Positions 1 through 64,000 of a stretch of DNA of 64,000 nucleotides are shown piece by piece. How positions within the stretch are numbered: the stretch's first letter is position 1; each line of letters begins with the position of its first letter. The translations under genes and the position numbers were made by a program. Origin of the DNA: Sulfurospirillum tamanense (GTDB lineage Bacteria > Campylobacterota > Campylobacteria > Campylobacterales > Campylobacteraceae); the NCBI RefSeq assembly GCF_016937535.1, contig NZ_JAFHKK010000005.1:1-64000 (forward strand). Direction: 5' to 3'. A model generated the notes under the pieces. It was given only the letters and a program-made list of their open reading frames with translations. It ran no database searches and was not told the origin of the DNA.

Positions 1-260
1 GCATTGTTGTTTGGTTTTTGGGGTCCACCTCTTAAATCATGCAAAAAAATCGCATTTCCAAACATCTCTTTAATTAATAGGGCATTTTCACTATCAATTT
101 GCTCAATAATGGCATCAATCAATGGTGCAAGGTTCTTGCATGTAACAATCTTTTGATAATAGTTACATGTAAGACTAAGATGCTCTGATAGCGTCTCTTT
201 ATCGCTTCCTCGTGTGTGTGCGAAAAATCTCTCATCTATGCCAAAATCAGATAAAAGCAT
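1..260 (-). CDS. cas3: CRISPR-associated Cas3, N-terminal HD nuclease part (partial, runs off window)
   Basis: The open frame starts at an ATG at 260 inside the 3' end of cas5 (14-bp overlap) and continues past base 1, giving about 86 visible residues. They resemble the start of a Cas3 HD domain: an early FFAHTRGSDKETLSEHL segment and, near residue 74, the metal-binding HD pair in FLHDL. In the family this domain degrades single-stranded DNA after Cascade recruits the helicase. The residues after HDL are RGGPQKP, not the usual GKxNPxFQ; the +1 frame reads EVDPKNQ, so a frameshift here is possible. Position last in the effector operon supports Cas3. Confidence 0.75.
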   Translation of the reverse strand, partial: MLLSDFGIDERFFAHTRGSDKETLSEHLSLTCNYYQKIVTCKNLAPLIDAIIEQIDSENALLIKEMFGNAIFLHDLRGGPQKPNNN

Positions 261-1008
261 AATTGTTGCCCTCGCAAGATAAAACATCTTCGACATTTTC
301 AATTTCAATTTTATGATTTGTAAATACCAAGTTTGCATACTCATAAAAATGATGTTGTTCGTTAAGGCGAATAGGTGAGATTTCTTTAAAATAGTACGAT
401 AACTCTCCACGTGGTGGAGATTTTACTATTTGTAGTTTATCTTCTTCAAAAAGTGAAGATACTTTTTGCTCTTTGATAAAGGGGAAAAGCTCAACTAGCT
501 TCACTTCATCTATCTTTGCAGGATGGTCGTTTTTACCAAGATAAGGGATAAAAACTGACTTGCCGCCCAAGAAGTACTCACTGATTTTCTGAAAGACTTC
601 GCTTTCATCATCAAGTATCAATATCTGCCAAGAAGGATTTTCAAGCCACTGCTCACGAACAATAAGATTACCACCTTGCTCAAGGCTGGCATAACCAACA
701 CTATTGTTAAACGTTTGAATCTTCTTGCTGAAATAGCCATTTGGCGCAAGCGGCGTTATAGCCACTTTGAGCTCTTTTAGTTTTTCATAAAACTCGGGAT
801 AGCCCTCGTCATAGCCCAACTGGCCTTTTTTTAAAGTGCGATTCTTTTCAAAAAGTTGCGTATAGCCACCAAGCCCAATGACAGAACCCAAAAGCCCAAG
901 AAGTGCTGGCTTATGAATGTTATTGTAAGTAAAATACGCATAAGCATTCACATCAGGCTTCCTAAAACAAGCGGTTTTACCGCTTAGTTCAAACCTAAGC
1001 GCACGCAT
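247..1008 (-). CDS. cas5: Type I-B Cascade subunit Cas5
   Basis: The 253-residue protein opens with MRALRFELSGKTACFRKPDV followed by NIHKPALLGLLGSVIGLGGY, the typical Cas5 beginning: a RAMP strand, then the helix with the glycine-rich turn that grips the crRNA 5' handle. In the complex Cas5 caps the crRNA foot and contacts Cas8. It starts three bases after the cas7 stop and overlaps cas3 by 14 bp, so the genes are probably translated together. Gene order cas6-cas8-cas7-cas5-cas3 supports subtype I-B. The subtype call rests on order and resemblance only. Confidence 0.88.
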   Translation of the reverse strand: MRALRFELSGKTACFRKPDVNAYAYFTYNNIHKPALLGLLGSVIGLGGYTQLFEKNRTLKKGQLGYDEGYPEFYEKLKELKVAITPLAPNGYFSKKIQTFNNSVGYASLEQGGNLIVREQWLENPSWQILILDDESEVFQKISEYFLGGKSVFIPYLGKNDHPAKIDEVKLVELFPFIKEQKVSSLFEEDKLQIVKSPPRGELSYYFKEISPIRLNEQHHFYEYANLVFTNHKIEIENVEDVLSCEGNNYAFI

Positions 1009-1011
1009 GAT

Positions 1012-4329
<3,318 letters not shown>

Positions 4330-4371
4330 TCATAATGATAACACAACTCAGATAGAATGCATACTCTTGGG

Positions 4372-7053
4372 CTAACTCACTCCATCTGGCACATTACTCC
4401 TTACTTTATTTCGTCCCGCTTCTTTGGCTTCGTAAAGCAAATCGTCAGCTTCTTTATAAAGAGCGTCGAGGCTTGAAATTTCATTGGCTTTTTTGATCAC
4501 AGCACCAAAAGACGCTGTGATGTAGGGGCTTGCTTTATTGCCTTCATGTTTGATGCGGAGTTCTTCGATTGCCATTCTCATTTTCTCCAAAAAGTCTTTA
4601 GATTGAGAAATATCCAAACCACGGTAAAAAACACCAAACTCCTCGCCACCCAAGCGGTACAAGGTATCATCAGAGCGCCCCAAGCACCCAGCAACCGCCT
4701 CGACAATCTTCTTTAAAGCTTTGTCGCCCGCTTGGTGCCCGTACGTGTCGTTATAGGGCTTGAAATAATCCACATCAAAAATCGCAAACGTAACAACCGT
4801 TTTGTCACGCTTCGCGCTGTTGATCATTCTTGGGACGCTTTCATTGAAAAAGCGTCGGTTAAAGGCGCCTGTCAACTCATCTTTAATAGACATCTCTTCG
4901 AGCAATTTTTCACTGGTGATGTTTTGACGAATGGCCGTGTAGCCTATCTTGTTGCCCTGCAAATCAAAAATAGACGAAATAGACGCGCGCACCCAATAAT
5001 AAGTGCCATTTTTTGATCTATTGTGTACCTCACCCGACCAGTAATCCTTCTCGATCAAGTCTCTCCACATCTGCTCGTAAAATTCTTTTGGGGTGTTTGG
5101 GTCTTTGATGAGATTGTGTTTTTTACCTATCAACTCTTCTTTGCTGTAGCCTGAAATTTCACAAAATTTGGTCGAAGCTTCTGTGATTACTCCCCTTAAA
5201 TCTGTGCTAGAAACGATAATATGCTTATCTACCAAATCAATGTAGCGTGTAAGTTTTTGTTCGACAATTTTTCGCCCCTCAATCTCACTGTTGAGCGCCC
5301 TGTTGGATTTTACGACAAGAAACACAACCACACCAAAAACACTCGAAAGCCCAATCGCCCACCACAACACTAGCGCATAATCACTCCCACGTTCATAGCT
5401 GACTGAAACCCAACGGTTAAAAATCTCCTGATGCTCATTTGATGATGTCATCGCAATAGCTTTATCTAAAATCGCCGCCAAAATCGGCTCATCGTCGCGC
5501 ACACCCACGCTCAAAGACAAAAACTCATCCAATTTTGTACCAATCTTAAGCTGCCCAAAATACTTTTGCTGAATCTGATACCCCGCCACTGGAAGCGAGT
5601 TTACAAAGCCAAACAGCTCTCCTTTACGCACAAGTTCAAATCCTCTATCAAGACTCTCTACCTCTATAAATTTAATCTTTGGGTAGTTTGCTTTTAACAT
5701 TTCATTGATAGCATACCCGCCAACAATCCCGACTTTTTTGCCTGAAACTTGATGCAGTGCGTCCACAAAAATTTCATTAATGCTCGTCACAAGCACCAAT
5801 GGCGCACTCAGGTAAGGCTGGGTAAAACGCAGAAAATCCCGACGCTCTGGCGTGTCAACAATAAAAGGAATGATGTCGCATTTTTTCTCTCTAGCAAACG
5901 CCAGTGTCTCAGCCCAGCTTGATGTTTCTACAAGCCTAGAAGAGATATCAAGCTGTCGCCCAAACACTGCCATGTAATCAGCACTCATACCCACGTGCTT
6001 GCCCTGTTCATTTTTTTCAAAAGGCATCCAATCAGGCTGAATACACACGTTGAGTGTTCGTTTTTTTGCCAAATAAGCAAGCTCTTCTTGGGTAAGGATT
6101 GGTGCATTTGACTCCACCATTTCCTTAAACGTAGTAAACACATACTCATCCACAGGCACATTGTTGTCAATCAATCCATGCTCAGCATAGGTTTTGAGAG
6201 TATATTCCAACCGTCCTTTATCGAGGGTGCCAAGAGGCGTAATCTTTTGTCCAATCATTTGCTCCGTAGCATCTGCTTCAAAACGCAAGTGTTCTAGAGA
6301 TTTATGCGGGGCATATTTTTTATGGATAAGACGAACAATCTCTTCTTTATGCTTAAGCGCGTATTCCCAACCTTTTAAAGAAGCACGCCTAAAGCGCTCC
6401 ACGCGATCAGGGTGGTTCTTTGCCTCAAAAGCATTTGTAAAAAGCATATCACCATACATCGCAAACCCATAATTAGAGGGATTTAAGATGTTGACATCTA
6501 CACCTTCTTCTAAAAAATAAAACGGCTCATTAGTAGCGTATGCACTAAGCGCGTCCACCTTGCCTTCTTTTAAAAGCGCAACACTATTTAGAGATTTTTC
6601 ACGGATGAGTTGTGGCCTGACATCCAAATGCTTTAGCATCGCCAAAACTCCAAACCCGTCTGTATCTCTAGGGTAAAAAACAAGTTTTTTGTTTTCAAGC
6701 TTATAAGGCGAGTCGATGCCACTGCTTTTTAGCGTTAGCACTACACTGGGAGAGTGTTGAAAAATAGGAGAGACAATAACCACAGGCTCGCCCTTAGCCC
6801 GGTAAAGGAACAAAATAGAGTCCGACACACCGTATTGGGCTTCACCTGCGATGACTTGGTCGATGTTGTTAGACAAAGTATCGCGCGCCCGAATCGTTAC
6901 ATGTAAACCTTCTTCCTCGTAAAACCCTTTTTCAAGAGCGGCATAGTAGCCCGCAAATTGAAATTGATGAAGCCATTTAAGCTGAAGCGTAACAGCTTCT
7001 TGGGCGCTTAACCACGAAACAATAACCAAGAAAAAAGCAGTAATTCGTACCAT
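4372..7053 (-). CDS. Membrane diguanylate cyclase with two periplasmic binding domains (NMT1 + SBP_bac_3 + PAS + GGDEF)
   Basis: The 893-residue protein has a signal peptide (about 1-18). An NMT1/THI5-like pyrimidine-binding domain (about 20-240) and an extracellular solute-binding domain type 3 (about 330-555) follow. One membrane helix lies near 560-582, then a PAS domain (about 600-715) and a GGDEF domain (about 720-885). The active site reads GGEEF, so c-di-GMP synthesis is expected. PAS residues FCEISGYSKEELIGKKHN are canonical. Two ABC-transporter-type receptors in tandem suggest it senses small nutrients in the periplasm. It stands alone between the cas operon and the tRNA-inserted element. 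Confidence 0.88.
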   Translation of the reverse strand: MVRITAFFLVIVSWLSAQEAVTLQLKWLHQFQFAGYYAALEKGFYEEEGLHVTIRARDTLSNNIDQVIAGEAQYGVSDSILFLYRAKGEPVVIVSPIFQHSPSVVLTLKSSGIDSPYKLENKKLVFYPRDTDGFGVLAMLKHLDVRPQLIREKSLNSVALLKEGKVDALSAYATNEPFYFLEEGVDVNILNPSNYGFAMYGDMLFTNAFEAKNHPDRVERFRRASLKGWEYALKHKEEIVRLIHKKYAPHKSLEHLRFEADATEQMIGQKITPLGTLDKGRLEYTLKTYAEHGLIDNNVPVDEYVFTTFKEMVESNAPILTQEELAYLAKKRTLNVCIQPDWMPFEKNEQGKHVGMSADYMAVFGRQLDISSRLVETSSWAETLAFAREKKCDIIPFIVDTPERRDFLRFTQPYLSAPLVLVTSINEIFVDALHQVSGKKVGIVGGYAINEMLKANYPKIKFIEVESLDRGFELVRKGELFGFVNSLPVAGYQIQQKYFGQLKIGTKLDEFLSLSVGVRDDEPILAAILDKAIAMTSSNEHQEIFNRWVSVSYERGSDYALVLWWAIGLSSVFGVVVFLVVKSNRALNSEIEGRKIVEQKLTRYIDLVDKHIIVSSTDLRGVITEASTKFCEISGYSKEELIGKKHNLIKDPNTPKEFYEQMWRDLIEKDYWSGEVHNRSKNGTYYWVRASISSIFDLQGNKIGYTAIRQNITSEKLLEEMSIKDELTGAFNRRFFNESVPRMINSAKRDKTVVTFAIFDVDYFKPYNDTYGHQAGDKALKKIVEAVAGCLGRSDDTLYRLGGEEFGVFYRGLDISQSKDFLEKMRMAIEELRIKHEGNKASPYITASFGAVIKKANEISSLDALYKEADDLLYEAKEAGRNKVRSNVPDGVS

Positions 7054-7156
7054 AGGAATCCATATAAATCATTTGGCCTATTGTATAGTTTTTAGAATAA
7101 AAGTTGCAACAAAAAAGAACAGCGGAGTGTTTGTTTATACTTTACGAGGGGAAAAA

Positions 7157-7207
7157 GAAGATGGTGGCGAGAGGGGGACTCGAACCCCCGACCTCCGGCT
7201 TATGAGA
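7157..7207. repeat. Left attachment site, displaced tRNA-Met 3' fragment
   Basis: This block repeats the 3' half of tRNA-Met from the anticodon loop to the encoded CCA and four bases beyond. It matches 19996-20046 at 50 of 51 positions. The difference at 7172 changes acceptor position 66 from C (in the intact gene) to T. It lacks a 5' half, so it is not a functional tRNA gene. It is presumably the original chromosomal 3' end, separated when the element inserted. Confidence 0.93.
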
Positions 7208-7346
7208 TTTAAAATCGGGGCTTTTATTATCTTTGATATTTCTTTACTAAAAGCTACAAAATGCCTATTTTAAGGGACTTTAGCAAAGAGTTTTATTTAA
7301 AAACTTTGAGTCTATTATATCTTTTTCTACCAAATACTGATAAAAT

Positions 7347-7369
7347 AGTGCGGTAAATAGTGCGGTAAA
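7347..7369. repeat. Integrase arm-type repeat pair, left end
   Basis: Two units of AGTGCGGTAAA stand 12 bp apart (7347-7357 and 7359-7369). The same doublet recurs in the same orientation at 19910-19931 near the other end. Paired short repeats near both ends are typical arm-binding sites for the N-terminal domain of tyrosine integrases; that role is inferred. Confidence 0.75.
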
Positions 7370-7384
7370 GGATGGCTACAGTAA

Positions 7385-8464
7385 ATGAGAAATGATTTAA
7401 TCAAAACAAAATTCCCAGGCGTATACTACATAATAGATCCGACTTCAAAAGTTAAAACTTACTTTGCGAGAATAAAAATCATTGGTCTTGTAAACACTGA
7501 TCAAATTGTGGGCTATTCAAACGATGAAATCAGAACCAACCCTTCTATTGCCTACCAAAAACGTAACGAACTTATTGCTTCGCTCAAGTCAGGCAAACCT
7601 CTTAATAAAAAAATAACCCTGCAGGCACTGTTTGATGAGTATATTAAACATGCTACACTAACACAGAGAAAATCAACCCTAGATACGAAAGTTTACTATT
7701 TTAAAAAACATTTTTTAAAACTTTCAAAAAAAAATATTACCGATATTAAAACGAGTGATTTACAAAATCTTATCAGCAGTTTGCTACAAAAAGGATATGC
7801 TCCGCAAACTGCAAAACACCAACGGAACCTAATTAAAGCAATCTTGAATTATGCTATTAAAAAAAGGTATATCGAGATTAACCCAGCCCAAAATATTGAA
7901 ATTCCAAAATTCAACAACGAACGAAAATTTTTCATTGAGGACGAAAAAGCCAAAATGTTATACGAAGAGATTTTAGATATTCCTAATAATTCTTATCGAC
8001 TAATGTTTTTGTTTCTTCTGCGCGGAAGACGGAAGGGTGAAATATTGAGTCTCGAATGGCAAGACATTGATTTTTACCAAAAAAGCTATACGATAAGAGA
8101 CGAAAATAATAAAATATCAGAGTCTCAAAAATACCTTTTAGATGATGAACTGTTGGAGCATTTCACTTTTTTGGAGAGAGGTCAAAAAGGCCTTGTTTTT
8201 CCCTCCCCCATTACTGGAAAAAAAATGACCGATTTTCCCCGTTCGGTTTGGAGAGAAATGAAAAACAAGCTCGGGCTCAAAATGCGACTACATGACTTTA
8301 GGCACTTACTTGGCTTTACGCTTGTGAACAACAATATTCCACTTGAAATTATCTCCAAAACACTCGGGCACAAAAGCATAAAAACCACACAACGGTATAG
8401 CAACATGAAAGAAGAAATGGCAAAACTTGGGAGTGATACTTTCTTGGATTTGTTGAAAAAATAG
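7385..8464 (+). CDS. int: Tyrosine recombinase (element integrase)
   Basis: The 359-residue protein has a phage-integrase layout. The N-terminal DNA-binding region (about 1-70) is followed by a SAM-like core-binding domain (about 75-165) and a catalytic domain (about 180-355). Catalytic residues are visible: the first arginine in GRRKGEILSLEW, the HDFRH box, the histidine in LGHKS, and the nucleophilic tyrosine in TQRYSNM. All are intact, so it should be active. It lies 178 bp from the left attachment site and is read into the element, the usual layout for tRNA-targeting integrases. Confidence 0.95.
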   Translation: MRNDLIKTKFPGVYYIIDPTSKVKTYFARIKIIGLVNTDQIVGYSNDEIRTNPSIAYQKRNELIASLKSGKPLNKKITLQALFDEYIKHATLTQRKSTLDTKVYYFKKHFLKLSKKNITDIKTSDLQNLISSLLQKGYAPQTAKHQRNLIKAILNYAIKKRYIEINPAQNIEIPKFNNERKFFIEDEKAKMLYEEILDIPNNSYRLMFLFLLRGRRKGEILSLEWQDIDFYQKSYTIRDENNKISESQKYLLDDELLEHFTFLERGQKGLVFPSPITGKKMTDFPRSVWREMKNKLGLKMRLHDFRHLLGFTLVNNNIPLEIISKTLGHKSIKTTQRYSNMKEEMAKLGSDTFLDLLKK

Positions 8465-8518
8465 GTAATTTAATGATTTTATGTTATCATTAGCTGATAA
8501 CCAAAGGAAGTGTGTGTT

Positions 8519-8854
8519 ATGCATAGTCTAGAAAACCTTCTCAGCTTAGACGGCGAAATTTTTCCGATGGATAATGGCTATTGGGTAAAGTTTGAAGCAA
8601 AAGAAGTCAAGCCTTCTGAAGCCATACCTCATGGCGTTAGATATTCATTAACGTTGCATGATAAAACAAATCAGCGCATTCTGGGTTATGACAATGCTCA
8701 CAGCTACAAACCAAGAAATGCAAAATATGGCGCAAAGAAAGAAACATGGGATCACATTCATAAAAGAATGGATACTTTTCCTTATGAGTTTGATTCTGCC
8801 GGTCAGCTTATGGAGGATTTTTGGAAGGCAGTAGAGTACTGCATGTATCGGTAA
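8519..8854 (+). CDS. tumE: Toxin of TumE family (DUF6516)
   Basis: This 111-residue protein carries the family hallmarks: LENLLSLDGEIFPMDNGYW near the start, then YSLTLHD, ILGYDNAH, KKETWDH and FDSAGQLMEDFW. TumE-type proteins are toxins paired with a following helix-turn-helix antitoxin. The molecular target is not well established. I start it at the ATG at 8519, eight bases after AGGAAG; a GTG at 8510 lies within that Shine-Dalgarno. The partner gene begins 15 bp downstream, so the pair forms one operon that would stabilise the element. Confidence 0.85.
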   Translation: MHSLENLLSLDGEIFPMDNGYWVKFEAKEVKPSEAIPHGVRYSLTLHDKTNQRILGYDNAHSYKPRNAKYGAKKETWDHIHKRMDTFPYEFDSAGQLMEDFWKAVEYCMYR

Positions 8855-8869
8855 AACAAGGAGTTTGAG

Positions 8870-9241
8870 ATGAAAGCAAAGATTTTACGTGTCGGAATTA
8901 TGTCTAAAGAGGAGTACAAAAAGCGCACCATTGCTATTGCAAAAGGGGAATATACCCTCAAAAAGAATGAGCCAAAAGTATGGTTCGAGTCCGTCAAGAG
9001 CATGGGACAGATACTGAGTTTTGAAAATCAAGAGCTTTTAAAATTAATCATAGCCAACAAACCTCAATCCTTAACAGAGCTTGAACAAATGAGTGGGCGT
9101 AAAAAATCAAATCTTTCAAGAACACTCAAAACACTTGAAAGATACGGCATTGTAGAGCTTGAGAAAGAGAACAAAGGCATTGTTCCTAAAGTCAAAGCAA
9201 CGGATTTTCATGTTGAGTTTGGCATAAGAAGCGTGGCATAG
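8870..9241 (+). CDS. tumA: Antitoxin of TumA family, winged-helix DNA-binding
   Basis: The 123-residue protein is the usual partner of TumE. A conserved front (KEEYKKRTIAIAKGEY, PKVWFESVKSMGQILS) is followed by a MarR-like winged helix, with recognition helix around GRKKSNLSRTLKTLERYGIVEL. It should neutralise the toxin and probably represses the operon. AAGGAG stands six bases before the ATG. In this family order, toxin before antitoxin is common. A 17-bp repeat (9270-9286) begins 28 bp after the stop. Confidence 0.85.
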   Translation: MKAKILRVGIMSKEEYKKRTIAIAKGEYTLKKNEPKVWFESVKSMGQILSFENQELLKLIIANKPQSLTELEQMSGRKKSNLSRTLKTLERYGIVELEKENKGIVPKVKATDFHVEFGIRSVA

Positions 9242-9269
9242 TAAACCAAACAAGCCTTTAGTAATTTTC

Positions 9270-9286
9270 ACATATATATAGCAAAA
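9270..9286. repeat. 17-bp repeat ACATATATATAGCAAAA, copy 1
   Basis: An exact copy recurs at 11683-11699 in the same orientation. Here it ends 13 bp before the fic ATG, where a -10 element or operator is expected. The second copy precedes two hairpins and no gene. Shared promoter or operator is the likeliest reading. Confidence 0.65.
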
Positions 9287-9299
9287 TCAAGGACTTTCA

Positions 9300-9845
9300 A
9301 TGAAAAGCATAGATAAGCAGAGCATAGAAAACGCCTATCGTTTGTTTGATTGTGGTGATATTGAAAAGATGGAAGTGGGGACACTCAAAGGGCTTCAACA
9401 AATCCATCTTTATCTTTTTGATGGACTTTATGATTTTGCAGGTCAGATTAGAGAGCTTAACATCTCCAAGGGGAACTTTCGGTTTGCAAACAGCCTATAC
9501 CTCAAAGAGGTTTTAGCCAAAATCGAAACAATGAGTGAAAACAGTTTTAATGAAATCATCGCCAAATACGTGGAGGTGAATATTGCCCATCCTTTCTTAG
9601 AGGGCAATGGCAGAAGCATGAGAATATGGCTTGATATGCTCTTAAAAAAGCGACTGCAAAAAGTTGTGAATTGGCAGTTTGTAGGCAAAGAAATTTACCT
9701 CCAAGCCATGGAGAGAAGCCCTATTAATGACCTAGAACTTAGAACACTCCTTGGCGACAACCTAACAGACGATATTCACAATAGAGAAATCATCTTCAAA
9801 GGAATAGAGCAGTCATACTATTATGAAGGGTATGAGGTTTATTAA
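9300..9845 (+). CDS. Fic/DOC family protein (181 residues)
   Basis: The catalytic Fic motif reads [12 protein letters not shown] (about residues 98-109), matching HxFx(D/E)GNGRxxR, so transfer of AMP or a related group to a protein is expected. The upstream flap region is [21 protein letters not shown] find no (S/T)xxxE(G/N) inhibitory helix in the protein, so a separate antitoxin would be needed. The next gene is only the remnant of an XRE-type antitoxin. AAGGA lies before the ATG. It probably acts as a toxin or growth modulator on the mobile element. Confidence 0.85.
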
Positions 9846-9925
9846 AAAATACGCTTTACATGTAAAGCGTATCTGTGGCAATATGCGCCGTGAAAGAAGA
9901 AAGAAAATTGATGCAGAAGAATGTG

Positions 9926-10117
9926 ATGGGCAATAAACATATTGGCGGTGATTTTAAAGAGTTTTTAAAAGAAGACGGTATCTTTGAAGAGACAAACGAT
10001 ATAGCCATAAAAAGAGTTATTGCCTATCAACTGGAGCAAGAGATGAAGGCTCAAAAAATAACAAAAACAAAAATGGCACAAATAAAGACTGAGGCCAGTT
10101 TATTAAAAAATACTTAA
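9926..10117 (+). pseudogene. Truncated XRE-family antitoxin remnant
   Basis: The frame from the ATG at 9926 begins MGNKHIGGDFKEFLKEDGIFEE and continues through an IKRVIAYQLEQEM helix to KITKTKMAQ. This is the start of a common HigA-like helix-turn-helix family. It then ends after only 63 residues, where the recognition helix and the rest of the domain should follow. The stop lies in the left arm of a 13-bp inverted repeat (10113-10163). I infer a deletion that removed the DNA-binding half. A TTACATGTAA copy lies between fic and this remnant (9856). Confidence 0.6.
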
Positions 10118-10163
10118 TTTATACAAAAATAATGAATTGTTGTAAACTTCTGTATAAATTAAG
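10113..10163. repeat. Perfect 13-bp inverted repeat before second fic gene
   Basis: CTTAATTTATACA at 10113-10125 is mirrored exactly by its reverse complement at 10151-10163, with 25 bp between. It begins at the broken antitoxin's stop codon and ends 20 bp before the second fic gene. It could be an operator for autoregulation or the scar of a rearrangement. Confidence 0.7.
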
Positions 10164-10183
10164 AATTAAAAAAGGTTTCTAAA

Positions 10184-10960
10184 GTGTTATCAAACCTATT
10201 CGCCAACCTTGATGCCAAAAAGTCGATTATTGCACAGGCAAGACCAATGCCCATCGAAACGGTGCAAAGCTTGGCAAAAGACTTTCATCTTAGATACACG
10301 TATCACTCCAATGCCATAGAGGGCAATACCTTAACGCTCAATGAAACAAAGGTGGTTTTAGAGGGTATCACGATTGGTGGCAAGACCGTGGTTGAACATC
10401 TTGAAGCCATTAACCACCAAGAAGCAATACACTTCATCGAGAGCTTGGCCAATGAAAACCAAGTATTGTGTGAGAAAGATATTAAACTCATCCATGGTTT
10501 GATTCTAAAAGGAATTGATGCCAAAAATGCAGGACAATACAGAACAGTCAATGTTAAAATATCAGGCGCATCCCATACGCCTCCTTCGTTCTTTTCATTG
10601 GACAACCTAATGACTGAACTGGTTGAAAACTACCACAAAGCTCATGCCATGCACCCTATTGAAAAGATTGCAAGATTACATGTTGGTTTTGCCTATATTC
10701 ATCCTTTTGTGGACGGCAATGGAAGAACAGCACGGCTATTGATGAATCTTGAACTAATGAAGTCTGGGTATTTGCCCATCATCATTGAAGCAACACAAAG
10801 AGCAACGTATTATGATGCACTTGATGCAATCGCCGCCAAGCAAAGCTATGAGTCTTTTATCAAACTCATAGCCGAACTTGAAATGAAGACCCTTGATGAG
10901 AGAATTGAGTTTTTGAAAAACACAAAAAAAGACAAAAGGAGTAAAAATGTACGACAATGA
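10184..10960 (+). CDS. Fic family protein with N-terminal inhibitory helix (class II)
   Basis: This 258-residue protein has the catalytic motif HPFVDGNGRTAR (about residues 172-183). In its N-terminal part, YTYHSNAIEGNTL contains the SxxxEGN inhibitory motif of self-restrained Fic proteins, whose glutamate blocks ATP binding. It should therefore need no separate antitoxin. The start is GTG at 10184 with AAAGG eight bases upstream. The C-terminal 60 residues are helical and charged. It overlaps the next gene by 14 bp. The substrate cannot be told from sequence. Confidence 0.88.
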   Translation: MLSNLFANLDAKKSIIAQARPMPIETVQSLAKDFHLRYTYHSNAIEGNTLTLNETKVVLEGITIGGKTVVEHLEAINHQEAIHFIESLANENQVLCEKDIKLIHGLILKGIDAKNAGQYRTVNVKISGASHTPPSFFSLDNLMTELVENYHKAHAMHPIEKIARLHVGFAYIHPFVDGNGRTARLLMNLELMKSGYLPIIIEATQRATYYDALDAIAAKQSYESFIKLIAELEMKTLDERIEFLKNTKKDKRSKNVRQ

Positions 10961-11291
10961 CTTGCGAACTGGAACTGACTACGAATATGAACATGCTCTT
11001 GATGCGCTCCTCCAAAAAGGTTATGGCAAGAAAACAATCAAGGTGAAATACGCCCCCGACACGGAAGAGCTTGCCGACATGGGAACGGTCTATATTGTTA
11101 CCGATGATGTAGCTTTTATTCATGCACTAGATAGAATGAAAGATTACAAAAATATGGTTAGGTTCCTTGATGACCACAAGGACATGTATGTTGAGCTAGT
11201 AAAAACCCCTGACACATTCGACATGGAGTTTGATGTTTCTCACACGATGGTCGAAGCGGTACAAAACAGTGAAATGGTGAAGAAAAGTTGA
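10947..11291 (+). CDS. Unrecognised 114-residue acidic protein
   Basis: I do not recognise the family. The protein is soluble and acidic at its N-terminus (MYDNDLRTGTDYEYEHALDALL), with a predicted alpha/beta middle (TVYIVTDDVAFIHALDRM) and no membrane segment or cysteine. AAAGGAG lies before its ATG, which is inside the last 14 bases of the fic gene, so it is probably cotranscribed. Position makes it a candidate substrate, partner or antidote of that Fic protein, but nothing in the sequence proves it. Confidence 0.7.
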   Translation: MYDNDLRTGTDYEYEHALDALLQKGYGKKTIKVKYAPDTEELADMGTVYIVTDDVAFIHALDRMKDYKNMVRFLDDHKDMYVELVKTPDTFDMEFDVSHTMVEAVQNSEMVKKS

Positions 11292-11395
11292 TTGGCAAGG
11301 CATTGTCCAGTTAGCAAAAACTAACTGGACAAATCAAGACGAAGGTGCAGATAAACTGCTGATATCATTATAGTTAAAATAAAGGGGAGATGCTA

Positions 11396-11662
11396 ATGTA
11401 CGCAGTAACTTTTGATTTAAATACCGCCTACCCTGCAAGCCCAACAAATGCCTACGATGATATTAAAAAGTTTATGAGTGTCAATGGTTTTTCATGGCAA
11501 CAAGGAAGTGTGTATTTTGGAGACAATTCCATTAATGCAGTGACATGCGTTTTAGTTATTCAAAAACTTGCAAAAACACATCCGTGGTTTGCCTCCTGCG
11601 TCAAAGATGTACGTATGCTAAAAATTGAAGAGTTAAACGATTTACTCCCCGCTATTTCCTAG
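11396..11662 (+). CDS. vapD: VapD endoribonuclease
   Basis: The 88-residue protein begins MYAVTFDLNTAY, then has AYDDIKKFMSVNGFSWQQGSVYF and a C-terminal VKDVRMLKIEELND segment. This is the VapD family, whose Cas2-like ferredoxin fold cleaves RNA in Helicobacter and Haemophilus. The aspartate in FDL matches the proposed catalytic one. The second ATG (11396) is six bases after AAGGGGAG and is preferred over 11390. No VapX-type antitoxin is visible. It is the last rightward gene of the cargo. Confidence 0.9.
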   Translation: MYAVTFDLNTAYPASPTNAYDDIKKFMSVNGFSWQQGSVYFGDNSINAVTCVLVIQKLAKTHPWFASCVKDVRMLKIEELNDLLPAIS

Positions 11663-11980
11663 CCTTCCTTTTTACAAATTTAACATATATATAGCAAAAA
11701 TACGCCCAATACACCATCGAGTGGTACGAAAATATACCACTCAAGAAGCACTCCAATGTTGTTGAATGGTAGGAAAATATACCATTCGAACCAAAAAAGC
11801 AAAGAGCGGGGCTTCTAGGGGAGGATTCAGAATCTGGCCTTGACGTTCTTTACATGTAAAGGGTTACAAACCTCCCAATGGGGCACGACCGTTGAACTTT
11901 GAGCCGTGGAGGTCTTCGACTCCCGCACCCTATCGCTACGGTGCATTGCCCCCAAGGGGGCGCACCTAAACCCTGCGGGG
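11663..11980. other. Non-coding junction between convergent halves of the element
   Basis: These 318 bases hold no protein-coding signal. From left to right they contain a second copy of the 17-bp repeat (11683-11699), two hairpins spaced 45 bp (11719-11787), a GATTCAGAATC palindrome (11824-11834), one TTACATGTAA (11850-11859), and GC-rich competing hairpins (11925-11966) next to the relaxase stop. The density of structure suggests a transfer origin, a small RNA, or both. Confidence 0.6.
11719..11787. repeat. Two covarying stem-loops, 45 bp apart
   Basis: Stem 1 pairs GAGTGGTA (11719-11726) with TACCACTC (11735-11742). Stem 2 pairs GAATGGTA (11764-11771) with TACCATTC (11780-11787). Both have 8-base loops differing at one position (CGAAAATA and GGAAAATA). 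The one stem difference, G-C to A-T, is compensated on both sides, so pairing appears conserved. Confidence 0.8.
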
Positions 11981-11990
11981 CTATCTTTTC
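11925..11990. promoter_or_regulatory. Candidate transfer origin: competing GC-rich hairpins
   Basis: GGTGC at 11940-11944 can pair with GCACC on its left (11925-11929) or on its right (11962-11966). The right-hand fold is extended by GCCCCC/GGGGGC with a 2-base loop. On the minus strand, GATAGCCC overlaps the relaxase stop codon and shares ATAGCCC with the R388 nic region cut by the related TrwC. Structure next to a MOBF relaxase gene suggests oriT. This is weak evidence. Confidence 0.3.
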
Positions 11991-14900
11991 CTCCCTGCTC
12001 CTTTTTTGATTTTTGAGGATGGCGACGTATCATTCGCCAAACTCGTCGAATGATAGGCTTGAGATTCGGACAATACGTTTTCCGTCTCTCGCTTGATGAA
12101 CGCCATGCGTTCTTCGTGCGCCGTAAGTTGGGTTTTTTCCTCTTCTCGCAAGTTCAGATTCGAAAACGAATCTCGCCAACTGGGACGGCGTATGATTCGA
12201 CTTTCTGCTTTCACCTCCATTCTATCATTCGCCTCGCGCTCAACCTGAAGTCGTATGATTCGCTCCTGATACGCTCGATACGCCTTTTTCCACGCCAAAG
12301 ATACGGCTGTTTTCAGTCTTGAGCCAACATGGCCAAGGCTGTGATTTGCCCGTCGCACTCCATGATGATTTCCATTTCGGGCGCCCAAGTGAGCGTCCGC
12401 GCCACTGTGCAAAAGCATCTCAGGCCGCTTCTTTGCGCTGGATTTGCCAAAGCGAACCACATCGAGGAAGGGCATTCGCTGCAAGCTCCGCCCTCCACCG
12501 TATAATCCATCTGCGCCGTGAGCGCTTTGAATATAGGACTCACGTATTCTAGTTGCGTTTTTTCGGTGTTCATTGATTGCCTCCTTTTTTTGCAAATAAT
12601 TGATTGTCGAACGTTTGATTTTTCGTTGCCCCACATTTGCAAGCAACTCTTCTTTGTTGGACGTGAAAAGTTGAAAATTGTGGGTAGCTCGACTCGTTTG
12701 TACGTACAAACTATTGAGATTCGCCATCTGCGAATCCGCCAAGACAAGCACATTCCGCGCAGTCATGCCCTGGCTCTTGAAATCCGTCACTGCATAGCCT
12801 CTTTCAAAAAAATTGTGCTTCCCAATATCAAAACTCTTTTCATTGCCACTGTCGCTCCGCACAGTCACCATGCCATTCTCAATTTTCAAGATGGTGGCCA
12901 CTTCGCCGTTTTCCACCTTGAAGCCGTCTTTCCGACTGTCCACATTTTTTGAAAAAATGATTCTATCATTCGCCGCATAGTCCCGTTGCACCTCCTTGAA
13001 TGTTTGAATTTCATTGTGTCTTTGATAGACATTGATATCCAAAACGGCGCGTCCAGAACGTACACGTATGGTTCTGTCATCCACCTGCCCCACCACCTCG
13101 TACAATGTGCCGCGCTTTGCGCCCTCAATTTGCAAGAGCATTCCCATTTCGTACGAACGCGCATATTGCGAGGCTGTGCCGTTGAGATTCACGCTCTCCT
13201 TTGTGGTGATTGTGTACCCTTGGCCAAGGTGCGTATTTTTGTCGCGAATCGCCTCGTTGAGCTTTTGCCTTTGGTCATTTTTGGAGGAAATGACAAGAGG
13301 CTCTCTGTCTCGCGCCTTTTTCTCGTTTTTGTGGGTCTCTTTGAGCCGCCAGTACTCTTTTGAAATAGCTTCTATGGATTCCTCCGCGCCAAGCTCGTGC
13401 AACGCATCGGCTTGCTCGAGTATGTGCAACGCCTCCTTCGCTTGCGCAACCGTGAGGTGGCGCACAGCATCTTTCATGTGCGTGGTTTCCTGCCGCATGA
13501 TTTGTGACATGGTGACGGTCTGAACGTCGGTATTTTCCAGAACGCCCTGAAACGCACCACCCGCCGCCACAGATTGAAATTGGGTATCATCGCCGATGAA
13601 AACAATGCGTGAATTCGTCTTTTCAGCATGTTCTTGCAGCTGATGCCATTGCGCCGACCCTACCATTCCTGCCTCATCGAGGATGAGAATACGCAAGGGA
13701 CTCTCGGGCGTTCTTGGATTTTTCCCTTCCTCGATGAGGAATTTTTTTATGGTGGAAGATTGAACCCCACTATCTGCCTCCAACCCTTCTGCAGCCTTCG
13801 CCATGAAGGCAATGCCACGAAATTCGACGTTCAAGTTTTCCGCTTCGGCGATTTTTCGGATGTTTTCCACCGAAAAAGTTTTTCCCGACCCAGCAAGGCC
13901 GCGAATGGCAATGAAGCGGTCTTGCGTCGTCAAAACAGCTTCGATGAACTCTTTCTGACCTTCCGTCATGCGGAAGCCCTTTTGCGCCTCGGTGAGACGG
14001 ATGTGTTTTTGCACCACCTCCGCATCAAGCAGTGGTTTTTGGGTTCCGATTCCGTTTTCCACTTGGCCCAAAATTTCCGCTTCCTTGCGGATCATCTCGT
14101 GCGTCGAATATATTCCAGTTTCAAGGGGGCAAATAGTGGTATTTTCCGACAAGACACCACGGTAGTTTTCCATGGTCAAGCCGTGATGCAAGCCGTGTTT
14201 CATACACTCCAGCAATAGTTTTTTTTCGCTGAAAACGGACTCATTTGCACTGATGGACGACGCCGCCCTGCTGATGTGCTCTTGAAGCAAATGTGGGGCA
14301 ACTTCGGAATCTTTCGCTTTTTGAGCACGATTTTCAAAAAATGCGCCATCAAGCCCCGCTTGCACCATGCGCTCTTTCGTCTCTTCCTGCCATTTTTCAA
14401 GATCAAGTTTCGTTTTCGCGTTTTTCGTTTTCGCGTTGATGACATCAAGAGCTTTTGAATGATTCGAAATTTCTCGCCCGATTTCTTTTTCATATTCCGC
14501 GAGCTTCGCGCGCAATTCGAGGCTACGGCCACTGAATTCTTCAATCTGTTCACGAGAGTATCCTGCCAGTTCAAAAAATCCTGTTTTCGCATTCACTTCA
14601 AGGTCATATCCAAGCCCCCGCACCTCCTTTGCGAGCTCGTTTCGAAACATCTGGCCCAAGAGCATTTTTGCCCGATAGATTTCGGCGTTCTGCATCGTCC
14701 CAGTGCGAATTTTCCCGCTTTCATCGCGATAGGAAACGGTGTTGAGCAGGAAATTGTGACAGTGTTCCAAGGGGTCAACAATGCCCGTATCCGTTGCCCT
14801 CGTGTTGTCGTGGGCAAACGTGGCCCACGCAACACCCAGAGGCTCCACCTCTATGATACGTTCCCCATCCCACACTTTTGCCTTTGCAAATTCCTTTTCT

Positions 14901-15274
14901 ACGAGCTCCATGGCCCGCTGATTCGCCCGCAGGTGGGCCTCTCGAAGCTCTTGGGCTTTTTCCGCATGGCCGTAGTGCAACAAGCCTTGCACTTCAAGGG
15001 AAAAGGACTTCGGCGGGAAGGTGGAAATGTCGATTCCCGCCCTTCTTTCGGGGTCTCCCGCATTGCGCACAAGTGGTTGGCCGCTTTGCGCGTGAAAGCC
15101 ATTCAGGGCGGCCTCAAAGGTCTCTTTCGTGACCTCCTGACCCGACGCAAGCCCATGAGCTTCGAGGCCTTTTCCATGAAAATGGCCTACTTCGGAATTC
15201 TGCTGATAGTAGTTTTCTTTTCGGTAGTAGCCTAGTGCTTTGGAGGCAGATAGGGGTACGCTCATGGTCACCAT
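11981..15274 (-). CDS. MOBF conjugative relaxase-helicase (TrwC/TraI-like)
   Basis: This 1097-residue protein nicks and unwinds element DNA for transfer. The relaxase domain (about 1-300) shows the TrwC pattern: tyrosine pairs in ALGYYRKENYYQQ and the metal-binding histidines in HDNTR and EHCHNFLLN. The RecD-like helicase half has Walker A GLAGSGKT and Walker B ILDEAGM. The last 200 residues are basic. I start it at the ATG at 15274, after AAAGGA, because the family's tyrosines should lie near the N-terminus; the frame stays open another 51 codons upstream. No coupling protein is present. Confidence 0.92.
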   Translation of the reverse strand: MVTMSVPLSASKALGYYRKENYYQQNSEVGHFHGKGLEAHGLASGQEVTKETFEAALNGFHAQSGQPLVRNAGDPERRAGIDISTFPPKSFSLEVQGLLHYGHAEKAQELREAHLRANQRAMELVEKEFAKAKVWDGERIIEVEPLGVAWATFAHDNTRATDTGIVDPLEHCHNFLLNTVSYRDESGKIRTGTMQNAEIYRAKMLLGQMFRNELAKEVRGLGYDLEVNAKTGFFELAGYSREQIEEFSGRSLELRAKLAEYEKEIGREISNHSKALDVINAKTKNAKTKLDLEKWQEETKERMVQAGLDGAFFENRAQKAKDSEVAPHLLQEHISRAASSISANESVFSEKKLLLECMKHGLHHGLTMENYRGVLSENTTICPLETGIYSTHEMIRKEAEILGQVENGIGTQKPLLDAEVVQKHIRLTEAQKGFRMTEGQKEFIEAVLTTQDRFIAIRGLAGSGKTFSVENIRKIAEAENLNVEFRGIAFMAKAAEGLEADSGVQSSTIKKFLIEEGKNPRTPESPLRILILDEAGMVGSAQWHQLQEHAEKTNSRIVFIGDDTQFQSVAAGGAFQGVLENTDVQTVTMSQIMRQETTHMKDAVRHLTVAQAKEALHILEQADALHELGAEESIEAISKEYWRLKETHKNEKKARDREPLVISSKNDQRQKLNEAIRDKNTHLGQGYTITTKESVNLNGTASQYARSYEMGMLLQIEGAKRGTLYEVVGQVDDRTIRVRSGRAVLDINVYQRHNEIQTFKEVQRDYAANDRIIFSKNVDSRKDGFKVENGEVATILKIENGMVTVRSDSGNEKSFDIGKHNFFERGYAVTDFKSQGMTARNVLVLADSQMANLNSLYVQTSRATHNFQLFTSNKEELLANVGQRKIKRSTINYLQKKEAINEHRKNATRIRESYIQSAHGADGLYGGGRSLQRMPFLDVVRFGKSSAKKRPEMLLHSGADAHLGARNGNHHGVRRANHSLGHVGSRLKTAVSLAWKKAYRAYQERIIRLQVEREANDRMEVKAESRIIRRPSWRDSFSNLNLREEEKTQLTAHEERMAFIKRETENVLSESQAYHSTSLANDTSPSSKIKKGAGRKR

Positions 15275-15429
15275 TTCGTGTCCTTTCTTCGGTTGGGCCA
15301 CACCCGACCGAAGCAAACCAGTGACAACTGGGTCGGGTGTGAGAGTGAAATTCAAAAAAGCAAAAAAAGGTGGGTGAGACATGCATCCCAAGCTTCTGTG
15401 GCTTTGGGGGTGCATATCCATACCCACAG

Positions 15430-15759
15430 CTATGCGCCTACGTGTCTCAGATTGCGATGGGTATGCCCATGTGCTTGCGCCAAAATAGAGTCAAGCAGGG
15501 GCTTGGGTTGCCCTGCATGGAAAAACCCAAGAAACAGCCCCTGCTCTTGCGAGAGGTCCATACGCCACGCGTCACGCAAGGCTTCCACATATTGAAATTC
15601 CACGTCGTGTCCATCGCAGAGGGACAGGGCTTCGAGCATGTGCGAGTCATCTACGTGTAGAAAAAACTCGCTTCCATCCACATAGACGCACTGCAAGCCA
15701 TTTTCCATTTCCGCAAGCACTGTCACGTTGTGCATTCGGCGCACGAATTCATTTTTCAC
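15430..15759 (-). CDS. Unrecognised 109-residue protein upstream of relaxase
   Basis: No family is recognised. The protein is soluble, with several short beta-like stretches (NVTVLAEMENGLQCVYVDG) and a histidine-rich tail (AQAHGHTHRNLRHVG). I place the start at GTG 15759, five bases after GGAGGT; it lies in the last bases of the preceding gene (11-bp overlap), so translation is coupled. It stands 155 bp before the relaxase start in the same orientation and may be a relaxosome accessory protein, but this is by position only. Confidence 0.65.
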   Translation of the reverse strand: MKNEFVRRMHNVTVLAEMENGLQCVYVDGSEFFLHVDDSHMLEALSLCDGHDVEFQYVEALRDAWRMDLSQEQGLFLGFFHAGQPKPLLDSILAQAHGHTHRNLRHVGA

Positions 15760-15973
15760 GACACACCTCCACAAGCAACTCTCTCAAGCTCAAATTTCCG
15801 AACGGTTGAGCCTTCGTCAAATGCTCATTGAACTCACTTTTTCCGAGAATTTGAGACTCGATATTTCCGAGGCGCAAATTCAACTTTTCCAACTCCGCTG
15901 ACCCCTCGGCGGATAATCCGCCGAGGGCAAAACCCAACATAAAACCCAAGATACCTATGATAGAACTTTTCAT
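15749..15973 (-). CDS. Small exported or membrane-anchored protein (74 residues)
   Basis: The N-terminus MKSSIIGILGFMLGFALGGLSAEG is one hydrophobic segment with glycines, readable as a signal anchor or cleavable signal. A short amphipathic helix (SAELEKLNLRLGNIESQIL) and a polar tail follow. GGAG lies five bases before the ATG at 15973. It is squeezed between the large membrane protein and the 109-residue protein, with overlaps, so all belong to one minus-strand operon. Small proteins of this shape next to VirB6/TrbL-like genes are often entry-exclusion or assembly factors; that is inference. Confidence 0.6.
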   Translation of the reverse strand: MKSSIIGILGFMLGFALGGLSAEGSAELEKLNLRLGNIESQILGKSEFNEHLTKAQPFGNLSLRELLVEVCREK

Positions 15974-15987
15974 TTTTTCTCCTTTTT

Positions 15988-18318
15988 TCAATTCGACATC
16001 GGCCGACTGTACTGCCCGCCGCGATTGTCGATTTCTCGACCTATGATGCCCTGCGCATCGCCTCCTGATTCTTCGCCTACACCTAGCATTTTCAGCAGGA
16101 TTTCAGCCCCATTGAAGGTGATATAGAAGCTCAAAACAACCCCTATGATGGCGATGGCTACACTGAAAAAACCTTTCACGAAAAAGAGCCCAAAGTCCGC
16201 AAAATTGTATGTCGCACTTGCGACTCCCTGCGACATCGTGATATTGAAAAAATTCGCAAACTGCTCATCGACGAGCAGGTCGGTGATAGCACCGAAGAGG
16301 TCGAGAAAGACAACACAGAGCACTACGGAAATGGCGAGGGTCAATGGACGGCTCCAAATCACAAGGCCCTTCACAAGGAACTTCCGAATCGCGTCTTCCT
16401 CGGAGTTCGACAACATCCAAACGACCATGTATGGGGAAATGAAGAGGTACACCACCATCGAAAGCAACCAATACGTCAAAACGAGGAACGTGGCCACGAC
16501 AAGCGTGATGAGCGGGAGGTATTTCACGAGGTATGAGTAGAGAAATATTGTGACGCCATGCGCCACGGCTTGTTTTGCGCCCGCGACCAAGTTCCCGAAA
16601 AATGGTATTTTTTCAAGCGTCGAAGTGGCGGAGCCGACGGTGGCGGAAATTGTGGAAGACACAGTACCCGCTGCGGGTAGCATCAAGTAGGGCAAGGTCT
16701 CGATGACACCGGCAATCACAGAATCTGCAACGACTCCTTTTTCCATGCCCTCGTTTTTGCGGATTTCTTCGCGAGTTTTTTCTATTTGTGATTGAGATTT
16801 CACATTGCGGTCGTATAGCCCTATATTTTCGGAAAACATATTCCCTGCGGCAATGAGTGGGAGCGAGAAAAACCCGAAACTTTCTATATTTCGAATTTGC
16901 GAATCCGCAAGACTCGAGAGTTGCGTCTGCACTCTCCTGTCGTTCGCCGCCTCGCCGTAGTTCCCAAGAATTCGGTCGTTTTCCTCTTTTTGAGCCGTGA
17001 GGGTCTTCGACGTGGTTTCCGAGAAATCGCACAATTCGAGACTCAGGAGTGCTCGACGATATTCAGGGCGCAAGGGAGAAATGGTGCTCATTCCCTGCTG
17101 AACTCGGTATTTCCCACCCTCTTCTCGAAAAAAAATGTCTCCCACTGCCTTTTCGCAGGTTGCAAGGAGGCTCCCATATGCCTTGATTTTTTTCTCGGTT
17201 GCGAGTTGTTCGATGGCTATTTTTTCGACCTCCTCCTTGGAGAGCATGCCACTGTTTTTTCGCTGAACATTCACATATGTTTGCCCGAAAGCTTCCGTGA
17301 TGGCAGTGGCGAATTCAACGGATTTTCGGATGGCGGCGCCGTATAGGGCCTGAAAATTTGTCCTCGAAATTTGGGCCTCGCCCACCGAGATAGTGCCCGA
17401 AATCACGTAGAAGGAATAGATGATAGCCATGGAATATACCCCCTTTCCCCAATAGTCTGCGGGGTCATGCTTCCCGCTGATGGTGGTGGTGATTTTTCGA
17501 TTGAGCATGAAAAAAACAGCGAACGGAAGCACAAGAAAGAGAACCCATGAGTTGATTTCGTTGAGTTTTTCATCGACATTTGCGAACATTGAAATATAAA
17601 AGAGTAATATTTTATCATCGAAGGTTTCGACTGAGAAAGCGGGGGTATATGCCCCTTTGAGCCGAACGCGATTTTCGAGAATGGACCTCGAAAAATCCAC
17701 CACCTCGTCATCGAAAGTGAGCACCGCAACGAGGAACTGGGCGAAATCCACATCGCGGTCAGTTCGATATATTTTTCGATATTCCGAGGCGCGGTCTTTT
17801 TGCGTGGGAAGGCTCGCAAGAGCGGTTTGTATTTCCTCGGCCGTGGGCGTGGTTTGCGCCTTGACCGCATGGTGAATATATTTGTACTCACCGACCTGCT
17901 CCATGGTGTCACGAATGTAGAAATTCAATGCTATTTCGCCCGATGAATAGTCCATTTTTGCGACCTTTGCGACGTATCCATCCTTCGTGTCGAAGCTCAA
18001 GGGAAGCTTTTGCGGGTCGGGGGCTGAGCGCAGGAATTTGAGGACTCCTTCTTCTTCTTCATCCTTCTCTATTTGCGTGCTTTGAGTCTGTTCTTGTATT
18101 GGTTGCGCCTGTTTTGTGACGACAGTTTGTGTGGGCATGGTGAATGCATGCGTAGAGGTGCTTAGAAGGGCCCAGAAGGCCCAAAGAAGGAAAATGAATA
18201 CCTTTGGGCACATGATGCTGTTTTTCGCTGTTTTGCCCGCTCTTTCAGTGGAGCACAAAGCAGAGTCCGCAGGAAAGCTTTGTGCCCGCAAACGAAGTGC
18301 GAGAGGGGATTCGTTCAC
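15988..18318 (-). CDS. Large polytopic conjugation-type membrane protein (VirB6/TrbL/TraG-N-like)
   Basis: The 776-residue protein has an N-terminal hydrophobic segment (about 40-58), a large polar region (60-240), two helices (about 260-320), a second polar domain, and a cluster of five or six helices from about 520 to the end. This periplasmic-plus-membrane layout resembles TraG-N, TrbL or DotA-like transfer proteins; I cannot decide between them. GTG at 18318 overlaps the preceding stop as GTGA and has GGGAGGT upstream. That leaves an unusual 35-residue positively charged leader before the first helix; an internal ATG at 18213 would remove it but lacks a ribosome site. Confidence 0.65.
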   Translation of the reverse strand: MNESPLALRLRAQSFPADSALCSTERAGKTAKNSIMCPKVFIFLLWAFWALLSTSTHAFTMPTQTVVTKQAQPIQEQTQSTQIEKDEEEEGVLKFLRSAPDPQKLPLSFDTKDGYVAKVAKMDYSSGEIALNFYIRDTMEQVGEYKYIHHAVKAQTTPTAEEIQTALASLPTQKDRASEYRKIYRTDRDVDFAQFLVAVLTFDDEVVDFSRSILENRVRLKGAYTPAFSVETFDDKILLFYISMFANVDEKLNEINSWVLFLVLPFAVFFMLNRKITTTISGKHDPADYWGKGVYSMAIIYSFYVISGTISVGEAQISRTNFQALYGAAIRKSVEFATAITEAFGQTYVNVQRKNSGMLSKEEVEKIAIEQLATEKKIKAYGSLLATCEKAVGDIFFREEGGKYRVQQGMSTISPLRPEYRRALLSLELCDFSETTSKTLTAQKEENDRILGNYGEAANDRRVQTQLSSLADSQIRNIESFGFFSLPLIAAGNMFSENIGLYDRNVKSQSQIEKTREEIRKNEGMEKGVVADSVIAGVIETLPYLMLPAAGTVSSTISATVGSATSTLEKIPFFGNLVAGAKQAVAHGVTIFLYSYLVKYLPLITLVVATFLVLTYWLLSMVVYLFISPYMVVWMLSNSEEDAIRKFLVKGLVIWSRPLTLAISVVLCVVFLDLFGAITDLLVDEQFANFFNITMSQGVASATYNFADFGLFFVKGFFSVAIAIIGVVLSFYITFNGAEILLKMLGVGEESGGDAQGIIGREIDNRGGQYSRPMSN

Positions 18319-18686
18319 AGAACTACCTCCCGCAAAAGCTCGACGGTCCGAAAATCAGCCCAGTTTTGCCCAAAAAACACACGGTATCCCTTTCCCTCAC
18401 CCTCGGGAATCCGCTGTACTTCAGTGATGATGAGAATTCCATTTGCGGTTGGAACTTCTTTTCCTGAGAACTCCTCATTGAGCTTGGCTTTTTCTTCCGA
18501 GAGCGCCTCATGTTCGAGGAAGTCCTGAAAATTTTCCATGGTCATGGGCTGATTGTGGAGCAGATTTGCAAAAATTCGCTTTCGGTGGAGCCTTTCGGAT
18601 TTTCGTGGAAAAAGGCCATCCTTTCGAAGCCATTGATAGAATGTCTCGAACTTCTCTTCTTTTGTTTTTTCCGATATGTTGTTCAT
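18315..18686 (-). CDS. Unrecognised 123-residue protein of the transfer operon
   Basis: No family is recognised. The protein is charged and mostly helical (SEKTKEEKFETFYQWLRKDGLF, EALSEEKAKLNEEF) and ends in a short beta region (NGILIITEVQRIP, YRVFFGQNW). A purine-rich GAGGAAGAAGAA precedes the ATG. The stop overlaps the start of the large membrane protein by four bases. It is the first gene after the 22-bp iterons, so those repeats probably form part of its promoter region and control the whole relaxase operon. Confidence 0.65.
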   Translation of the reverse strand: MNNISEKTKEEKFETFYQWLRKDGLFPRKSERLHRKRIFANLLHNQPMTMENFQDFLEHEALSEEKAKLNEEFSGKEVPTANGILIITEVQRIPEGEGKGYRVFFGQNWADFRTVELLREVVL

Positions 18687-18736
18687 TTCTTCTTCCTCTT
18701 CTTCTTCTTTATCGTATTGTTATGTTTATCTTTATT

Positions 18737-18818
18737 GTGTCAACTTTCTTTACAGGGTGTGTCAACTTTCTTTACACCCTGCGACACTTATCTTTACGGG
18801 GTGTCAACTTTCTTTACA
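18737..18818. repeat. Iterons: four copies of a 22-bp-spaced repeat
   Basis: GTGTCAACTTTCTTTACA occurs exactly at 18737, 18759 and 18801, with a degenerate copy at 18781; spacings are 22, 22 and 20 bp. On the minus strand each copy contains TTGACA, a -35 match; the last is followed after 16 bp by AACAAT. The first copy encodes the C-terminal GVKKVDTP of the winged-helix gene. They are probably binding sites for that protein. Confidence 0.85.
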
Positions 18819-19144
18819 CCGCGTCGCATCAACTCGAAATTGACAAATTCGTCGTACCATTTTTGTGTGGTGCGCAGGAATTGAGTTTCCGAATTGACCT
18901 CCACTAGGTTTTTCGAAATCAGGTTTTGAATGATTTTGATGGTTGTCTGCCGAGAGAGCCCGAAAAATGCACCTATTTTTTGTCGCGAAGCGTAGCACCA
19001 CCCTATGGCGATGGACGACGGATTGTGCGAGAGGTGATATATTGCGTCGGCGACGCAATACTCATTATTTGTGAGCTTGAATTTGAGCCGAGGATCATGC
19101 TGTATGGTCGTGAAACCTAGTTGTATTTTGCTTTTTTCGGACAT
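18794..19144 (-). CDS. Winged-helix DNA-binding protein, replication-initiator or regulator type
   Basis: The 116-residue protein has a winged-helix core: NNEYCVADAIYHLS, then a helix-turn-helix at KIGAFFGLSRQTTIKIIQNLISKNLVEV. Such proteins occur among plasmid replication initiators and as operon regulators; the length is far below the 250-plus residues of full Rep proteins. I prefer the ATG at 19144 after AAGGGA. Its C-terminus is encoded by the first of four 22-bp iterons, which then continue into the region before the next gene. Autoregulation or origin binding through these iterons is the natural inference. Confidence 0.7.
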   Translation of the reverse strand: MSEKSKIQLGFTTIQHDPRLKFKLTNNEYCVADAIYHLSHNPSSIAIGWCYASRQKIGAFFGLSRQTTIKIIQNLISKNLVEVNSETQFLRTTQKWYDEFVNFELMRRGVKKVDTP

Positions 19145-19284
19145 ACGTATCCCTTTGTATATTTTCATTTTTTGATTTTGGAGGGATTTTTTTTGGTACA
19201 ATTGCAGACCAACACCCTCAACGGTGTTCTCTCGCTCCTCTCATGCAGTTCAAGCCTCGGAAACTTTCTCTGCTGAGGGGAGTT

Positions 19285-19515
19285 CTATCGCATCGCCCTG
19301 ACTTCGACTTTTTGTCCTTCCGCCCACGTTACGAGTTCGCTTTGTTGATACCATACCCGACCGCCTATCTTTGAATATGGCAGAACCCTTTTTGAGCGAA
19401 GCCCCGCTTGGGTGCTTTGTCGGAGAGGTGGAATGATTTCCCTGTCCCCGACGGTCAACCCCCTTTCCTCTAGCTCGATTGAAGATATTTTTCTGTCTTT
19501 TTCCGAAAAGCTCAT
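19285..19515 (-). CDS. xis: Excisionase-like helix-turn-helix protein
   Basis: This 76-residue protein has a MerR-like fold of the excisionase type: LRSKRVLPYSKIGGRVWYQQSELVTWAEGQKV, where a helix is followed by a wing (GGRVWY) and a second helix. Such proteins bend DNA at attachment sites and turn integrases toward excision. GGAG stands five bases before the ATG. It is the first gene from the right attachment site on the minus strand, with 480 bp of repeat-bearing AT-rich DNA between. Confidence 0.75.
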   Translation of the reverse strand: MSFSEKDRKISSIELEERGLTVGDREIIPPLRQSTQAGLRSKRVLPYSKIGGRVWYQQSELVTWAEGQKVEVRAMR

Positions 19516-19613
19516 CTTTTCTCCTTTTTTTGTTTGGATGCCGAAATCATGACATGTTTTTCGATTTTTAACCTGAAAGAAGTGGCGTGGAACCCCTTGA
19601 TTTAGGGCTTTTC

Positions 19614-19657
19614 GTTATATATTTCTTATATAAAAGTTATATAACAGTTATATAATC
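19614..19657. repeat. Four 11-bp phased (G/C)TTATATA repeats
   Basis: Units start at 19614, 19625, 19636 and 19647, exactly 11 bp apart, each beginning GTTATAT or CTTATAT. The spacing, about one helical turn, would put four protein contacts on one face of the DNA. They lie between the excisionase gene and the right attachment site, so excisionase or a bending protein is the likely ligand. Confidence 0.75.
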
Positions 19658-19909
19658 TGAAGTTATGATTTCCCAAAATTTAGGGCTTTTGATTTTTTGG
19701 AAAAAAGCGTTTTGATTGATTTTTTTGAGGAAAAATTATTGAAAAAAGAGTGTTTTTTGGGAGAAATACAGATGTTTTTTGAGTGATTTTGGTTATTTTG
19801 GAGAACAAAACTTAAGAAATTAAATTAGTTTTGTTGGATTTTAAGGGAAAAAAGTGAGATTTGAAAAAAGAAATATTCAAAGTGGAACTTAGGCTGTTGT
19901 GATTTAATA

Positions 19910-19931
19910 AGTGCGGTAAATAGTGCGGTAA
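19910..19931. repeat. Integrase arm-type repeat pair, right end
   Basis: AGTGCGGTAAA at 19910-19920 and AGTGCGGTAA at 19922-19931 repeat the doublet at 7347-7369 in the same orientation. The copy is 65 bp from the attachment repeat here and 139 bp from it on the left, consistent with arm-type integrase sites on both sides of the element. Confidence 0.75.
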
Positions 19932-19995
19932 GGCTTTTTTGAGAAATTTTTTTATCTTCAAAAAAGTGGTTTAAACGTCGATTTGAAGGGGTTTT

Positions 19996-20046
19996 GAAGA
20001 TGGTGGCGAGGGGGGGACTCGAACCCCCGACCTCCGGCTTATGAGA
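19996..20046. repeat. Right attachment site inside tRNA-Met
   Basis: This 51-bp block is repeated at 7157-7207. Identity stops in the anticodon arm, so the crossover probably lies in or near the anticodon loop, a common place for tyrosine integrases. The element carries this 3' half and so keeps the tRNA gene complete. Confidence 0.93.
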
Positions 20047-20077
20047 CCAGCGCTCTAACCAGCTGAGCTACCTAGCC
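20001..20077 (-). tRNA. tRNA-Met (anticodon CAT, elongator type)
   Basis: The minus strand folds into a 77-base cloverleaf with CCA encoded at 20003-20001. Anticodon CAT is at 20043-20041 in the loop CTCATAA. The T arm is GGGGG-TTCGAGT-CCCCC, and the D arm contains TAGCTCAGCTGGTTAGAGC. Acceptor positions pair except T4 against C69. C69 is present in both the intact gene and the displaced fragment, so the oddity lies on the chromosomal 5' side. The intact gene has C66 where the fragment has T66. Confidence 0.95.
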
Positions 20078-20123
20078 ACCTAAAAAGAGGTGGCATTATA
20101 TACCGCCACCCCTTACATTTTGA

Positions 20124-22112
20124 TTAAAAAAGCTTTAACAAGTCCCGAACAATCCCTTTTGCTTCGTCTGGGACATGTTTTTCAATCTCTTTGTCTAGTT
20201 TCTTCTGAATATACTGGGATGCTTTGATGCTCACACGTGGGTTTTGCATCTTTCCTTCGATGACGCCACTGAGGTCTTTCTTTTGCACCAAGATGTCAAA
20301 GGGCACGCGCAGTTGGTCATTTTCTCGCCCAAGGGTTCCTTGCGAGACGCTCAACTGGCTTTGCTCTGCCCTCATGAGTAGGTCAAAAACAATGCTCTTG
20401 GGAGAAATTTTTCCCACAAGCGTCGTGTTTTCATACAACTCTCGCGTCAGGTTAAACCCCGTAGCCACTTGCACCAAGCGCGTTAACTCACTCTCCACCA
20501 AACGCCCCTGGGGAAACGCGACTTGAAACGCTCCTGTATCGCTAGTAACATTGTACGCAAGGGTTGCATCGCCCACGGACTCAAACACGTAAGGCACGTC
20601 AAGCAAAATACTCAAGCGCTCAAATACCATCCCCGCTAACGCCGCATCTAGCTGGTTGTTCTCAAACACAAAGCTACTTTTGCCTCCTAACACTTCTGTC
20701 ACACCCGTGGCACGCGGACCATTTTCACTCACACCCGCTTCTCCTTGCATCGCAAAAGGACCGTGTAGGGCTTGTTTTGTGAGGGGCTTTAGGGCAAGTA
20801 ATTCTTTTACATGTAATTGATACGCCGTGTTTAGCACTCCCGTTTTAAGATCGGCTTTGCCTTGCGTGGTCTGCAAAGTCGCCACAGAACTGACAATCTC
20901 ACTCACAAAATCCACGTTTTCTCCCGCTAAAGTAGCGTCCATTGTGACTGCATAGGTCATCTTAGGAGGGAGCTCCATGCCCAAAAGCTCCAAAATCTCG
21001 GCATGGTTTGGAACGCCCTTGTCGAGCCTGAGCGCCACGGTTCCCTTTCGGGTTGCTTGGGCCACTTCTGTCAATTTCGCCTTTACATGTAAAGCCCCTT
21101 GGCTATAACGCGGCTTTGCTAAGCGCGCCAAGATTTCTTCCAAGGACACATTCTCCATACTCACATCCAAAGCATCATTCTCATAAAACGCACTTGTTAA
21201 TCCGCCCAAAGAGGCCGTTGAAACCTCAGCACGCAACGCTTCTTTGGTGCCTTGCAGCGTGGCTTTTAGTGCAAAATCTCCTGCCAAAGGCATTCCCGCA
21301 AGAGGTTCTAACACCGCTAAATTTGGCGTGATTACTTCCACTAATGCACTCCATGCTTGCGTTTTTGTATTGGCCAAAATCTTAGGAAACCGCACCTCAG
21401 AAAGAGAGCTTAAAATCGCGCCTTTAGCTTCAAAGGCTTCACCCTTAAGCACTCCATGAAGCTCACCCACATAGGTCACTTTTGGCGGTAACTGCACACC
21501 ATAATACTCCTGCACGAGCGCCTCATTGACCACGCCATTTAAAAGGGTTACTTTAGCCACGAGCGCACCTTCTTCTGCGGTGTGTGCTTCTACGCTCACC
21601 CTACCCTCAGCAAAACGCGGCTGCCCCAAAAGTTCCAGTATTTGCCCCACATCAAGGTCTTTGGCTTCTATTTGTGCTGCGCTTAACATTTTCTCTTTAA
21701 GAGTTACTTCGTAGGCAATGTCTGACCCAAAGGCCGCGCCCGTCCCCTGGACAACAAAATCATGCACAAACCCCTTAGCCTCGCCCATTACTGTCAATTT
21801 TTCTTGAATCACCATCACCGGCGTCTCAAGCCCTTGGGCTTGAATATCATATTCCATCGCGAACCGTTGGTCAAAAAGATTAAACGTTCCTTGCACTTCC
21901 AAGGTTGCACTCCCGTCCACTTCCAGCACCGCTTTAAGCGAAGAAAAACGCAGTGAAAACTCCCGAATGTCTACTTTCTTTCCAAGGCTTTGGGACGCTT
22001 TTTTTTCAAGATACGGACGTACAAGATTGTTGCCAACTTGCGTAAAAAGCACCCCATACACCACGCCCATGAGCACCAGCACCGTACCTATTATAATGGC
22101 GACTACACGCAT
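20124..22112 (-). CDS. AsmA-like envelope protein
   Basis: The 662-residue protein has one N-terminal membrane helix (about 4-26) and a large extracytoplasmic part made of repeated beta-rich units (DVSMENVSLEEILARLAKPRYSQG is echoed several times). The front, LVRPYLEKKASQSLGKKVDIREFSL, matches the AsmA/YhjG/TamB-related group that bridges the inner and outer membrane and is implicated in lipid movement. It has no enzyme motif. Two TTACATGTAA copies are in the gene. It stands alone between the tRNA and the divergent groESL operon. Confidence 0.65.
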   Translation of the reverse strand: MRVVAIIIGTVLVLMGVVYGVLFTQVGNNLVRPYLEKKASQSLGKKVDIREFSLRFSSLKAVLEVDGSATLEVQGTFNLFDQRFAMEYDIQAQGLETPVMVIQEKLTVMGEAKGFVHDFVVQGTGAAFGSDIAYEVTLKEKMLSAAQIEAKDLDVGQILELLGQPRFAEGRVSVEAHTAEEGALVAKVTLLNGVVNEALVQEYYGVQLPPKVTYVGELHGVLKGEAFEAKGAILSSLSEVRFPKILANTKTQAWSALVEVITPNLAVLEPLAGMPLAGDFALKATLQGTKEALRAEVSTASLGGLTSAFYENDALDVSMENVSLEEILARLAKPRYSQGALHVKAKLTEVAQATRKGTVALRLDKGVPNHAEILELLGMELPPKMTYAVTMDATLAGENVDFVSEIVSSVATLQTTQGKADLKTGVLNTAYQLHVKELLALKPLTKQALHGPFAMQGEAGVSENGPRATGVTEVLGGKSSFVFENNQLDAALAGMVFERLSILLDVPYVFESVGDATLAYNVTSDTGAFQVAFPQGRLVESELTRLVQVATGFNLTRELYENTTLVGKISPKSIVFDLLMRAEQSQLSVSQGTLGRENDQLRVPFDILVQKKDLSGVIEGKMQNPRVSIKASQYIQKKLDKEIEKHVPDEAKGIVRDLLKLF

Positions 22113-22194
22113 AACTTCTCCTTTAACTTAACAAGTAAACTCATATTACATGAGCCACATAGACTAAAGTATTCTGATATTTTTGCAAAAACTG

Positions 22195-22223
22195 TTGACT
22201 TAAGCCGTAAAATGTCGTATAAT
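22195..22223 (+). promoter_or_regulatory. Sigma-70 promoter of groESL
   Basis: TTGACT (22195-22200) and a perfect TATAAT (22218-22223) are 17 bp apart. The CIRCE operator begins two bases further on, so a bound repressor would block transcription start. Confidence 0.9.
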
Positions 22224-22224
22224 T

Positions 22225-22251
22225 TCATCACTCAAATTTTATGAGTGCTAA
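22225..22251 (+). promoter_or_regulatory. CIRCE operator (HrcA-binding site), imperfect left arm
   Basis: The right arm GAGTGCTAA (22243-22251) is perfect and the 9-base spacer is exact. The left arm 22225-22233 matches TTAGCACTC at seven of nine positions. Heat-shock control by HrcA is expected from the family; hrcA is not in the window. Confidence 0.85.
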
Positions 22252-22285
22252 AAATTCAAAATCACTACCATAAGGAAGGACAAAC

Positions 22286-22555
22286 ATGAACTTTCAACCC
22301 CTAGGTCATCGCGTTTTGGTTGAGCGTATCGAAGAACCAACCACCACCGCATCGGGCATCATTATACCCGACAACGCAAAAGAGAAGCCTTTGAGCGGCG
22401 TTGTACGTGCCATTAGTAAGAAAGTGGAAGACAAAGGTCTTGTGTCTGTAGAAGACAAAGTGGTTTTCGGAAAATACTCTGGCACCGAAATCTCCATCGG
22501 CGGCAAAGAATACCTTGTTCTTGAAACAAAAGACGTTCTTGGCGTCATCAAATAA
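22286..22555 (+). CDS. groES: Co-chaperonin GroES
   Basis: The 89-residue protein forms the heptameric lid of the GroEL folding chamber in the cytoplasm. It shows the family start [27 protein letters not shown], where the mobile loop that grips GroEL begins, and the C-terminal [23 protein letters not shown] precedes the ATG. GroEL follows after 33 bp in the same operon. Control by the sigma-70 promoter and CIRCE element just upstream is visible. Confidence 0.98.
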
Positions 22556-22588
22556 CCCCCTACTTACAATCAACTAAGGAGAATACCA

Positions 22589-24232
<1,644 letters not shown>

Positions 24233-24239
24233 CACCCTC

Positions 24240-24272
24240 GAGGCTCCTTTTCTGGAGCCTCATCCCTTCTTT
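24240..24272 (+). terminator. Rho-independent terminator of groESL
   Basis: GAGGCTCC (24240-24247) and GGAGCCTC (24254-24261) pair perfectly around a TTTTCT loop. A pyrimidine-rich, T-containing tail follows and runs into a TTACATGTAA copy at 24271. Confidence 0.85.
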
Positions 24273-24321
24273 ACATGTAAACCTCTCTTTTTCTTTCTCA
24301 CTACTTTTTCAAGGAATTTCC

Positions 24322-24585
24322 ATGCTAGCCACTTTAGATATATTTCAATGGATTGGATTTTTTGGGATGGCATGCGTGGTGTATGCGTACTTTCTCATTC
24401 AGGCCGAAAAAGTCCATAAAAGCGACAAACTCTACCAATGGCTCAACCTCATTGGCGCCATTTTGCTCATCATTTCACTTTTAGTGCATTTTAACTTGGG
24501 GTCATTTTTAATTGAAGTGTTTTGGATTGGAATTACCGTCTATGGAATGGTTAAAAGCAAGAAGAAAAAACGGGCAAACCCTTAA
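24322..24585 (+). CDS. Small three-helix membrane protein (CBU_0592-like)
   Basis: The 87-residue protein has three hydrophobic helices (about 8-28, 40-58 and 62-78) and a lysine-rich cytoplasmic end. WIGFFGMACVVYAYFLIQ and LNLIGAILLIISL resemble the CBU_0592 family of small bacterial membrane proteins with unknown role. It is read on its own after the groESL terminator. Its last codons overlap the terminator stem of the opposing gene. Confidence 0.7.
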   Translation: MLATLDIFQWIGFFGMACVVYAYFLIQAEKVHKSDKLYQWLNLIGAILLIISLLVHFNLGSFLIEVFWIGITVYGMVKSKKKKRANP

Positions 24586-24595
24586 AGGTTTGCCC
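24572..24595 (-). terminator. Terminator of the 66-residue minus-strand gene
   Basis: GGGCAAACC (24572-24580) pairs with GGTTTGCCC (24587-24595) around six bases. On the minus strand it is followed by GTTTTTTCTTC. On the plus strand only A residues follow, so the signal serves the minus-strand gene and lies partly inside the plus-strand one. Confidence 0.8.
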
Positions 24596-24602
24596 AAAAA
24601 AG

Positions 24603-24803
24603 CTAGTCTATCTCGATACCGTATTCATCAATCATGATGTCCACAGCTACATTGTGACGCTTGGCAAGGACTTTGGTGAATTCATTGTTTTTGACAAACT
24701 CGATAAATTCAGCGATTTTGTCTTCGAGCTCTTTTACTTGGTCTGCAGTCATGTTGTCAGGCTCGTACGTGATTTTCATGTCTACCACTTTATGATTCTT
24801 CAT
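24603..24803 (-). CDS. Small conserved-looking acidic protein of unknown function
   Basis: This 66-residue protein (MKNHKVVDMKITYEPDNMTADQ then KELEDKIAEFIEFV) is soluble, with a beta-strand start and two charged helices. I do not recognise the family. GGAGGG stands five bases before the ATG at 24803, better than a start eight codons earlier. It has its own terminator and is followed divergently by nothing; the acs gene lies upstream on the same strand in reverse order, 55 bp beyond. Confidence 0.65.
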   Translation of the reverse strand: MKNHKVVDMKITYEPDNMTADQVKELEDKIAEFIEFVKNNEFTKVLAKRHNVAVDIMIDEYGIEID

Positions 24804-24858
24804 AATACCCTCCAGAATTTTTGTCATTTTACATCATCCATCTAATATTTACGTGACA

Positions 24859-26805
24859 CTAGGCCAAGGTTTTATACAAAGACTCAATCTCTTCCACAAC
24901 ACTTGGGTCTTCAAGGGTTGACGTATCCTGCGTAATGGCTTCCCCTTTAGCAATAGAGCGCAAAATACGGCGCATAATCTTACCACTGCGCGTTTTAGGA
25001 AGCCCAGGCACCACCAAAATATCATCAATCTTCGCAATCGGCCCAATCTCTTTGATGATAATCGTATTAAGGGATTTAAGAAGGCTTGTTTTGTCTTCCT
25101 CATTTTTAACAACCACATAAGCAAACACGCCTTCACCCTTAATGGGGTCAGGTCTTCCCACTACTGCCATTTCTGCTATGTTTGGATGATCGCCAATGGC
25201 CGCCTCAATCTCCGCCGTACCCATACGATGGCCCGAAACATTGATAACATCGTCGGTTCGACCGGTGATGATGATGTACCCATCTTCATCGTACATCGCC
25301 CCATCGCCCGTAAAATAGACAGGCTTTCCATCCTTTTTGCAATCTCCAAAATAGGATTTTTCAAAGCGTGCAGGGTCCCCCCAAATGTTGCGAATCATCG
25401 AAGGCCAAGGCTTTGTGATGCACAAAAAACCTTTTTCGCCCACAGGTGTAGGATTGCCCTCTTCGTCCATGATTTCAGCCATGATGCCAGGAAGGGGGAA
25501 GGTTGCAGAGCCTGGTTTAATGGGTGTGGCTCCAGGAAGCGGGGTAATCATGTGCCCACCTGTTTCCGTCTGCCACCACGTATCGACGATAGGACAACGC
25601 CCACCACCAATTTCATTGTAATACCACATCCACGCATCAGGATTGATGGGCTCGCCCACCGTGCCCAACACCTTAAGGCTACTCAAATCATACTTTGATG
25701 GCTCATCAGGCCCAAGTTTATGAAGCAAGCGAATCGCCGTAGGTGCGGTATAAAACTGGTTAATGCGTAGCTCTTCAATCATATTCCACCAACGCCCGAT
25801 GTTAGGGTGTTGTGGCACGCCCTCGTACATTACCGTCGTTGCACCCATCGCCAAAGGCCCGTACACAAGGTAGGTATGCCCTGTGATCCACCCCACGTCC
25901 GCCGTACACCAAAAGGTGTCGTTCTCTTTAACATCAAACACGTGCTCCATGGTGTATTGTGCCCACAAGATATACCCCGCGCTATTGTGTTGCACCCCTT
26001 TGGGCTTGCCTGTACTTCCTGAAGTATAAAGTAAAAAAAGCGGGTCTTCGGCGTCCATCACTTCAGGTTCACAGTGTTGGGATTCGAGGTTAATAAGATC
26101 ATTGTAAACAAAATCGCGCCCCTCAACCATGTCAATGTGCTCAAAGTTGCGTTTTACCACAAGAACTTGTTTACAGATTTCTTCTGCGCCTTCCTCTAGG
26201 GCTTTATCAACCATGGGTTTAAGCAAATAAGGCGTACCGCGTCGGTAAGCACCATCAGCCGTGATAACAAGCTTGGCTTCTGCATCAATAATGCGGTCTT
26301 TGAGTGCTTCAGCCGAAAAGCCTCCAAATACCACCGAGTGAATGGCACCAATCTTTGCACACGCGAGCATAGCAAAAGCCGCTTCAGGAATCATGGGCAT
26401 GTACAACACGACACGATCACCCTTTTTGATACCAAATTTATTTTTGAGTAAATTGGCAAAGCGGTTAACGCGGTAATAAAGCAACAAGTAGGGGATGATG
26501 CGCCTAGAGCCGTCTTCCCCTTCCCAAATAATAGCAGCTTTATTTTTTCGGGTTTTGAGGTGTCGCCCAATGCACTGATGGGTAACGTTGAGTTTGCCGC
26601 CTGAAAACCATTTATAAAAAGGCGCATTGCTTTCATCAAGCACCGTATTAAAGGGTTCAAACCAGTCGAGTTTTTCTTGGGCTAGCTTGCCCCAATACCC
26701 CTCATAGTCCTCATCTGCCTGCAAGCGCAGTTCTTTATACTCACACATATTTTTAATGCGCGCCTCTTTCGCAAAAGCGCGATTGGGTTCAAATATTTGC
26801 GACAT
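24859..26805 (-). CDS. acs: Acetyl-CoA synthetase (AMP-forming)
   Basis: This 648-residue enzyme makes acetyl-CoA from acetate, ATP and CoA through acetyl-AMP. The AMP-binding signature [13 protein letters not shown], the DTWWQTETG motif, and the regulatory-lysine region [11 protein letters not shown] near the C-terminus (target of reversible acetylation) are all present. The ATG at 26805 follows AAAGGAG by five bases. The acetate symporter genes actP and yjcH lie directly upstream in the same orientation; uptake and activation form one unit. Confidence 0.97.
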
Positions 26806-26897
26806 TAGCACTCCTTTGGTAAATTTGCCTAATGATGTCCCTAAAGGCATCACCTCTGCTTATCCCAAAACAGAAGTGATGCCTTTACATGTAAAGC

Positions 26898-28538
26898 CTA
26901 GTGGCTCACCGCTCCCTCTGCCCCGATTCCTGTTTGAGATCGTACAAATTGGTCTTCGTATGCCTCTTTTTCTTTCGCCGCCGCTTCACTGGTATCAAGT
27001 TTCGAAAAAAGCCAAATCCCAAAAAATGCCACACTCACCGAAAAAAGTGCGGGGTATTGGTAGGGGAAAATAGCCTTTGAAGCATCTCCGTGAATCATCT
27101 CTCCCCACACGATTGGACCCAAAACCACCAACAGCACTGCTGTTGCAAGCCCCAAACTTCCTCCAGTAACCGCACCTCGCGTCGTAAGCCCTTTCCAGTA
27201 CATCGAAAGAAATAAAATAGGAAAGTTCGCACTAGCAGCAATGGCAAAAGCAAGCCCCACCATGAAAGCAATGTTTTGATTTTCAAACGCAATGCCTAGC
27301 ACAATCGCCAACATACCGATGCCTACTGTCGCATACTTGGAAATGCGGATCTCTCGCATTTGGTTTACTTCACCTTTGGCCCAGACACTCGCGTACAAGT
27401 CATGGCTAATAGCCGAAGCCCCCGCTAGCGTGAGGCCAGAAACCACCGCCAAAATCGTTGCAAAAGCCACTGCGGAAATAAAACCTAGAAACAGATCCCC
27501 ACCAACGGCGTGGCTTAAGTGAATGGCTGCCATGTTGTTGCCTCCAAACAAGTCACCACTCACACTGTCCATGTACGCAGGATTGCCTAACAGCAACACA
27601 ATCGCCCCAAAGCCTATGATGAAAGTTAAAATATAAAAATACCCAATAAACCCTGTCGCGTAAAAAACCGATTTTCGCGCTTCTTTGGCGTCTTGTACTG
27701 TAAAAAATCGCATTAAAATGTGCGGCAAGCCTGCCGTGCCAAACATCAGTGCAATACCAAGAGAGATGGCCGACACAGGGTCGCTTACTAAACCACCTGG
27801 CTGCATGATGCTCACGTCATTTTTCACCTCAACAGCGCGGGCAAACAATCCCTCTATACTAAAATCCACATGGCTCATCACTACAAAAGCCATGAAACTC
27901 GCCCCTGAGAGCAACAACACAGCTTTGATAATCTGCACCCATGTGGTTGCAAGCATCCCGCCAAAGGTCACGTACATTACCATCAAAAATCCCACCAACA
28001 CCACCGCAAGCTCATAGGGAACCCCAAACAACACTTGGATGAGTTTGCCCGAACCTACCATTTGTGCAATCAAATACAAAATAACCGTAGCAATGGAACC
28101 AAAAGCCGCAAGGGTGCGGATGGGCATTTGGCGTAAGCGGTACGAAGCCACGTCGGCAAAGGTGTATTTGCCAAGGTTGCGCAACTGTTCTGCGACCAAA
28201 AACAAAATCACCGGCCACCCCACCAAAAACCCAATGGAGTAAATCAATCCGTCGTAGCCCTTGAGGTACACTAGCCCAGAAATACCCAAAAACGACGCAG
28301 CCGACATATAATCCCCCGCGATAGCAAGGCCATTTTGAAACCCTGTAATGCCTCCACCTGCGGTGTAAAAATCTTTGGCCGTTTTGGTGCGTTTTGCGGC
28401 CCAATAGGTAATGCCAAGCGTGCCAAGCACAAACGCCATAAACATTACAACCGCCGAGATATTGGCTCCTTTTCCTGCCATTTCATCAGCCCCAAAAGCA
28501 CACAACGCCACAGCGCCCAAAAGCAATGGTGTTCTCAC
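26898..28538 (-). CDS. actP: Cation/acetate symporter ActP
   Basis: The 546-residue protein belongs to the sodium:solute symporter family, with an N-terminal hydrophobic leader and about thirteen membrane helices. The family motifs around [25 protein letters not shown] and the [14 protein letters not shown] loop are clear. It brings acetate into the cell with Na+ or H+. The GTG start overlaps the yjcH stop as GTGA. A TTACATGTAA copy lies in the gap to acs (26885). Confidence 0.95.
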
Positions 28539-28849
28539 GCTTCGCCCCTTGCTTCTTCTTTGATTTCACGCGTAAGGGCATCAAACTCGCCGTTGGCCCT
28601 TTGCACGTAAACGCCCGTAAGTGCAAACGCCAACAAAATCAACCCTACTCCCACAGGAATGCCAAGAGTCATCACTCCTGCCCCTAAACGTATGCCAAAA
28701 ATTTCAGGATAAAAAGCAACGATAAGAATAAACGCATAATAAAAACCTAGCATCACAGCAGCAAGACTCCATGCTAAACGGGAGCGTTTTTGAACAAGTA
28801 ATTGAAACTTCGGGTTGGCCCTAACACGTGCGTAAATCTCTTGATTCAC
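28535..28849 (-). CDS. yjcH: DUF485 inner-membrane protein YjcH
   Basis: The 104-residue protein has two membrane helices flanking a short loop and the family start [19 protein letters not shown]. In many bacteria it is the small companion of ActP; its biochemical role is unsettled. GTG at 28849 follows AAGGAG by five bases. It is the first gene of the yjcH-actP-acs run, and the promoter should lie in the 129 bp between it and the response regulator downstream. Confidence 0.92.
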
Positions 28850-28978
28850 GAGCTCTCCTTAAATCATTCATAGGAAAAACTGTACCAAACAGACGTAGCA
28901 AAACCGTAGCATTCCAATAGGGTGAGAATATTTTACACAGTATTGAGCAAATTGGTGGGTATATGGGTAACAAATATA

Positions 28979-29650
28979 TTAATTTTGGCGATAATAACGA
29001 CTCACCTTGTATCCAATACCTTTAATATTAACTATAAAATCTTCTTTTAATAATTTTCTAAATCTACTAATCTCAGCACGAATGGTTGCATTATCCACGG
29101 GCTCATCGTTCCACACATAACTGCGAAAACGCTCAAAATCCACAATCGTATCGATATTTTCGCACAAGAGCGTGAGGATTTGGCGCTGTTTTTTGGTGAG
29201 ATTTACGGGAGTTTTGTGGAAGTATAACTGCTCCTCTTCTTTTAAATACCCGTATCCTTCACTCAAAATCACATGATTGGGATTTTTAGCTTGGACTTCT
29301 CGCTTGATTTTATCAATCCGAAGCCCTAGCTCTTTGAGGTGAAAAGGTTTCTTCAAATAATCCGCCGCACCCAACGCAAAGGCTTGGGAAATTTTTTCAA
29401 TATCAATCATCGCACTGATGAAGATCACAGGGGTAACCACGCCAAGCGACTGAATGCGCTCAGCAAGCTCAAGTCCACTCAAACTCGGAACGTTAATATC
29501 AAAAATCAGTAAATCAAACCGTTGCTCACCCAAATATTCCAAGGCAGACTCCCCATCATTTGCCCCCACCACATGGTGCCCCAAATCACGCAAATACTCT
29601 TCAAGAGTGCGGCAAAGCATCATCTCATCTTCCAATAACAATATTTTCAT
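28979..29650 (-). CDS. OmpR-family response regulator
   Basis: The 223-residue protein has a receiver domain (about 1-115) with the acidic pocket at LLLEDEMM, the phosphoacceptor aspartate in LLIFDINVP and the conserved lysine in DYLKKPF. A winged-helix output domain (about 135-220) ends FIVNIKGIGYKVSRYY. It overlaps the sensor kinase start by ATGA on the same strand. Its target is not shown. The acetate genes lie directly downstream on the same strand, so their control is a plausible guess. Confidence 0.93.
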   Translation of the reverse strand: MKILLLEDEMMLCRTLEEYLRDLGHHVVGANDGESALEYLGEQRFDLLIFDINVPSLSGLELAERIQSLGVVTPVIFISAMIDIEKISQAFALGAADYLKKPFHLKELGLRIDKIKREVQAKNPNHVILSEGYGYLKEEEQLYFHKTPVNLTKKQRQILTLLCENIDTIVDFERFRSYVWNDEPVDNATIRAEISRFRKLLKEDFIVNIKGIGYKVSRYYRQN

Positions 29651-31197
29651 GCAACCTCTTTTTTAAAGCGGTATTCAAATGCTGTTTTTCCCGCCTCTGA
29701 ATGCACACAAATCTCAACCCTATGGGTATCGCAAATCTCTTTGACGATGTTAAGTCCCAAACCAAACCCGCCCCTAGCCTTGTCTTCGCGGTAATACCGC
29801 TCAAAAAGCCGTTCTGGCTGGGTGATGGTATTGCCCTCATTTGCAATGCGCAAAAGCACATAAGGTTCTTCTTCGTAGAGTTCTACTAGGATTTGCGTAC
29901 CAACCCTGGCGTATTTAATAGCATTGGAAAGATTGTTATCAATAATCCGCTGCAACTCTACTTCATTGAACTTTACATGTAAACCCTGTGAAGCTTTACA
30001 TCTAAAGAACACATCATTCCCCTCAGCAACATCTTGAAAATAAGCCAAGCGCTCTTGCAAAAAATCTCCAAAATTTAGCATTTTTTGAGGGTATTGGGCG
30101 TGGTGTTTTTTGACTACATAACCCAAATCTTCGTAAATATTCTCCAACACTTTTGCCGCCGCCTCAATTTTAGTCAGATAGGGCGTTTTAGGGAGTTTGA
30201 GGTTGTGCAGTTCGATGTTCATCATCATGATGGTCAGTGGCGTATTAATCTCATGAATGGCGTTATTAACAAAGCGGTCTTGCTGTTTTAAAAGCTCCTG
30301 CGTGTAAGCAATGGAGCGCTGCAAAGCACTGGTTTTTTCTTCAACGATTTTTTCAAGGTTTGTGTTTAGGGCAATTAAATCTCGGTTTTTTTCCCTGATT
30401 TTTGCAATCATTGTGTTGGCATGCATGGAAATCTCTTTAAACTCCACAAAAGTAACCGCCCTCTCATCTACAAATCGGTAGCTTTTTGGCGCTTCTTTAA
30501 AAGCCGCATCAATCGCTCGAATATCCTTTGTGATGCGCTGGGTCAAATAGCGGTATTTGAGCAAACCCGCCACATACAAAAAAAGTGTCAATGCTCCAAT
30601 CTTAAGCACAAAGGCCATGATTTTTTGATGGGATTCTTCTTTTTTGGCCTCCACAACCCTAGGGAGTTCGTCCAAATAGACCCCGCTTGCCACGCGCCAC
30701 CCCAAAAGCACATCAGTACGCACAAAGAGCAGACCCTGTAGCTCTTGCACTGAAAATTCGTGCATTCCCTCTGTTTGCAACCCTTTCATTTGTGCCAAAA
30801 ACGCCTCTTTTTTTTCCGTGCTAGCAACAGCAGTATGGGCGGCAAAAAAATGCTCTGAATTGTACAAAAACTCCCCCGTATCGCTCACCACAAAAGCAAA
30901 AGTATGGCGTCCCGCAACAACGTTTTTCATAAATTCACGCATGGCACTTGTAAGCTCATGAGGCTCGTAAGTTTTTTTAAAAAATTCCAAGACGCGCACG
31001 AGCTTGTATGCCTCGTCTACACTTCGTTCTTTTTGAACCCTAACATAATGCTCTTTGGCCTCTTGAATCTGTTTTTCCATCTCTTTGCTTTCATTAAAAA
31101 TCACTACAAATGCCGAGGTTACGGCAAAAATAGCGGCGAAGATCATGACAATAAGAGTGGTTTGATGAATGCTGGGTTCTTTCAAGTATCTTAACAA
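29647..31197 (-). CDS. Membrane sensor histidine kinase
   Basis: I start this 516-residue kinase at TTG 31197, six bases after AAGGG; a longer frame would run toward the divergent deiminase gene. It has a helix near residues 14-34, a periplasmic sensing region (about 40-200), a second helix (about 207-225), then a coiled linker. The H box is NNAIHEINTPLT, the N box DNNLSNAIKYA, and the ATP lid GGFGLGLNIVKEI. The ligand is unknown. One TTACATGTAA copy (29973) encodes LHVK. Confidence 0.9.
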   Translation of the reverse strand: MLRYLKEPSIHQTTLIVMIFAAIFAVTSAFVVIFNESKEMEKQIQEAKEHYVRVQKERSVDEAYKLVRVLEFFKKTYEPHELTSAMREFMKNVVAGRHTFAFVVSDTGEFLYNSEHFFAAHTAVASTEKKEAFLAQMKGLQTEGMHEFSVQELQGLLFVRTDVLLGWRVASGVYLDELPRVVEAKKEESHQKIMAFVLKIGALTLFLYVAGLLKYRYLTQRITKDIRAIDAAFKEAPKSYRFVDERAVTFVEFKEISMHANTMIAKIREKNRDLIALNTNLEKIVEEKTSALQRSIAYTQELLKQQDRFVNNAIHEINTPLTIMMMNIELHNLKLPKTPYLTKIEAAAKVLENIYEDLGYVVKKHHAQYPQKMLNFGDFLQERLAYFQDVAEGNDVFFRCKASQGLHVKFNEVELQRIIDNNLSNAIKYARVGTQILVELYEEEPYVLLRIANEGNTITQPERLFERYYREDKARGGFGLGLNIVKEICDTHRVEICVHSEAGKTAFEYRFKKEVA

Positions 31198-31308
31198 CGC
31201 TTGCCCTTGGTGAAAGAAGTGGGTTGATTGTAACACAACTTGGGCTAAAGCAGGTTGACAAAGCAAGGGGCCTGCGTTAAAATTCGACACCAACACACAA
31301 GGAAACCG

Positions 31309-32286
31309 ATGAACCGATTACCCGCCGAGTGGGAACCCCACGAAGCCCTACTTTTAGCCCTTCCCCACGAAAATACCGACTGGAACCCTTACCTTGAAGA
31401 AATCACAGAAGCTTACGAGGAATTTTTACAAGCCATCACCCGTTTTGAGCCGGTTGTTCTGCTGTGCAAAGATGCTAAAAAAGCTAAAAAACGCTTGGGC
31501 CATTTGCCCAATCTAGAGCTTGTACAAGCCCGTTTTAACGACACATGGATTCGGGACTTTGGGCCCATTGACGTGGAAGAGTCAGGTCTCATGCGCGCTT
31601 ATGATTTTACCTTTAATGCCTGGGGAGACAAATTTGGAAGCTCCCTAGACAATGCCATCACTGAATTTTTGCACACCCAGCGGGTCTTGAGCGGTACATG
31701 TAAAAAAATTGACCTTATTTTGGAGGGCGGGAGCATCGAGAGTAACGGCGAGGGCGTGTTGCTAACCACCACTACCTGCCTTTTAAACCCCAACCGAAAC
31801 TGGGCACTCTCCAAAGAAGCTTTGGGCGAAAAACTTTCTCAACTCTTTGGAGTTGAGAAAATCCTCTGGCTAGAGCACGGGCACCTCGAAGGGGACGACA
31901 CTGACGCGCACATCGACACCCTCGCCCGCTTTATCACGCCTGATACCATCGCGTACGTTACATGTAAAGACCAAAGTGACACTCATTTTGGGCCTTTAAA
32001 AAAGATGGAGGAAGAGCTCAAACGCACCCATTTTTCCCTACTTCCCCTCCCGCTTCCCACGCCTATCCTGTACGATGACCACCGCCTACCCGCTACATAC
32101 GCCAACTTCGTCTTTGTCAACGGCGGACTCATTGTGCCCACCTACAACCAACCCAGTGATGCCATCGCCTTAAAGGCTTTGCAACAAGCCCTGCCGCACC
32201 TTGAAGTGGTGGGCGTAGACGCAAGGGTTTTCATCCGCCAACACGGTAGCCTTCACTGCGCGTGCATGCAACGTTTCGCACGATGA
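31309..32286 (+). CDS. aguA: Agmatine deiminase
   Basis: The 325-residue enzyme converts agmatine to N-carbamoylputrescine. It has the family start RLPAEWEPHEALLLALPHE, the catalytic region LEHGHLEGDDTDAHIDTLARF, and the nucleophilic cysteine in GSLHCACMQ near the C-terminus. AAGGA lies five bases before the ATG. The next step, N-carbamoylputrescine amidase, is encoded 3.4 kb away at 35664, beyond a cation exporter and feoAB. The stop overlaps the exporter's start as ATGA. Confidence 0.93.
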   Translation: MNRLPAEWEPHEALLLALPHENTDWNPYLEEITEAYEEFLQAITRFEPVVLLCKDAKKAKKRLGHLPNLELVQARFNDTWIRDFGPIDVEESGLMRAYDFTFNAWGDKFGSSLDNAITEFLHTQRVLSGTCKKIDLILEGGSIESNGEGVLLTTTTCLLNPNRNWALSKEALGEKLSQLFGVEKILWLEHGHLEGDDTDAHIDTLARFITPDTIAYVTCKDQSDTHFGPLKKMEEELKRTHFSLLPLPLPTPILYDDHRLPATYANFVFVNGGLIVPTYNQPSDAIALKALQQALPHLEVVGVDARVFIRQHGSLHCACMQRFAR

Positions 32287-33191
32287 CCCTAGCCCGCAAA
32301 GCCACCCTTGTTAGTACCGCCACTGCGACGCTTCTTGTGTTTATCAAGCTTGCCGTAGGGTTTGTTAGCGGGTCTGTGGCCGTTTTGGCCTCTGCGATTG
32401 ATTCGGTGCTTGACCTCATTGTCTCGGCGTTTAACTACTTCGCTATTCGCAAATCCGAAGCTCCGCCTGATGAGCTTTTTAACTACGGGCGCGGGAAAAT
32501 CGAAGCCTTAGCCGCGGTAATTGAAGGAACCATCATCGCCATTTCGGGCGTGTTTATTTTCTACTCTGCCATCAAAAAAGCCTACGAAGGCACGGTGATG
32601 ACCCATGTAGACACCTCCGTGCTTGTCATGCTCGCCTCCCTTTGCATCACCGTTGCGTTGGTGCTTTTTTTGCGTCATGTGGCACGCAAAACAGGGAGCC
32701 TTGTCATCAAATCCGACGCGCTTCATTACCAAACCGATGTTTTTAGCAACGGAGCGATTCTGTTTTCTCTAGGCGTGGTCTATTTCACCGAATTTGAACT
32801 AATTGATTCTATCGTGGGTGTGGGTATCGCTTTGTATATCATCCACTCTGCTTACGGACTCGTGAAAGAAGGGGTGTACATTTTGCTTGACGCAGCACTA
32901 GAAGAGGAAGTGGTAGGGCGCATTGTGCACATCATCGAAGAAGAAAAAGATGTGAGCAGTTTTCATAACCTCAAAACCCGCCGTTCTGCTCACACCAACT
33001 ACGTGGATGTGCACCTTGTTTTTAACGCCAAAATGTCTCTCTTGCAAGCCCATAGTGCGACAGATAACATCGAGGCAAAAATCCGTGCCATCAAAGAAGA
33101 CGAGGTGTGGGATATGAATATCCACCTCGACCCTTATGATGACTCCAAGGAAGAAGAAGCACTCCGTGACGCGCCACTAGCTCAACAGTAG
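32283..33191 (+). CDS. Cation diffusion facilitator (FieF/ZitB-type metal exporter)
   Basis: The 302-residue protein has six membrane helices and a cytoplasmic C-terminal domain (about 210-300). The metal sites are visible: DSVLD in helix II and HYQTD in helix V, a DD-HD set that fits zinc or iron and cobalt. It probably exports Fe(II) or Zn(II) in exchange for protons. It is translation-coupled to the deiminase gene, and its 3' end overlaps feoB by 15 bp on the opposite strand. Metal specificity cannot be settled by motif alone. Confidence 0.9.
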   Translation: MTLARKATLVSTATATLLVFIKLAVGFVSGSVAVLASAIDSVLDLIVSAFNYFAIRKSEAPPDELFNYGRGKIEALAAVIEGTIIAISGVFIFYSAIKKAYEGTVMTHVDTSVLVMLASLCITVALVLFLRHVARKTGSLVIKSDALHYQTDVFSNGAILFSLGVVYFTEFELIDSIVGVGIALYIIHSAYGLVKEGVYILLDAALEEEVVGRIVHIIEEEKDVSSFHNLKTRRSAHTNYVDVHLVFNAKMSLLQAHSATDNIEAKIRAIKEDEVWDMNIHLDPYDDSKEEEALRDAPLAQQ

Positions 33192-35279
33192 CGCTACACG
33201 GTAAACAATGAAAGAAGCACTCCACGCCACGGCAGTGGTAAAGAGGATGAGGTATCCCAAATAGCGGTAGCTTCCTGATTCTTTAGTAAAGACTACCGTA
33301 GCCGCAAGGCACGGCAAGTAAAACATAACAAAGGTGATGAACGACAAGGCCACAGGAAAGGGAATGCTTGCTTGCAAGACACCCATGAGTCCCTCGCTCT
33401 CTTCATCTACCTCTTCCCCAAGAGCATAGAGCACTCCCATGGTAGAGATAATCACCTCTTTAGCAGCCAAGCCTGTCTCAAGGGCTACGGTCAGTCTCCA
33501 ATCAAACCCCAAAGGGGCAAACAAAAACTCTGTAGCCTGACCAATGCGCCCCAAATAACTTTGAGATAACAAAGTGGATTGTAGCTCATTAGCAAGGGTT
33601 GCTTGCTCTTCTTCGCTTAGGGCTTGTTCTATTTTAAGTTCATACGCACTCTCTAGGTCTTCGTTTTTAGGGTAACTGCTCGCAAACCACACCAACACAG
33701 ACGCCACCAAGATAAACGTTCCTGCTTTTTTAAGGTACACAAGGGATTTGCCCATCACCGTGTGCCATACCAACTTTGCGGAAGGTAAACGGTATTTTGG
33801 CATCTCCATGACAAAAGGTTCATCTTTGCCTTTAAACACAAAGGCTTTGAGGACTTTTGCAGCCACAAGGCCTAAAAGTGCGCCCGCAATGTAAATCGCA
33901 AACAGCACATTACCTGCCTTTTCAGGGCCAAAAAACGCCCCCGCAAAGAGCACATACACGGGCAACTTTGCCCCACAACTCATAAACCCAATGATAAACA
34001 ATGTAATCAAACGGTCTTTATCGTTTTTGAGGGTGCGCGCAGCCATGTACGCAGGCACCGAACACCCAAACCCCGTGACAAGCGGGATAAACGACTTGCC
34101 ATGCAACCCAAAACGGTGAAAAAAGCCATCAAGCAAAAAGGCTACACGCGCCATGTAACCCGTGGTTTCCAAAAGTGCGATACCTAAAAACAAAATCATA
34201 ATATTGGGCAAAAACATTACCACCGCCCCCACGCCCGCGATGGCACCATCAGCAACCAGTGAACCTAGCTCCCCATCACCAAAAATCACCCGCGCTTGGT
34301 CGCCAAAGTACCCAAACAGTGCATCAATCATATCCATGGGCACAGCACCTAGCGTAAAGGTAAGTTGAAACAATCCCCACATAAAAAAGAGGAAAATAGG
34401 AATCCCAAAAAGCTTGTGAATGAGTACCTCATCAATCTTTTCTGTCGTTGTCTTTTGTTTCTTTGGCGCTCTCTCACACACCTCTGTAACAGCACCTTTA
34501 GCATATGCATAACGCTCTTCTGAGAAAATCTCTACAAGGTTTTTGGTGTCATAATGCACATACAAGTGCTCTAGTGCCTCTTGAAGCACGGGCAGCACCT
34601 CAATCCAAACGGGCTCATTGCGCACCTCTTGATACAGGGTTTTATTTTCTTGAAGCAACTTCACCGCCATGTCGCGCGCGGAGAGTTTGGCATGGGTAAA
34701 CCCTTTTTCTTTAAACAAAGCAACCAAACGCGCTATTTCTTCCTCTACAGGCTCCGAATAACTCATTTTTGGGGATTGGTGTAAGGTTTTAATGGCAGTC
34801 AAACACGTCTCTATAAGCGCTTCTATCCCTTCCTTTGTGAAGGCAGAAACAGGCATACAAGGAATGCCAAGGATGCCGCTAAGCTGCTCATGATCGATGG
34901 AAATTCCCTCTTTTTTGGCCTCATCGCTCATGTTTAGCGCGACGACCATTTTATGGTTAAGCTCCATGAGTTCCGTGGTTAAAAGCAAGTTGCGCTCAAG
35001 GTTAGTGGAATCTACCACGTTTAAAATCAAGTCATAAGACTCTTCTTCTAAAAAGCGTTTGGTTACCCGCTCTTCAAGGGTATAATCCCCTAGCGCGTAA
35101 CTTCCGGGCAAGTCGATGATGCGTATCTCATCCTCTCCGCGTGTCAACACCACTTCGGCTTTTTCAACCGTTACACCCGAAAAGTTGCCCACCCGAAGGT
35201 TGGCATTGCTGATGGAGTTAATGAGCATACTTTTGCCCACATTGGGTTGCCCCACTAAGGCGATGGTTAGAGTGGACAT
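33177..35279 (-). CDS. feoB: Ferrous iron transporter FeoB
   Basis: The 700-residue protein takes up Fe(II). It has an N-terminal G domain (about 1-165: G1 GQPNVGKS, G3 DLPG, G4 NMSD) with the switch region GNFSGVTVEK, a helical GDI-type spacer, and a C-terminal membrane part of about eight helices with Gate repeats (about 290-700). It overlaps feoA by 13 bp. A ferrous exporter candidate (CDF) ends convergently inside its 3' end. Confidence 0.97.
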   Translation of the reverse strand: MSTLTIALVGQPNVGKSMLINSISNANLRVGNFSGVTVEKAEVVLTRGEDEIRIIDLPGSYALGDYTLEERVTKRFLEEESYDLILNVVDSTNLERNLLLTTELMELNHKMVVALNMSDEAKKEGISIDHEQLSGILGIPCMPVSAFTKEGIEALIETCLTAIKTLHQSPKMSYSEPVEEEIARLVALFKEKGFTHAKLSARDMAVKLLQENKTLYQEVRNEPVWIEVLPVLQEALEHLYVHYDTKNLVEIFSEERYAYAKGAVTEVCERAPKKQKTTTEKIDEVLIHKLFGIPIFLFFMWGLFQLTFTLGAVPMDMIDALFGYFGDQARVIFGDGELGSLVADGAIAGVGAVVMFLPNIMILFLGIALLETTGYMARVAFLLDGFFHRFGLHGKSFIPLVTGFGCSVPAYMAARTLKNDKDRLITLFIIGFMSCGAKLPVYVLFAGAFFGPEKAGNVLFAIYIAGALLGLVAAKVLKAFVFKGKDEPFVMEMPKYRLPSAKLVWHTVMGKSLVYLKKAGTFILVASVLVWFASSYPKNEDLESAYELKIEQALSEEEQATLANELQSTLLSQSYLGRIGQATEFLFAPLGFDWRLTVALETGLAAKEVIISTMGVLYALGEEVDEESEGLMGVLQASIPFPVALSFITFVMFYLPCLAATVVFTKESGSYRYLGYLILFTTAVAWSASFIVYRVALLLS

Positions 35280-35503
35280 ACGGGACTCACTTGGATGGTT
35301 TTTGCCTCTTCGCGGCGCAGGGCAATCATCGTTCCGCCCACTTCTATTTCGATGGTCGCCTTAGTCGCACTCGCCGCTTTGACACAAAGCTCACTGCCTC
35401 GACGCATACCAAAAGAAAAAAACCGTTGTTTTAGCTCTTCTTTTGCATCAATGCACGTAATCACTACGACCGAACCCACAGGAAGGGAATCTAGTGTCTT
35501 CAT
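35267..35503 (-). CDS. feoA: Ferrous iron transport protein FeoA
   Basis: The 78-residue SH3-like cytoplasmic protein helps FeoB work. The family pattern SLPVGSVVVITCIDAKEELKQRFFSFGMRRGSEL is clear. AAAGG lies before the ATG. It is the first gene of feoAB. A palindrome-poor AT-rich stretch at 35519-35537 could be a Fur site. Confidence 0.95.
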   Translation of the reverse strand: MKTLDSLPVGSVVVITCIDAKEELKQRFFSFGMRRGSELCVKAASATKATIEIEVGGTMIALRREEAKTIQVSPVCPL

Positions 35504-35518
35504 TTAAACCTTTCTTTG

Positions 35519-35537
35519 TGATTGATAATTAATTTCA
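35519..35537 (-). promoter_or_regulatory. Possible Fur box upstream of feoAB
   Basis: The stretch TGATTGATAATTAATTTC reads as overlapping imperfect NATAAT units and is placed 16 bp before feoA. Iron control through Fur is usual for feo genes, but the match is loose. Confidence 0.3.
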
Positions 35538-35663
35538 GGATTTTATCTCTTGAGCACTAAAACCCTCCTGAAAATAGTCTACAACACCTTTACATGTAAA
35601 GACATTGGAACATTTTTCTAAGCTACCCTTTGTTACAATCACGCAAAAACAGGGAGTCTGCAC

Positions 35664-36539
35664 ATGAAACTTGCCCTCATCCAACACGCCGTACGTGAAA
35701 CCAAAGACGCCACCATCCAAAAAACCCTTGAACTCATCCACGATGCTAGCGCCAAAGGCGCCCAACTTGCGTTGTTGCAAGAGTTGCACCAAGGGCCTTA
35801 TTTTTGCATTACCGAAGACCCCAGTCATTTTGACCTTGCCAATGACTTTGACAACGACGTGGTGTTTTGGGCAAAAATCGCCAAGCAATACGGCGTAGTG
35901 CTCGTCACCTCACTCTTTGAAAAACGCGCCCCTGGCCTTTACCACAACACCGCCGTCGTCTTTGAAAAAGATGGCTCAGTTGCAGGTAAATACCGTAAAA
36001 TGCACATCCCCGATGATCCAGGTTTTTACGAAAAGTTTTACTTTACTCCGGGGGATTTGGGCTATGAACCTATTCAAACCAGTGTGGGAAAACTGGGCGT
36101 GCTGGTGTGTTGGGACCAGTGGTACCCCGAAGCCGCGCGCCTCATGGCACTCAAAGGGGCGGACATTCTCATCTACCCCACCGCCATTGGGTGGTTTGAT
36201 GAAGACGCAGAGGATGAAAAAACCCGCCAAAAAGAGGCGTGGATGGGCGTACAACGCGGTCATGCCATCGCCAACGGTTTACCTCTTGTGGCCATCAACC
36301 GCGTAGGTAAAGAAAAAGATGAAACAGAAGTGTTGGATGGCATTCGTTTTTGGGGGCACTCCTTCGTAGCAGGACCCCAAGGAGAACTCTTACATGTAAG
36401 CGATGAAAGCAGCGAAGAAGCGGTAATTGTCGAGGTGGATGTAAAACGGTGTGAAGAAGTCAGGCGCATGTGGCCGTTTTTGCGCGACCGCCGTATCGAA
36501 ACCTACAACGGCCTCACCAAACGTTTTTTAGACGCGTGA
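35664..36539 (+). CDS. aguB: N-carbamoylputrescine amidase
   Basis: The 291-residue nitrilase-family enzyme hydrolyses N-carbamoylputrescine to putrescine, CO2 and ammonia. The catalytic triad is visible: glutamate in LLQELHQGPYF, lysine in KYRKMHIPDDPGF and cysteine in VLVCWDQWYPE. The sequence GFYEKFYFTPGD is typical of this subfamily. With the deiminase at 31309 it completes the agmatine route. Its 3' end overlaps the opposing Nudix gene by 12 bp. Confidence 0.93.
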   Translation: MKLALIQHAVRETKDATIQKTLELIHDASAKGAQLALLQELHQGPYFCITEDPSHFDLANDFDNDVVFWAKIAKQYGVVLVTSLFEKRAPGLYHNTAVVFEKDGSVAGKYRKMHIPDDPGFYEKFYFTPGDLGYEPIQTSVGKLGVLVCWDQWYPEAARLMALKGADILIYPTAIGWFDEDAEDEKTRQKEAWMGVQRGHAIANGLPLVAINRVGKEKDETEVLDGIRFWGHSFVAGPQGELLHVSDESSEEAVIVEVDVKRCEEVRRMWPFLRDRRIETYNGLTKRFLDA

Positions 36540-37097
36540 GTCCTTTTCAAAAAACCACATCAGGGCAAACATGAGCCCTGATGTTTTGGCGATATGTTCG
36601 TTAAATAAAAACTCTTTAGCCTCACTCCTAGGAACGTAAATCACTTCAATCTCTTCAAGCTCAATCCCGCCGCCTTGGTGCAACCGCATGGACTCGTCTA
36701 GTTCGGCGTAGTACAACGTCTGTTGACCGCCCGCCAAACCCACCGCCGTGTAAAAAGAGGTGATTTTATGCAGGTTTTGAGGTGCAACGCCATAGCCTGT
36801 TTCTTCTTCGATTTCCTCTAAAGCAATCTGTGCCAAAGACTTCTCTTTGTCCACTAATCCTGCGCACAGTTCGTAGGTAAAGCCGTCATTGTTTTTGAGG
36901 TAAATAGCAGGACGAAACTGTTTGACAAAGACAAAGGCATCAAACTCTTTATGGTAGAGCAAGATTGCCACGCTGTTGTGCGCATCCACCATATCCCACC
37001 GTTTTTCTCGCCCATTTTGTACGTAGTGCATGCTTTTGGGCTGGATGTACAGCGACTCTACGCACGCTTCTATTTTGACGATGGTAATATCAACCAA
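36528..37097 (-). CDS. Nudix hydrolase (nucleotide-sugar or ADP-ribose type)
   Basis: The 189-residue protein resembles UDP-sugar or ADP-ribose diphosphatases: VFVKQFRPAIYL followed by TYELCAGLVD. The Nudix box reads GLVDKEKSLAQIALEEIEEETGY; the usual RE dyad is EE here, although the metal-binding EExGY end is intact. Similar degenerate boxes occur in related Campylobacterota, so activity is likely but the substrate is uncertain. It overlaps mgtE by 8 bp on the same strand and aguB convergently. Confidence 0.85.
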   Translation of the reverse strand: MVDITIVKIEACVESLYIQPKSMHYVQNGREKRWDMVDAHNSVAILLYHKEFDAFVFVKQFRPAIYLKNNDGFTYELCAGLVDKEKSLAQIALEEIEEETGYGVAPQNLHKITSFYTAVGLAGGQQTLYYAELDESMRLHQGGGIELEEIEVIYVPRSEAKEFLFNEHIAKTSGLMFALMWFFEKDSRV

Positions 37098-38463
37098 GCA
37101 AAATCCACTGGGCTAGGCCCAAAAAGCTAAAAAACCCCACCACATCTGTCACCGTTGTAAGCAATACTGTGCTTCCCACAGCAGGGTCAATGTCGAGGCG
37201 TTTTAGTGTAAGAGGAATAAGGGCACCAAATAATCCCGCACACAAAAGATTAATCACCATCGACAAGCCAATTACCACGCCCAGCATAGCTTCGTGAAAC
37301 CAAAGAAAGGCAATGGCGCCCATCACTAAGGCAAAAATCACTCCATTTATCCCTGCGATAGAAACCTCTTTTACGATAGTGCTTTTAGCGTTTTGAAAAT
37401 CAATATCCCCCAGAGCTAACTGGCGTACAGTAACAGTCAGGGTTTGGGTGCCTGCATTACCCCCCATAGATGCCACAATAGGCATAAGCACCGCCAGGGC
37501 CACATACGCCTGAATCGTTTCATCAAAAATACCAATAACTAAGGAAGCCACAATGGCGGTAAAAAGATTGAGAAAAAGCCACATTGCACGACTTTTCCCT
37601 GCCTCAAAAAGAGTGTTTTCCTCTTCCGCTTCATCGTTAACCCCAGCGAGGTTATAAATCTGCTCTGTTGCATTTTCTTGGATGATGTCATGAATATCAT
37701 CTGCAGTAATGCGGCCAACCAACCTTCCTTGATAGTCGATTACAGGAACCACAGAGAGGTCATAGTTTTCAACCGTTTCGATGACCGAGTCAATGGTGTC
37801 ATCGTCTCTAGCAAAAATAGGCTGATACTCATCTTCTGGTGCTTTTTCGACAAGGGCTTTAAAGGTAAGTGAAAAATCACTTGTAATCAAATCTTCCAAG
37901 GGAATAGAAAACCGAAGGGTTTCATAATCATCCACCACAAACAAGCGGTAAATGTTTTCAATCTCCCCCTCTTCTTTCATCTGCTTTAAGCGCGCGATAG
38001 CATCGGAAATTTTTTCCTCAACCTTGGCCACAAAAACCTCGGTTTGCATGTACGCGCCTGCCTCTTCGTCATCATAACGGCGCAAACGCTTAATGTCTTC
38101 TTGATACTCATCATCCAAGCTGTCGAAAAGTTCTTGGGCTTTTTCTTCATTGATGTCTTCAATATTTTGAAGCAAGTCTGTCGCATCGTCACTTTCAAGT
38201 TCTTCGATGGCGTCTTTAAGCTGTTCGGGAGAAATTTCCTCAATCACATCCTTTAAGATATGATCTGGCAATTCAATGGCCACATCTCCTAAGCTTTCGC
38301 TGGAAAGCTGTTTTACGTAGTCGATAAAAAGATCAACATCGCTTTTATGCACATGACGGAGGTGGCGCGCGAGTTCGGCAGGGGAGAGCTCTTGGTCTAA
38401 ATCATCCTGTAAGTAACTCTCAATGATTTCCTGAGAGTGCTTTAAATCTTTTAACTTTGCCAA
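37090..38463 (-). CDS. mgtE: Magnesium transporter MgtE
   Basis: The 457-residue channel has an N-terminal superhelical domain rich in acidic residues (about 1-135), two CBS domains (about 138-255) that sense cytoplasmic Mg2+, and five membrane helices (about 285-455). The pore signature ASMGGNAGTQTLTV lies near residue 342. Gating is by Mg2+ binding between the CBS and N domains. It sits just upstream of the Nudix gene and after the M23 peptidase. Confidence 0.95.
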   Translation of the reverse strand: MAKLKDLKHSQEIIESYLQDDLDQELSPAELARHLRHVHKSDVDLFIDYVKQLSSESLGDVAIELPDHILKDVIEEISPEQLKDAIEELESDDATDLLQNIEDINEEKAQELFDSLDDEYQEDIKRLRRYDDEEAGAYMQTEVFVAKVEEKISDAIARLKQMKEEGEIENIYRLFVVDDYETLRFSIPLEDLITSDFSLTFKALVEKAPEDEYQPIFARDDDTIDSVIETVENYDLSVVPVIDYQGRLVGRITADDIHDIIQENATEQIYNLAGVNDEAEEENTLFEAGKSRAMWLFLNLFTAIVASLVIGIFDETIQAYVALAVLMPIVASMGGNAGTQTLTVTVRQLALGDIDFQNAKSTIVKEVSIAGINGVIFALVMGAIAFLWFHEAMLGVVIGLSMVINLLCAGLFGALIPLTLKRLDIDPAVGSTVLLTTVTDVVGFFSFLGLAQWILLG

Positions 38464-38472
38464 AAGTGTCCT

Positions 38473-39684
38473 TTAGTTAGCGACCGCTACCGTTTCTGCA
38501 TCCATTATAATAGGTGTTTCTAACTGCACCATATACTCAAAAGGCTCTTCTCGTGGCGGAATGGAAGGCTCGGCTAAGGCTAGCTCAAAACGCGGCTTAA
38601 AGGTTTCAACGTGAGCCAAAAAGGCTTTGCGTTTTTCCCCTTGAAGCTTATCTTTTTCAATTTTTACCACACTGTTAGGGTTAATAGCCCGATTGTCTTT
38701 ATAAAGGCCAAAATGCAAGTGAGGGCCTGTGCTAATCCCTGTACTTCCCACATAGCCAATGAGCTGTCCTTTGGAAACCACTGAGCCCCGACGTATGCCC
38801 TTACGGTAACCATTCATGTGTGCGTACAGGGTTTTATACCCGTGGCCGTGGTCAATCTCGACTGTTTTGCCATAACCACCTTTGGTACCTACAAACGTCA
38901 CCCGGCCCTCGCCCGCTGCCACAATGGGCGTGCCTGTGGGCGCAGCATAATCCACGCCCAAGTGAGCGCGATAACGTTTCAAAATAGGATGCCAACGCTT
39001 ATAGCTGAAAGAGGAGGAAATGCGCGTATAACGCACCGGCACAGTCAGTAAAAACCCTTCAATCTCTTTGCCTGCTGCATCATAATAACGGTTGTCGTCG
39101 TACAAAAATACAAAGTGCTCTTTGCCTCGTACCTCTACCATGGCCGCTTCGATTTTTGGATTGCCATAGCGTTGCCCTAAGCGTGTGCGTTGGGAATAAA
39201 AAATTACCAAGCGATCACCTTTAACCAAACGGCGAAAATTAACACTGTTTTTAAAAGAGTTGACAAATTCATTGGCAAGAGCATAGCTGTTGGTCGCATT
39301 AATGATGTCTTGATAAGGCGAAAGGGTAATTTCTAAAGTGACTTTAAGAGACTCTTCTTGGTAGCTCACAGGGGTTGTGCGCAACTCATAGGCTCCCGTG
39401 GATTTATCTTTAACAATATGCAGTTGTAGTTCTTCACCAATAGGAATGAGAACTTGCTCAATAACTTCATTGTCATCCAACAAAAGCTGGTACCGCACGC
39501 CTGAGACAATCTCAGCAGCAAGCTCTTGGTCTTCTCGGTCAAGGTTGTAGTAAATAGACAGTGGCAACTGGTGTTTTTCTAGAAAGGTTAAAAACGTTTC
39601 GCCTCGCTCCCAACGGTGCTCTTGCATGTACGCCCCTTGTGCCCCTAGCACCATCATCAAAACACACACCAACCATCGCATCAT
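38473..39684 (-). CDS. Secreted M23 metallopeptidase (Csd3/Pgp3-like cell-shape endopeptidase)
   Basis: The 403-residue protein has a signal peptide (about 1-18), an inhibitory and OB-like N-terminal region and a LytM/M23 domain (about 265-365). Zinc ligands are in HLGVDYAAPTGTPI and TGPHLHFGLY. Length and layout match Helicobacter Csd3 (HdpA), which trims peptidoglycan cross-links and shapes the cell. The ATG at 39684 follows AAAGG by eight bases; a GTG nine bases earlier touches that site. Confidence 0.88.
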   Translation of the reverse strand: MMRWLVCVLMMVLGAQGAYMQEHRWERGETFLTFLEKHQLPLSIYYNLDREDQELAAEIVSGVRYQLLLDDNEVIEQVLIPIGEELQLHIVKDKSTGAYELRTTPVSYQEESLKVTLEITLSPYQDIINATNSYALANEFVNSFKNSVNFRRLVKGDRLVIFYSQRTRLGQRYGNPKIEAAMVEVRGKEHFVFLYDDNRYYDAAGKEIEGFLLTVPVRYTRISSSFSYKRWHPILKRYRAHLGVDYAAPTGTPIVAAGEGRVTFVGTKGGYGKTVEIDHGHGYKTLYAHMNGYRKGIRRGSVVSKGQLIGYVGSTGISTGPHLHFGLYKDNRAINPNSVVKIEKDKLQGEKRKAFLAHVETFKPRFELALAEPSIPPREEPFEYMVQLETPIIMDAETVAVAN

Positions 39685-39882
39685 TAATTCCACCTTTTTG
39701 CATGAGTCTCACGTCTTTTAACACCCAACCAAATCAAGCAAAGACGCAAGGCATGGGTTTTGAAAAACGTCACGGAAACTTGGATTATACTTGATGGTTG
39801 CTTACAAAATCCTAGCAACCCCTCAGGGCTTTTTGAGTTCTGGTAAAGTATAATCGAGCCAACAAAAGCAAAAGGAGTTCCA

Positions 39883-40596
39883 TTGTTTCGCATCTTTGCC
39901 GTTTTTTTAACATTTCTTTCCCTTTCATGGGCGCAGGGTTTTTTAGCCCCTTACACTACGACACTAAAAGAAGTCCGCGGCGGCACTGCGACCGTTGCTG
40001 ACTCTCAGGACCTTGTAATCGGCTCTAGCGGCATTGTCCTTCATCAATTTGACGAGGGGAAATCTTCTATCATTGCACGCGCTAGCGTCACAGGCAAAGC
40101 CAATGGTCTTGCAACACTGCAATTTGAGGTGTTTGACCTCTTAGAACAATCTGCTTTTCCTTTGCCTGGACTTACCCCAAAGCAAGGTGATACGGTTATT
40201 TTAAACTACCTTTATGACCGTGCGCTTATTGTTGCACCCAACAGCATTGTCTTTAATGAAATCACAGGCCACTTCACAGACATTCAGTGGGTGCATCCTG
40301 ACCTCGTGGGAGCGTATCTTGCTAGCGAATACACTCCAAGTCCTGATCGCGACACCTTTAGAAAGCTTTGCCAGGCCCACAGTACAGGGATTATCTTTTT
40401 TGCACTAAATTTCAAAGGCTACTTTGCAGACTGTCAAAGTTTCAAAGTGTTAAAAACCCTTGATTCTGGTCGCATTAGTAGCTATCAACTCCCCTTTTAT
40501 ACTCGCATAACAGGCATTGAAAGCGCCTTTTGGAAATTTGGCTCAAGTCAAATAACCGACTACAACGCCCACTATGGCAACTTACTGGTCAAGTAA
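39883..40596 (+). CDS. PGBA_N-domain protein (plasminogen-binding protein family, short form)
   Basis: The 237-residue protein has a signal peptide (about 1-18) and the domain found at the N-terminus of Helicobacter PgbA and PgbB: FLAPYTTTLKEVRGGTATVADS, then YLYDRALIVAPN and CQSFKVLKT. It lacks the long repetitive C-terminus that binds plasminogen there, so that activity should not be assumed. The start is TTG at 39883, five bases after AAGGAG, with a TATAAT at 39849-39854. Confidence 0.8.
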   Translation: MFRIFAVFLTFLSLSWAQGFLAPYTTTLKEVRGGTATVADSQDLVIGSSGIVLHQFDEGKSSIIARASVTGKANGLATLQFEVFDLLEQSAFPLPGLTPKQGDTVILNYLYDRALIVAPNSIVFNEITGHFTDIQWVHPDLVGAYLASEYTPSPDRDTFRKLCQAHSTGIIFFALNFKGYFADCQSFKVLKTLDSGRISSYQLPFYTRITGIESAFWKFGSSQITDYNAHYGNLLVK

Positions 40597-40598
40597 CC

Positions 40599-41978
40599 AT
40601 GGATGCTTTACATGTAAAGTGGTTTGAGGAACTTTTAGGGGTGGAAAACGTTTACGCCGACAAGGCCCATTTGCTTGCTTACTCTTACGATGCGACCCGC
40701 ACGACGTATGAGCCTGATTTGGTCCTTTTCCCACGCCACGAAGCAGACGTACAAGCCATTTTACGCTACTGCAACACCCACCGCATCATCATCACCCCAC
40801 GCGGGGCGGGTAGCGGATTTACAGGTGGTGCGCTTCCCTCAAACGGGGGCATCATCCTGGCCCTTGAAAAACACATGAACAAGATTTTAGAAATCGACAT
40901 GGAAAACATGGTCGCTGTAGTAGAACCCGGTGTCATCAACATGGACTTACAGCGTGCCGTGGAAGCCAAAGGGCTCTTTTATCCGCCAGACCCTGCAAGC
41001 GAAGAGTACTCCACCCTAGGGGGCAATGTGGCCGAAAACGCAGGAGGTATGCGCGCGGCAAAATACGGCATCACCAAAGACTACGTCATGGCCTTGCGTG
41101 CCGTGTTACCCAACGGCGAAGCCATAGGTGCTGGCAAACGCACCATCAAAGACGTAGCAGGCTACAACGTAGCGGGTATCTTAATCGCTAGCGAAGGCAC
41201 CTTGGGCATCATCACTCAAATCACCCTCAAACTCATCGCCAAACCCAAGCTGAAGCAAACTGCTATGGGTATTTTTCCTAGCGTCAAAGACGCCATGAAC
41301 GCCGTGTATAAAACCATGGCAGCAGGCGTCACACCCGTAGCGATGGAGTTTTTAGACAACCTCACCATTCGCGCCGTGGAACAAAAATACGCCAAAGGCT
41401 TGCCTGTAGACGCCGGGGCTATTCTCATCACCGATGTGGATGGAAACTTAGACGAAGAAATCACCACCCAACTCGTTACCATTGAAGCCATGTTTTTAGC
41501 TAATGGCTGCACCTCCTTCAAGCGCGCAAACACGGCCGAAGAAGCCAAAGAGTTGTGGTTTGCCAGACGCAACGCGAGCCCTTCCATCACCGTGTACGGC
41601 AGCAAAAAACTCAACGAAGACATCACCGTGCCGCGTAGCAAACTGCCCGAACTCTTAGATGTCATCAATGCTATCGCCCAAAAATATGAGGTAAAAGTGC
41701 CCTGTTTTGGCCATACAGGCGATGGCAACGTGCACACCAACGTCATGGTGGATGGCACTAATCCCGAAGAGCTTGAAAAAGGCCACAAGGCCATCAAAGA
41801 GATTTTTCAAGCGACTGTCGATTTAGGTGGCACCTTGAGTGGCGAGCATGGCATAGGACTAAGCAAAGCCCCTTACATGACCATGGCGTTTACCGAGGGT
41901 GAAATGGAACTCTTTCGCTCCATCAAACGCGCCTTTGACCCTAACAACATCCTTAACCCTTTTAAAATGGGTCTCTAA
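40599..41978 (+). CDS. FAD-linked oxidase, glycolate/D-lactate oxidase GlcD type
   Basis: The 459-residue protein oxidises a 2-hydroxy acid such as glycolate or D-lactate. The FAD-binding PCMH domain contains PRGAGSGFTGGALPSNGG and NVAENAGGMRAAKYG. The C-terminal substrate domain has FGHTGDGNVHTN and GTLSGEHGIGL. I start at the ATG at 40599, three bases after the preceding stop. A palindrome copy encodes ALHVK at residues 3-6. The YihY gene follows with a TAATG overlap. The exact substrate is open. Confidence 0.88.
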   Translation: MDALHVKWFEELLGVENVYADKAHLLAYSYDATRTTYEPDLVLFPRHEADVQAILRYCNTHRIIITPRGAGSGFTGGALPSNGGIILALEKHMNKILEIDMENMVAVVEPGVINMDLQRAVEAKGLFYPPDPASEEYSTLGGNVAENAGGMRAAKYGITKDYVMALRAVLPNGEAIGAGKRTIKDVAGYNVAGILIASEGTLGIITQITLKLIAKPKLKQTAMGIFPSVKDAMNAVYKTMAAGVTPVAMEFLDNLTIRAVEQKYAKGLPVDAGAILITDVDGNLDEEITTQLVTIEAMFLANGCTSFKRANTAEEAKELWFARRNASPSITVYGSKKLNEDITVPRSKLPELLDVINAIAQKYEVKVPCFGHTGDGNVHTNVMVDGTNPEELEKGHKAIKEIFQATVDLGGTLSGEHGIGLSKAPYMTMAFTEGEMELFRSIKRAFDPNNILNPFKMGL

Positions 41979-42823
41979 TGCGCTTTCTTCATTACGTGGA
42001 ATTGCTTAAAAAAATCAAAGACAAGCAACTCATGCACTACGCTTCATCGCTGAGCTTTCACACCATGCTTTCGCTGATTCCTGTGCTTTTGATTTCCATG
42101 TCTATTTTTACGCAACTGCCAAGTTTTGAAGTCTATTATGAGAAAATGACTGCGTTTATTTTCTCGTCCCTTTTACCCTCCCACCAGGAAGTCATCTCGG
42201 GCTACATTGAAACGTTTTTGAGCAACACCGTAGGTATGGGCGTATTGGGTTTTGTGGTGGTACTTTTTACTTCGATGATGTTTTTTTTAGAATACGAGTA
42301 CATTATTAACACGCTTTTAAATGCCAAAAGGCGTAGTTTTTGGCAGTCACTCTCTTCTTATTGGACGCTCATTACCCTAGCACCCTTGGGGCTTGGAGTC
42401 TCTTTTTATATTTCCGGGGTCTTACACCGTATGCTTCAAAGCTCAGACTTTACCAAGTGGATTAATATTTTGGCCATTTTTCCTTACCTCATCGTTTGGG
42501 CACTCTTTTTTGCCACCTACATGATCTCTTCTGGCAAACACCTCTCGCCACGCCTTGTGGCCCTAGCTTCGTTCATTGCCTCGCTCATTTGGTATTTGTG
42601 CAAAAACCTTTTTGTCTATTATGTGGCATATAATACGTCTTATTTGAGTATTTATGGCTCGTTTAGCGTTGTGGTGTTTTTCTTTGTTTGGATTTATCTT
42701 TCGTGGATTATCTTTTTGTATGGCGTCAAATTGTGTGCTTTTTTAGAGGAGCAAAAAGGGCACTCCACCCAAGAGAACAATCCCCACCGCCAAGAAGCGC
42801 CAGCGGATAGCCAGTACGCTTAA
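41978..42823 (+). CDS. YihY/BrkB-family inner membrane protein
   Basis: The 281-residue protein has six membrane helices, with the family start HYASSLSFHTMLSLIPVLLI and a later GSFSVVVFFFVWIYLSWIIFLYG. The older name ribonuclease BN is known to be wrong for this family; transport or scaffold roles are suggested. Its ATG overlaps the stop of the oxidase as TAATG. The last 81 bp overlap the 3' end of comEC on the other strand, an unusually long convergent overlap. Confidence 0.88.
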   Translation: MRFLHYVELLKKIKDKQLMHYASSLSFHTMLSLIPVLLISMSIFTQLPSFEVYYEKMTAFIFSSLLPSHQEVISGYIETFLSNTVGMGVLGFVVVLFTSMMFFLEYEYIINTLLNAKRRSFWQSLSSYWTLITLAPLGLGVSFYISGVLHRMLQSSDFTKWINILAIFPYLIVWALFFATYMISSGKHLSPRLVALASFIASLIWYLCKNLFVYYVAYNTSYLSIYGSFSVVVFFFVWIYLSWIIFLYGVKLCAFLEEQKGHSTQENNPHRQEAPADSQYA

Positions 42824-44008
42824 TCCCAAATACCCCACCAACGCCCAAAGGGGAGTAGGCACCTCTGCTCCCTCCATCCGCCACGCCAAAAAAGGTTCTA
42901 ACACGCCATCTAGCGCCCCGCCCAACCCCATTACATGTAAAGCCGCACTTAGGGGGTAAAACCCAATAAATACAATACTCAAAGGAATGGAGCCTACCTG
43001 CTGCCATGAAGTCAAAGGAAACCAATAATGCACCGGAATATTCATAGCTAAAAAGACCCACACGTTTAACAACACCGCGTGCATGGGCGCGCTAAAACGG
43101 TCTTTAAAATGGTGCAAATACAGAAAAATGTAAAACACTCCAAAGACCGAAAACCAAAACCCAATGTGCAACACCAAATGAGGGAAAAGCACCAAGATGA
43201 CCCCCACAGTTAATGCCAGTGTCCCAAAAGAGAGCAGTTTTATGTGACGCATCAACAAGAAAAACCCAAAACACGCCATGACAAAAGCGCGCAAAAAAGA
43301 GGGTACAAAATCAATGAGCCACAAATACCCAAAAGCCAACCCAAGCATAACCACACCCAAGTCAAACGTGGCGTTACGGTAGGGAAAATAGCGGTTTTGA
43401 AAAAAACGGTACAAAGGACGAAGCAGTCCATACCCTAACGCCAAAAGCACCCCAAGGTGAAACCCGCTAATAGCCACCAAGTGCGAAACGCCCCAAAATA
43501 ATACATCCTCACGCAGGTCTTTGGGTACAGGAGTGGCTAGAAAAAGCGCACTAAATAAGGCTTGCATTTTGGGGCTTTCGTGTTGGGCGTGGATTTTATA
43601 CGAAAGCTGTTTTGCCACACCCTCGTCACTTTGGCGCAGGGCTTGCAAGGAAAAAGAAGGGGTAAAAAAGCGCTTGGAGAGGAAGTCTGAAAAACCCAAA
43701 TTTTCAGTGATGGCGTAAACACTCACCTTTTCACCTGGCCTTACATGTAAGGTTTCTTTCCACGCCACCGTATATAGAGTGAAGTCTTTGGTTTTTACAT
43801 GTAAGACGTGGTAGGGCTTGCCGTTTTTACTCAAACGGGCGTCACTTAGGAGTAGTTCTCCCTCTACATACGCCCGCCCTTCTTGTGTGAAACTTTGGTA
43901 CTGGGCGTAAATCACACTTACATGTAAAGCAAACAGCAACGCCAAAACGCCAAAACAAACCGCTACCTCTTTTGCATTAGCAAACAGACGTAACGGTGCA
44001 AGGGTCAA
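42743..44008 (-). CDS. comEC: Competence channel protein ComEC (short form)
   Basis: The 421-residue protein carries the Rec2/ComEC competence domain: an OB-like front (about 40-110), then HLVAISGFHLGVLLALGYGLL and several helices including FVPSFLRAFVMACFGF. It should form the channel for incoming single-stranded DNA. The C-terminal metallo-beta-lactamase part of other ComECs is absent, as is usual in Campylobacterota. Four copies of TTACATGTAA lie in the gene. It overlaps dnaB by four bases and YihY by 81 on the opposite strand. Confidence 0.9.
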   Translation of the reverse strand: MTLAPLRLFANAKEVAVCFGVLALLFALHVSVIYAQYQSFTQEGRAYVEGELLLSDARLSKNGKPYHVLHVKTKDFTLYTVAWKETLHVRPGEKVSVYAITENLGFSDFLSKRFFTPSFSLQALRQSDEGVAKQLSYKIHAQHESPKMQALFSALFLATPVPKDLREDVLFWGVSHLVAISGFHLGVLLALGYGLLRPLYRFFQNRYFPYRNATFDLGVVMLGLAFGYLWLIDFVPSFLRAFVMACFGFFLLMRHIKLLSFGTLALTVGVILVLFPHLVLHIGFWFSVFGVFYIFLYLHHFKDRFSAPMHAVLLNVWVFLAMNIPVHYWFPLTSWQQVGSIPLSIVFIGFYPLSAALHVMGLGGALDGVLEPFLAWRMEGAEVPTPLWALVGYLGLSVLAIRWRFLAVGIVLLGGVPFLLL

Positions 44009-45420
44009 ATAGGCGTCACTTCGATCTTGGCTTCTTTGGCGCCCTCGTAGATGATTTCTACAGGCACCCCGCCACGGTCCACAAAGCGCGTGCAGGCTTT
44101 TTGGAACATAAGATTAGCGATACCCACGGGGCCGTTACGGTTTTTGCCGACAATGACTTCAGACTCCTCTTCAGGCTTTTCAAAAAAAGTGCTTCTGTAC
44201 TCTTTGCCTTCTGCTCTTGCGCGCTGTTCTTTCTCTTTTTCTTCACGCATGCGGTACACGTCATCACGGTAAACAAACAAAATCATGTCCGCATCTTGTT
44301 CGATGGCGCCAGATTCGCGAAGGTCACTAAGCATCGGGCGTTTATCGTGACGGCTTTCCACCCCACGGTTAAGCTGTGAAAGGGCAAGTACAGGCATTTT
44401 AAGTTCGCGTGCTAAAAGTTTGAGTCCGCGACTCATTTCACTCACTTCCAAGTGGCGGTCTTTATTGCCCGTGCCTCCCATGAGTTGCAAATAATCGATG
44501 ATGCACAGGCTAATCTCGGGGTGCTTGGACTTGAGCTTGCGCAGTTTGGAGCGCACATGGTGAATGTCAGCATTGCCATTATCATCCACAAAAAGCTTAC
44601 GATTTTCCATGACATTACACGCATCGCTCAGGCGCGTCCACTCATCATCGTTCAGGTTGCCCACTTTGATTTTTTGGAGCGGAATGGAGGTTTTAGCACT
44701 CAGCATCCGCAGCATCAGTTGCTCAGCGGGCATCTCTAGAGAAAAAATCGCCACCCCTTTGTTTAAATCCAACGCCTTTTGCGCAAGATTCAAACAAAAG
44801 GCCGTTTTTCCCATCGCAGGACGCGCCGCAACGATAATAAGGTCACCCTCCCCAAAGCCTGTAGTGAGGTGGTTTAGCTCTTTAAAACCCGTATCAAGCC
44901 CCACTACGCCTTGGTTGCCCCGCAGTTTCATCTCTTTGATGTGCGCCACCGTAGCACGCACCATTTCAGGGGACTCACGAAACTCCCTGTCGGTGGCTTC
45001 TTGGGTGATTTGGTAAAGCTTTTGCTGAATCACATCCACCACATCCTTGGCAGGCATGTCCCGCTCTACGGCAATTTCGGTGATGTCTGAGGTTAGTCGC
45101 ACTAGCTCGCGCTTGATGGATTTTTCTTTGACTTCGGTCACATAAGGGGCGATGGAAGGCAAGGGATTGGTGGAGATGACTTCAAGCATCACCTCTTCAT
45201 CAAAGCGGTTTTCTTGGGCCAGTTTTTTGCGCACAAACTCTTCGTCAATGGGCAAATCCCCGCACTCACACGCTTCCATCGCTTCAAACATGTACCGATG
45301 TGCGGGCAAGTAAAAATCACTGGCCTTAAGGCGGCTTGCTACCTCTTCAAATTGGGTAGGATTAAAAAAAATAGAGCTCAAAATGGAGCGTTCGATGTTA
45401 ATATTATGCAGGTTTTCCAC
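44005..45420 (-). CDS. dnaB: Replicative DNA helicase DnaB
   Basis: The 471-residue protein is the hexameric fork helicase. It has an N-terminal helical domain (about 1-110) and the RecA-like motor with Walker A AARPAMGKTAFC, Walker B LCIIDYLQLM and the motif RDLRESGAIEQDADMILFVYR. It lies between comEC and ispG with overlapping or abutting ends, so translation is coupled. No intein is present. Confidence 0.98.
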   Translation of the reverse strand: MENLHNINIERSILSSIFFNPTQFEEVASRLKASDFYLPAHRYMFEAMEACECGDLPIDEEFVRKKLAQENRFDEEVMLEVISTNPLPSIAPYVTEVKEKSIKRELVRLTSDITEIAVERDMPAKDVVDVIQQKLYQITQEATDREFRESPEMVRATVAHIKEMKLRGNQGVVGLDTGFKELNHLTTGFGEGDLIIVAARPAMGKTAFCLNLAQKALDLNKGVAIFSLEMPAEQLMLRMLSAKTSIPLQKIKVGNLNDDEWTRLSDACNVMENRKLFVDDNGNADIHHVRSKLRKLKSKHPEISLCIIDYLQLMGGTGNKDRHLEVSEMSRGLKLLARELKMPVLALSQLNRGVESRHDKRPMLSDLRESGAIEQDADMILFVYRDDVYRMREEKEKEQRARAEGKEYRSTFFEKPEEESEVIVGKNRNGPVGIANLMFQKACTRFVDRGGVPVEIIYEGAKEAKIEVTPI

Positions 45421-46484
45421 TATTTTTCCCCTTCTTTGGCCGCTTTTTCCACTTCTTCTAAAAAGCGTGCCACCAGTTCGTCTTCTTTGAGTTTTGCCAC
45501 CACTTCCCCTTTGCGCATCACAAGCCCCTGCCCTTTGCCAAAGGCAATGGCCACATCCGCGTGCTTGGCTTCACCTATGGCGTTGACCACGCATCCCATG
45601 ACGGAGATATCAAGGGGCGTTTTGATGTGCTTGGTGCGCCGTTCCACTTCTTCCACGGCTTTGACAAGGTTGGATTCTAGCCGTCCGCAGGTGGGACAGG
45701 AGATGATATTGACTCCTGATTTGACCACGCCACTGTCTTTTAAGATGGCCTTACCCACGCGCACTTCTTCTTCCAGTTCGCCCGTCATGGAAACCCGAAT
45801 CGTGTCGCCGATGCCCTCAAGCAACAACGTCCCTAGGGCGATGGAAGACTTGATGGTGGAGTGAAACAAGGTACCCGCTTCTGTGACACCAAGGTGAAAA
45901 GGGTACGGCGTAAGGGGACGCAGTAGACGGTACGCTTCCACCGTGCGCACCACGTCGCTGGCTTTGAGGGAAACTTTGATGTCCGTAAACCCCAAATCCT
46001 CCAAAAACTTGATGTTATAAAGCGCTGACTCGACCATGCCCTTAGCAGTGGGGCCGTAGCGTTGGTCAAACTCTTTTTCCAGTGAACCCGAATTCACCCC
46101 GATACGAATGGGCAAGTTTCGCACTTGGCAAGCTTTGACCACTTCGGCCACACGACTTTTTTCGCCAATATTGCCCGGGTTAATGCGAATACCATCCACC
46201 ACTTCCGCGGCAATGAGTGCCAAACGGTAGTTAAAGTGAATGTCCGCCACCAACGGCAACGAACTCTGCGCTTTAATGGCCGCCAACGCCCGCGCATCTT
46301 CGTAATCAGGCACCGCCACACGGACGATGTCGCATCCTGCAAAATGGAGCCGTTTTATCTGTTCCAGTGTGCCTTCCACGTCGCGGGTGCGGGTAAAGGT
46401 CATGGATTGCACAGGAATAGGCGCGTCGCCACCGATGGGAATACCGCCTAAAACTATCTGTTTTGTGGGATAACGTTGCAGCAT
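45420..46484 (-). CDS. ispG: 4-hydroxy-3-methylbut-2-enyl diphosphate synthase IspG
   Basis: The 354-residue iron-sulfur enzyme acts in the non-mevalonate isoprenoid pathway. It begins [25 protein letters not shown], has the TIM barrel with DIHFNYRLA, and C-terminal cysteines in SCPTCGR and [10 protein letters not shown]; the last differs from the usual VNGPGE but matches other Campylobacterota. It abuts dnaB. A 133-bp structured element ends 13 bp before its start codon and may lie in its leader. Confidence 0.96.
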
Positions 46485-46497
46485 TAATTTCTCTTTT

Positions 46498-46630
46498 ACG
46501 CGGTCATATTAGCTCTATGAGCGGATTTTTGAGGCCATGAAACGCTCAGGATGAGCGTTGGCCGAGAACCCTCGGAGATTTGTCAGGACGACAAATCGAG
46601 AATGAGCGAATAGGGCTAATACGACCGCGT
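46498..46630. repeat. 133-bp multi-stem inverted-repeat element (MITE or structured RNA candidate)
   Basis: Outer arms 46498-46516 and 46612-46630 pair at 17 of 19 positions. Inside are three perfect or near-perfect hairpins: GGCC..AACGCTCA with TGAGCGTT/GGCC (46533-46563), CCGAG/CTCGG (46562-46575) and GATTTGTC/GACAAATC (46577-46597). Together they form a four-way-junction-like fold. It lies between priA and ispG. No reading frame is present. Confidence 0.8.
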
Positions 46631-46665
46631 TTTTTTAAGACATCTTAACACGCTTTTGCTTAGGC

Positions 46666-48510
46666 TCAGGAAAACGACACGGGGTCCATGTCGACTTCCA
46701 CCAAGCGTCCTTTACATGTAAGGCCCGCTTGCACTAAAGCGCGTGGGGAGTCTGAGCGCAGTAACACGTGATAGCGGTATTTGCCCGCGATTTTTCCAAT
46801 GTCGGAGGGGCCGTGTCCCACCACTTCTACGCGCTCTTTATACGCCGTAAGTTTGCCTAGCACTTCTTCCACGACTTTCTTACATGTAAGCTCATTGGCG
46901 TGAGAAACAAGCAAGCGCAGCAACCGTTTAAAAGGCGGATAAAGGCCTTCGCGGTGGGGTTTTTCTTCTTTTAAAAACCGTTCAAAATCGTCCATGTACG
47001 CGTGGAAAAATTCAGGATTCAGGGTTTGGAGGATGACTTCTCCTTCGCCTTTTCGCCCACTGCGCCCTGCGATTTGAAGGGCTAAGGCTAAGGCTTTTTC
47101 CCGCGCGCGAAAATCCCCTTGAGCCAGTTGCGAATCTAACCCCAAGATGACCGAAAGGCCGATGTCGTGATAATCATGCCCTTTACTGAGCATCTGCGTG
47201 CCCACTAGCACGTCTATCTCGCGGTTATTAAAGCGTTTTAGGAGAGACTTTAACTGCTTTTCCGTGCGCACTTCGTCGCGGTCAAATTGTTCAAAAACAA
47301 TCTGTGGCAAGGTTTCGCGCAAGGTTTCTGTGACCTCAGAAGTGCCGATGCGACTCGCTTCCATGGTTTCACTTTCGCATTTTGGGCAGGTTTTAGGGAT
47401 GGGGCTAGCAAAGTTGCAATAGTGGCACACAAGGGCGTTTTTGTGTTTGTGTAAGCTCATAGACACCGCGCAAAAAGGACACTCAAACCGCTCCCCGCAC
47501 CCTTTACATGTAAGGTGTTTAAAATGGGCGCGCGTGGGGACAAAAACGATGGCTTGGCGTTTTTTTTCTACCACTTGCGCGAGTTTAGCGATGATAGTAG
47601 GGGTGAGTTCATGGTGCCCAGATTCGTACACGATGCTACGCGAACTTTGAAAGTAGGTCCCACGAAGGCGCATGGTGGGGAGTTTGTCGTAGCTTGTGAG
47701 GCTTGGAGTAGCAGACCCCAACACCACCCGCGCGCCCACGTACGTGCCAAGCATCAAGGCGACATCTTTGGCGTTGTAGCGGGGTCTTGAGGAGGATTTA
47801 TAGCTCTCATCATGCTCTTCGTCCACCACGATGAGTCCCACTTCGCGCAAGGGCAAAAAGAGCGCCGAGCGCGGGCCCGCGACGATGCGCACTTCCCCTG
47901 TGTGAATGCGTGCGAGGATGTTTTGCTTTTGGACTTTGGAGAGTTTGGAGTGCCAAATGGCCACGCGCACCCCAAAGTGCCGCTCTAAGCGCTCTTTCAT
48001 TTGGGGGGTGAGGCCGATTTCTGGCATGAGAAAGATGGCGCTTTTTCCTTCACACAACACCTCTTGCATCAAAGCGAGGTAAATCTCCGTCTTTCCGCTT
48101 CCGGTGTCGCCAAAGAGCAAGGCTTTGTCGTGTTGGAGTAAAAAGGCTTTGGCTTTTTGTTGAGCGAGCGAGAGGGCTAACGAAGCGTTACATGTAAAGG
48201 GAATGGGAGGTGTTTTTTCTTTAGGGTAAGGCACCATGAGTGCCAACGCTTCGCCCAAAGAAGACCCATAATACTCGCTAATAAACTTCGCGCACTGCAT
48301 CTGCCACGAGGCAAACACGTCGCCCAAATCTTGGCTAATCTCTTTACATGTAAAGCTTGGCTTCTCGCACGCCTCCACCACCACCGCCTCTTTTTCGCGC
48401 CCTTGTAAGGGAACACGCACGCGCGTACCGATGGCTAACGCTTGGGATGAAGCGTAAGTTAAACACGGCTGCGCAGAGCCTAGAAGTGCAAGAGTGTAGT
48501 AGTGTGTCAC
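46666..48510 (-). CDS. priA: Primosomal helicase PriA
   Basis: The 614-residue protein restarts stalled forks. It has an N-terminal DNA-binding domain (about 1-110), Walker A FGDTGSGKTEIY, the DEEH box VVDEEHDESYK and eight zinc-binding cysteines from HLTCKGCGERFECPFC to CPKCES. GTG at 48510 overlaps the upstream pilin stop as GTGA. Five TTACATGTAA copies lie in the gene, and one encodes the first zinc cysteine (47504). A T-rich run after the structured element may end the transcript. Confidence 0.97.
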   Translation of the reverse strand: MTHYYTLALLGSAQPCLTYASSQALAIGTRVRVPLQGREKEAVVVEACEKPSFTCKEISQDLGDVFASWQMQCAKFISEYYGSSLGEALALMVPYPKEKTPPIPFTCNASLALSLAQQKAKAFLLQHDKALLFGDTGSGKTEIYLALMQEVLCEGKSAIFLMPEIGLTPQMKERLERHFGVRVAIWHSKLSKVQKQNILARIHTGEVRIVAGPRSALFLPLREVGLIVVDEEHDESYKSSSRPRYNAKDVALMLGTYVGARVVLGSATPSLTSYDKLPTMRLRGTYFQSSRSIVYESGHHELTPTIIAKLAQVVEKKRQAIVFVPTRAHFKHLTCKGCGERFECPFCAVSMSLHKHKNALVCHYCNFASPIPKTCPKCESETMEASRIGTSEVTETLRETLPQIVFEQFDRDEVRTEKQLKSLLKRFNNREIDVLVGTQMLSKGHDYHDIGLSVILGLDSQLAQGDFRAREKALALALQIAGRSGRKGEGEVILQTLNPEFFHAYMDDFERFLKEEKPHREGLYPPFKRLLRLLVSHANELTCKKVVEEVLGKLTAYKERVEVVGHGPSDIGKIAGKYRYHVLLRSDSPRALVQAGLTCKGRLVEVDMDPVSFS

Positions 48511-48986
48511 TGGGTCAGTGCGTTGCACAACTCTCCTGCGGGGGTGCAGGCAAATTGGCCCGTGCCTTGGGTGTAAGTGAGTGTCACAATAGAGGTGTTG
48601 TCAATGCGAAAAGTGTAAGTGTTTTGCGCTGTTTTTAACCAAGCGGCGGTATTGCCCGTGCTTGAGAGAATGGGGTTTTCTAGGATGTTTTCAGGGTTTC
48701 CCCCACTGCGCCAAAAGAGGTTCTGGCCTGCTGTGCCATAACTGGCATTCACATCATCCAAATTAGGCGGGTAGCCAACAGTGCCTTGCATGAGTCGCAA
48801 TGACCGCTGCAAGGCAATGCCGCTACGAATGGCTGAGACTTGACTCGCCCCTTTGGTAATGGCCGCGTCCGTGCGCGTTGCCGCCAAACGCGGGATGGCC
48901 ACCGCCGCGAGGATACCAAGAATGACAATAACAAAGACCATTTCAATCATGGTAAAAGCGGGTCGGATCAAGAGTTTATTTACCAT
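48507..48986 (-). CDS. Type II/IV pseudopilin-like protein
   Basis: The 159-residue protein has a prepilin signature PAFTMIEMVFVIVILGILAAVAIPRLAATR, with the cleavable leader ending in alanine just before FTMIE rather than the usual glycine. It should be trimmed and methylated by a prepilin peptidase. Two cysteines near the C-terminus (QFACTPAGELCNAL) could form a disulfide. A second, similar gene lies 10 bp upstream. Its last bases overlap the priA start, so the two are coupled. Confidence 0.87.
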   Translation of the reverse strand: MVNKLLIRPAFTMIEMVFVIVILGILAAVAIPRLAATRTDAAITKGASQVSAIRSGIALQRSLRLMQGTVGYPPNLDDVNASYGTAGQNLFWRSGGNPENILENPILSSTGNTAAWLKTAQNTYTFRIDNTSIVTLTYTQGTGQFACTPAGELCNALTQ

Positions 48987-48996
48987 CTAGGTTAAA

Positions 48997-49455
48997 CTAT
49001 CGTTTTACTTTTGTTCCACCAAAAGATTGAGTTCCAATTAAGTTTGCAATATTTCTCAAACCCACAACCTCGTTACAAACCTTTCCATTAGTGTCACTTT
49101 CTGCAACAGTAATATTACCATCAAGAGTAAAATCCATTGTTAAACATTGAGTATTGTTGCCATCCGTACGATACTCTAAAGTGTTCGAATCAACCTGATA
49201 AACATTTGCAACATTCGTCATAGCCCGAACGGATGCTTGAGTAAACTGCGGTCCAGTTGTATTCGAATCAGCCCAGCTTCCCTGCGCTGTATAATACGCA
49301 CCTAAATCATTCATCAACGTCGCAATATCCGCCGCTGCTCTTGTTACCTCAGCATCATCACGCGTTGCTGCCAATCTTGGGATGGCAACGGCTGCCAAGA
49401 TGCCTAAAATAACGATCACGAAGATCAACTCTATCATAGTAAAACCACGTTTCAT
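48997..49455 (-). CDS. Type II/IV pseudopilin-like protein
   Basis: The 152-residue protein begins MKRGFTMIELIFVIVILGILAAVAIPRL, a textbook type IV prepilin leader (cleavage after the glycine, glutamate at +5). It shares the first 40 residues with its neighbour but then diverges. AGGAG precedes the ATG at 49455 by five bases. Together with comEC it could serve DNA uptake, or it could be part of a secretion pseudopilus. No assembly ATPase is in the window. Confidence 0.88.
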   Translation of the reverse strand: MKRGFTMIELIFVIVILGILAAVAIPRLAATRDDAEVTRAAADIATLMNDLGAYYTAQGSWADSNTTGPQFTQASVRAMTNVANVYQVDSNTLEYRTDGNNTQCLTMDFTLDGNITVAESDTNGKVCNEVVGLRNIANLIGTQSFGGTKVKR

Positions 49456-49516
49456 GGGAACTCCTTTTTGTTTCACGCTTTTGTTTAAAACCGTGTGAAT
49501 TATAAGGCAGGGGGTA

Positions 49517-49747
49517 TTAACCCTCCCTTAATACCTGCTCAATCTTTGGTACCAACGCTTGCATTTGACACTCTTGGGCGTAAAAATCATAGCTTTTTTG
49601 CACAAAAGCACTCAAAAGCTCTTTGGTATCTAGCCCTTTTTTCTTCCCTAAAAACAGCTCCATATCACGTAAAAACGCCTCCGCAAAAGCATCTTCGAGG
49701 GTAATCGTATAATCTTTAGAAGCAACACTAATCGTTACTTTTTTCAT
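49517..49747 (-). CDS. ZapA-like small protein
   Basis: The 76-residue protein begins KKVTISVASKDYTITLEDAFAEAFLRDMELFL, resembling the beta-turn-beta start of ZapA, which cross-links FtsZ at the division site. The rest is helical. A four-base overlap links it to the coiled-coil gene upstream, consistent with a ZapA and ZapB pair. The match is by pattern; the family is short and diverse. Confidence 0.55.
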   Translation of the reverse strand: MKKVTISVASKDYTITLEDAFAEAFLRDMELFLGKKKGLDTKELLSAFVQKSYDFYAQECQMQALVPKIEQVLREG

Positions 49748-49977
49748 CGTCCCAGTACTGCCTCAATCTTCCCAAAGATGTCATCTGATTCTATCTCTTT
49801 TGCACGAAGCTCTTCTTGCAGGCGGTTAATCTGCACGTCTTTAGCCTCGTTTTGGGCTTTGACAGTGATGATTTCGTTGCGCAGGGTGTCGTTTTGTGCT
49901 TTTAGCTCTTCAAACCGCGCTAGCAAGTCTTGAATCTTTTCCGAAAGAACGTTGGCCACGCGGGGCTCTTCAAACAT
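49744..49977 (-). CDS. ZapB-like coiled-coil protein
   Basis: This 77-residue protein is nearly all coiled coil from about residue 10 to 65 (SEKIQDLLARFEELKAQNDTLRNEI, then RLQEELRAKEIESDD). It resembles ZapB, the rod that joins ZapA to the division machinery, by size, shape and the neighbouring ZapA-like gene. AAGGAG is six bases before the second of two ATGs, which I take as the start (49977). It is divergent from uvrB. Confidence 0.5.
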   Translation of the reverse strand: MFEEPRVANVLSEKIQDLLARFEELKAQNDTLRNEIITVKAQNEAKDVQINRLQEELRAKEIESDDIFGKIEAVLGR

Positions 49978-50044
49978 CATAGGCTCCTTGTTTGGATATA
50001 ATGCGCATTGTAGCAAATTTAACCCCAAAAGATAAAGGAGACCC

Positions 50045-52021
50045 GTGGCGCTTTTTGACCTCCAAAGCCCTTTTGAGCCCGCCGGCGACCAACCCCAAGC
50101 TATCGATAAACTCACCGCCTCCATTCTTAACAAAAACCCTTATCAAACCCTTGTCGGTGTCACAGGCAGTGGCAAGACGTTCACTATGGCCAACATCATC
50201 AAAACCCTCAAACGCCCCACGCTCATCATGACCCACAACAAAACCCTCGCGGCGCAACTTTACAGCGAATTTAAGGGCTTTTTTCCCAACAACCATGTGG
50301 AGTATTTTATCTCGTACTACGACTATTATCAGCCCGAAGCCTACATCCCCAGACAAGATTTATTCATCGAAAAAGACAGCTCCATCAACGCCGAACTAGA
50401 ACGTTTGCGGCTTTCTGCTACCGCTTCGTTACTTAGCTACGATGATGTCATCTGCATCGCTTCGGTGTCTGCTAACTACGGCTTAGGAGACCCAAGCGAG
50501 TACAAAAGTATGGTACAAATCTTAGAACTAGGTCAAAGCATCAACCAAAAAGCGTTGTTATTGCGCCTTGTGGAGATGGGCTACACCCGCAACGACACCG
50601 TCTTTGACCGCGGGCATTTTCGTGTCAACGGGGACGTGGTACACATCTACCCTGCGTATAGCCAAGACGAAGCTTTTCGGGTAGAGTTTTTTGGGGATGA
50701 GATAGAGCGCATCGCTTACTACGAAGCCCTCACCAACACGCCCTTGCGCGAAACAGATAAAGTCATTCTCTATGCCGCCAATCAATTCATCGTCGGCCAA
50801 ACTAGGCTCGCCCAAGCGGTCAAGCAAATCGAAGAAGAGCTCGCCCTGCGCTTAGCCGAACTTGAAGCCCAAAACAAGCTGGTCGAATACCAACGCCTTA
50901 AACAACGGGTCGAGTTTGATTTGGAGATGATTCAAGCCACGGGTGCGTGCAAGGGCATCGAAAACTACGCCAGACACCTCACGGGCAAACAGCCTGGCGA
51001 AACGCCTTTTTCGCTCTTTGATTACTTTGAAGCCATGAACAAAGAGTATCTTGTCATCGTGGACGAGTCGCACGTGAGCTTGCCCCAGTTTCGAGGGATG
51101 TTTGCAGGAGACCGCAGCCGCAAAGAAGTCCTCGTGGAGTACGGGTTTCGCCTACCTAGTGCGCTAGATAACCGCCCGTTGATGTTTGATGAGTTTATCC
51201 ACAAAGCCCCTGCGTATCTGTTTGTTTCCGCCACGCCCGCTCCTTTGGAGCTCGAACTCTCACAAGGCAATGTCGCGCACCAAATCATCCGCCCCACAGG
51301 GCTTTTAGACCCCACTATTGAAATCTGCGAAAGTTCCAATCAAGTAGAAGTCCTTCACGACCGTGCCAAAGCCGTCATCGCCAAAAACGAGCGCGTACTC
51401 GTGACGGTGCTCACTAAAAAAATGGCTGAAGAATTAAGCCGTTACTACCTCGAACTGGGCCTCAAAGTCAAGTACATGCACTCAGACATCGACGCCATTG
51501 AGCGCAACCAAATCATCCGTGGGCTTCGCCAAGGGGATTTTGACATGCTCATTGGCATCAACCTTTTGCGCGAAGGACTTGACCTCCCTGAAGTCTCTCT
51601 CATCGCCGTACTGGACGCCGACAAAGAAGGGTTTTTGCGCAGTGAAACGAGTTTGGTGCAAACCATGGGCCGTGCCGCGCGCAATGTCAACGGCCACGTC
51701 ATTCTCTTTGCTTCCAAAATCACAGGCTCCATGCAACGGGCCATCGACCTCACCACACAACGCCGCGACAAACAGCGTGCCTTCAACGAAAAACACGGTA
51801 TCTCACCCAAGAGCACCCTGCGCAAACTAGACGAAAACTTGCGCGTCGAAGACCAAGGCGAGCTGGCCTCACGCCACAAAAACATCGACAAGCTCCCCGC
51901 CAGTGAACGGCAAAAAATCATCAAAGAACTCAGCGCCAAAATGCACGCGGCTGCCAAAGAGTTGGAGTTTGAAAAAGCCGCCGCGTTGCGGGATGAGATT
52001 ATGAAACTGCGCAAATTATAG
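50045..52021 (+). CDS. uvrB: Excinuclease ABC subunit UvrB
   Basis: The 658-residue protein verifies DNA damage in nucleotide excision repair. It shows Walker [10 protein letters not shown], the beta-hairpin region [12 protein letters not shown], the helicase motif [10 protein letters not shown] and the C-terminal UVR coiled coil [21 protein letters not shown] that binds UvrC. GTG is the start. A TATAAT at 49997-50002 inside GGATATAAT fits its promoter. The palindrome at 52024 follows the stop directly. Confidence 0.98.
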
Positions 52022-52106
52022 GCTTACATGTAACCTTTTTATTATCCTTTTTTGGATATAATCAGCCACTTTTTACAGGTAGATTTTTCGCATAAAAGGG
52101 GAAACC

Positions 52107-54212
52107 ATGGCTGTTTCACTTAACGACCCATCCTTGTACATCAACCGAGAACTTTCGTGGTTGCGCTTTAACACGCGTGTGCTTCGCGAATCCGAAAAAA
52201 CCTCTCTACCCCTTTTGGAACGGCTTAAGTTTTTAGCCATTTATGCTACCAACTTGGACGAATTTTACATGATTCGCATTGCAGGTCTTAAACAACTCTT
52301 TGCTGCTGGCATTGTCGCCACTGGTGCGGATGAGCAAGCTCCCTTGGACCAATTACGCGAAATCAGGCGTTATTTGGCTGAAGAAAAAGAGATTTTAGAG
52401 AGCAGCTACCACAGCATCGTCAAAGGACTCGAGGGAGAAAATTTACTCATTCGATTTTACGAAGAGTTGGATGAAAGCTACAAAATCAAAGCAGATGAAT
52501 TCTTTTTCTCCAATATCCTGCCCGTCATCGTGCCCATTGCTGTGGATGCAACACACCCTTTTCCACACCTTAACAACCTTAGCTTTTCCGTAGCGGTTAA
52601 ACTCCAAGACAAAGACCGTCCCGAGACAAATAAATACGGCATGATCCGCATCCCGCGCGTTTTGCCCCGCTTTTACCAAGTGGCCGACAACGTCTACGTG
52701 CCCATCGAATCCATCGTGCACCAACATGCCGAAGAGATTTTCCCAGGCTACCAACTCATCTCTTCCGCACCTTTTCGCGTCACACGCAACGCGGACATGG
52801 TCATCGAAGAAGAAGAAGCGGATGATTTTATGATGATTTTAGAACAAGGGTTAAAAATGCGCCGCAAAGGGGCGTTTGTACGCTTGCAGATTGAAAAAGA
52901 CGCCGATCCTGACATCATCGAATTTCTCAATTCTCACATGAAAATCTTCCCCAAAGACATCTACAGCTATGGCATGCCCTTAAACCTTCCTGCCTTGTTT
53001 CAGATTGTGGGCAACAAAGACTTTTCGCACCTCAACACCCCACCAAACTCCCCCAAAACACTGCCACCTTTTAGCAGTAGTGAGCCGGTGTTTAACGTCA
53101 TTGAGCGGGGAGATGTGTTGCTTGCTCACCCCTATGAAAGCTTTGACCCCATCACCCGCATGATTAAAGAAGCGGCCAAAGACCCCAAGGTTATCTCTAT
53201 CCGCATGACCCTTTACCGCGTGGAAAAAAACTCGCAAATCATCCAATCCCTCATCGACGCGGCCAGTGAAGGGAAACAAGTTACTGTAATGGTCGAACTC
53301 AAAGCGCGCTTTGATGAGGAAAACAACCTCCACTGGGCCAAAGAGCTTGAAAGTGCGGGGGCGCATGTGATTTACGGTATCACAGGCTTTAAAGTCCACG
53401 CCAAAGTCACTCAAATCATTCGCCAGATTGATGGAAAACTCAGGTTCTACATGCATTTTGGCACAGGCAATTACAACGCTAGTACCGCCAAAATCTACAC
53501 AGATGTGAGTTTCTTTACATGTAAAGAAGAGTTCGCCAAAGACTCCACGGCATTTTTTCACATCCTCTCTGGTTTTTCCAAAAACCGCAAGCTTGACACC
53601 CTCTCCATGTCACCCATGCAAATCAAAAACCGCATCATCGCCATGATAAACCACGAAGCCACCTTGGGAAGCGAAGGCCATATCATCGCCAAAATGAACT
53701 CTTTGGTTGACCCTGATGTTATTAAGGCTCTTTATAACGCTTCGGCCCAAGGAACAAAAATTCAACTCATTGTGCGTGGCATTTGCTGTTTGCGCCCAGG
53801 GGTTGAGGGAGTGAGTGAAACCATTGAAGTCAAGTCCATCATCGGCAAATACCTCGAACATGCGCGCATCTTTTTCTTTAAAAATGCGCCGGTGCAAACC
53901 TACATCTCTAGTGCTGATTGGATGCCACGAAACCTTGAACGTCGCCTAGAGCTCATGACTCCCATCATGGAGCCCGCCTTGCGCCAAAAGATTTATGAGG
54001 TGTTACAACTCCAACTTAACGACAATGCTCTTAGTTGGTATTTGGGAGCAGACGGAGAGTACAGCAAACCCGAACTTGCTGAAGATGCCAAAGTGATTGA
54101 CAACCATCAGATTTTGGAAGATTACATCAACCGCATCTATAAAACTGTCAAGAAAGATGCCAGCTCTTCTAAGATTGACCAACTCACCAGAAAGCTATTT
54201 AAGGAGAGTTAA
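52107..54212 (+). CDS. ppk: Polyphosphate kinase 1
   Basis: The 701-residue enzyme polymerises ATP gamma-phosphate into polyphosphate. It has the start [16 protein letters not shown] and [15 protein letters not shown], the phospholipase-D-like catalytic domains, the phospho-histidine in KVHAKVTQI, and [22 protein letters not shown]. The promoter has GGATATAAT (TATAAT 52057-52062), the same arrangement as uvrB. The ATG of the next gene overlaps its stop as TAATG. Confidence 0.97.
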
Positions 54213-54742
54213 TGCGCTTGCCTTTTGAGGGTATTTCACCTGCTGTGCATCCAAGTGTTTTTGTGGCACCAAGTGCAGACATCATTGGTGATGTGACCAT
54301 CGGAGAAGATAGCTCTGTGTGGTTTAACTGTGTATTGCGGGGTGATGTGCACCGCATTGTCATTGGCAAACGGTGCAGCATCCAAGACCTCTCCATGCTC
54401 CATGTTACCCACTTTACCTTGCCAGACAAAAGCGACGGAAGCCCTACAATCCTAGGAGACGACATCACCGTTGGGCACCGTGTCATGCTACACGGTTGCA
54501 CCATCGAAGATGGGTGTCTCATTGGCATGAGTGCGACTATTTTAGACAATGCGCGCATTGGCAAAGAATCCATTGTGGGCGCGGGAGCATTGGTAACCAA
54601 AAACCAAGTGTTTCCACCCCGCTCCCTCATCCTTGGCACTCCTGCTAAATGGGTGCGCGAGCTTACCGATGAGGAAGTCGCGGGGCTTTACGCTTCAGCA
54701 CACCGTTATGTGGCTTTCAAAAACCGCTATAAGATGGATTAG
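54212..54742 (+). CDS. Gamma-carbonic-anhydrase-like hexapeptide-repeat protein
   Basis: The 176-residue left-handed beta-helix protein has repeats such as ADIIGDVTIGEDSSVW and the metal-binding histidine layout HRI, HVTHF and GHRVMLHG of the gamma-carbonic anhydrase or YrdA group. Carbonic anhydrase activity is uncertain in such short forms. It is coupled to ppk by a one-base overlap and converges with the exonuclease gene by four bases. Confidence 0.9.
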   Translation: MRLPFEGISPAVHPSVFVAPSADIIGDVTIGEDSSVWFNCVLRGDVHRIVIGKRCSIQDLSMLHVTHFTLPDKSDGSPTILGDDITVGHRVMLHGCTIEDGCLIGMSATILDNARIGKESIVGAGALVTKNQVFPPRSLILGTPAKWVRELTDEEVAGLYASAHRYVAFKNRYKMD

Positions 54743-55521
54743 GTTTTTTTGGGTTTGATTTTGCGTTTTTTGGGATTGGGTTTACTAAAATAGATCAAAT
54801 CTTCTGCGGTGCACACCTCTGGGGGCAACTGTTCCAAAGAGGTTAAAAAAATCTCTGCAGCACTCTTGGCGTCTGCTAAGGCACGGTGCCGCCCCTCTTC
54901 CTTAATACCAAGCATCCCTTTAAGAAAATCCAATCCATACCGCTCAGACTCGATGGTTTTTTGCGCAAGATCAATGGTACAAAGCTTGCGGTTAAGCATC
55001 GGTCCAAACCCTTGTTGTTCAAAAGAGGTGGAAAGAAAATAGTAATCAAACCCGACGTTATGGGCTACAAACACCGCGTCGCCCAAAAAAAGTCGAAAAG
55101 CCTCCAGCACACTTCCCAAAGAAGGCGCGTCACTTACATCTTCCAAAGAGATGCCCGTCAGGGTTTCAATGGCAGGAGGAATCTCTTTGGTGTGCACCAA
55201 AGATTCAAAACGCCCCACTTCTACTTGCCCCTCTAACATCACGGCACCCACTTCAATCACTTGACCCTTGGCAGGGTCACTCGCGTTGCATTCAATGTCT
55301 ACTACACAATACCGTTGGGCCTCATAGGGGGTTAAGCGTGTGCTCAGTGTGACGTGGGTTTCGCTGGTGTGAATCAGCGGCAACCCCAAAAGGCGCAACT
55401 GGTCCAAATCTCCCGCATCGCACATCTCCAATGCTTCAATAGTGCAGAGCCTAAAAGCGACTTCGCATAAAGACAAGCTCTCTTTAGCTAACTGCATTGC
55501 CACACGGTCAAATCGCCTCAC
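54739..55521 (-). CDS. DnaQ-like 3'-5' exonuclease
   Basis: The 260-residue protein has an N-terminal region (about 1-70) and a DEDDh exonuclease domain: VVDIECNASDPAKGQVIEVGAV, ETLTGISLEDV, FVAHNVGFDYYFL and HRALADAKSAAEIF. The C-terminal tail is lysine-rich (PNPKKRKIKPKKT) and could bind nucleic acid. It overlaps trpF by four bases on the same strand. It could be a proofreading epsilon subunit or a stand-alone enzyme; the position does not decide. Confidence 0.9.
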   Translation of the reverse strand: MRRFDRVAMQLAKESLSLCEVAFRLCTIEALEMCDAGDLDQLRLLGLPLIHTSETHVTLSTRLTPYEAQRYCVVDIECNASDPAKGQVIEVGAVMLEGQVEVGRFESLVHTKEIPPAIETLTGISLEDVSDAPSLGSVLEAFRLFLGDAVFVAHNVGFDYYFLSTSFEQQGFGPMLNRKLCTIDLAQKTIESERYGLDFLKGMLGIKEEGRHRALADAKSAAEIFLTSLEQLPPEVCTAEDLIYFSKPNPKKRKIKPKKT

Positions 55522-56108
55522 GCGTTGGCTTCTTGTAAAAATTTAGCCATCTTTTCGTAAGATTTTTTTCCCTTGGTTTCTTCCACGCCACTGCTTACAT
55601 CGTACCCATAAAAACCAAATGGGCGCAATGCTTTTAAGTGCTCGGGCTCCAGTCCTCCTGCGAGAATCATTTTGGAGCAATCCATGCCCTCAAACCAGTT
55701 TTCCTCAATGCGCTTTCCCTTGCCCCCATACCCTTCCACAAAAGCATCTACTAGGCGGTATTGGCCACAAAAACGCGTCAAATCTTCTTTACATGTAACG
55801 CGTACTACAGGCAAGTAAGGCACATCAAGTGCCGCGTAAAACACTTCTGAGGCATCCCAATGAATCTGCGCCAAAGTAAGCTTGGCTTCTTTACATGTAA
55901 GGTTCACCGTATCTGCTTCCGTGTTTACAAAAAGGCCAACTTTTTCCACAAAAGGAGGAAGTTTGGCAATAATCTGCGCCGCTATTTCAGGGGCGATAAA
56001 CCGAGAAGAAGGCGGATAAAACACAAACCCAAGAGCGTCTGCACCAAGGGAAATGGCCGCAAGTGCATCTTCAAGATTAGTAATGCCACAAATTTTAACG
56101 CGCGGCAT
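55518..56108 (-). CDS. trpF: Phosphoribosylanthranilate isomerase
   Basis: The 196-residue TIM-barrel enzyme acts in tryptophan synthesis. It begins PRVKICGITNLEDAL, has LGFVFYPPSSR, and ends with ILAGGLEPEHL and GYDVSSGVE. The ATG at 56108 is one base after the rpe stop. It lies apart from other trp genes and is cotranscribed with rpe and the exonuclease. Two TTACATGTAA copies encode VTCKE and LTCKE. Confidence 0.96.
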   Translation of the reverse strand: MPRVKICGITNLEDALAAISLGADALGFVFYPPSSRFIAPEIAAQIIAKLPPFVEKVGLFVNTEADTVNLTCKEAKLTLAQIHWDASEVFYAALDVPYLPVVRVTCKEDLTRFCGQYRLVDAFVEGYGGKGKRIEENWFEGMDCSKMILAGGLEPEHLKALRPFGFYGYDVSSGVEETKGKKSYEKMAKFLQEANA

Positions 56109-56109
56109 G

Positions 56110-56751
56110 TTAGACTTTAAGTGAAGCAATCGCGTGGGCATAATCCTCTGAACCAAAGACATAATTACCCGCCACCACAATGTCCACACCCGCTTCATCC
56201 AAATCACGCACATTCAATCCATTTACGCCACCATCTACCTCAATGAGCACTTTAGCCTCACGGGCGTCAATCATCGCGCGAAGGCGTTTGGCTTTTTCCA
56301 AGACACTGGGGATAAACTGCTGCCCTCCAAACCCTGGATTAACACTCATTAAAAGCACCATGTCAATTTCATCAAGCAAAAATTCGATGGCTTCTGGAGG
56401 CGTATGCGGGTTAAGGGTGAGTGCTGGAGAAATCCCATAGCTTCGGATTTTTTGAATCAAGCGATGAGGGTGCTTTTCCTCTTCAATATGAAAAGAGATG
56501 AATTTAGGCTTCAAGGGCGCAAACAAGTCTACAAAAAAGGTGTTGTTTTGCACCATGAGATGAATATCCAAGGGCTTTGTTGCCGCTTTTGCCACGGCCG
56601 AAACCACCACTGGCCCGATGGTCAAATTAGGTACAAAATGGCCATCCATTACGTCTACATGTACAAGGTCACATCCCCCCTCACAAATAGCTTTTATCTC
56701 TTCATCTAATCTTCCAAAATCTGCTGAAAGAATACTGGGTGCTACGTACAT
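56110..56751 (-). CDS. rpe: Ribulose-phosphate 3-epimerase
   Basis: The 213-residue enzyme interconverts ribulose 5-phosphate and xylulose 5-phosphate. Its motifs are APSILSADFGRLDEEI, HVDVMDGHFVPNLTIG, SVNPGFGGQQFIP and EVDGGVNG. It supplies pentose phosphates, and with trpF downstream shares the phosphoribosyl theme only loosely. It follows the CheX-like gene by eight bases on the same strand. Confidence 0.97.
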   Translation of the reverse strand: MYVAPSILSADFGRLDEEIKAICEGGCDLVHVDVMDGHFVPNLTIGPVVVSAVAKAATKPLDIHLMVQNNTFFVDLFAPLKPKFISFHIEEEKHPHRLIQKIRSYGISPALTLNPHTPPEAIEFLLDEIDMVLLMSVNPGFGGQQFIPSVLEKAKRLRAMIDAREAKVLIEVDGGVNGLNVRDLDEAGVDIVVAGNYVFGSEDYAHAIASLKV

Positions 56752-56759
56752 ACTGCTCC

Positions 56760-58154
56760 TTATTTGGTTAAAAATAGCGTTAAAGGTTTTCCCTCGACGC
56801 GAAAATCCACTTGTGCGCCTCGTTTTTCTTTTTTGTGTTGAAAAATTTCTGCAACATTCACAAACGTGCGTGGCATAGTGATGTCAATTTTACACTGTTT
56901 TTTCAGCAACAGTTGCACAAATTTTCCCCCAATGATATTAACAAACTCACCAAGAGCATCCATCAACTCTTCGCGAGGGGCATTGGCGCTATCTTCAAGT
57001 AAAATTTGGCACGCTTTTCGCGCACTCTCTTCCTCAAAAATCACCACTAAAAGCCCGCTTAAATCCCCAAAAAAAGCCAATGCCACCCCCATCATAGAGT
57101 TGGTTTTTTCTAAAGTTAGGGGTTGAATCTTAAGGGCTTCTTTTTTGACTTCACACTGCATCATTACCTCGATGGTATGCATCGCTGTTTGCGTGATGGC
57201 CGGCAAAACCTCCACAAGTTGCTTGGTGATGTGTTGGGTTTTTTTGGTCGTAACAGCACCACCACCACCCTCTCCAAGCAAAGACTCATCTTCAAAAAAA
57301 CTTTTCATTGAATCGTACAGCAACACACCTGCATCTTCTAGCTCTTCGCGCAACGAATCAGCAATACTGCGGCGTGTCAACCCGCACACAGCGATGGTTG
57401 CCCCATGTTCTGCGCCTGCAGTAGAAAGGCGTGAGAGAAAATTTACCCCATGAACATTAATAGAGGAGACATTGTGGGCATTAAACAAGAAAAACAAAAA
57501 GCCCACTCGAAGAGAGTTTTCATGGTAACGCATGTCAAACTTCTCTGCCAACGTCGAATCGACAAAACTATTCAAACCATACACAATCACGTTGCCTTTG
57601 ATGTGTACTTGCAGGTGCCTTTCCGATGAACCAATGTAGGAGTTTGACACAGCCACTTCGTGCAAGGGTTTTTGCTCAGCAAAATCTTCTTTTGATTTAG
57701 CAACACTTGGCTTGTAGCCTCGTTCGTATAATTCTAAAACCAATTGGTTTTTTTGGTCAACATTATCATTGTACACAATGATTTTTTTGGTGTCGATATT
57801 TTCGCCCAAAGGAATCCCTGTAAACAGCGCCGCAATAGCATCGCTCTCAAACAAAGAAAAAGAGACTTTGTGTTGATACATCTCCAAGATGGTGTTGTAT
57901 TTTTTAAGGTTATAATCACAAAATCCTATAAGGGAACCTGTTTTTTCCTGCACTTGCTCCAATAATCCTACAATGGTCGTCAAACCGCGCTTGTTAAAAA
58001 AAACAACTTTTTTCAAAGAAATCAGCGCCGCTTCACAGCCTTTTTCGACCAAAAATTGAATATCTTGGGGCTCAATAATGACCTTAGCATTTTCCCCATC
58101 CAAAAACCCTTGTGGCGTAAAGATTGCCAGACCATTTTTAAGTGTAGGTCTCAT
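56760..58154 (-). CDS. CheX-domain chemotaxis-type protein with N-terminal STAS-like part
   Basis: The 464-residue protein has a front half with two STAS-like modules (GFLDGENAKVIIEPQDIQFLVEKG and VNFLSRLSTAGAEHGATIAVCGL) and a C-terminal CheX domain (about 310-430, with LDALGEFVNIIGGKFVQLLL). CheX-like domains are phosphatases of CheY-P or similar receivers. The ATG overlaps the HDOD gene stop as ATGA. Such a pair suggests a signalling module in chemotaxis or stress; the receiver is not in view. Confidence 0.7.
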   Translation of the reverse strand: MRPTLKNGLAIFTPQGFLDGENAKVIIEPQDIQFLVEKGCEAALISLKKVVFFNKRGLTTIVGLLEQVQEKTGSLIGFCDYNLKKYNTILEMYQHKVSFSLFESDAIAALFTGIPLGENIDTKKIIVYNDNVDQKNQLVLELYERGYKPSVAKSKEDFAEQKPLHEVAVSNSYIGSSERHLQVHIKGNVIVYGLNSFVDSTLAEKFDMRYHENSLRVGFLFFLFNAHNVSSINVHGVNFLSRLSTAGAEHGATIAVCGLTRRSIADSLREELEDAGVLLYDSMKSFFEDESLLGEGGGGAVTTKKTQHITKQLVEVLPAITQTAMHTIEVMMQCEVKKEALKIQPLTLEKTNSMMGVALAFFGDLSGLLVVIFEEESARKACQILLEDSANAPREELMDALGEFVNIIGGKFVQLLLKKQCKIDITMPRTFVNVAEIFQHKKEKRGAQVDFRVEGKPLTLFLTK

Positions 58155-58939
58155 GATTCAAGCTTTGAAATGCAGGTGTAAAAATCTGCAATCTGCTTCT
58201 CTTTGGCGTCGGTAGAAAATTCAAAAAAATCATTTAAACCGCACTTTACAAATACTTCACGGCTCAATTCGTATTGTAGCAACAGTTGCAAAAATACCAC
58301 GCGGTTATCGTCAGTTTTTGAGGTTTTTAGGTCTTTTAAAAATTGAATAATTTCTTCTGAAAGTTCCCACTTTTTGGCAATCATGCACGCTAAATCAAAA
58401 AATCCAAACCCTGTCATTCGCATTAAAATTGCCTCATAACTTAAGGCTTTTTGCGCTTGCAGTAAACGCAGGGTTTGCACATCGTGCTTAAAAATAGCCT
58501 CACATGCAGCAATGGCAGCAGGGATAATGGAAGCAACTTTGGAAATTTCCGGGTTCTTGCAATCAAGTTGGGCCATAACCCCTTCCCATTTGACAATGAG
58601 TTGCGCTTGAAGCTCTTGAAAGGTGCGTGAATCCAACGCAAAAACTTCCCAATTTTTTGGCATTAGCAAACGCGTGTAGTAACTGTAAAGAATTTGACGG
58701 GCACGAAAGAGCCCCAACACACCAAAAATCTGGCGCGCTTCTTTAATTTCTGAACGAAACCCAAAAATAGGTTTATTAACGATTTCGCGCAAATAAACCA
58801 AAAGGGCGTCATCTTGCGCCGCACAATCAGCGGCCTTAACCAAATCACCCTCTGAAAGCGCCTTAGAGCACGCTTTGACAATTTTGGGAATGGCAGGAAC
58901 TTGCGCAACATAATGATCAAGTGCAGCAGATGAAATCAT
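58151..58939 (-). CDS. HDOD-domain signalling protein
   Basis: The 262-residue protein fits the HDOD family: VPAIPKIVKACSKALSEG, then DDALLVYLREIVNKPIFGF and ARQIFGVLGLFRARQIL. HDOD domains are HD-like without catalytic metal residues and act in signal relay. It is translation-coupled to the CheX-like protein, so both probably work together. No partner kinase is next to it. Confidence 0.8.
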   Translation of the reverse strand: MISSAALDHYVAQVPAIPKIVKACSKALSEGDLVKAADCAAQDDALLVYLREIVNKPIFGFRSEIKEARQIFGVLGLFRARQILYSYYTRLLMPKNWEVFALDSRTFQELQAQLIVKWEGVMAQLDCKNPEISKVASIIPAAIAACEAIFKHDVQTLRLLQAQKALSYEAILMRMTGFGFFDLACMIAKKWELSEEIIQFLKDLKTSKTDDNRVVFLQLLLQYELSREVFVKCGLNDFFEFSTDAKEKQIADFYTCISKLES

Positions 58940-59130
58940 AAGCGACCCGCCTTTTTTAAAGGATGGCTCATGATAACACCCCTTTCATAAAAAGTCTCTA
59001 AATTTCGCCGAAACCTTTTACATGTAAAGAAAATTGTGGTACAATACGCGCCTTACTTGTACGAGGGGTTTTAAGTCAACCTTTTGCTTCCTTTTTGTAC
59101 AATACCCAAAATTTTACCAAGGACTCTCAC

Positions 59131-59319
59131 ATGGCAAGAAAATGTGCAATCACTGGCAAAGGCCCTATCGTTGGCAACAACGTTAGCCACGCCAACAATA
59201 AAACCAAGCGTCGCTTTCTTCCTAACCTCCGCACGATTCGTGTGATGTTAGAAGATGGTACAACACGCAAAATCAAAGTCGCAGCCTCCACGCTTCGCAC
59301 CATGAAGAAAAACGCGTAA
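59131..59319 (+). CDS. rpmB: 50S ribosomal protein L28
   Basis: The 62-residue protein starts [26 protein letters not shown] and has [10 protein letters not shown] and TLRTMKKN. It lacks the cysteine pairs of zinc-binding forms except for one early cysteine. AAGGA precedes the ATG at 59131. Two TACAAT boxes upstream (59040 and 59097) could be -10 elements. The potassium channel gene follows 27 bp downstream. Confidence 0.98.
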
Positions 59320-59346
59320 CCCGCGTCTTCATGAGGAATCGCCCCC

Positions 59347-60489
59347 GTGCCGTCCGCGCCCAAGTTTGCGCATAAGCTGAAAAAATTCCTCAACTGGTCT
59401 GAAAAGGCCACACCTGAGATAAGTCTCAACACCGAACTTTACGAACAACTCCGCCCCTTTCGCGTCCCAATCATTTCTGTCGTTTTAGCGATGATGTTTG
59501 GGACACTGGGCTATGTCTTCATCGATGACATGTCCCTTTCTGACGCCGTTTACCAATCAGGCATTACCTTTACCACTGTTGGATTTGGCGAAATCGCTCC
59601 CATTTCTGAACTGGGTCGTCTTTTTACAGTGACGCTCATTATCATCGGATTTGGTGTGTTCTCTTTTTCCATCGGTGTTTTAGTTCAAGTCCTCAACAAG
59701 GGCGACCTCGTTCGCATCCTCAAGGAGCGCAGTATGCTGTACCGCATTGCACGACTCAAAAACCATTTTGTCATCTGCTACCACAATGAATTCACCATTC
59801 AACTTGCCAAGCAATTTCGCGAAAATCATGTGCCTTTTGTGGTCATCGACCCTAGCGACTCCTTCGCAAAAACGGCTCACCAATTCAAATATCCCTACTT
59901 TTTACAAGAAGAGCCCCATACGGAAATCGCTCTTTTGAAGTCTCACTTTTCTAGTGCAAAAGGAATGATTACGCTTAGTGAAAACATTGCAGATAACATC
60001 GCTCAAATTGCTTCAGCAAGACTCTATGAAAAAGAGCTAGGCCTTAGGCGACCCTATTTTATTATGGCCAATGCAAACAATGAGATTGATACTGAAAAAC
60101 TTAAAAAACTTGGCGCCGATGCGGTGGTTTCACCCACCAAGCTTGTAGCCCAACGCCTTAGTGCTATGAGTATTCGACCCGACATGGAAAATATGATTGA
60201 GACCTTTTTGTATCAGAAGAAAGCCGCCATTGACATGGAGGAAATCATCGTACCTGATCACTCTTGGATGCGCTTCAAAAAAATCAAAGAAGCGCATTTA
60301 CGGGATATTACCAATGTAAGTATTGTTGGTATTCGTGATGCAAAAGGGAAGTTTTCGCCTATGCCAAAAGGCGACACGCTCATTGGCACGGGCAGTAAGT
60401 TACTTGTCGTGGGAACAGCGGAAAGCATCCATGCCACCAAACGGATTATCCGAAAAAAAGAAAAACCTGAGGAATTAAAATATGTTTAA
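59347..60489 (+). CDS. Potassium channel with RCK/TrkA domains
   Basis: The 380-residue protein has two membrane helices (about 37-57 and 88-112) around the pore loop with the filter TTVGFGE. A TrkA-N domain (about 130-250, NHFVICYHNEFTIQLAKQF) and TrkA-C domain (about 285-370) follow. The usual GxGxxG nucleotide motif is replaced by CYHNEF, so ligand binding may differ. GTG at 59347 has GAGGA nine bases upstream. It overlaps argJ by eight bases. Confidence 0.9.
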   Translation: MPSAPKFAHKLKKFLNWSEKATPEISLNTELYEQLRPFRVPIISVVLAMMFGTLGYVFIDDMSLSDAVYQSGITFTTVGFGEIAPISELGRLFTVTLIIIGFGVFSFSIGVLVQVLNKGDLVRILKERSMLYRIARLKNHFVICYHNEFTIQLAKQFRENHVPFVVIDPSDSFAKTAHQFKYPYFLQEEPHTEIALLKSHFSSAKGMITLSENIADNIAQIASARLYEKELGLRRPYFIMANANNEIDTEKLKKLGADAVVSPTKLVAQRLSAMSIRPDMENMIETFLYQKKAAIDMEEIIVPDHSWMRFKKIKEAHLRDITNVSIVGIRDAKGKFSPMPKGDTLIGTGSKLLVVGTAESIHATKRIIRKKEKPEELKYV

Positions 60490-61672
60490 CATCTTCCCTC
60501 TTAAGGGTTCCCTTGAACACGTGAAAGGATTTTATTGCGATGGTGTCAGTGTGGGACTCAAGCCAAATGGTGCTAATGACGTCGCTTTTATTCGCTCTGA
60601 TGTTTTGTGTGATGTAGAAGCTGTTTTTACCACCAATCAATTTCAAGCAGCACCCATTGTACATTTTAAACGTTATCCTGAAAATTTTCAAACCAATTTT
60701 CTGCTTATCAACGCCAAGAATGCCAATGCCATGACGGGCAGAAAAGGCATAGAAGACATCGATACTCTTTTTGCCTCATTGCGTGCAACCTATCCTGCAC
60801 TTCAAAACCCTATTATGAGCTCCACTGGCGTCATTGGCTACCGCCTCAATCAAGAAAAAATAGCCCAATCTTTTTCCAAATTTGATTTTGAAGCTAAAAA
60901 CTCTGACGGAGCAGCACGGGCTATCATGACCACGGATAGTTTCAAAAAAGAGCTTTGCCTTCGCGTTGAACCTGAAAATGGAACCCCTTTTCACCTTGGT
61001 GCCATTTGTAAGGGGGCGGGGATGATTAACCCAGCCATGGCAACCATGCTCTGTTTTATTGTTACCGATGCCGCACTTCCCAAAGCCGATGCTAAAGAAG
61101 CGCTCTCCTACGCCGTTGAGCACTCTTTTAATGCAGCAAGCGTCGATGGCGACACTTCAACCAACGACACGGTACTGCTCCTTAGTAACGGGCAAAGTGG
61201 CGGGTACGACAAAGAGGCTTTTAAAGAAGCTTTGGCTCTACTTACCAAACACCTTGCTCTTGAAATTGTCCGTGACGGAGAAGGGGCGACTAAGCTTGTT
61301 GCTTTTGAGATTACAGGGGCTGCCACCAGCGAGGAAGCTAAAAAAGTCGCCAAAGCCCTTAGTAACTCTTTGCTTGTTAAAACTGCTTTATTTGGCGAAG
61401 ACCCTAACTGGGGACGTATTGCTTCCACCATAGGTGCAAGTGGCGTTACATGTAACGATGAAACCCTTGAGATTAAATATGATGATGTTCTTGTTTTTAA
61501 CAACACCCAACGCGAACTAGACAAGGAACGAGAAATGAAAGCTGCGGCCATCATGAAACAACCAAGCTACACTATACATTGTGATTTAGGTATAGGCTCT
61601 GGGACGTTTACGGCTTATGGGTGCGACTTGGGCCATCAGTACGTTACTATTAATGCCGATTACCGCTCGTAA
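60482..61672 (+). CDS. argJ: Bifunctional glutamate N-acetyltransferase/ornithine acetyltransferase ArgJ
   Basis: The 396-residue proenzyme runs the acetyl cycle of arginine synthesis. Its autocleavage site is the threonine in NPAMATMLCF, and the active-site region CKGAGMINP precedes it. The end, GHQYVTINADYRS, is typical. GAGGA lies before the ATG, which is inside the last eight bases of the channel gene. No other arginine gene is close. Confidence 0.96.
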   Translation: MFNIFPLKGSLEHVKGFYCDGVSVGLKPNGANDVAFIRSDVLCDVEAVFTTNQFQAAPIVHFKRYPENFQTNFLLINAKNANAMTGRKGIEDIDTLFASLRATYPALQNPIMSSTGVIGYRLNQEKIAQSFSKFDFEAKNSDGAARAIMTTDSFKKELCLRVEPENGTPFHLGAICKGAGMINPAMATMLCFIVTDAALPKADAKEALSYAVEHSFNAASVDGDTSTNDTVLLLSNGQSGGYDKEAFKEALALLTKHLALEIVRDGEGATKLVAFEITGAATSEEAKKVAKALSNSLLVKTALFGEDPNWGRIASTIGASGVTCNDETLEIKYDDVLVFNNTQRELDKEREMKAAAIMKQPSYTIHCDLGIGSGTFTAYGCDLGHQYVTINADYRS

Positions 61673-61765
61673 CCAACAAGTCCAACTTGGCTAAATAGAG
61701 GCACTTTTAACCCCTTTCTTAGTGAGGGGTGGCTATACTTTTGCAAAACAACCAAGGAGGTAGCA

Positions 61766-61993
61766 ATGCTACACGAATACCGTGATATTATCTCAAAAAT
61801 AAAAGTAGAAAATGCCCATTTTGCAAAAATTTTTGAACGCCACAATGAACTTGATCAGAAGATTCTTGATGTTGAAGAGGGGCGTGAACACATGGAACAT
61901 TTTGAGCTTGAAACCCTCAAAAAAGAGAAGCTTCGTCTTAAAGATGAAGCCTACCAGATGATCTTGGCTTACAAAGAAGAAAAAAGCCTTTAA
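61766..61993 (+). CDS. YdcH/DUF465 family small coiled-coil protein
   Basis: This 75-residue protein is one helical hairpin: HEYRDIISKIKVENAHFAKIFERHNELDQKILDVE followed by LKKEKLRLKDEAYQMIL. The family is widespread with unclear role. AAGGAGG precedes the ATG. It converges with magIII, overlapping by four bases. Confidence 0.9.
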   Translation: MLHEYRDIISKIKVENAHFAKIFERHNELDQKILDVEEGREHMEHFELETLKKEKLRLKDEAYQMILAYKEEKSL

Positions 61994-62661
61994 TCTTCCA
62001 GGCTCAAGCCTGGAACCCCTTGCGTTATCTCCCCGCCTTTCACCTTTTCTTTACAAAACTCGACAATTTTCCCATGAAACCTAGCATAAAGTTCCACACG
62101 AGAGAGAGTTCTTTCGTATAGCTTTGCCACCTCCGCCTCTTCAAGTCCTTCTATGAGCCACTCTTGAAGCATTTCATAACTCTCAAAAGTATAGCCATAG
62201 TAACGCAACAATCTATTTGTATAGCTGTCCACTACCATGGCCTCTTTATAGCATGCGTAACACAAAATTGAATCAGCACTCTCCGGCCCGATGCCTTTTT
62301 GGGCAAGTAGCCACTCTCTACTCACCTCTTTAGCAAAAACTTCGAAGGTTTCAAACTCTTCTAAAATCCCCCTGGAGAGTCGTATTAAGGTCTTTGCTTT
62401 GGCATTAAAACAACCACTGGGACGAATGTAGTCTTTGAGTTTTTCTTCATTCATTTGCGCCAAAGTCTTTACATGTAACGCGTTTGCTTTACGCAGCAGC
62501 GCTAGGCTTTCTTCCACCCGCTCCCATTTGGCTTGCTGGGTTAACACCACCCCCACAACAACCTCAAATGTGCCACTGTTGGGCCACCAAAAGGGATCGC
62601 GAGATGTAGCGGCAAACCCTGCATTTTTCAACGCCCCCAAAAGCTCTATGCTACGCCTCAT
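61990..62661 (-). CDS. magIII: 3-methyladenine DNA glycosylase MagIII
   Basis: The 223-residue base-excision-repair enzyme is of the HhH-GPD family. Visible are FWWPNSGTFEVVVGVVLTQQ, the hairpin REWLLAQKGIGPESADSILCYA, and the catalytic aspartate in AMVVDSYTN. It lacks the iron-sulfur cysteines of Nth and resembles Helicobacter MagIII, which removes alkylated adenine. I start at the ATG at 62661, inside the 3' end of ymdB. A palindrome encodes ALHVK. Confidence 0.88.
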   Translation of the reverse strand: MRRSIELLGALKNAGFAATSRDPFWWPNSGTFEVVVGVVLTQQAKWERVEESLALLRKANALHVKTLAQMNEEKLKDYIRPSGCFNAKAKTLIRLSRGILEEFETFEVFAKEVSREWLLAQKGIGPESADSILCYACYKEAMVVDSYTNRLLRYYGYTFESYEMLQEWLIEGLEEAEVAKLYERTLSRVELYARFHGKIVEFCKEKVKGGEITQGVPGLSLED

Positions 62662-63451
62662 GCCACGCCTGCGTAATAATAGGTGTGTCATCATAAAGTT
62701 TGATTTTGTAAGCCTCTTGACACCCCATGCTTGCAAAATCCATGACAACCATTTGTAAAATTCCCTTGCAGCGATTAGGCACTTCAAAAGAGGCGGGAAG
62801 GCCTGTCAAAAAACGCTTTAAGGGCGCTGCGGCATCCATCCCGATCACATTGTCTCGACACCCCGTTAGACCAATATCGCTCAAATAGGCCGTCCCTTGC
62901 TCCACCATCAAATCATCTGTTCCAACGTGCGTATGCGTTCCAATAATAGCAGATACCTTTCCTTTCAGCAAGGCAAACAATGCCCGTTTTTCACTGGTTG
63001 CCTCTGCATGAAAGTCGATCAACACACCGTCGTGAGGCTCTAAGGTCTCCAAGGTTTCAAGGGTGCTAATAAAAGGATTGTCGCACATGGGCATCGTGTA
63101 ATGGCCCATCACATTTATGACAGCGAGGGTGTAATTTTGGCTTCGCAAGTATCCAACCCCGCATCCAGGAACCCCCTTTGGGTAGTTTACTGGTCGTAAA
63201 ATAGGATGGGTTTCAAGCAACGGCAAAATCTCTTTTTTATCCCAACTGTGATTTCCTCCACTCATCATATCCACGCCTGCATTAAAAAGCTCATGGGCAT
63301 TTTTAATACTTAGCCCGAATCCATGGCTAGCATTTTCCGTGTTAGCGATGACATAATCAAGCCTGTGTCTTTCTTTTAATGCCCTTAGGTGCATTTGAAT
63401 CAATTTGCGCCCAGGTCGTCCTACCACATCGCCAATAAACCCTACTCTCAC
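62651..63451 (-). CDS. ymdB: YmdB-family metallophosphoesterase
   Basis: The 266-residue protein has the metal-ligand motifs GFIGDVVGRPGR, NTENASHGFG, SGGNHSWDKKEI, DFHAEATSEKRA and IGTHTHVGTDD. Relatives hydrolyse 2',3'-cAMP and affect RNA turnover and biofilm decisions. The gene overlaps magIII by 11 bp. It follows the DUF815 ATPase by three bases on the same strand, so these form one operon. Confidence 0.93.
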   Translation of the reverse strand: MRVGFIGDVVGRPGRKLIQMHLRALKERHRLDYVIANTENASHGFGLSIKNAHELFNAGVDMMSGGNHSWDKKEILPLLETHPILRPVNYPKGVPGCGVGYLRSQNYTLAVINVMGHYTMPMCDNPFISTLETLETLEPHDGVLIDFHAEATSEKRALFALLKGKVSAIIGTHTHVGTDDLMVEQGTAYLSDIGLTGCRDNVIGMDAAAPLKRFLTGLPASFEVPNRCKGILQMVVMDFASMGCQEAYKIKLYDDTPIITQAWHEA

Positions 63452-63454
63452 CCT

Positions 63455-64000
63455 CTACCCCTTTTTCAAAAAAACTGAAGCGTACGCATTGTAAAACTGT
63501 TTTGCCGTGCGTCCGCTTCGTGACGCGCGAGAGGCGGCAAATTGTTTAGCAGCAAGATGGAGTGGGGTTTTGTCACCTTGGTAGTCTTTAAAATAGTGCT
63601 CAACAATATCTAAATACTCTTGTTGTGTTCCTTGGTAAAAAGAGAGCCACAAGCCAAACCTATCTGAGAGAGAAATTTTCTCTTCAACCGCATCCGAATA
63701 ATGCAACTCCCTTTCTAAAACCCTTGTTCCTACGTTATCGCGCACATGTTCTGCGACCAAATGGCGTCGGTTCGATGTCGCGCAGACCATTACATTACAA
63801 GGAGGAGATTCGATGGAACCTTCCAAAACTGGTTTTAATCCTTTATAGCTAGTGTCACCCTCTTCAAAAGAAAAATCATCACAAAAAACAACAAACCAAT
63901 AAGGAAGCTCCCGCAATTCATCCACCACTTCAGGCAAATCCTTTAAATCCTCTTTTGAAAATTCAATCAAGCGCAATCCTTGGTCGGCGTATTGACACAG
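63455..64000 (-). CDS. DUF815 AAA-type ATPase (partial, N-terminus off window)
   Basis: The frame is open to the right edge with no start, giving 181 visible residues of the C-terminal half. YADQGLRLIEFSKEDLKDLPEVVD leads into FVVFCDDFSFEEGDTSYKGLKPVLEGSIESPPCNVMVCATSNRRH: a Walker B (FVVFCDD) and sensor 1 (ATSNRR). The Walker A must lie beyond 64,000. The family has no settled function. It is first of the ymdB-magIII run. Confidence 0.88.
   Translation of the reverse strand: MCQYADQGLRLIEFSKEDLKDLPEVVDELRELPYWFVVFCDDFSFEEGDTSYKGLKPVLEGSIESPPCNVMVCATSNRRHLVAEHVRDNVGTRVLERELHYSDAVEEKISLSDRFGLWLSFYQGTQQEYLDIVEHYFKDYQGDKTPLHLAAKQFAASRASRSGRTAKQFYNAYASVFLKKG

Follow-up and report, generated by a model that had tools for sequence, protein, structure and literature searches.

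What kind of element is the 133-bp inverted repeat that fills the gap between priA and ispG in the 64-kb window (the whole stretch of DNA analysed here)? The first-pass annotation, made from the letters of this stretch, offered two answers, a miniature inverted-repeat transposon (MITE) or a structured RNA in the leader of ispG, and considered a simple terminator inappropriate. The element goes beyond both a simple MITE and a leader of ispG. It is one copy of a dispersed family with a conserved fold, and its hairpin loops resemble the binding sites of the RNA-binding regulator CsrA.

The element between priA and ispG

Both the arms and the inner hairpins can be seen in the sequence at 46498-46630, as originally observed. 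The plus strand of this interval folds at -66.5 kcal/mol, compared with -37.9 ± 3.7 kcal/mol for 200 dinucleotide shuffles, none of which is as stable (0/200; z = -7.8). The element lies 13 bp from the ATG of ispG (46484) and about 35 bp from the stop codon of priA. Both genes are encoded on the minus strand, and the conserved strand of the element is the plus strand, antisense to both. Its parts are as follows, R2 being a covariance model of the family.

46498..46630, plus strand: whole element, arms and core; R2 match at 46499-46629 (117.6 bits, E 3.7e-21), fold z -7.8, seven more copies in the genome
46498..46517, plus strand: 5' arm of the outer stem P1, locus-specific in sequence; pairs with 46611-46630 and is complementary, though free, in every copy
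46518..46524, plus strand: UGAGCGG, inner end of P1 and conserved GG; the GG is invariant in 20 diverse copies
46533..46563, plus strand: inner hairpin H1 (P2); 4 of 5 modelled pairs are changed on both sides in a compensatory way
46547..46553, plus strand: CAGGAUG, apical loop of H1 and candidate CsrA site 1; has the sequence of the CsrB repeat (PMC7652899), with the GGA predicted fully unpaired
46570..46576, plus strand: CCUCGGA, the same in all copies compared (20 of 20); base pairs form between its CUCG and the CGAG at 46597-46600
46577..46597, plus strand: inner hairpin H3; 97.9% of cells paired, double changes in 5 of 7 pairs
46584..46590, plus strand: CAGGACG, apical loop of H3 and candidate CsrA site 2; the family loop is A-N-GGA-N closed by C-G
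46598..46605, plus strand: GAGAAUGA, invariant 3' strand of the junction in the alignment of copies
46611..46630, plus strand: 3' arm of the outer stem P1; pairs with 46498-46517, with covariation

The four stems of the initial description are about right by count, but the third inner hairpin is doubtful. Besides two strong inner hairpins, the window copy has a weak one of three pairs that competes with the CUCG/CGAG stem at the base of H3, and the wider alignment favours the latter. Most copies of the family have no T tract downstream, in keeping with the view that this is not a simple terminator.

The window also contains 31 sites of another palindrome, TTACATGTAA, between 163 and 62478, where 0.05 are expected; examples are 46712-46721, 46880-46889 and 47504-47513. 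This highly iterated palindrome is frequent in the remaining genome too; it may be bound by a protein or belong to the HIP-like repeats.

Copies and distribution

By BLASTN, eight copies are detected in the window genome (G000) and eight in another genome of the same genus (G001), and none among 98 other genomes of the family and order. The covariance model R1, derived from 15 copies, detects 8 in G000, 14 in G001 and further ones in nine other genomes of the order, all near the same length. In a scan of 84,980 species genomes, a degenerate pattern matches 30 contigs. Model R2, built from 20 diverse copies, confirms 28 of these, all from Campylobacterota; the two unconfirmed matches carry the labels Novosphingobium and Blautia. 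Other element-bearing genomes belong to Sulfurimonas, Sulfurospirillum, Hydrogenimonas and further Campylobacterales. Searches of Rfam at gathering and relaxed thresholds return no relevant match, CsrB/RsmZ-type families included, and plasmid and viral collections return none, the pattern used on the viral collection being too strict on loop length. The family is previously uncatalogued and, in the R2-confirmed scan of the 84,980 species genomes, found only in Campylobacterota.

Element-bearing genomes carry about 8-25 copies each. Assemblies probably break at the hairpin, so that these counts are lower bounds, including the number for G001 (at least 14). Two G001 contigs (L058 and L059) end a few bases from sites at which G000 has a copy.

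Conserved core and covariation

All copies share a core of about 90 nt with a 5' GG, two hairpins and the invariant frame CCUCGGA...GAGAAUGA. An outer stem of 20-22 bp surrounds, in this order, GG, H1, CCUCGGA, H3 and GAGAAUGA. The sequence of the outer stem varies between copies, while its complementarity stays. Double changes occur at all 21 of 21 arm pairs in the window-genus alignment (15 copies) and at 31 of 38 pairs in the cross-genus alignment (20 copies), for which the covariation score is 0.82 as against 0.20 after shuffling and no more than 0.18 for slid structures. The outer stem, H1, H3 and the CUCG/CGAG stem below H3 also emerge independently from RNAalifold. The first-pass annotation, which had recommended covariance modelling and a search for further copies, was prepared to abandon its reading for a single copy without covariation or expression; on the first two counts, what is found is a multicopy element with strong covariation.

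Within the arms, G-U pairs far exceed A-C mismatches in three separate groups (18:6, 16:2 and 21:4), which implies that the plus strand is the strand selected to fold. This asymmetry points to a single strand, of RNA or of DNA, and away from a double-stranded cruciform. Together with the covariation, it speaks for the structured-RNA half of the original proposal.

GGA loops and CsrA

H3 ends in a hexaloop, the composition of which could be read in 45 distinct copies. The first base is A in 43 of them, the second is free (16 A, 13 T, 9 G, 7 C), the following GGA is kept in 44, 42 and 44 copies by position, and the final base is mixed; a C-G pair closes the loop in 19 of 20 copies. The H1 loop is mostly a pentaloop, AGGAN. 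Among the parsed loops, GGA is present in 53 of 57 for H3 and in at least 35 of 56 for H1, where ACGA occurs in 6/56 and other loops in more; some of these non-GGA H1 loops stem from decayed copies or mis-parsing. The Hydrogenimonas copies were gathered by their arms and not by their loops, and GGA is found in every H3 loop read among them, so the pattern search cannot by itself account for the conservation. As a background, GGA lies in the loop of 4 of 134 simple hairpins in the window. The GGAs of H1 and H3 are mostly predicted to be unpaired, as is the CGGA of the invariant junction in many copies.

The published CsrA/RsmE site is CANGGANG, and the H3 loop A-N-G-G-A-N closed by C-G agrees with it. 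Hairpin loops with mAwGGAs and (C/A)A(A/T)GGA are what CsrA of C. jejuni selects (PMC6692469, PMC4894983), and CsrB is built from CAGGA(U/A/C)G repeats (PMC7652899), the very sequence of the two loops of the window copy, CAGGAUG and CAGGACG. The GGAs of H1 and H3 are 32-37 nt apart in every copy measured, which satisfies the distance of 10-63 nt over which a CsrA dimer can bind two sites (PMC7652899). Of the 11 element-bearing genomes, 9 encode CsrA, the window genome among them, and the other two are incomplete assemblies (79% and 89% complete). Most genomes without the element also have csrA, so that its presence discriminates weakly. The CsrA of the window genome keeps L4 and R44 and matches the RsmE/CsrA structures. 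On their sequence, the two loops are candidate CsrA sites, and the element may be an RNA that soaks up this regulator.

We consider it somewhat probable that the element is a mobile and self-insulating structured RNA of Campylobacterota, a module with a CsrA dimer as its binding partner. The plus strand, which may be transcribed, would fold so that the long outer stem of free sequence acts as a clamp and isolates the core from the host transcript or locus. The core would then present two C-A(N)GGA(N)-G loops, which a single CsrA dimer could grip together. At about 8-25 copies per genome, the elements may titrate CsrA and thus form a dispersed analogue of CsrB/RsmZ. Alternatively, individual copies may regulate locally by placing a CsrA clamp beside particular genes. 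Several observations are at odds with the CsrA reading. CsrA binding leaves the invariant CCUCGGA and GAGAAUGA unexplained, the H1 loop is not always GGA, and the stems of the element are longer than those of typical SELEX ligands. In addition, no promoter signal is seen upstream of the copies, the window copy is antisense to its neighbours, and the orientation of the copies is unbiased.

Some of these observations would suit a transcribed, functional structured RNA that keeps its GGA loops for a partner other than CsrA, such as another protein, a ribozyme-like activity or RNA processing. CsrA does not need the invariant junctions, and ACGA or ACAA replaces the usual motif in some H1 loops. 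The free second base in A-N-GGA-N, however, corresponds to the degeneracy known from CsrA sites, and csrA itself is present, which makes a different partner the less likely choice. A two-site grip by CsrA is thus the most likely explanation, followed by the same RNA with another partner.

Campylobacterota have been described as relying on FliW and the flaA mRNA to counteract CsrA. C. jejuni and Helicobacter pylori, in particular, are described as having no CsrA-antagonising small RNAs (PMC4894983). A broader proposal, which we put forward only tentatively, is that Campylobacterota carry an RNA antagonist of CsrA in the form of dispersed, partly mobile two-site sponges, each insulated by a clamp stem that is rewritten but stays paired. 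If this is true, dispersed CsrA-loop RNAs in other members of the phylum would change the picture of a group without antagonist RNAs, and a regulatory RNA would be spreading by transposition, with binding sites added copy by copy.

Mobility

The clearest traces of movement come from a complete Hydrogenimonas-like genome (G063), in which extended arms are common to more than 20 copies; the boundaries could be set for 17 of them. Their ends are CACGGTACTTCAAG, and the copies share long terminal inverted repeats. The flanking 9-mers agree at a mean of 5.3 of 9 positions, as against 2.45 in mismatched pairs, with a peak at length 9; several duplications have 8 or 9 matches, and others lie in a 10-bp register. 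The element has transposed in Hydrogenimonas, generating target duplications of 9-10 bp. A search of G063 with the end motif for a partner transposon yields only the ends of element copies and isolated, chance-like matches.

In the window genus, no consistent target duplication is found among the copies. Six G001 copies are missing from the orthologous site in G000. The relative G012 has a clean unoccupied site, TTCTCTTTTA-TCTTTTTGTATATCTTAACACGC, where G000 carries the window copy, and by its length there is no duplication. The empty sites and duplications sought by the first-pass annotation therefore exist in G012 and G063, respectively, but the window copy itself lacks a duplication. Likewise, its MITE interpretation gains target duplications and long terminal inverted repeats from G063 and lacks the partner transposon there.

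Target duplications, terminal inverted repeats, clean presence or absence between relatives and internal deletions in several copies would all be expected of an ordinary non-autonomous palindromic transposon without a host role, the fold of which serves transposition only or is a by-product. No transposon that shares the element ends was found in G063, and the behaviour of the arms also speaks against such an element.

Arms rewritten around a conserved core

Between G000 and G001, orthologous copies show differences at 12/210 arm and 12/366 core positions. In paralogues within these genomes, cores that are 93% identical can go with arms of about 30% identity, which is the chance level. The inner stems agree at about 79% of positions in these paralogues, so the freedom of the arms goes beyond that of an ordinary stem. 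Across the window genus, arms are about 32-50% identical between copies. At a locus of the purH-dnaJ type, two Sulfurimonas genomes have cores of 94% identity, and the arm identities are 0.62 and 0.54, where random arm pairs give 0.53 ± 0.13. A core that is kept while its arms are at chance level implies that the arms are rewritten in steps with their pairing preserved. The G001 orthologue of the window copy (L037, G001:C71:500-578) has lost most of its core, and its arms are still perfectly paired, with one pair changed on both sides relative to the window copy. A 20-bp stem rewritten at an orthologous locus around a nearly unchanged core represents a natural experiment in palindrome evolution.

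Three origins of the arms were considered and rejected. Gradual drift in the window genus does not account for 93% identical cores with arms of about 30% identity beside full-length orthologous cores of 95-98% identity with identical or nearly identical arms. Insertion of the core into pre-existing hairpins is contradicted by six unoccupied orthologous sites without a hairpin, one of which may be a deletion scar and several of which are divergent. Inverted duplication of the target sequence conflicts with the absence of the arms at unoccupied sites, except for about 10 nt in one. Also against pre-existing hairpins, solo hairpins of the element-arm kind are absent from the 400 kb of G000 that were read, and nearly every arm match in G063 has a partner at the spacing of the element.

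Orthologous loci that keep the core and rewrite the arms, the would-be transposon ends, do not fit a MITE. Neither does the conservation of the core across families while the inner stems covary, nor the strand asymmetry of the arm pairs. We therefore regard a transposon without a host role as unlikely, and a little more so than an RNA with a different partner.

Folded single-stranded DNA

The G-T over A-C asymmetry could also arise if the element were a hairpin moved as folded single-stranded DNA, as in IS200/REP-type or attC systems, and Y1 transposases are encoded in 9/11 element-bearing genomes. However, no credible copy adjoins any of the Y1 transposase or reverse transcriptase loci fetched, and the target duplications of Hydrogenimonas fit a staggered double-strand integration, which renders this route improbable. 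Two further candidates were dismissed. A retron or group II intron derivative finds no reverse transcriptase (RVT_1) in G000 or G001. A REP/RAYT system has the Y1 transposases in its favour, but their surroundings contain only weak palindrome matches. At L114 (G375) and L108 (G139), long palindromes of about 65 bp are found close to Y1 transposase genes and are perhaps REP-like repeats of these transposases.

Neighbouring genes

Copies share few neighbours and mostly adjoin unrelated genes. The same neighbours nevertheless flank copies in different genomes, some across families, namely ispG-priA, fabG-gpmI, the purH-dnaJ type and mnmG (L095, L039/L046, L047/L074 and L067/L079); the fabG-gpmI pair with its copy is common to different families. 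One Sulfurospirillum genome has a copy in the priA-ispG gap in the same orientation as the window copy. The priA-ispG loci of these two genomes may reflect old inheritance with loss or repeated insertion. At the ispG locus of 28 other relatives, intermediate ones included, neither R1 nor R2 gives a match. The orientation of copies relative to their flanking genes is unbiased overall (-/- 15, +/+ 12, -/+ 17, +/- 6), and an early impression that the sense orientation is avoided vanished as more copies came in.

A cis-acting leader RNA of ispG or of a priA-ispG operon, suggested by the 13-bp distance to the ispG start and by the Sulfurospirillum copy with the same gap and orientation, is very improbable, since the conserved folding strand is antisense to ispG, the multiple copies adjoin unrelated genes, the 28 other relatives have no match at ispG, and the consistent sense position before one gene family that marks a riboswitch or leader is not seen across copies.

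Comparison with known systems

ERIC, Correia/NEMIS and REP/BIME sequences are, like the element, short, intergenic, palindromic and multicopy, and target duplications in one genus add to the likeness. Unlike theirs, the terminal arms of the element are not shared between copies in most genera, its core is conserved across families, and no partner transposon is found. Compared by eye, integron attC sites are also folded, with a stem that keeps its complementarity and not its sequence; the conserved core and free arms of the element are the reverse pattern, and it is dispersed among housekeeping genes.

CsrB/CsrC and RsmX/Y/Z of Gammaproteobacteria resemble the element in that their hairpins present loops of the type A(N)GGA or CAGGA(U/A/C)G, with more than one site per RNA. 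In contrast to the arrays of these RNAs, the element has two (possibly three) sites in a fixed junction. It also differs in its many dispersed copies, its long sequence-free outer stem, its occurrence in Campylobacterota and its lack of an Rfam match. The leader of C. jejuni flaA, a CsrA-titrating mRNA of the same phylum, likewise has two ANGGA hairpin loops at a dual-site spacing (PMC4894983). Its sites are 21 nt apart and belong to one specific mRNA, whereas those of the element are 32-37 nt apart, dispersed and tied to no single gene.
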